Shown here: positions 1 to 25,505 of the stretch, one piece after another
Layout: each line of letters starts with the position of its first letter
Position numbering within the stretch: position 1 is the stretch's first letter
IMG/VR virus record: IMGVR_UViG_3300018080_000553
Coordinates: 1 to 25,505 of that record
Source: a virus
Direction: 5' to 3' (one strand)
Length of the DNA: 25,505 nt
Translations under genes and position numbers: made by a program
Notes under the pieces: model-generated
What the model was told of the DNA's origin: nothing
The model's database searches: none
The model's input: the letters and a program-made list of their open reading frames with translations, nothing else

Positions 1-1
1 G

Positions 2-130
2 GTCGGTGGCAAAGTAAAACAGGTCCGTGGTCTACTTAATGTGAGCTTCGGTGAAGGCGCGGCGTCTTTAACGAAGGAAGATATTTTATTTAGCATGGGC
101 AAACGCAGTCAGCAGGAGATGGTGCAATGA
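2..130 (+). CDS. C-terminal fragment of an unknown phage protein
   Basis: An open frame enters from the left edge and ends at TGA 128-130, giving 42 visible residues with no stop before it. The sequence is mixed and soluble-looking (it contains SLTKEDILFSMGKRSQQEMV). No family can be recognised from this fragment. The stop overlaps the next start codon in an ATGA arrangement at 127-130, a common sign of translational coupling, which supports this frame being a real gene of the same operon. An upstream sequence is needed to name it. Confidence 0.6.
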   Translation, partial: VGGKVKQVRGLLNVSFGEGAASLTKEDILFSMGKRSQQEMVQ

Positions 131-354
131 GAAGAAAAGAAGTACTCGACTATTTTGAATCAGTTGGTAGAAAGCTTTTAGGCGTCTTAGTGGTATGGCT
201 CTTGGCCAGCCTGCTCATAAGCTTCATTCGCGGTATGCCCCATAGTATGCGAGATGATAACGCGTGCGCTAAACCATGGGGTATTCAAAAATTTGTTATG
301 GGAAACCTTTTCTGTAACGATGAAGTGCTTTATGCGCCAGAGAAGGGGAAGTGA
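127..354 (+). CDS. small single-pass membrane protein
   Basis: A 75-residue protein. Its charged N-terminus (MRRKEVLDYF) is followed by one hydrophobic segment at about residues 17-34 rich in L, V, W and I, then a polar tail with two Cys. A GGAG-like site (AGGAGATGG, 114-122) lies just before the ATG, and the start overlaps the preceding stop (ATGA). The stop overlaps the next gene's ATG by one base. The segment is internal and lacks a cleavage site, so it is more likely an anchor than a signal peptide. Small phage membrane proteins of this kind can be holins, antiholins or exclusion factors, but nothing here decides between them. Confidence 0.6.
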   Translation: MRRKEVLDYFESVGRKLLGVLVVWLLASLLISFIRGMPHSMRDDNACAKPWGIQKFVMGNLFCNDEVLYAPEKGK

Positions 355-656
355 TGGCTGTACGAACAACATATACATGCAACATATGTGGGGAGTCTTT
401 CGTAGTAGAAGGACAATCGAAGAAACCACCAGTTGGCTGGGGAGTGATTAAACCACGGCTCACGGTCAATTACCCAAGCTACCCAGAAAAGAAAAAAGAC
501 TACAAGGCTTGGAGCGCGTTTAGAAACAAGTGCGATAAATTAAAAGAACAGCTCTCGATTCAAGAATATCATCTGTGCCATGAGTGCCTTCAATTTAAAC
601 AAGACAATGTTATACAGATTGAAGGAAGAAAAAATAGACGAGCTAAAGCAGTGTAA
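354..656 (+). CDS. small zinc-ribbon-like protein
   Basis: A 100-residue basic protein. It carries C9-x2-C12 near the N-terminus and C75-x2-C78 later, the four-Cys arrangement of a split zinc ribbon. The region between is rich in Lys and aromatic residues, and the C-terminus is strongly basic (EGRKNRRAKAV). ATG 354 is preferred over the in-frame GTG 351 because AGAAGGGG at 341-348 is well spaced for it and it gives a tight TGATG coupling with the upstream gene. The zinc binding is inferred from the Cys spacing. The function is unknown, with a nucleic-acid-binding or recombination-associated role possible. It is the last gene before the long non-coding stretch. Confidence 0.6.
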   Translation: MAVRTTYTCNICGESFVVEGQSKKPPVGWGVIKPRLTVNYPSYPEKKKDYKAWSAFRNKCDKLKEQLSIQEYHLCHECLQFKQDNVIQIEGRKNRRAKAV

Positions 657-690
657 TGTATTACCATGTGTAATAATCTTGTTATACAAT

Positions 691-714
691 ATTGGGCCAC
701 GGCCCGAGGCCAAT
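691..714. repeat. imperfect hairpin after the zinc-ribbon gene
   Basis: ATTGG(G)CC at 691-698 can pair with GGCCAAT at 708-714 with one bulged G, around a 9-base loop. It lies 35 bases beyond the stop of the upstream gene. No T-run follows on either strand, so it is not a typical intrinsic terminator, although it could still act in RNA processing. Confidence 0.3.
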
Positions 715-820
715 AAATAACAATAAAATTGATGCAAAATACCAAGTGCTTTTTTTGCCGTAAAAGGTGGGAAAAGTGCTTGCAGTTTTGGGGCTCGAGG
801 GCTCGAGGGCCCTTGAATTG

Positions 821-840
821 TGTGACACGTACGTGTCACA
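821..840. promoter_or_regulatory. perfect 20-bp palindrome built of two TGTGACAC half-sites
   Basis: TGTGACACGT is followed directly by its exact reverse complement ACGTGTCACA. It is the leftmost and most symmetric member of the GTGTCACA array, so it is the best candidate for the primary binding site of a dimeric phage or host regulator. The TGTGA and TCACA ends are ten bases apart, not the six of a CRP site. Confidence 0.6.
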
Positions 841-966
841 AAAAGTGAACGTGTCACACAACGTGTCACAGCTGTGGTCTTACTCTACCAAGGGGTTTAC
901 TCTCTTTTGTGACATGTGACACCTTTTTTTATATCTAAGAGTTTTTGAAAATAGGTAGAGAAACAC

Positions 967-1080
967 ATGGTAATAATTGAAAAATGGAAAATAGAAAAGA
1001 AAACCTACTATGGGGGAAAAAAACGTGTCACACGGCACAAAACCGCTAGAACCATTGGGAGAGTAAGGGTACAGCTGTGA
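967..1080 (+). CDS. possible 37-residue basic small protein
   Basis: An ATG at 967 opens a 37-codon frame ending at TGA 1078-1080, preceded by AGGTAGAG at 953-960. The product is very basic (for example KKRVTRHKTARTIGRVRV), which would suit a small DNA-binding protein. Against this, the start lies inside a repeated element, the frame contains one of the GTGTCACA sites, and nothing else supports translation. It may be chance. Confidence 0.25.
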   Translation: MVIIEKWKIEKKTYYGGKKRVTRHKTARTIGRVRVQL

Positions 1081-1103
1081 CGGGCCAAAAATAGCCCGTC
1101 ACA
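1076..1103. promoter_or_regulatory. 10-bp inverted repeat with GTCACA ends
   Basis: TGTGACGGGC (1076-1085) and GCCCGTCACA (1094-1103) are exact reverse complements around the 8-base spacer CAAAAATA. It differs from the 20-bp palindrome in its inner bases but keeps the same outer TGTGAC/GTCACA. It could be a second operator or an RNA hairpin. No T-run follows, so a terminator is unlikely. Confidence 0.5.
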
Positions 1104-1351
1104 AAAGGTGTCACATTTTTAAGCAAGGTGTCACAAATGCACAATAAATGTACAAGAATTACATTACCATTACCGTAATAATCACCATTTTTGGTGCGTC
1201 ACATGGTAATAATTGGAGTTGAGGCAAATAAATCTTTAGGTAATAATTGATTTTCGGCGTTTTTGGCATACTTTTTGATAAATAGGGTCAAGTGCTTGCA
1301 CTTTGCATACCTGAAAATAACACAACTGGCGTATGCGGCAATTTTTTATTG

Positions 1352-1380
1352 TTGCACCTGCTTTTAGAGGGTGTTAAAAA
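1352..1380 (+). promoter_or_regulatory. weak candidate promoter before the structural operon
   Basis: TTGCAC (1352-1357) and TAAAAA (1375-1380) are spaced by 17 bases and lie about 40 bases before the start at 1420, where a rightward promoter for the packaging genes would be expected. The match to a sigma-70 consensus is poor, so this is only a suggestion. Confidence 0.2.
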
Positions 1381-1419
1381 TAAATTAGCTTTACGTTTAA
1401 CGAAAAGGACTTTTTTTCT

Positions 1420-1773
1420 ATGAACATGGCATTAGATTTGCAAGGGCTCAGCTCCGTACTTGAAGTATCTCTTGATAAATGGGCAAAGCACAGTCGGTAT
1501 AAAAAGCAGTGGGAAAAGATGCCAGATGTAACAAAAAGTATTGCATCTGATGCTTTTAAAGAAATGCCTGGTATCGACCCAGGTTGGTGGGATCGCTGGT
1601 GGGCACAGCAGCATAATCGCTTTATTAGGCTTCCAGAGGTTAAGCAGGTTCATTTAACTAATCTGCATCAAATTATGTACTACTTTTTAACTGACTTTGC
1701 TCGTGGAGACTTGAAGCTTGTTGAAAAGCCAGAAAAAAAATCCACAGGGAAGAAAAAGAATCGCAGACGATAG
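1420..1773 (+). CDS. unknown protein upstream of terminase
   Basis: A 117-residue protein of unrecognised family. AAGGA at 1405-1409 precedes the ATG. An in-frame ATG at 1426 is an alternative start. Visible features are a helical N-terminal half with many charged residues, a Trp-rich motif (GWWDRWWAQQHNRF), a second helical stretch with aromatic residues (HLTNLHQIMYYFLTDFARG), and a Lys/Arg-rich C-terminal tail suited to binding nucleic acid. It is the first gene after the control region and overlaps the next gene by 56 bases. A packaging accessory or a transcriptional role would both fit. Neither is shown. Confidence 0.75.
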   Translation: MNMALDLQGLSSVLEVSLDKWAKHSRYKKQWEKMPDVTKSIASDAFKEMPGIDPGWWDRWWAQQHNRFIRLPEVKQVHLTNLHQIMYYFLTDFARGDLKLVEKPEKKSTGKKKNRRR

Positions 1774-1927
1774 TCCTACTGTAATTATAGGGTTTAGAGA
1801 CTCTGAGTTTTTTAAAGAGAAACTTGTTGCAGCCTCTAAAAAGCTTGGGCTCAATGCGTCTGATGTACTTAGATCTTTAACGAAGGATTTTATAAAAAAA
1901 GTTGATGGTATTTCTACTAATTTATAG
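1718..1927 (+). CDS. ribbon-helix-helix type DNA-binding protein (probable)
   Basis: A 69-residue protein starting at TTG 1718, with GGAG at 1705-1708 as ribosome site. TTG 1721 is also possible and no ATG is available. After a basic N-terminus, residues 21-31 (TVIIGFRDSEF) fit the beta-ribbon, 32-44 fit helix A, and 45-62 (LNASDVLRSLTKDFIKKV) match the N-cap and helix B pattern of Arc/CopG-like repressors. Such proteins bind short palindromic DNA as dimers. Its position just downstream of the GTGTCACA array makes it a natural candidate for the protein that binds it, but this is inference. It overlaps the preceding gene by 56 bases in another frame. Confidence 0.6.
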   Translation: MLKSQKKNPQGRKRIADDSPTVIIGFRDSEFFKEKLVAASKKLGLNASDVLRSLTKDFIKKVDGISTNL

Positions 1928-1936
1928 GAGTGATTT

Positions 1937-2329
1937 ATGAAGAAGGTTATTGGTTTATGTGTGCTGCTATTGATGTTCGCGTCTCTTTGTTTTTCAGCTG
2001 CTCAGTACAAAGTGACCAAGGTTACCGTAACTGCAATTGGAACAGAGGTTCCTTTGAGCGCAACGGCGCTTTATTCAAGTCATGTTGTTATTCACGCTGA
2101 TAGTACGAACACGAATAATATTTATGTTGGTGATAGTACTGTTACAGCAGCAACTGGCATGCCTCTCGCACCTGGCGAGAAACTGTACTTGGGTGATCTT
2201 ATTCGCAAGGATAGCAATGAGGCGTTTGATCTTACTAAGATTTATATTGACGCAGACACGAATGGCAATTTCGCTCGTGTTGGCTACGTGTTCAATCGAT
2301 ACAAGGGCAATGAACCAGCTGTACAGTAG
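1937..2329 (+). CDS. small exported beta-rich protein, possible decoration-like
   Basis: A 130-residue protein with a clear Sec signal peptide: positive start (MKK), hydrophobic residues 4-17, and likely cleavage after A21 or A22. The remainder is Thr/Val/Asn-rich and predicted beta. It contains NNIYVGDSTVTAATG followed by LAPGEKLYLGDL and a TKIYIDADTNGNFARVGYVF stretch, the order of short phage surface or decoration proteins. The same layout (YxxVG, then VTxxG, then LxxGE/K) appears at low identity in the products at 11474 and 11887, but this one lacks their Cys motif. AGGAG (1926-1930) precedes the ATG. It lies directly before TerS. Whether it is in the virion or remains in the periplasm is unknown. 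Confidence 0.65.
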   Translation: MKKVIGLCVLLLMFASLCFSAAQYKVTKVTVTAIGTEVPLSATALYSSHVVIHADSTNTNNIYVGDSTVTAATGMPLAPGEKLYLGDLIRKDSNEAFDLTKIYIDADTNGNFARVGYVFNRYKGNEPAVQ

Positions 2330-2336
2330 GTGATGC

Positions 2337-2885
2337 TTGGCTTTACGGAAGAAAAAAGCTGTTAGGAAGAATAAACCTGGGGCAGGTAGGCCAACAAAGT
2401 ATGACCAATCTTATTGTCTAGATTTATTGGAGCATATGGGAAAGGGTCTTAGTTTTGAATCTTTTGCGTCAACGATACAAGTAAACCGTGACACTTTATA
2501 TGCTTGGCGTTCTAAGTATAAAGAATTTTCCGATGCATGGGTAATGGGCCGAGATCGTTGCCTTACTTTCTGGGAGAATCTTGGTGCCGCTGGCATCATG
2601 GGACTAAAAGAGTTTCTAGATGGCAACGGAGAGGTGCGCCCATTAAAGACCAAAGGCTTTAATAATACTCTTTGGATTTATAATATGAAGGTTCGCTTCG
2701 GGCGCGACTGGATAGAACCTGATAAGGCTGCAATGATTGAGAAGGTGAATCGTTTTCTTGAGGCCAAAGAAGCGCAAGAAGCAGCTGATACTTCTGATGC
2801 CCCAGTCGAGTATGTTGTGGAGATGAATGAGGCTGGTAAGTTTAAGCATTCACGTCCTAAACTTATTAAGGCTAGTGGTGAATGA
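2337..2885 (+). CDS. terS: terminase small subunit
   Basis: A 182-residue protein that should recognise phage DNA and load TerL at the start of packaging. The N-terminus is very basic and leads into PGAGRPTKY (residues 14-22), the hallmark opening of many small terminases. A helix-turn-helix region follows at about 40-58 (FESFASTIQVNRDTLYAW). The remaining part contains a helical oligomerisation-like region and an acidic C-terminal portion. The start is TTG 2337. An in-frame stop at 2331 leaves no room for an earlier start, and AGGTGA at 2328-2333 serves as ribosome site. The stop overlaps the TerL ATG (ATGA 2882-2885), as expected for coupled terminase genes. Confidence 0.88.
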   Translation: MALRKKKAVRKNKPGAGRPTKYDQSYCLDLLEHMGKGLSFESFASTIQVNRDTLYAWRSKYKEFSDAWVMGRDRCLTFWENLGAAGIMGLKEFLDGNGEVRPLKTKGFNNTLWIYNMKVRFGRDWIEPDKAAMIEKVNRFLEAKEAQEAADTSDAPVEYVVEMNEAGKFKHSRPKLIKASGE

Positions 2886-4288
2886 ACAAGCGCATAAAGA
2901 TTCATTTGCCAAAGCCGCATGAAGCGCAAGCTATATTTGTATACTGGATGTATGCCTATCCTGAAGCGCATGCTCTAATAGCTCCGTGTGGTACAAAGTT
3001 CGGTAAAAGTTTTGCGTGTGCTCTTTGGCTTGCTACTGAGGCTGTCAACAATCCTAGAAGTTTTTGCGTTTGGATTGCTCCTACATACTTGAAGTGTAAA
3101 ATTGGCTACAGGTATTTGAAGTATTTGCTGGATATACCTGGGTTTGCCGAGTGCCTTGATGGTTCTCTTGAGATACGCCTTTCAAACGGTTCATTTATAA
3201 AATTCCTGCATGGTAAAGATTCTGAAGTTGTAATTGAAGGTGAAGCTGTTGACCGTTTTGTTATTGATGAGAGCGGAAAGCAATCAAAGCAGCTTTGGTT
3301 TTCTTTGTTCACTACTATTACGCAGACGCGAGGATATGGGATTGTTACAGGCACGCCTCGCGGGTTTAATTGGTATTATGACGAGTTTAGAAAAGCCAAG
3401 CTTGGAGATCCGTTTTATTGCTGGGACCAATTGAGAACAGAAGATAGTCCTTTTGTCAATCCAAAAGCGATTGAGCAAGCAAGACGTTTACTTCCACCGG
3501 CGCTTTTTCAGCAGTACTATCAAGCAATGTTCGTTTCAGATTCTACCGTGTTTGGTGACCTTTCCACCATGTGGGATAGTGCCCTTGAGATAAAGAACCC
3601 TCAGTGCAAGTTCTGGATACATCCAGACGCGGCCACAAGATCTTTTGATACTGTCACAGGCTGGGATATTGCAAAGCACCGAGATTATTCTGTCTTTTTT
3701 ACAGTAAATTCGGTTGGTAATATGGTCGGGTATGCTCGCATGCGTCATGTCAATTATCAGACGCAGGTGGGGCGGTTAAAGCATTACATGGAGACTTTTT
3801 TCACAGGGGATAAATCGATACGCTATGACAAGACTGGCGTTGGTGACGCTGTTGGTGAGATGTTAACCGAGGCTGACATCGATGCAAGTATTACAGGCGT
3901 GAACTTTACAAACCAATCAAAGCAAGAGATGATATCTAGATCAACCATGGCAATTGAGCGCAGCTGGCTTAGAGCCCCTAGAATTGAGCAGTTAGATCAC
4001 GAGTTTAGCAGTTATGAAGTTAAGGTAACAAAATCAGGGCTTTACTCCTACTCTGCACCAGACGGTGACCACGATGATACTGTGAGCGCTGGCATGCTGG
4101 CTATATCTGGGGCCTATCAATCTTCGCTAGCAGAAGACGCCGATAAAGTGTTAGAACAGTTAGTAAACGCCGACTTTGAAAATAACAAGGAAGACGATGT
4201 TGGTGAGTATCTAGCTGCCTTTGATGGTCAAGAAGATGACTTCTTTGATGATGACAAGACAGATGATTTTAGCTTCGATCTAGACTGA
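2882..4288 (+). CDS. terL: terminase large subunit
   Basis: A 468-residue packaging motor with ATPase and nuclease domains. The Walker A region is CGTKFGKS (36-43), Walker B is RFVIDE (125-130), with D129 and the catalytic E130, and the coupling motif is TGTPRG (156-161). The RNase H-like nuclease follows: D262 in GWDIAKHRDYS, D316 in YDKTGVGD, and the C-terminal acidic cluster DGDHDD (394-399). All three metal-binding positions are present, so it looks intact and active. The last 60 residues are very acidic and may contact the portal or TerS. Length is normal for the family. The GTGA/ATGA overlap with TerS argues for coupled translation. Confidence 0.95.
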   Translation: MNKRIKIHLPKPHEAQAIFVYWMYAYPEAHALIAPCGTKFGKSFACALWLATEAVNNPRSFCVWIAPTYLKCKIGYRYLKYLLDIPGFAECLDGSLEIRLSNGSFIKFLHGKDSEVVIEGEAVDRFVIDESGKQSKQLWFSLFTTITQTRGYGIVTGTPRGFNWYYDEFRKAKLGDPFYCWDQLRTEDSPFVNPKAIEQARRLLPPALFQQYYQAMFVSDSTVFGDLSTMWDSALEIKNPQCKFWIHPDAATRSFDTVTGWDIAKHRDYSVFFTVNSVGNMVGYARMRHVNYQTQVGRLKHYMETFFTGDKSIRYDKTGVGDAVGEMLTEADIDASITGVNFTNQSKQEMISRSTMAIERSWLRAPRIEQLDHEFSSYEVKVTKSGLYSYSAPDGDHDDTVSAGMLAISGAYQSSLAEDADKVLEQLVNADFENNKEDDVGEYLAAFDGQEDDFFDDDKTDDFSFDLD

Positions 4289-4299
4289 GGTGATTTTTT

Positions 4300-6567
4300 A
4301 TGTGGCCTTTTAAATCTAAGACAGACACTTCTTCGCAAGAGCCCACAAAAAAAGAAAACAGTAAATATGACCTTTCAGAAGCGGCTGTAAAAAGCAACGT
4401 TATGAATCTTTTTAACGCTGCAATTGATGAAGCCGTCGGGAAAGCAAACGATTTTAATGCCTATGCAATTGAAGAAGGCCAAGGCAATTATTATGGTACT
4501 GAATTTAATATCAGAGCAACAGCTGGCAGGATAAAAAGCACGTACACGCGAGAGCCATGGGTTTTTGCGACTTCTAGCCTTATTGCAAGAGCGTTGTCTA
4601 CTGTTCCCTATGTGGTGAAATCAAAGACTACAAATGAGGTTATCCCAAACCACCCACTTCTAAAGCAAATTGAATGTGGTAGTAGTATTCAAGATTCTTT
4701 CTCCATGAATTGGTCTGGCTATCTTGATTTAACTCTTGGTGGAAACTACTTTCAGGTTTTTGATAAAAAATTCACTGAGTGTATTCATGTTCCTGTTGAG
4801 GATGTTGAGCTTAAACTTTCCAAAGACTGTAAAACGGTTCAAAGTATTGTCGTGCATGACAGCAACGATTGCGGCAAACGGGCCGAGATACCTTATGAGC
4901 AGGTAATCCACAGGAAATTCCCAAACCCGTACAACAGATATTATGGATTGTCGTTGTATGTTGCAGCCAGCCGTCCTGTACTTTTAGATCGCTATATGAA
5001 TGAATTTAATATGGCTTTCTATCTGCGTGGCGCTACAAATGCAGGGGTCATCGAGACAACTGAGGACATGGGCAAGACCCGTTTAGAAAGGCTCATGCGA
5101 ACGTTTGAGCAGCTTTATACTGGTAAACGAAACTGGTTTAGAACTGTATTTATTCCTAAAGGCGGTAAATGGGTCAATGCTGGCCTGTCCATGACAGAAG
5201 CACAACACCTGGAGACGCTGCGTGAAAATCGTTATTCTCTTCTAGCTGTTCTTGGCATTCCACCTGCAAAGGTTGGTCTTACCGAGGACGTGAACCGAGC
5301 TACTTCTGATAACCAAGACAAAGATTTTTGGGAAAATACTGTTTCTCCTTTGTCTAAATTTGTCGCTGCTGGCTGGAATAATAGTTATTTGGTTAAGGGT
5401 ATTTATAAAGACGCTATTTATGTTGAGCCTGATTTTTCTGGTGTCGTTGCTCTTGAAGGTACGCTTGAGAATAAGGGAAAACAAATAACAGCTGTCAAAG
5501 ATGTCTTGCTCATTGATGAAATACGTGAAGATATTCTTGGCTACGAGCCGTTGCCTGATGGACGTGGTGATATGTTTATTGCTGAGGTGGGCAATAGTTT
5601 TGATCCATTTTCTGGCGCTCTTAGTCTTCCTGAAGCGTCTGAAGAAGATTTAAAGAAGATTGAAGACAATGGTTTTGCAAAGATAAAAAATGCAGCAACG
5701 TCTGGGCAGGAACGTCTCGAGACAAAGCTGAGTAAAACATATTCTACAGGGTACAAAAAGTATATCGACTACATTCTTGGGCTTGCTATTTATGCGCTTA
5801 ATAATGAGGTTGATGTAAAACAGTATCTTGGAAACAAGATTGATGAGATCACGGATGTGTACGTTAAGTCTGTAAATAAGCCTCTTTCTGATGCTGTGCT
5901 TCGTGGTTTTAGTTTTGCCAATAGCAATTCAAAAGCGTTTTCTCTTTTATTTGACACTATTAAATTTGCAAAACTAGGCGTCAATAAAAGGATGGCATAT
6001 GTAACAAAGTTCAATGACGTCGATCAACAGGCTATAGATTTACTTAGAGAAGAGCAAGCAGATGGGCAGCGCACTATTTTAGTCCAGCGTGCGATTGATT
6101 CTTTTCTTGGGTTCAATCAAACAAGAACAAATGAAATTCTAGATATAATTGCTTCTGGCCTAGAAAAGGGGGACACTGCTGATGTAATCGCTGGTGATCT
6201 TCGGGCCGCGTATAAAGAAAAGTATAGTGGTCAAGCATTCACTGTGGCAAGAACCGAGATACTTACTTCTATAAGCCAAGGCATTAAGTGGAATCATGAT
6301 GTTCTTGGTGAAGTATTTAGTGATGTTGAAAAACAATGGTATCATGTTGGAGATGCTGGGAGTAACCCAGACGCTCGGCAAGAGCACGCGGCGTTTGAGA
6401 AGCAAGGGCCACAAGTAAAGGGGTACAAGTATGGTGGGCTTTTAGAGTACCCACGTGATCCAAACGGTGGCGCGTCGGAAACTATTAATTGCCGCTGCAC
6501 AATGGCCAGTGTCATACCAGATCATGCTACAAGCAACGCAGAAATAATTTTAGATACATTGGGGTAA
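4300..6567 (+). CDS. portal protein fused to a MuF head-morphogenesis domain
   Basis: A 755-residue protein. Residues 1 to about 430 have the pattern of HK97-type (SPP1-like) portals: an early YTREPWVFATSSLIARALS stretch, NYFQVFD, a later LLAVLGIPPAKVGLTED, and FWENTVSPL. The portal is the dodecameric ring through which DNA enters and to which the tail is joined. Residues of about 560-755 match the MuF family: R651-T652-E653 (ARTEILTS), a conserved H696 in ARQEH, PRDPNGG, and the signature INCRCT (N730-C733). MuF proteins are minor head proteins, usually a separate gene after the portal, so this is a fusion. GAGG at 4287-4290 precedes the ATG. The gene starts 11 bases after TerL. Confidence 0.92.
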   Translation: MWPFKSKTDTSSQEPTKKENSKYDLSEAAVKSNVMNLFNAAIDEAVGKANDFNAYAIEEGQGNYYGTEFNIRATAGRIKSTYTREPWVFATSSLIARALSTVPYVVKSKTTNEVIPNHPLLKQIECGSSIQDSFSMNWSGYLDLTLGGNYFQVFDKKFTECIHVPVEDVELKLSKDCKTVQSIVVHDSNDCGKRAEIPYEQVIHRKFPNPYNRYYGLSLYVAASRPVLLDRYMNEFNMAFYLRGATNAGVIETTEDMGKTRLERLMRTFEQLYTGKRNWFRTVFIPKGGKWVNAGLSMTEAQHLETLRENRYSLLAVLGIPPAKVGLTEDVNRATSDNQDKDFWENTVSPLSKFVAAGWNNSYLVKGIYKDAIYVEPDFSGVVALEGTLENKGKQITAVKDVLLIDEIREDILGYEPLPDGRGDMFIAEVGNSFDPFSGALSLPEASEEDLKKIEDNGFAKIKNAATSGQERLETKLSKTYSTGYKKYIDYILGLAIYALNNEVDVKQYLGNKIDEITDVYVKSVNKPLSDAVLRGFSFANSNSKAFSLLFDTIKFAKLGVNKRMAYVTKFNDVDQQAIDLLREEQADGQRTILVQRAIDSFLGFNQTRTNEILDIIASGLEKGDTADVIAGDLRAAYKEKYSGQAFTVARTEILTSISQGIKWNHDVLGEVFSDVEKQWYHVGDAGSNPDARQEHAAFEKQGPQVKGYKYGGLLEYPRDPNGGASETINCRCTMASVIPDHATSNAEIILDTLG

Positions 6568-6571
6568 TACC

Positions 6572-7909
6572 ATGAAAAAGTTTATCGATTTTCGTCCTGA
6601 TCCGGCTAGACCCATTAATTATAAGAATACAGATAAATGGGAAAAAGTTGGAAAGTGCTATCGCCTTAAGAGCCCTGATGCTGAGGAAGATCGTCAATTT
6701 CTATACATGCCGTTTGCACATGTTGGTGCTGATGGCAAGAGTGCTGGTAAAAAGGAATATCGTGATGATAAGCGCCTTTACATCGCTGGTATGGCGAACG
6801 CCAATATTATAGACCGTATGGACGAGGTACTTGATCCAAGAGGTTTGGATACTACTGATTATATTAAGAATAGCCAGCTGTTAGCGCATCACAGTTACTA
6901 TGCACCAATTGGCCAAGTAGAAACACTCGATATCGAAGAAGACGGTGTTCATTTTGTTGCTTGGGTCGGCGACCCTGGAAAAGCTCCGCTTACAAATATG
7001 CAAAAGGAAATAAGGAGCTTAATTGCTCAAGGAATCCTCAAGACTGTCTCTGTTGGGTTCATACCTAAGAAAATAAGACCTGGTGCCTACGATGATCGTG
7101 GCTGTATTGTTGATCCGTGGGTAATTGAAGAGTGGGAGCTTTTGGAACTTTCCGTTGTTGCGGTGCCTGCAAACCAAGATAGTGTTTTCGAGATGAAAGA
7201 TTTTTCATCATCTAAAAATAATGGTACATTGAAATCAAGAGGTACACACATGAAAACGTTAAACGAAATTATAGAAGCCATTTCTAAAAGAATCAAACTT
7301 GGAAAATGCAAGGGTGTTGTTGAAATACTCGAAGAACTTGCAAAAGATGGCGCTGGCGTGCAACGTCTTACCTTTAGTAAAGAGTCGTTTGAAAAAGACG
7401 AGGCTATCTCTTGGGCCAAAGAATATGGTTTAAAGAGTGATGAAGTTTTTGAAGATGATTCTGTGATTGTACTTACACAAAAAGACGAAAAGGATTTTCA
7501 AGATGATAGCTTAGTAGAGCTTGAACTTGATAAAGGTGTTGTCGGCATGGTTGGCAAATCTGTAATGGATAACGAGCCTACAAAAGATGGCACAGAGTCT
7601 GATGGAGATGATCAGTCAGAAGACGATGGACAAAAAGAAGCTTTGATGCTTATTAAAAATGTGGACGCGACGCTTAAGCGTGCAATGGAAGCACTTGAAA
7701 ATATCCTGAAGAAGCTTGATGAGAAAGCATCTTCTTGCGAAGATGATGACAATGAAGAAGACGATTCCGAGAAAGTACTTGATAATCCTTCAGAAACAAG
7801 CAATGCTTCCGATGAATCAATCAAAGCAATTGATGATAGGATTACAGGTCTTGAAAAAACAATCGATAAACTTGCTGATGCAATGAAATTATTGGCTGAA
7901 AAGCCTTAA
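6572..7909 (+). CDS. prohead protease fused to a scaffold
   Basis: A 445-residue protein. The N-terminal 220 residues match the HK97-type prohead serine protease (S78/U35). H106 or H107 in LLAHHSYYAPIG, S160 in TVSVGF, and the EEWELLELSVVAVPAN motif (187-201) supply the conserved catalytic region. The C-terminal 220 residues are highly charged, with acidic runs at 355-410 and a coiled-coil-like end (SIKAIDDRITGLEKTIDKLA), typical of scaffold proteins. The protease cleaves the scaffold and capsid during maturation. There is no separate scaffold gene between it and the capsid gene. It starts four bases after the portal stop, with GGGGT at 6561-6565. Confidence 0.9.
   Translation: MKKFIDFRPDPARPINYKNTDKWEKVGKCYRLKSPDAEEDRQFLYMPFAHVGADGKSAGKKEYRDDKRLYIAGMANANIIDRMDEVLDPRGLDTTDYIKNSQLLAHHSYYAPIGQVETLDIEEDGVHFVAWVGDPGKAPLTNMQKEIRSLIAQGILKTVSVGFIPKKIRPGAYDDRGCIVDPWVIEEWELLELSVVAVPANQDSVFEMKDFSSSKNNGTLKSRGTHMKTLNEIIEAISKRIKLGKCKGVVEILEELAKDGAGVQRLTFSKESFEKDEAISWAKEYGLKSDEVFEDDSVIVLTQKDEKDFQDDSLVELELDKGVVGMVGKSVMDNEPTKDGTESDGDDQSEDDGQKEALMLIKNVDATLKRAMEALENILKKLDEKASSCEDDDNEEDDSEKVLDNPSETSNASDESIKAIDDRITGLEKTIDKLADAMKLLAEKP
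7250..7909 (+). CDS. probable nested scaffold protein from an internal start
   Basis: Within the protease gene, codon 227 is an ATG (7250) preceded by AAGAGG at 7237-7242, seven bases upstream, a good ribosome site placed exactly at the boundary between the protease and scaffold regions. Starting here would give a separate 219-residue scaffold in the same frame. The lambda C/Nu3 pair uses the same arrangement. The site and the domain boundary are seen directly. Use of the start is inferred. The product would be made in excess over the protease, as head assembly needs. Confidence 0.6.
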   Translation: MKTLNEIIEAISKRIKLGKCKGVVEILEELAKDGAGVQRLTFSKESFEKDEAISWAKEYGLKSDEVFEDDSVIVLTQKDEKDFQDDSLVELELDKGVVGMVGKSVMDNEPTKDGTESDGDDQSEDDGQKEALMLIKNVDATLKRAMEALENILKKLDEKASSCEDDDNEEDDSEKVLDNPSETSNASDESIKAIDDRITGLEKTIDKLADAMKLLAEKP

Positions 7910-7921
7910 CGATTTTTGTTT

Positions 7922-7939
7922 TTTAGGTAGGTGCCTAAA
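7922..7939. repeat. small hairpin in the capsid gene leader
   Basis: TTTAGG (7922-7927) and CCTAAA (7934-7939) flank a 6-base loop, 24 bases before the capsid ATG. It could protect the capsid transcript or mark a processing site. No T-run follows, so it is not a normal terminator. Confidence 0.3.
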
Positions 7940-7962
7940 TAAATGTAAAAGAAGGAGTGAAC

Positions 7963-9369
7963 ATGCCCGAAGCAACTACAGAGCAAACAACAGAAGCAAA
8001 GGTTGATGGAATCACCGAGATTCTTTCAAACAAAAAGGCACCAGAAGTAACTGGGCGTCCTATCTATGAGAAAGACATGGACTGGCTGGCACTTGGTGGA
8101 TTTAAAAGTCTTCCTCAAGTATTTGGCCAAAAGATCGAAGAGCGCAGCAATGCTCCAGCTCTTCCTTTAAACTTTGGATCGAAATCACATTGTGGTCATT
8201 TGCCTGAAGATACTCGCTTGCGTCTTTTTCATCTTAAAAAGATGATTAACAACCTTGAGATTCAAACTCAGGTCAAGAATCCAGGCGCGGCGCTTACCCC
8301 TGCTATGATGAAAGACACGCCGATGTATAAGGACCATCTTAAGCCATTGCTTAAGGCGTTCAACATCACTGATTTTTCAAACTGGATTCCAACAGTCAAC
8401 GCACGTTTCTACTTTGAAGAGTATGAAATTCCTTTCATCTTGGCTGATCAATTTGATCAAATGCCAATGGACTCAGCCACGGTAGAAGTACCAGGTGACA
8501 CAGGTGTGCTTGAAGGCCATGAAGAAACTGACGGTGCCACATTTGGTGAGCAGTCAACTACACAGGCGAACTACGCGGTTACTTCTCGCAACAACGTAGT
8601 GCATACAAAGATCACAGAAGATCTTATGCAAGACAATGCGCCTCCAATCATTGATAAGCTGCGTCGTGATGTTGTTAAAGGCATCGTGCGTGCTTACGAA
8701 AAAGCAATCATAAATGGTGATACAACCATTTTGACAACTGTGCGTGGTGATGGCCATATGGACACAGATACAAGAGCACTTGGTCTCAATGAGACTTTCT
8801 CAAAGGCTTTTGATGGCCTTCGCAGAAAGTGTATCAACAACGACAACACACTTGGTGCAAGTGGTAACGCAGATGTTGCCTACAAGCACGGCGGTGACAC
8901 AGCGTCTAAAGTGCTTTTTGAAAAAGTGCTTAACCTCATGGGCAAATTTGCCAGTGAAAAAGATACGCTCCGTTGGATCATTCCAAGTGTTATCGAGAAC
9001 CAAGTTGTAACAGGCGCGATTCCTGAACTGTTTACAGCGTTTGCTTATGGTGGACTCGCTTCGAACGTCACCGGCCAGATGCCTCCAGTCTTTGGTGTCA
9101 AGCCAGTTACTTCTCAGTACGTGCGTGATGACCTAAACGAATCAGGCGTTTATGATGGCTCGACAACAGACAGAACAATCATCATGCTTGTCAAAGTTGT
9201 TCGCTTCTATCAATTTGTTCGTCAAGCAATGCGTGTATGGGCTGCTCCTTCTCTTCCATCTTCTGACTACATGCTCATGACCGCCAAGATGCGACATTCT
9301 TGGAACGGCAACAACCAAACAGCTGAGGAACTCGGCATCACTATGGGATACGATATTCTTAGAGCATAA
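7963..9369 (+). CDS. major capsid protein
   Basis: A 468-residue protein placed directly after the protease/scaffold gene, as is usual. The pattern FYFEEYEIPFILADQFDQMPMDSATVEVP is followed by a central helix-rich region with RAYEKAIINGDTT, and then by a C-terminal part with RFYQFVRQAMRVWA and a final GITMGYDILRA. This is the layout of HK97-fold capsid proteins (spine helix, A-domain and P-domain). ATG 7963 is chosen over the in-frame GTG 7957, which lies inside the ribosome site GAAGGAG (7951-7957). It is the last gene before a strong terminator at 9394. About 415 copies would be expected for a T=7 head, which fits the strong ribosome site. Confidence 0.9.
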   Translation: MPEATTEQTTEAKVDGITEILSNKKAPEVTGRPIYEKDMDWLALGGFKSLPQVFGQKIEERSNAPALPLNFGSKSHCGHLPEDTRLRLFHLKKMINNLEIQTQVKNPGAALTPAMMKDTPMYKDHLKPLLKAFNITDFSNWIPTVNARFYFEEYEIPFILADQFDQMPMDSATVEVPGDTGVLEGHEETDGATFGEQSTTQANYAVTSRNNVVHTKITEDLMQDNAPPIIDKLRRDVVKGIVRAYEKAIINGDTTILTTVRGDGHMDTDTRALGLNETFSKAFDGLRRKCINNDNTLGASGNADVAYKHGGDTASKVLFEKVLNLMGKFASEKDTLRWIIPSVIENQVVTGAIPELFTAFAYGGLASNVTGQMPPVFGVKPVTSQYVRDDLNESGVYDGSTTDRTIIMLVKVVRFYQFVRQAMRVWAAPSLPSSDYMLMTAKMRHSWNGNNQTAEELGITMGYDILRA

Positions 9370-9393
9370 GACAATCGGTTTCAAATATATTTT

Positions 9394-9430
9394 ATTCCCC
9401 TACCTACCCTGTTGTGGGTAGGGGAATTTT
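9394..9430 (+). terminator. intrinsic terminator after the capsid gene
   Basis: ATTCCCCTAC (9394-9403) and GTAGGGGAAT (9418-9427) form a perfect 10-bp G/C-rich stem, and the loop can pair further as CCTACCC with GGGTAGG in an alternative fold. T-rich sequence (9427-9430) follows. The left side is also A/T-rich (ATATTTT before the stem), so it may work in both directions. It lies 25 bases after the capsid stop and would limit readthrough into the connector genes. Confidence 0.8.
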
Positions 9431-9444
9431 AGTGAGAGGCACTT

Positions 9445-9774
9445 ATGAAATGTTTTATATTGGTTAAAAAACCAGAGCAGCCGCAAACGCCGATTATGGA
9501 CTGCGCGGCTATTATCCTTACAGGTAGAGAGCAGCTTATTGTCACAGAAGCCGTTGGTGAGTTGGTACTAAAAAAGTACCCACAGTATGTAACTAAGATC
9601 GGCGCTTGCGAAAAAGATTCTCTGCGTCATGGTAGGTTTGAACTTGAACCACTTAAAACAGCTGGTGACGTCGAGCCAGAAAAGCAGCCGCCTAGTAGAT
9701 CTTTGAAGTCAAAGACTTCTGATCGGTCTATGGCTGGAAAAGGAAAGAAAAGAGCAAAGAAAAAAGGCAAATAA
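9445..9774 (+). CDS. unknown small protein after the capsid gene
   Basis: A 109-residue protein. The first 65 residues contain alternating hydrophobic stretches (IILTGREQLIVTEAVGELVLKKY), and the last 45 are rich in Lys, Arg, Ser and Pro. The position between the capsid and the head-tail adaptor is often held by a small protein that ends in a basic tail, but no family is certain. GAGAGG at 9434-9439 is the ribosome site. It ends exactly where the next ATG begins. The basic tail (GKGKKRAKKKGK) could contact DNA or the capsid interior. Confidence 0.75.
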   Translation: MKCFILVKKPEQPQTPIMDCAAIILTGREQLIVTEAVGELVLKKYPQYVTKIGACEKDSLRHGRFELEPLKTAGDVEPEKQPPSRSLKSKTSDRSMAGKGKKRAKKKGK

Positions 9775-10383
9775 ATGGCGCTTACAACACTAAATGAAAA
9801 CAAAACTTATCTAGGTATTTCACTTAGTACTACAGACTACGATGATAAGATCGAGATGTTTCGTAAAAGTGTTGAGCAGTCTATTATTAATTATTGCGAA
9901 GTTGATTTCGAAAAGCATGTTGTCACTAAAGAGCTTCATGATGGTATACAGGCAGACGTTATTGTCCCTAAATTTATGCCCATATTAAGTGTTGAGGCTA
10001 TTTACTTTAGTGTTGACTCAGACGGTGAAAATGGTGTTCTTGTTGAGTCCGATTATTACACAGCTGATGAAACAGGTATCATGCTTAGGGGAACGTATTC
10101 ACCAAGGCCATATAGGCGTGTTGTGCGTCTTGATTATACCTATGGATACGAAGAAGTCCCAGACGATGTAAAACTTGCTGTGTACCAATCGGTTAAGGCC
10201 GAATACAACCGTGACTCGAACAACACAGAGCATTTGTCATCGAGATCAAAGGAAAGTGAATCAGAGAATTATTTGGCAGCTTGGGACAAAGAGACGGGGC
10301 TTCCAAAACAAATTAAGTACAAGCTTCAGTCATATCGAGTTTACGAATTTCCAAATATTGGTATGGCCCAGAGGAACATATAA
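9775..10383 (+). CDS. head-tail connector (adaptor) protein
   Basis: A 202-residue protein. It opens with LTTLNENKTYLGISLSTTDYD, followed by a helix ending in SIINYCEVDFE, and then a beta-rich segment with YYTADETGIMLRG and RRVVRLDYTYGYEEVPDDVKLAVYQSVKAEYNR. This order is characteristic of phage adaptor proteins (gp6/gp15-like) that form a ring below the portal. Helices at the N-terminus bind the portal and the second helical pair packs inside the ring. It lies in the expected slot between the capsid gene and the other connectors. The start follows directly on the upstream stop. AAGG at about 9765 gives a weak ribosome site, suggesting coupling. Confidence 0.8.
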   Translation: MALTTLNENKTYLGISLSTTDYDDKIEMFRKSVEQSIINYCEVDFEKHVVTKELHDGIQADVIVPKFMPILSVEAIYFSVDSDGENGVLVESDYYTADETGIMLRGTYSPRPYRRVVRLDYTYGYEEVPDDVKLAVYQSVKAEYNRDSNNTEHLSSRSKESESENYLAAWDKETGLPKQIKYKLQSYRVYEFPNIGMAQRNI

Positions 10384-11004
10384 GTGCCCACGCCACGAGA
10401 CATTGTTGAGATCGTTGAGTACTATCGCAACGCAACGAGTGCTGTGAAAAAGGCTGCAACTAAAGCCCAAGTGGCTACTATTGTGGAAGCGCACGAGCAA
10501 GCACTGAGGAATCAAAAAAGGCAGTTTAAAGGGCTTCATGGTAGGCGGCTATCAGGGCAGCTTTTTAATTCGCAGTATTATGGGTTCGAAAGAGATGGCA
10601 GTGACATACCGACGTCATTTTTAGGTGTTCGTAATATTCCTTATGGGCGTATCCAAGAGTATGGTAGTGGCGGTCTTCCTGGTGGCGTCGTTAAGCCTGT
10701 TAAGGCAAAAAAGCTATGGATACCAAATTATAAAAAAGCCGGAAGGATGCGCCCACGCGAGTTTATGAGCCTTTTGTTTTCAAACCCTGCTTATTACCAT
10801 CTATTTCCCAATATGGCAGCAAGATGGACAGGCAACTACATCGCAGAACGCGGTGTAAGGAAAAAGCAGTGGGAACCACTATTTTACTTGAAAGATAGTG
10901 TAAAAATACCACCAAGACCATTTTTAACACCTGCTGTCGCGGCGGCTTTTTTGAACTACCCAGACAAATTTGCAAAGTACTTAGGGGAAGAACTTGACAG
11001 ATAG
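10384..11004 (+). CDS. tail-completion / virion morphogenesis protein
   Basis: A 206-residue protein starting at GTG 10384, right after the preceding stop, with AGAGGAA at 10370-10376. It contains YGRIQEYGSGG, then KKLWIPNYK and a C-terminal PLFYLKDSVKIPPRPFLTPA, the pattern shared by HK97 gp10-like, GPZ and Mu gpG-like connector proteins that join head and tail. The RPFL motif near the C-terminus is the most conserved part. It lies in the usual slot before the tail terminator. It could equally be named a neck protein, and I cannot separate these families here. Confidence 0.7.
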   Translation: MPTPRDIVEIVEYYRNATSAVKKAATKAQVATIVEAHEQALRNQKRQFKGLHGRRLSGQLFNSQYYGFERDGSDIPTSFLGVRNIPYGRIQEYGSGGLPGGVVKPVKAKKLWIPNYKKAGRMRPREFMSLLFSNPAYYHLFPNMAARWTGNYIAERGVRKKQWEPLFYLKDSVKIPPRPFLTPAVAAAFLNYPDKFAKYLGEELDR

Positions 11005-11464
11005 CATACGCGGTCAAATTATGGAGAACATGGCGTCAAGGCTTGCGACTGTCACCGCGTCTAATGGGTACAGCACAGATGTAAAGAAAGTTTATTACGA
11101 TCAAATACCTATGGGCATTGATCTTCCAAAATATGATTTACCAACTATATTTCAATTAAATAGAGTTGAATCAAATTCGATGCAGCAAAAGTGCTATAAC
11201 GGTATGTGGGAGTTTGACTTACAGCTTTGGGAGCATGGAAGCGTTGGTGATATTGAAATGGCTGAATTTGTACGCAGTGTGTATAAGGCGCTTTATGCTA
11301 ACAGCCCGACAGCGCAGAGAGAGGACCAATTTAGGTCGATTCATTCAACCATTACCGAACTTGTTCCATTGCCTATATCAGCTGATTTGAATATGATAGA
11401 GGCTAACAGAATCACAGTTGTGACTTTTAGAGTTCATTACAGAACTAAACTTTATAATCTTTAG
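10994..11464 (+). CDS. tail terminator-like protein
   Basis: A 156-residue protein starting at TTG 10994, with TTAGGGGAAG at 10981-10990. An ATG at 11021 is an alternative start. It overlaps the previous gene by 11 bases. The sequence begins with a helix (SIRGQIMENMASRLATV), then VKKVYYDQIP, and a beta-rich core with KCYNGMWEFDLQLWEHG and ITVVTFRVHYRTKL, as in tail terminator or minor tail proteins that cap the tube at the head-proximal end. Position and length (about 150 residues) agree. Identity is by pattern only. Confidence 0.65.
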   Translation: MTDSIRGQIMENMASRLATVTASNGYSTDVKKVYYDQIPMGIDLPKYDLPTIFQLNRVESNSMQQKCYNGMWEFDLQLWEHGSVGDIEMAEFVRSVYKALYANSPTAQREDQFRSIHSTITELVPLPISADLNMIEANRITVVTFRVHYRTKLYNL

Positions 11465-11473
11465 GAGTGAGCC

Positions 11474-11851
11474 ATGAGAAACTTTATTGTGTGTATGATT
11501 CTAGCTACGTTTGCCACATCTGCCTTTGCGGGATGGTTTAGCTCAGAGGATTCAAGAATTAAATCAATTACAACAACTCACGCAACTGTTGGAACGACTA
11601 CAGCGGCAGCTATTGCTTCTTCATCTGTTGTTGGTGATGTTTACGGCTTTCTTATCTGTAATGACCCAGTGAACGCGTCTTCAACATACTTGTCTGTTGG
11701 TCAAGCCGCTGATGTAACTACGGACGGTGTTAGATTAGACAAAGGAAAGTGCTATGAGTGCTTGAATTGTAAACCAGCAATATTAAAACTTTTGAAAGTA
11801 GAGGGACAAGGGGCCTCAAACGGATATTCTGTTATCCAGCTTAAGCGCTAA
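11474..11851 (+). CDS. secreted Cys-motif protein, paralogue A
   Basis: A 125-residue protein with a signal peptide (residues 1-19, MRNF then hydrophobic, cleavage after AFA). The mature part is Thr/Ala/Ser-rich and beta-like. Its C-terminal half shares residues with the next gene: GFLICND versus GFSLCND, TYLSVGQAADVTT versus TYLIFGWASEVTT, and the C-x2-C-x2-C triad at C93, C96 and C99, plus C62. The four Cys would be suited to disulfides in the periplasm or to metal binding. AGGAG at 11463-11467 precedes the ATG, 10 bases beyond the tail terminator gene. It sits in a slot where a virion protein is expected. Its role is unknown. Confidence 0.7.
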   Translation: MRNFIVCMILATFATSAFAGWFSSEDSRIKSITTTHATVGTTTAAAIASSSVVGDVYGFLICNDPVNASSTYLSVGQAADVTTDGVRLDKGKCYECLNCKPAILKLLKVEGQGASNGYSVIQLKR

Positions 11852-11886
11852 TTTTTCTTTTTTGAATTCATATAGGGAGTGAGATC

Positions 11887-12627
11887 ATGAGGTTTCTATT
11901 TATTCTTGCAGCTTTGATGCTGTCCTTTTCAGCATACGCAGATATTAGTGATGCCAGTAAACGCGCAAGCCAAGCATCCTTTGTAAGAGGCTCGGCCGAC
12001 GCCGATATTTTAGAAGTAAGCTCTGTTGAGTGCAGAGCTGATGTTGGTGGAAACTTGGGTGGTAAATACTTTGTTATTTACTCTGCTCTTGACGCCGTTA
12101 AATACGCACCTTGGTACGATGTTGATGATGGTAGCTCCGCTCCTACTGTTGCAGGTGCTACTCTTATTGAGATAGACATTGCAACTGCTGACACTGGCGC
12201 AACAGTTTGTGGAAACACAAAGACAGCCCTTGAAGCTATATCTGGCACGCCGTTTACAGTGACTGGCACAACTACGCTTACGATTACAAACTCTGCGTAT
12301 GGTGCGAGTACAGATATAGCTGATGGTGACACGTCGCATACAGATATATCTAAGACTACAGACGGGGCAATAAACACAGCTCTTGCGATTACTTCTACAG
12401 ATATTGTTTCGAATATTCGTGGATTTAGCCTATGCAATGACGCGGTGAATACGTCTACGTATCTTATATTTGGTTGGGCTTCGGAGGTAACAACACTGGG
12501 GTCACGACTTGGTAAAGGCGAGTGCTTTGTGTGCGAGAATTGCAAAAAAGGCGTTCTTGAGACGATGTATGTGGCGGCTCAAGCAGCTTCGAATACGTAT
12601 GCAATAACGCAGTATCGGCAACAGTAA
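11887..12627 (+). CDS. secreted Cys-motif protein, paralogue B, with extra domain
   Basis: A 246-residue protein with signal peptide 1-18 (cleavage after AYA). Residues of about 46-150 hold a domain common in phage tail proteins (GKYFVIYSALDAV, WYDVDDGSSAPTVAG, TLTITNSAYGASTDIADGD). Residues of about 170-246 repeat the paralogue A core, with C183 (GFSLCND) and C213-x2-C216-x2-C219. Two further Cys lie at about residues 48 and 114. The gene follows paralogue A by 35 bases with a similar AGGGAGTGAG leader, so the pair probably arose by duplication with later domain insertion. It may be a virion surface protein or a secreted accessory. The sequence does not decide. Confidence 0.7.
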   Translation: MRFLFILAALMLSFSAYADISDASKRASQASFVRGSADADILEVSSVECRADVGGNLGGKYFVIYSALDAVKYAPWYDVDDGSSAPTVAGATLIEIDIATADTGATVCGNTKTALEAISGTPFTVTGTTTLTITNSAYGASTDIADGDTSHTDISKTTDGAINTALAITSTDIVSNIRGFSLCNDAVNTSTYLIFGWASEVTTLGSRLGKGECFVCENCKKGVLETMYVAAQAASNTYAITQYRQQ

Positions 12628-12665
12628 AGAGTCTTGCTACTCATAAAATAATTTAGGAGTTATCT

Positions 12666-14267
12666 ATGAAACACAGATCAAGAACAGATTATGCGCAAAT
12701 TTATGCAGGTGATCGGCAAGGCTTCAACTTAGGTCTTGATAGTGCTATTTATTTGCGAAAAGAGGCAACACCACGTGTGTTTAATGCGCCGCGCATTGGA
12801 ACACAGGGGGAATCTATTGGTGACACAAGCGCTTCAACAGATATTTCTGGTGGTACAAATGATTCACTCAAAATAGATGTTGATGGTATCGGTGATGTTA
12901 CTGCAACTATCGCGTCTCTTGTTGGGTTAAGCACAGGTGATTTGATTGCAGCGGCGTTAGAAACGGCTATCAATAACGCGCTTATATCCGCTGGCTATGA
13001 CAATCGTGTATGGGTGTATTTTGATAGCGCCGATGATCATTATGAAGTGTACAGTCAATTTACTGGCAGTAGCACAAGCGTTGTGATTACAGCGGCGGCT
13101 GCTAACGACGTTGCGGCTGACCTTCTACTTGGCGTTGCTAATAGCGGCACCGAAGCGGTTGGTACAGATGATCAAGATTTTCTTCTCTACACAACTGGTG
13201 GCCCTACTTTCAACCAGCCTGTTGAGTCAAACACTCATAGAAATGGGCGGTTTCACGCAGGGATCATTAAGCAAAAGAAAGTTGCTGAATATTCGCTTCA
13301 GACATTCATCAATATGTCTGGTGACGCAGGTGATTCTCTTGACACAGCTGTAAGGCTTCTTTGGGAACAGCTTCTCGGGACTGAAACAGTTGTCTCGAGT
13401 ACATCGATCAAGCACACTCAAGGGCTTCCAAACTTCTACAACAGCCTTGTGCGGGTAAGCACAATCTTTGGTGAGTATTACACCGGTAGTTACGTTCGAG
13501 AGAACACTGTGACATTCCCAGGTGATGGCCCAGCTACTTGTGACTGGTCGGGAAAAGCTGCCAATAGAGTAATCGCTGGTATTGCTCAGATTGCCTCTGC
13601 TGTCGTTGCAAGTGCCAATGTGATCGTGGACCCTGATCTTACCGACAGGTATGATGAAGGCGCTTACGTGATGATCGTGGACCCAGACGGGCGTACAATC
13701 CTTGCAGGTGCTGATGGAAGTCTTAAGATTGATTCAATAACAGCGGCAACTGATACACTTACACTAAACTCAGCTGTTTCAGTAGCTGAAGACGGCTTTG
13801 TTGTTCCTTGGAACCCAGGCGCGGTGCAGCAAACTGCTCGTGACAACATCTACACTGATCTTGAGGGATCTTTCAAGATGAAGTCAGCGGGTTCAGACAT
13901 ATGCATCACGAACCTAGTTCTTACTTTCAACAACAATCACAACGACTTAGACAACTGCTTTGGTGCAGACGCTAATCGTGGATTTGTTGCAGGTGAGCGC
14001 CTAGATATCAATTATGCTGTCACTTTTGATCTATCCAACGACAATTTTGCTGATGTGGTGCAAGCCTCAAAATTTGAAGGCTATGACCCAGTAATCACAC
14101 TCGGCGCAACATCTGGAAGATACTTGAAAATTGACGTTTCCAAGTGGATTCCAGCGGTGCCGCCGCTGGAAGTTCCCGAGTCAGGGCCGACTCCCACAAC
14201 CCTAGAGGGTATGTGTTATGAGTCATCACCAGGTTCGAAAGACCCGATTGTTGTTGGTTGGTATTAA
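12666..14267 (+). CDS. major tail tube protein
   Basis: A 533-residue protein. The N-terminal 50 residues (RSRTDYAQIYAGDRQGFNLGLDSAIYLRK) and the C-terminal region (LEGSFKMKSAGSDICITNLVLTF, followed by AVTFDLSNDNFADVV) look like a tail tube subunit. An insert at about residues 60-160 has the flagellin-IN-like pattern LKIDVDGIGDVTATI, SSTSVVIT and LLLG. At 533 residues it is longer than most tube proteins because of such inserts, which probably project from the tube surface. It has its own AGGAG ribosome site (12655-12659) and is followed by a terminator, as expected for a highly expressed gene. No sheath gene is present, so a non-contractile tail is likely. Confidence 0.75.
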   Translation: MKHRSRTDYAQIYAGDRQGFNLGLDSAIYLRKEATPRVFNAPRIGTQGESIGDTSASTDISGGTNDSLKIDVDGIGDVTATIASLVGLSTGDLIAAALETAINNALISAGYDNRVWVYFDSADDHYEVYSQFTGSSTSVVITAAAANDVAADLLLGVANSGTEAVGTDDQDFLLYTTGGPTFNQPVESNTHRNGRFHAGIIKQKKVAEYSLQTFINMSGDAGDSLDTAVRLLWEQLLGTETVVSSTSIKHTQGLPNFYNSLVRVSTIFGEYYTGSYVRENTVTFPGDGPATCDWSGKAANRVIAGIAQIASAVVASANVIVDPDLTDRYDEGAYVMIVDPDGRTILAGADGSLKIDSITAATDTLTLNSAVSVAEDGFVVPWNPGAVQQTARDNIYTDLEGSFKMKSAGSDICITNLVLTFNNNHNDLDNCFGADANRGFVAGERLDINYAVTFDLSNDNFADVVQASKFEGYDPVITLGATSGRYLKIDVSKWIPAVPPLEVPESGPTPTTLEGMCYESSPGSKDPIVVGWY

Positions 14268-14310
14268 GTTTGTGCCTGGGTAAGCTTGTCTTATCCTCCT
14301 CGTTAAGGGA

Positions 14311-14347
14311 AACCACGTAAGTAAAATGCTGCTTGCGTGGTTTTTTT
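14311..14347 (+). terminator. intrinsic terminator after the tail tube gene
   Basis: AACCACGTAAG (14311-14321) and CTTGCGTGGTT (14332-14342) form an 11-bp stem with one G-U pair around a 10-base loop, followed by a run of seven T (14341-14347). It lies 44 bases after the tail tube stop and separates it from the chaperone and tape measure genes. Confidence 0.85.
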
Positions 14348-14389
14348 ATGGTAAAAATGGACAGATACAACTTTTAATGGAGGAAACCC

Positions 14390-14869
14390 ATGGCGATTAA
14401 ATTAGACCAATTTAAGAAGTTCAACTGTGTAGAAATCATATCTCAAAGTGATGATGCCGTTGACACGGAAGAAAGTGATTTCGATGAATATCAAGCGACA
14501 GGCGATCAAAAACACCTGGTGTTCGTGGACGGCAAGCAACCAACTAAGTTCATTTGCAATTTTGAGATGAAGGGAAAACAAGCGGCCAGAATCAAAAATG
14601 CGATGGTTGGCGGTCATGATGAAGAGACAAAAAGACCGAAAGTGACCATAGGCGACTGGTCGTTTAAAGTGGTAAAATATGTATTAAAAGACATTCAAAA
14701 TCCAGAGGGTTTGGAAGAAGGACAAGCCATCAAATTTAGAAAAGATAAAGATGGTTATGTTCATGACGAAGTACTCGTTATTTTAGACAGAATAGGCGTT
14801 GTAAGTGAAATATTCACAATGTACTCGAACCTTGTTGGTAGTGGCGCTAGAGATCATACAAAAAACTGA
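14390..14869 (+). CDS. tail assembly chaperone (gpG-like)
   Basis: A 159-residue protein that should bind tail tube subunits and the tape measure during tail assembly and not remain in the virion. The position between tube and tape measure, length, and charged composition (SDDAVDTEESDFDEYQ near the N-terminus) fit this class. It ends at TGA 14867-14869. The codons just before the stop form a slippery sequence, so part of the ribosomes should shift to -1 and extend it into the next frame. TGGAGGAAA at 14378-14386 is a strong ribosome site. Family membership rests mainly on context plus the frameshift signal. Confidence 0.8.
   Translation: MAIKLDQFKKFNCVEIISQSDDAVDTEESDFDEYQATGDQKHLVFVDGKQPTKFICNFEMKGKQAARIKNAMVGGHDEETKRPKVTIGDWSFKVVKYVLKDIQNPEGLEEGQAIKFRKDKDGYVHDEVLVILDRIGVVSEIFTMYSNLVGSGARDHTKN
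14860..14866 (+). promoter_or_regulatory. -1 programmed ribosomal frameshift site A AAA AAC
   Basis: The heptamer AAAAAAC reads ACA AAA AAC TGA in the gpG frame, which is the classic X XXY YYZ slippery sequence with the zero-frame stop directly after it. The -1 frame is open from 14851 and continues without a stop to 15279. Three bases downstream, TTGAG (14870-14874) can pair with CTCAA (14887-14891), a modest stem that may stimulate shifting. Confidence 0.85.
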
Positions 14870-15279
14870 TTGAGGCTCTAGTTGATCTCAACTTTGCTAA
14901 AGAGGGCAGCCGAAAATTATTTGATTGTAAGCTGTGCAGAAAAAACCCAAGTAATGCGAAGATGAGAAAATGCGAAGAGCCCGGTTTCAAGAACATGAAG
15001 CGGCCACGGAAGATAGATGATAAGAGCCTTGAGTATTATTTCTGCGCCGGTAAAGCAACTTGGTATGAAGGACTCGAGACAGTTTACGAAGAGTGCAAAG
15101 TGGCTATGTACACAGGTATTTTACCCGGAGAGGGTAGCTTTTATGAGCAGGACAGTGTTTTCGTTGAAGCCTTTCCTGCTTTTGTCCATAGGTGGAAGGA
15201 AAGAAACTATGGGCGTATATGGGAAGATGTCCGAGATTTTGTAGAGCCTATTCTAAAGTCGTTTGGAACCAAAAAGTAA
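14866..15279 (+). CDS. T-extension of the tail chaperone, made by -1 frameshift
   Basis: Reading continues in the -1 frame from codon CTG 14866 for 137 residues to TAA 15277-15279. It gives a gpG-T fusion of about 296 residues together with the upstream part. The extension starts LIEALVDLNFAKEGSRKLFD and contains C-x2-C and a later C (CKLCRKNPSNAKMRKC), followed by aromatic-rich helices. In lambda-like tails the T-part recruits the tape measure. The internal ATG 14962 has no good ribosome site, so separate translation from there is unlikely. The -1 relation and the slippery site are seen directly. Confidence 0.8.
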   Translation: MIEALVDLNFAKEGSRKLFDCKLCRKNPSNAKMRKCEEPGFKNMKRPRKIDDKSLEYYFCAGKATWYEGLETVYEECKVAMYTGILPGEGSFYEQDSVFVEAFPAFVHRWKERNYGRIWEDVRDFVEPILKSFGTKK

Positions 15280-15289
15280 GGGGCTTGCT

Positions 15290-18200
15290 GTGGCGATCAC
15301 TAAAGATCAAGAATTCAAGATAAAGATATCTGTTGAAGACAACGCCACAGCAGGCTACGAATCCCTTGAAGGCAAATCTGTTGATGTTGTAGAAATATCT
15401 GAAGAGCTTCAAAAACAAGTTGAAGCTGTCACTGTTGCCCTAGAAGCTAATAATGAACAGTTGAAAGTGGCTAACACAGCTATGGACGCAACAGCAGGCG
15501 CTTCAAAAGTGCTTGATTCAAGTATGTCTGTTCTTGAAACAACCCTAAGTGGTATTGTAGCTCTAAATGTAGGTGATGCATTTTCTCCAGGGCTTAGAAA
15601 GGGAATCGCGCAAACATCACTTGCCGTAAGTAATTTCACAACAGATGTTTCTGACTTTGGCAAAACGGTCTCTAAATCATTCACACCTGGAATACTTGGG
15701 CTCGCAGAAAAATCTGCTCTTGCAACACCGGCGCTTTTGGCGCTTAGTTCTGTACTTGCTAAGACTGACAATGAAGCGTTAAAAACAATTGGCACACTTT
15801 CAACACTCGCAGCCATTTTGCTTGGTTCTTTTTCTCTTGCAGTTACTTTTGCACTAAGAGCCGTGGCAAACTTTGCTGAATCAATTGGCGACACTCTTAT
15901 TGCCTCTATGGTTGGTTTTGAAAAGAAGGCAGCAAAGTTTGAGGCTTCACTTTTTAATCTTAAATTTAGTATTGAGGGTATTTCACGCGAGGTTGGTGAA
16001 ACGGCTGTAAACTCATTTAAAAAATGGTCTGCAATAATTGCAGAGACAGACAAAAAGGTGTCTACATCTACGAACAGCCTTGTAAAGATGGTAAACCTTA
16101 TTTCTAACGAGTCTACAGCGCTTGGGCTTAAGCCTGTTGATCAAATAAAGATATACCAAGCTGCTCTTGATGTGGCCGCGAGCCGTGGCAAAGATGCACT
16201 TGAAGTTACAAACGCTCTTCTTAAGGGTCTTGGAAGCACTACAGAACCAGCGTTTAATCTAGGTATTGCCCTTCAAGATACTGCGCTTGCTCATTCGAAG
16301 TACGTTCATGAGTCTGGTAAGTCTGTTGATTCGATGAATGATCAAGAAAAGCAGCTGGCAAAACTTAGTGTTATTTATGAAAATCATAATAGAGTGCTAG
16401 GCGCTGCCGAGCAGCAAATAAACAACATCGCTGGTGCTGACGCGCTTCTTACAAAGCGTATAGAAGTTTTGCAGAGAGAACTTGGCAAGCAGGGTAATGC
16501 CACTCGCGCATTGATTAAGATACAAACTCAGTTCATAAATACACTCATTAATATGCCCGACGTGCTTATAGCAATTGTTGGAGCTGCGCAGGATTTTCTT
16601 GGCGTTTTTCTTAAGATAGCTGGGTTTACACTAAGCTACGTACTTGTACTTGCTGGTCTTACAACAGCGTACAAAATCCTTGCAGCAACTCTTTTAGAAA
16701 ACGCTACTGCCCAGATAGTCTTTACAAAAGCTATGGCATTTACTGGTACTGCACTAGGAGTGCAAACAGTACAGGTAACGTCTTTGTCAGCAGCAATGGT
16801 GAATTTAGCTGCAATAACAAAAGGAGCTGTACTAAGCTCGTTTAAATCACTTGGTGCTGTTCTTTTATCTGTTGGTAAAGCCGTGCTTAAAATGAGCAAA
16901 GCGTTTTTGACAAAGCCGATTGTACTTATTGCAGGTGCGATAGCGGCGGCCGTCTATCTCGTTGTTGAAGCTTTTCAAGACATGAGGAAAGAGATTGATT
17001 TTATTGACGATGCCTTTAAAAGTGTAGGTGAGCTTTTTGAGACCACAGCATCATCGATGTCTATATTTGATACCGCGTGGGAAGCAACAAAAGAGATTGT
17101 GCAAGGCGTTATGAAGGTGCTCGTAAGCCTTACAAAGTTTATGATTGCTGGCCACATGTCTACTATCCTTTTTGTGTCAAAAGCAATTGTAAGGTTAAAA
17201 CTAGCATTTTCAGACGCTGGGGAAGAAACCGAGGCTCTTAAAATGCAGATGGCAGAAATAGACCGAAGAATAAAAGTTCTCGGTGGTTCTGTCGGTGACA
17301 GTATTGCAGAAATAGGCTCGGCGTTTGACACATCGGCTATAGCCGCTGAGAAAGCAGGTGAAGAGTATGAAAAGGCGCGTAAACTTTTAGATACATTCAG
17401 GTCTCAAAATGCGCGTCTTTCAGCAGAGATTGACAAGCAAGTCATATCTATAAGCGTTTGGGGCACTGCTTATGAAAAAGCGGCTTCAGAGGTAGACGTT
17501 TTATCAGTGGCTGCTGGCAATGCTATGTCAAAGTACAGAAACCTTAAAGAAGAAGGTAAAGCCTCTGGTGACGAGATTAAAAAGGCTTGGGCAGACGCCG
17601 TAAAGGCGACTAAAGAACTTGCTATTGCTCACGAGCAAATGAAAAAGATTCGCGCCGATGCAATCCTCGATATGATCGCAAAGACTCAAGATCTTAAAGT
17701 GTCCGAGTTAAAGAGTAGCAAAGAGCTTGTTAAGGCAGCTGAGCTTGAACTTAAGTTAAAACTTGACGCGTTTGATAAAGAGGCTAAAGCGCTTAGAAAA
17801 GTATTTAAGCTAAAAAAAGAAGAATTAAAAATAATTGACGATATGCGTTCTGCTATAGAGAAAGAAGGAGCGGCCAGAATCGCAGCTGCGCAGGAACAAG
17901 AAATAAAGGACGCGCAAGAACAAGCTGGTAAAGGTGCTATTTTATTTGATCAGAGCCAAATACAGACCATTGAATCGGCTCTTGGCGGTACAGCGGCTGA
18001 TTTTGCAAGTGGAATGGCAAGTGCCACATCTGGAGTACTTGGCGTCGTTGCAGCTCTCAACATGATAGTCCAGGCGCTTCAATCTCTCATCGACCTTATT
18101 CCCAATCTAATAGACGGCATTACTGGTCTTTTCACGTCACTAACAGATCTTCCTGCCCGTATATCAGACGCTCTAAAGAACCTAGCTAAGGGAATAACCG

Positions 18201-19987
18201 ATTTTGTATCTGAGTTTATACCAAATTTAATAGACTCTATTGGCGATATTATGATGACAGTCCTTGATTTTTTCATCGAAGGGCTGCCAAAAGCGTTTGA
18301 AAAGTTGATGGAGAAAATACCAGAGGCATTATTAGGGTTGATAGAACGGCTACCAGAAATAGCCTTTAAGTTTGGTCAAGCGCTTGTAATGTTCTTTACA
18401 CGGGGCGCTAAATTTGTTGTCATTTTTGCCACTGCTTTCATTAAGGCAGCGCCAAAGCTGATAACTGCCCTCATTCGCGCCATGCCCGAGATAGCCATGG
18501 GGCTCGTTGATGGAATCATTTTCGCAGGAAAAGAGCTTGTGAACATGATCGCAAATCTCTTTGGTATGGGCGATATCTTCAACATTGACATGGGTAATGT
18601 TCAAGAAAACATCGAGCAAATTGGAGATAGCATAGCTCGGAGCGCATCTAAACTTTTTGAAGTCATTGATCTTACCGCCGAGATGCGTGGGCTTACAATG
18701 TCCGATCGTATCCACGACGCGATTAAATCGGCGATGTGGGACGTACTTGCGTGGCTTCAAAACCTTTGGAAGAAGTTTGTAAAATGGCTTTCAAGCGTTG
18801 GTAAAGCAATCTGGGAAGGGCTAAAGCAAGCTATAATCGACGCTTGGGAATTTATAAAAGAAATGGGCAAAACCATATGGGAAGGGCTCAAAGCTGCCGT
18901 TCAGCAAGCTTGGAACTTCATAAAAGAGATTGGCTCTACTATTTGGGAAGGTCTAAAGAACATAGCTTCACAAGCATCGGCGTTTCTTGAAAACCTTGGT
19001 AAAGACATATGGGAAGGTGTTAAAAAGGGGTTCTCGTCTGCTCTTAACTTTTTTCAAGATATTGGCAGAAACATCTGGGAAGGGTTTTGGAATAACTTCA
19101 AGCAGCTTGGTTCATTTATAACGCGGATATTTGATAGTTTAAACCCAAAGAACTTTTTCCTAAAAATGTTTGATGACTCCGGCGCTTGGGGTACAAGTAC
19201 TGTTGAAAACGCCCTTGGCATTGATGTACCTTTTATAAGCTTTGCTCAAGGCGGCATCGTGCCAGGCTCGGCAGTAACCCGTGGCGATAGTAATTTGAAT
19301 GATCGTGTTTTAGCCCTAGTGTCTCCAGGTGAGGCAATCATACCACGGAGTGATATGGAGAATCCAAGAATAGCCAATATGATTGGTCAGGTTCTTGATG
19401 GAAAAATACCATCTTTTAGTATTGGCGGCGATGTTATTGATTTTGTAACCGGTGGCGGTGATGGTGGCTTTGGTCTTCCAGACCTTGGAGACATTGGCAA
19501 TATTAGCATAGATAATTTTACAAGTTCTATGTCAGCTGCTTGGGAAGGACTTAAATCTGAAGCAAAAGCAGGGTGGAAAACGCTTATAAATGACGCCAAC
19601 ATGTTTATTAAATTTCTTAATCCTGAGTACCTTTGGAGACAGGTGTATGGCAACACTATGAAAGGTATTTGGAGAATGATAGAAGCCAATAAATTTGCCA
19701 CTGGTGGGTACGTGGCTGATTATGGCCTTGCCGAGCCAGGTGAGTTTGTTATGAAGCGATCGGCTGTTGACTCGATCGGAGTAAACACGCTTAACGATAT
19801 GAATAATGGAATGAGTCAAAGGGCAGGAACCGGCGGCGGTATCACTATTCAGAAAATAGAGATCAATGCACGCACGGATCTATCCCCCGCGTCTGTTAGA
19901 AGTGAGATACTCCCAGAAATAGTCAAGGGCATAAAGCGAATGTCGCAAGACGGTTCGTATGTTCTTAGTGCAAAAGGAGTTAGGTAA
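15290..19987 (+). CDS. tape measure protein
   Basis: A 1565-residue protein from GTG 15290, which has TAAGGGG at 15277-15283. A TTG at 15263 in the same frame lacks a site. It sets tail length and travels with the DNA at injection. Long helical regions are mixed with hydrophobic segments at about 180-195, 425-470, 540-562, 915-950 and 1040-1085. Five tandem 22-residue repeats occur at 1174-1283, each starting IWEG. Two GG...PGE motifs (at 1318 and 1469) with the ending FATGGYVADYGLAEPGEF are the usual C-terminal signature. At roughly 0.15 nm per residue it would give a tail near 235 nm. It overlaps the next gene by one base. Confidence 0.92.
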   Translation: MAITKDQEFKIKISVEDNATAGYESLEGKSVDVVEISEELQKQVEAVTVALEANNEQLKVANTAMDATAGASKVLDSSMSVLETTLSGIVALNVGDAFSPGLRKGIAQTSLAVSNFTTDVSDFGKTVSKSFTPGILGLAEKSALATPALLALSSVLAKTDNEALKTIGTLSTLAAILLGSFSLAVTFALRAVANFAESIGDTLIASMVGFEKKAAKFEASLFNLKFSIEGISREVGETAVNSFKKWSAIIAETDKKVSTSTNSLVKMVNLISNESTALGLKPVDQIKIYQAALDVAASRGKDALEVTNALLKGLGSTTEPAFNLGIALQDTALAHSKYVHESGKSVDSMNDQEKQLAKLSVIYENHNRVLGAAEQQINNIAGADALLTKRIEVLQRELGKQGNATRALIKIQTQFINTLINMPDVLIAIVGAAQDFLGVFLKIAGFTLSYVLVLAGLTTAYKILAATLLENATAQIVFTKAMAFTGTALGVQTVQVTSLSAAMVNLAAITKGAVLSSFKSLGAVLLSVGKAVLKMSKAFLTKPIVLIAGAIAAAVYLVVEAFQDMRKEIDFIDDAFKSVGELFETTASSMSIFDTAWEATKEIVQGVMKVLVSLTKFMIAGHMSTILFVSKAIVRLKLAFSDAGEETEALKMQMAEIDRRIKVLGGSVGDSIAEIGSAFDTSAIAAEKAGEEYEKARKLLDTFRSQNARLSAEIDKQVISISVWGTAYEKAASEVDVLSVAAGNAMSKYRNLKEEGKASGDEIKKAWADAVKATKELAIAHEQMKKIRADAILDMIAKTQDLKVSELKSSKELVKAAELELKLKLDAFDKEAKALRKVFKLKKEELKIIDDMRSAIEKEGAARIAAAQEQEIKDAQEQAGKGAILFDQSQIQTIESALGGTAADFASGMASATSGVLGVVAALNMIVQALQSLIDLIPNLIDGITGLFTSLTDLPARISDALKNLAKGITDFVSEFIPNLIDSIGDIMMTVLDFFIEGLPKAFEKLMEKIPEALLGLIERLPEIAFKFGQALVMFFTRGAKFVVIFATAFIKAAPKLITALIRAMPEIAMGLVDGIIFAGKELVNMIANLFGMGDIFNIDMGNVQENIEQIGDSIARSASKLFEVIDLTAEMRGLTMSDRIHDAIKSAMWDVLAWLQNLWKKFVKWLSSVGKAIWEGLKQAIIDAWEFIKEMGKTIWEGLKAAVQQAWNFIKEIGSTIWEGLKNIASQASAFLENLGKDIWEGVKKGFSSALNFFQDIGRNIWEGFWNNFKQLGSFITRIFDSLNPKNFFLKMFDDSGAWGTSTVENALGIDVPFISFAQGGIVPGSAVTRGDSNLNDRVLALVSPGEAIIPRSDMENPRIANMIGQVLDGKIPSFSIGGDVIDFVTGGGDGGFGLPDLGDIGNISIDNFTSSMSAAWEGLKSEAKAGWKTLINDANMFIKFLNPEYLWRQVYGNTMKGIWRMIEANKFATGGYVADYGLAEPGEFVMKRSAVDSIGVNTLNDMNNGMSQRAGTGGGITIQKIEINARTDLSPASVRSEILPEIVKGIKRMSQDGSYVLSAKGVR
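18809..19138 (+). repeat. five tandem 22-residue repeats in the tape measure
   Basis: Units start at 18809, 18875, 18941, 19007 and 19073, each exactly 66 bases long. Each opens with IWEG and carries an aromatic residue (F) around position 15 and a G around position 20 in units 1 to 4. The protein-level identity is high, but the DNA copies are diverged, so the repeat is old and maintained by selection. Confidence 0.85.
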
Positions 19988-21396
19988 TGGCTGAAGGGTA
20001 TCTTGATCGAGAATATTTAGAAGATGAATACCTCTCGGGTATAAACGACCCGCCTAGCGGCATGCAGGTAAATCAGGTAATTAGAAAACAAGCCACAACG
20101 GGCATGCAGGCTGACCAAGCTATTATTGATAGCCATGCATCTGGCATGCAGGCAGCTATGACTGTTGTTGATATGCTTAATGCAGCTGGCATGCAAGCAA
20201 ACATGATCACAGATACCAGTGGTATTTTTGGTTTTCAAGTTGACATGAATATAGGCGATATCCCAACCGTTGGTGGTATGCAGGCCAAGCAGTACCCTCT
20301 AAGACATTGGCTTTGTGATGAAGGGTACCTTGAAACGCCTTATCTTGAAGAGTCATATCTGAGTTACTGCATGCGTGCGTTTCTCGGTATGCAGGCTCGC
20401 CAGCTTGTACTTGAAACAGCTGAGTCTGGCATGCAAGCTGAGATGCACATAGTGGACAAATCACTTATCACAGGTATGCAGACCTCACAGGTAATCACAA
20501 AAGAAGAAACCCTTGGCATGCAGGCAACGCAGATACGTGTTGTTAAAACAGGTATGCAGGCTGCCATGGTAATCTATAATAATACTCAGCTTCGAATACT
20601 CTGTGAATTTCCAAGCCGTGGAACCGAGGCGCTTGCTGGACTTAACTGGGTCATGAGCCCAACAGAAGCAGCTGGTGATTTCAGTCCAAATAATCTTAAC
20701 ACAGATATAATCGAGCAAGTTACGCGCTCGGTAACAGCTGGCAGCATAACTCTTACATGTGACACAGGACTTAGTCAGGGCGTCCCAGTTGATACAATCG
20801 CGATACTTGGTCACAACCTTACAAAATCAGCTATTGTGCAAGTACAGGGTTCAAAGAATCCATCTTTTTCGCCGTCTGATATAGTTTTTACTATGGAGAC
20901 GCAGCTTGATGATATGTACTGGATAGCCGAAACGCTTCCAACACTTATTGGTCAGAACAGGTACTGGCGCTTTACTATTCAAGATCCAACAAACACAGAC
21001 GGATACATAGAGATTGGTACAATCTTGTTTGGTGTCAGCGATATTTTTACAACTTCAGAGTGTTTTCAAAATCCAATTGAGCACGGGCTAAAACATTATA
21101 AGGACGAGGTAGAGACCGAAGGTTTTACCAACATCATGAACGATCGCGCTCTTAGAAAATGGTTAAGACTTAGCTTTGAAGATTTAAATTATCTTAAGGG
21201 CAATTTCAAATTGATTGATGACATGGTTAAGTATGCGCGTACAAGTCTTAAATGTCTTGTGATACCGACGCCGCTGTATCCAGAGAGATACGCCGTGTTT
21301 GCTAAACTTGTGCAGCTACCATCGTATTCTAACCGCGTTCTTGAAGAAGACGCCGACTACACATCATTTTCGCTTGAATGGGATGAAAGTAAGTAA
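19987..21396 (+). CDS. GMQ-repeat distal tail protein
   Basis: A 469-residue protein. It starts with EGYLDREYLEDEYLSG, followed by eleven GMQ or GFQ repeats (residues 25-190) spaced 14-15 residues apart. One longer gap (97 to 134) holds a second EGYLETPYLEESYLS copy. The C-terminal 270 residues form a beta-rich domain with DTIAILGHNLT, YWRFTIQDPTNTDGYIEIG and a final SFSLEWDES, resembling distal tail or baseplate proteins with a jelly-roll-like part. The start overlaps the tape measure stop by one base, and the stop overlaps the next start in the same way. It should sit at the tail tip. The GMQ repeats are not recognised. Confidence 0.6.
   Translation: MAEGYLDREYLEDEYLSGINDPPSGMQVNQVIRKQATTGMQADQAIIDSHASGMQAAMTVVDMLNAAGMQANMITDTSGIFGFQVDMNIGDIPTVGGMQAKQYPLRHWLCDEGYLETPYLEESYLSYCMRAFLGMQARQLVLETAESGMQAEMHIVDKSLITGMQTSQVITKEETLGMQATQIRVVKTGMQAAMVIYNNTQLRILCEFPSRGTEALAGLNWVMSPTEAAGDFSPNNLNTDIIEQVTRSVTAGSITLTCDTGLSQGVPVDTIAILGHNLTKSAIVQVQGSKNPSFSPSDIVFTMETQLDDMYWIAETLPTLIGQNRYWRFTIQDPTNTDGYIEIGTILFGVSDIFTTSECFQNPIEHGLKHYKDEVETEGFTNIMNDRALRKWLRLSFEDLNYLKGNFKLIDDMVKYARTSLKCLVIPTPLYPERYAVFAKLVQLPSYSNRVLEEDADYTSFSLEWDESK
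20059..20580 (+). repeat. eleven GMQ/GFQ repeats of about 14 residues
   Basis: The repeats begin at residues 25, 39, 53, 68, 82, 97, 134, 148, 163, 177 and 189. The consensus is [S/T/A/L]GMQ-A-x-[Q/M]-x-I followed by a variable loop. At the DNA level GGCATGCAGG or a close variant recurs, so SphI-type GCATGC sites cluster here. The short regular period suggests a beta-solenoid or a repeated binding loop. Confidence 0.85.
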
Positions 21397-23111
21397 TGTC
21401 TAGTGTAAACAGAAGGGAATATCTAACCGCAAATGTGCTTGATCAAGCATTTCTTGACCGATGTCAGGACAATCTTGATAACGGGCTGCACATGGTTGTG
21501 GTTATCGATACGCCTACTGGATACATATACGCATCAGATAGAAACAAGTACATCAACTCAACGTTTTATGAAGCTTTAACTCAGTTCCCTATCATCAGTC
21601 GTACTGTCGGCGATTGGTTAAGCCCAGAGATAGAATTCTCAAGCCTTGACCTGGTGCTCAGTAACGTCGATGGCCGGTTTAATAACTTTGTCCCTGGCGG
21701 CGTCGATTACGACGGCTGGATAGGAAAGACAGTTACTGTAAGTCTTGGGCTCAGAGACGTAGCCAGCACATATAGTGATATTTATAAGGGAGTGGTGACA
21801 GAGATTGGTGGTTTTAAACGCGACGTTCAAAAGATCACGCTTAGGTCTCGTGATGATTTTGACAAAGCAAACAAAACGATGCCAACAACAGCTCTTACGT
21901 CCACTTCGTTCCCAGACCTTGAAGAAAATTTTGAAGGGCTTGTAGCCCCGTATATACTTGGTGATTGGACAGTAAACTTGAATCCAAACGGAGCGTCAAT
22001 ACCAGCGTTTCCCGTCAACGGCGCGAACGCAGGTGTAATTGCAGGAACGACTGCGCTTCAGCTTGTCATCTCCGATAATGCTAACAGTTATTTTGATAGC
22101 TCACATGTGTATGTAAAACGAGGCGAGCAGTACTTTGTGTTCGACAGCGGTGATATCGCAGTAAACGGTGATAAAAATCTTGTAGAAATTACGCAGGGTG
22201 CTGGCGGTGGCACAACAACGGTTGAAGACGGTGATCCGTACCTTTACACAAATGGAGACGCATTTTTTGTACGGGTTAAGGGCAAAGACCTTGGCAGCTA
22301 TGATGATAATATCATCTGGCAAGCACGTGAAATACTGATGGACTACGGTGGTCTATCCTCTGGTGATTTTGATGCAAATTGGGCGACGTACCGAGACAAG
22401 GCAACGCCAGCTGAGAGCGCGACGGCGAGTATAAAAGCGCGGGTATGGGTTGGAGAGCCACAGGAAACAGTAAAGTATGTTCTTCAGATGCTTGAGCAAG
22501 TTCGCCTTGAGGCATTTGTCAGTAGAGACCAAAAGTTTAAATTAAACTCCATGCATTTTGATGACTTTATCGCGCCTGCAAGTATCAGTTATTCAGTAAA
22601 AAATTGGGACTTGTCAAAAAGTTCATTCTCCCCAGTCTCGGACGATATAAACACGTGGAATCGTGCGAAAGGTGACTACAATTTTGACCCGAATAAAAAT
22701 GAGAACCTTTTTAGCACGGACATTTATAGAAATCAGGCCGCGATTACGCAGGCTGGGAAAGAGATCAGCAAGCTTATCGTCTTTCCAAACCTATATGTAA
22801 AAAGCGATGTCATAAATCAGCTCTCTGAGACTCTAAAACTTGCCTCGGCATACCCTGAGTATATCGAAGCTACCTTGTCTTCACGGGCCATTTTGCGAGA
22901 CATTGGCGACTTTGTTCTAGTAGATGTTAAAATCGGGTCATCTATATTCTCTGAAGTGCCTGCTATGATTAGAGAAATAGGATATGACCCGGATGGCATG
23001 AAAGTGCCCTGTAAACTTTTATCTCTTCAGATGGTTCCCTATACTGGATATGCTCCTACATATTCTGGTATTGTTGGTGGAAGCACTGCAACCATAACGC
23101 AAGAAACATAA
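21396..23111 (+). CDS. tail hub / baseplate protein
   Basis: A 571-residue protein. The first 200 residues follow a known tail-hub layout: a start such as NVLDQAFLDRC, YEALTQFPIISRTVGDWLSP, then LEFSSLDLVLSN.DG.FN-like SSLDLVLSNVDGRFNNFVPGG, YKGVVTEIGG, and KITLRSRDD. Later parts hold beta-rich regions and a C-terminal LRDIGDFVLVDVKIG. Such proteins form the hub to which the distal ring and tip attach. It is placed between the distal protein and fibre genes, with a one-base TAATG overlap. The exact family is inferred from pattern. Confidence 0.65.
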   Translation: MSSVNRREYLTANVLDQAFLDRCQDNLDNGLHMVVVIDTPTGYIYASDRNKYINSTFYEALTQFPIISRTVGDWLSPEIEFSSLDLVLSNVDGRFNNFVPGGVDYDGWIGKTVTVSLGLRDVASTYSDIYKGVVTEIGGFKRDVQKITLRSRDDFDKANKTMPTTALTSTSFPDLEENFEGLVAPYILGDWTVNLNPNGASIPAFPVNGANAGVIAGTTALQLVISDNANSYFDSSHVYVKRGEQYFVFDSGDIAVNGDKNLVEITQGAGGGTTTVEDGDPYLYTNGDAFFVRVKGKDLGSYDDNIIWQAREILMDYGGLSSGDFDANWATYRDKATPAESATASIKARVWVGEPQETVKYVLQMLEQVRLEAFVSRDQKFKLNSMHFDDFIAPASISYSVKNWDLSKSSFSPVSDDINTWNRAKGDYNFDPNKNENLFSTDIYRNQAAITQAGKEISKLIVFPNLYVKSDVINQLSETLKLASAYPEYIEATLSSRAILRDIGDFVLVDVKIGSSIFSEVPAMIREIGYDPDGMKVPCKLLSLQMVPYTGYAPTYSGIVGGSTATITQET

Positions 23112-23128
23112 ATCAATAGGAGTATACA

Positions 23129-23872
23129 ATGGCTGTTAACTTAACTCTTTCTAAAACATTATCGGGCGCGGCGGTGACAGACGCGCTTGCAGGTGGTGGC
23201 AGTGGTGTCGATCTTGGCGCTGTTAACAACGGTGAGTACGTGCCAATCATTAATCAATCTGCGAACACAGGATGGCAAAGCCTCTACATTAGGCATGACG
23301 CGGTAGTTGACCCAATCACAGACGTGGGTACGTTTATTTCTGAATACAGTCAGACGTATGGTGGCGCAAACACGGCAGCTGGTGACTACACGACTATGAA
23401 AAGCAAGGGAAACGCGTCGGACAACTCTGCGAATAATGCTACTGGACTTAGTGGCGGCCTTCGCATCGAGCATGACGCCGATTTAGGCGCGACACTTGGA
23501 GCGAGTGCTTTCGACGGTAGCCGCGCTCAAGTAAATATTTATGGTGACAACAACACTGACGGCATCGACCTTGCCAGTGCTTTTGATCTTCATGTTGACG
23601 CTATGATTTACGATTCTAACGCGCATGGATCTGCTGGCACACCAGTTGATGCTACGTCTCCAGAGACTGGCAAGATTGGTAAAGACGGTGACAGTGTTCT
23701 TGGTGACCACGCTCTTGTAAAACTTAGGTATTACCTTGAGTCAGCAGCTCCAGATGGCGGGATCATACAGTGGGACTGGGTGATCAAGTACAGTTTTACG
23801 GCGGCTTTAGTTGGAGCGTTATCAAGTACATTACTCAAACTTGTTGGTGTAGCAAGTATCCTTTCAGTATAA
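23129..23872 (+). CDS. tail protein with hydrophobic C-terminus
   Basis: A 247-residue protein with AGGAG at 23118-23122. The N-terminal 220 residues are Asp/Gly/Thr-rich and beta-like (for example LRIEHDADLGATLGASAFDG, HVDAMIYDSNAHG). The last 23 residues (from about 225) form a hydrophobic stretch rich in L, V, A and S, ending at ILSV. Such a C-terminal segment could be buried in a trimer or act as a membrane anchor. Placed between the hub and fibre genes, it is probably a minor tail protein. No family is recognised. Confidence 0.65.
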   Translation: MAVNLTLSKTLSGAAVTDALAGGGSGVDLGAVNNGEYVPIINQSANTGWQSLYIRHDAVVDPITDVGTFISEYSQTYGGANTAAGDYTTMKSKGNASDNSANNATGLSGGLRIEHDADLGATLGASAFDGSRAQVNIYGDNNTDGIDLASAFDLHVDAMIYDSNAHGSAGTPVDATSPETGKIGKDGDSVLGDHALVKLRYYLESAAPDGGIIQWDWVIKYSFTAALVGALSSTLLKLVGVASILSV

Positions 23873-23884
23873 ACGAGGAATAAA

Positions 23885-24313
23885 ATGGCACAAATACAAA
23901 GAGACTATTACCGGCTACGTTGGCGCTTCGATTTTGCAGACAAACCAACTAAGTATGGGCTTTGGAATCTTGCTAGCAAGAATCCTTCCGATCAAGCTTG
24001 TTACGTCGATAAAACCGGGCTTGTACGAGCTTCGATAGAGGGTGAGAATGTTAGAACCTACGAGCTAAAAACTTTCTTTGAATGTGACGGCCATGATTAT
24101 GTCACGTGCAAGGGAGAGGCTTTTGTTCGTGTTTCAAACATCCTTGGGTTTAATGGCAAGCATCAGCCACGGGTCAATATAAGCGGAGTCAGTTTTATCA
24201 CTCGTGATAAGCGGGTTACTGTCCACTGTAATGGAGATGTTGAGTCTCGGGACTTAACTGAGGAAGAGAAGAAATTTAAACTTGAAGAGCACACGCTCGG
24301 AAGTGGGAGATAA
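23885..24313 (+). CDS. unknown small tail-region protein
   Basis: A 142-residue protein with GAGGAA at 23875-23880. It begins QRDYYRLRWRFDFADKP and has a beta-like centre (VRVSNILGF, RVNISGVSFITRDKRVTVHC), with four Cys spread through it and a charged tail (LTEEEKKFKLEEH). It follows the previous gene by 12 bases and precedes the fibre gene by four. No family is recognised. A tail-tip accessory role is suggested only by context. Confidence 0.7.
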   Translation: MAQIQRDYYRLRWRFDFADKPTKYGLWNLASKNPSDQACYVDKTGLVRASIEGENVRTYELKTFFECDGHDYVTCKGEAFVRVSNILGFNGKHQPRVNISGVSFITRDKRVTVHCNGDVESRDLTEEEKKFKLEEHTLGSGR

Positions 24314-24317
24314 TGAA

Positions 24318-25505
24318 ATGAGAACATTGTTTAAAGTCCTTTTTCTAACCCTGGTGTGTGGCCTTTTAACCGCGCATACAACAACGACAACGATTAGTCG
24401 GTCTAATCTTGCGCATCCAGACCTTGGCTATGACGGTGGCGCGGGTCTTCATACAACAATGGAGACGCTTTATAACAAGCTAGGTGATAACGCCAACTCT
24501 CGTTTTCAACAGTACACTGCTGTTGCAGACAGCACGGTGTCTTCATACGTACATAATTTTGGCGTGGCTTTCACTGAAGTACGGGTTTACATCTACACTG
24601 GAAGCGGCGATAACCTAGTACGCGTGGACAACCCGACAGGAAACGGCTGGGGCATCGCTGCAAACGGCGTGGCACCTAAAACAACGATAGACGTAACGAC
24701 GCCGTCAAGTGGGGGCCCTCACACGTTTGTTTTTGTGGCCATCCATGGGGATATTAGTCTTACTGATGATGTTACTGGAGTGTTAAGAGTATCAGACGGC
24801 GGCACCGGATCTACAACGTCGGCAACGGCGGCTGATGCCCTTGGCGTTGGTGCCACTGATGCTACCGAATTTGCATCGACAAAATTATCTGGTTTAGCTG
24901 GTGCTGGTTTTCTTGAGTTAAAAGATCAGAGCAGCGAGCCAAGCTCCCCCGCTGGAACAGACGATTTAAAAGTGTTTGTAGAGGACAAAGTAGTTTATAC
25001 AAAAGACAGTAACGGGGTTGTAGTTCCTCTTGGTTCTGGTAGCGGTGCTGGTGAAGTAAACTACATTTTAAATCCAGATGCAGCTGTTGATCTTACAGGA
25101 TGGAGCGCTTCAGGCGCGGGTGTTACTGTTACACGCACGACAACAGCAAGTGAGTTACCCCGTGAACCATTAACAGATACTGCAATCAAAATAACTCTGG
25201 TATCTGGCACTACAGATTATGCGAAATATTGTTTTCAAATTGGCGATTCTGATAAAAATAAAGCTCTGAAAATTCAAGCTGCAAAGCTTGTTTCTAGCTA
25301 CGCAGATGGCGACGCCGTTGCAGAAATCTATTCGAATGATACAGCCGACTGCGCCGGGTCATACACACAAGAAAACATAATGGGATACGACGATGACATA
25401 GCCGATATCAATGCAAGCAATGACGTGATGTTTTTTACTTGGCTCTCGACTGACTCAGATTGGTACGAGCTAAGAGTAAGGCGTACGGCTGGCACTGGAT
25501 TTTTA
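24318..25505 (+). CDS. tail fibre or receptor-binding protein, N-terminal part, with signal peptide
   Basis: The frame opens at ATG 24318 (GGGAGA at 24305-24310) and runs to the edge without a stop, giving 396 residues. The N-terminus is a signal-peptide-like segment (MRTLFKVLFLTLVCGLLTA, likely cleaved after residue 19). It continues with beta-rich regions, the fibre motif SDGGTGSTTSATAADALG (near residue 170), EPSSPAGTDDLKVFVEDKVV, and a WSASGAGVTVTRTT stretch typical of carbohydrate-binding modules. GGTG motifs of this kind are known from tail fibres. A signal peptide on a cytoplasmically assembled fibre is unexpected, and export or membrane association would need to be explained. Confidence 0.75.
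   Translation, partial: MRTLFKVLFLTLVCGLLTAHTTTTTISRSNLAHPDLGYDGGAGLHTTMETLYNKLGDNANSRFQQYTAVADSTVSSYVHNFGVAFTEVRVYIYTGSGDNLVRVDNPTGNGWGIAANGVAPKTTIDVTTPSSGGPHTFVFVAIHGDISLTDDVTGVLRVSDGGTGSTTSATAADALGVGATDATEFASTKLSGLAGAGFLELKDQSSEPSSPAGTDDLKVFVEDKVVYTKDSNGVVVPLGSGSGAGEVNYILNPDAAVDLTGWSASGAGVTVTRTTTASELPREPLTDTAIKITLVSGTTDYAKYCFQIGDSDKNKALKIQAAKLVSSYADGDAVAEIYSNDTADCAGSYTQENIMGYDDDIADINASNDVMFFTWLSTDSDWYELRVRRTAGTGFL

Follow-up and report, generated by a model that had tools for sequence, protein, structure and literature searches.

The tail-tip protein encoded in the window, the whole stretch of 25,505 nucleotides of viral DNA analysed here, begins with an arm of short repeats, and among its relatives the number of units in the second block of this arm changes in steps of three. 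Tentatively, and with slightly less than an even chance in its favour, we read the arm as a peripheral structure of the tail tip, a beta-solenoid-like rod that would complete a turn with every three repeats. Which bacteria a phage can attach to depends in part on the decorations of its tail tip; the quantised repeat arm is new and previously undescribed, while the type of tail-tip protein bearing it is known.

Results

Repeat units and aromatic triplets

The original prediction, made from the letters of the window, had described eleven GMQ repeats of 14 or 15 residues, with A after the Q and Q or M three places beyond it, as an unrecognised tail-tip module. Eleven units were indeed counted in residues 25-196 (20059-20574), ten of them with GMQ and one, at residue 82, with GFQ. 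The Q of each unit lies at residue 27, 41, 55, 70, 84, 99, 136, 150, 165, 179 and 191, giving successive spacings of 14, 14, 15, 14, 15, 37, 14, 15, 14 and 12; the closing interval of 12 departs from the predicted period and is itself conserved in 44 family members. Position Q+3 is Q or M in 11/11 units, whereas the predicted A after Q holds for eight units only, with V in two and T in one. About 8 of the 14 unit positions are constrained, and hydrophobicity alternates about the Q (high at M, low at Q, high at A and low at the residue after it), as it would in a two-faced beta-strand. When residues 1-200 were shuffled 20,000 times, no shuffle contained more than three G[MF]Q motifs. The units have diverged in DNA (mean identity 49%, maximum 67%) and Tandem Repeats Finder reported no array in the window DNA, which argues that the repeats are kept at the protein level; a recent DNA tandem array in the window was accordingly rejected. 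The description as unrecognised held, since residues 1-200 had no match above chance in Pfam, NCBIfam, PHROG or PDB sequences. A weak match to Ribosomal_S11 (Pfam, E 0.065, below the cut-off) was taken as chance, and a literature search on the repeat unit and on length-variable tail repeats found nothing on point.

The original prediction also placed a second type of repeat in the 37-residue gap, and this proved to be a second copy (YL2) of an N-terminal aromatic triplet (YL1) with the pattern YL-x3-YL-x3-YL. The layout of the window protein is therefore triplet, six units, triplet, five units and C-domain (Table 1). The triplet is aromatic and not strictly YL, as seen in L026 (GFGETDFGEEPFD), L060 (GYGGTAYGQANYG) and L146 (WLERTWLDTSWL). 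Among 64 distinct relatives, 52 have a Cys on either side of YL2, the two being 16-25 residues apart, and 51 have a His shortly before it; the window equivalents are H107, C110 and C128. Elsewhere in the arms Cys is rare (82 in 10,328 residues).

Table 1 Features of the repeat protein and of its flanking genes in the window
Feature	Position	Strand	Basis
Tape measure protein gene, immediately upstream	15263..19987	+	PHROG tail length tape measure, 3.2e-23
Tail-tip protein of 469 aa, with the repeat arm at its N-terminus and a phrog_8610 part at its C-terminus	19987..21396	+	ORF, translation, PHROG
YL1: first aromatic triplet GYLDREYLEDEYL, aa 4-16	19996..20034	+	translation; in almost all relatives
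Block 1 (aa 25-110): six repeats of 14-15 residues, with H107-x2-C110 at the end of the sixth	20059..20316	+	unit counting, n1 = 6
YL2: second aromatic triplet GYLETPYLEESYL, aa 113-125, between C110 and C128	20323..20361	+	translation
Block 2 (aa 134-196): five repeats, the final interval 12, with the C-domain following directly	20386..20574	+	unit counting, n2 = 5
Predicted F5/8 type C / CBM32-like beta-sandwich domain, aa 205-351	20599..21039	+	AlphaFold pLDDT about 90, structure comparison
C-terminal domain, aa 355-469: predicted long beta-hairpin, helix, further strands	21049..21393	+	AlphaFold, weak tail-tube matches
Next tail gene, 571 aa, possible hub	21396..23111	+	ORF list, position in relatives

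Gene neighbourhood

The repeat-protein ORF begins where the tape-measure ORF stops (19987). A gene of the 571-aa type lies directly downstream, always so in relatives; the window copy has no family match. Wherever relatives have enough flank, the order is constant: tape measure, repeat protein, a protein of 550-660 aa, one of about 225 aa, one of about 140 aa and a fibre-like protein. The gene thus occupies a distal-tail-protein (Dit) type of position, after the tape measure and before the putative hub gene, in the window and in its relatives. This strictly conserved order, together with the phrog_8610 part at the C-terminus, supports the predicted assignment to the tail tip, and the product is probably a peripheral tail-tip protein, either a distal tail protein or a ring partner of it.

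Some observations were made on other genes. In L021 (9515-11461) and L027 (9658-11610), the gene that follows the repeat protein codes for some 80 additional aa, and residues ~225-285 of its product match a stretch common to the tail-fibre families phrog_9370 and phrog_7765; judged by this match, the stretch is perhaps an inserted module. The window portal protein (4300-6567) is a single ORF of 755 aa (PF04860, 5e-38), with a C-terminal extension that is possibly Mu F-like (PF04233, 0.0035, below the cut-off). The terminase large subunit (2882-4288) is distant from those of cultured phages, with a best match of 33.5% to Tunturiibacter phage Tunturi_4, and the Thermus P23-45 group ranks lower among its matches.

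The C-terminal part

By profile match the C-terminal ~270 residues can be assigned to phrog_8610, a family without a named function (E 2.9e-15 over residues 225-350 of the window protein; in L013 the match is near full-length, 2.7e-11 over profile positions 21-254). AlphaFold modelled residues 203-469 mostly at pLDDT 90 or more. The confident model gives residues 205-351 a predicted F5/8 type C / CBM32 discoidin-like fold (against 4zy9: VIA Z 15.4, rmsd 2.1, 128 residues), a shared fold that by itself shows no carbohydrate-binding function. A further structure comparison of the C-terminal part was taken up by this domain. In the model, residues 360-466 show a long hairpin, a helix and more strands, and Foldseek gave weak matches to the tail-tube proteins 9l0f_G and 9jlf_E (T1 and FCWL1 tube proteins). 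From these weak matches and the gene position, residues 355-469 are possibly tail-tube- or distal-tail-like. A sequence-profile search against solved structures gave nothing credible and no match to a solved distal tail protein.

Relatives and steps of three

Scans of viral contigs gave about 90 distinct relatives with the same architecture and gene order, all from uncultured phages. Cultured phages yielded none: 50,697 phage records held no relatives of the repeat protein or of the next gene, bar repeat look-alikes in Aeromonas phages. A full repeat protein was found on one bacterial-genome contig, a 7-kb Bacteroidetes MAG contig, which is too weak to name a host. The relatives keep the spacing of 14-15 residues, and their repeats number between 2 and more than 20. 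In 32/32 proteins the units are more alike within their own protein than to units of other proteins, and units of the same ordinal in different proteins are barely more alike than others (0.221 vs 0.213). An ORF across 3000-3735 of L285 carries 12-residue units with G[IVT]E[AG] replacing GxQ; five were counted by eye, ambiguously.

Units were counted by a chained profile, with n1 denoting block 1 and n2 the units between YL2 and the C-domain. The distance from YL2 to the C-domain falls only near 40, 82, 125 and 169 residues, and n2 was 5 in 43 proteins, 2 in 16, 8 in 11 and 11 in one, that is, 2 mod 3 in 71/71. For L028 the script, missing the second triplet, gave 19 units, and n2 was read by eye as 5. 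The value of n1 was 0 or 1 mod 3 in 63 of 65 proteins; of the two exceptions, L083 reads 3 by eye and L021 remains 8. Where there is only one triplet, the protein has 2 or 5 units, L060 (3) and L046 (12) being the exceptions. The latter (7971-9392) looks as if an ancestor with the 7+5 units of its relatives had lost YL2.

Given that many of these proteins share ancestry, changes were counted on a maximum-likelihood tree built from 80 C-domains. On this tree n2 changes at least 16 times and every change is a multiple of three, a result with probability 2e-8 when each residue mod 3 is given the same odds and 6e-5 at block 1's own rate. For n1 there are at least 33 changes, and n1 mod 3 changes at least 15 times. 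That n2 would be 2 mod 3 was forecast before two further scans, and all seven new two-block proteins fit (5, 5, 5, 5, 8, 8 and 5; for L211 and L226 the script had taken the wrong triplet, and their units were read off the sequence by eye), so that the rule holds in 78/78 counted proteins overall. Comparing repeat number between related phages, which the original prediction had proposed as a check, therefore revealed steps of three in block 2.

The same period appears in the units themselves. Units three apart were more alike than units two or four apart in 38/53 blocks (Wilcoxon 8.6e-6); the peak is smaller but persists in pairs under 60% identity, and lag 6 showed no similarity excess. Duplications of three units could account for part of this peak. 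L116 carries a tandem duplication of 132 bp, spanning three units, whose copies are 99% identical. L100 contains four near-identical 42-bp single units and its block counts, 12 and 8, still fit, which indicates that single-unit change occurs while the counts are kept. In block 1 the choice between spacings of 14 and 15 depends on phase mod 3 from YL2 (permutation p 2e-4; p 0.016 without the three intervals nearest YL2).

Structure prediction of the arm

AlphaFold2 monomer models gave the repeats of the window protein a pLDDT of 30-45 and the most regular relative a mean of 39, the alignments being shallow (45 and 13 rows) and scrambled by differences in repeat number. Disorder throughout, which the original prediction had named as contrary evidence, was not cleanly obtained, for the low-confidence model of that relative has about one strand per repeat. 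The suggested beta-solenoid thus meets mixed evidence: pLDDT values under 50 speak against it, and the steps-of-three rule favours a solenoid with three repeats per turn.

Discussion

On our tentative reading, the conserved C-terminal part, which bears the carbohydrate-binding-module-like domain, would anchor the protein to the tail, and the N-terminal 200 residues would form an arm of 14-residue units, each consisting of one beta-strand (G-hydrophobic-Q-hydrophobic-x-x-x-I) and a loop. Three consecutive units (42-44 residues) would make a full turn or layer of a three-sided beta-solenoid-like rod, and the aromatic triplets would be caps or joints, YL1 starting the arm and YL2, probably closed by its Cys pair, interrupting it. 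The rule in block 2 is most simply read in terms of a chain that rotates by 120 degrees with each unit and, being held at its two ends, would gain or lose only whole three-unit turns. Because the YL2 joint and the C-domain would fix the rotational phase of the rod at both ends, units of block 2 would be tolerated only in threes, and block 1, ending near the free N-terminus, would be looser, as observed. The arm would project from the tail tip as a short spacer and/or a multivalent contact surface for the host envelope, probably outside the tube, since it precedes the lectin-like domain. The variable receptor-contact surface suggested earlier stays putative; it is compatible with the divergence between phages, the homogenisation within proteins and the lectin-fold neighbour.

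Several points count against the solenoid. A 14-residue face is long for known triangular solenoids, and the low AlphaFold confidence weighs against a monomeric solenoid, a fold that is often predicted well. Block 1 also departs from a strict rule, with n1 at 0 or 1 mod 3, a count of 8 in L021 and at least 15 of 33 changes that are not multiples of three. The wider proposal, namely a new three-sided beta-solenoid or three-unit layer of 14-residue single-strand repeats with period-5 aromatic caps, in which a fixed phase leads to whole-turn evolution, serving as a modular length-variable arm in a large uncultured phage clade, seems to us possible though somewhat doubtful.

The low monomer confidence also bears on other arrangements. 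If the repeats of two or three neighbouring subunits wound together in an intertwined oligomeric fibre, in the style of a triple beta-spiral or triple beta-helix, a single chain would look unfolded, and the model of the most regular relative does have a low pLDDT and roughly one strand in each repeat. With 14-15 residues, the strand-plus-turn unit comes close in length to that of the adenovirus-type triple beta-spiral (15 residues), and the invariant polar Q stands beside hydrophobic positions. We leave such a fibre some probability because the monomer model has no confident fold, but we consider it unlikely: the chains of a C3 fibre are equivalent and require no mod-3 phase, yet 78/78 proteins keep theirs, which favours a single-chain three-sided solenoid over a symmetric intertwined trimer. 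Nor does a six-subunit ring round the tube, if one is formed, obviously give trimers. Alternatively, the arm could be extended and mostly unfolded, its units each donating a strand to a protein partner on the tail tip, hub or fibre, with the triplets as docking motifs. The low pLDDT all along the repeats, the single-strand units with tolerant loops and the presence of partners in a fixed gene neighbourhood agree with such strand donation, which is nevertheless rather improbable, as self-packing better explains the very regular spacing, the homogenisation in 32/32 proteins and the steps of three, except in the case of a three-fold partner.

The steps of three might also arise in the DNA, by unequal crossing-over between the most similar units, three apart, and free of structural selection. 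The lag-3 similarity and the 132-bp duplication in L116 point that way; however, L100 has expanded by 42-bp single units and its counts still follow the rule, block 1 in the same set of proteins also changes by numbers that are not multiples of three, and the linkers vary in length according to phase, so that we give such a bias a small probability. The adjoining tape measure gene suggests a spacer whose length would follow that of the tail or of the tape measure. This is very improbable, being contradicted by the absence of correlation of tape-measure length with the number of repeats (Spearman 0.07, p 0.69, n=34). The length spacer of the original prediction therefore fails as a partner of tail length, and a local spacer could still be accommodated.

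If the arm is solenoid-like, evolution would have recorded in its quantised length a three-dimensional period that was not recovered by structure prediction. The rule predicts that removing one unit breaks the arm and that removing three is tolerated, and quantised repeat counts could serve to infer the turn size of other repeat proteins.

Comparison with known systems

The YadA-type left-handed beta-roll has a 14-residue repeat. This roll and the adenovirus-type triple beta-spiral resemble the arm in repeat length (14-15) and differ from it in their conserved positions. YadA-like head repeats in fibre proteins of L005, L008 and L011, which came from a DNA pattern search, were rejected, as only the letters GMQA are in common.

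The repeats most like those of the arm are in the phrog_1101 tail protein of Aeromonas Casjensviridae (AVP3, vB_C4, BUCT551 and others), whose C-terminal PYGLQPGVIADLTA-type repeats have a 14-residue unit, PYG[ML]Q....I.D (tblastn E 3e-9 from L013). However, the array lies in another protein, at the other protein end, and is accompanied by no YL triplets; as far as the sequences go, the likeness may be convergence. In L014 (2218-6603) and L015 (2296-6876) the Aeromonas protein ends in long 14-residue PYGLQPGVIADLTA or PYGLRSTVQAELLP arrays, and related arrays occur in nine Aeromonas phage records.

The phrog_8610 proteins found elsewhere share the C-terminal ~270 residues of the window protein, and none of them has a GMQ arm or YL triplets. 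They are stand-alone proteins of 265-282 aa in EBPR siphovirus 2 (gp71), Synechococcus phage MinM1 and a Pseudochelatococcus contig, and in Azospirillum phage Cd phrog_8610 forms the C-terminus of a 915-aa tail protein (gp49), behind a different N-terminal extension. Since the family is elsewhere stand-alone or behind an unrelated extension, the GMQ arm is an added module.

In position there is a parallel with siphophage distal tail proteins. That of roseophage R4C carries a carbohydrate-binding insertion domain (PMC10276861), and LSH1 gp24 has an N-terminal galactose-binding-like decoration on the distal tail protein (PMC13243795); such lectin-like decorations are thought to aid adsorption (PMC10276861, PMC13243795). 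In comparison with these proteins the arm is extra here, and there is no sequence match to the solved ones. Like those of R4C and LSH1, the repeat protein is encoded by the first gene after the tape measure, and, as in LSH1, its lectin-like domain stands N-terminal to a domain that, here, is possibly tube-like.
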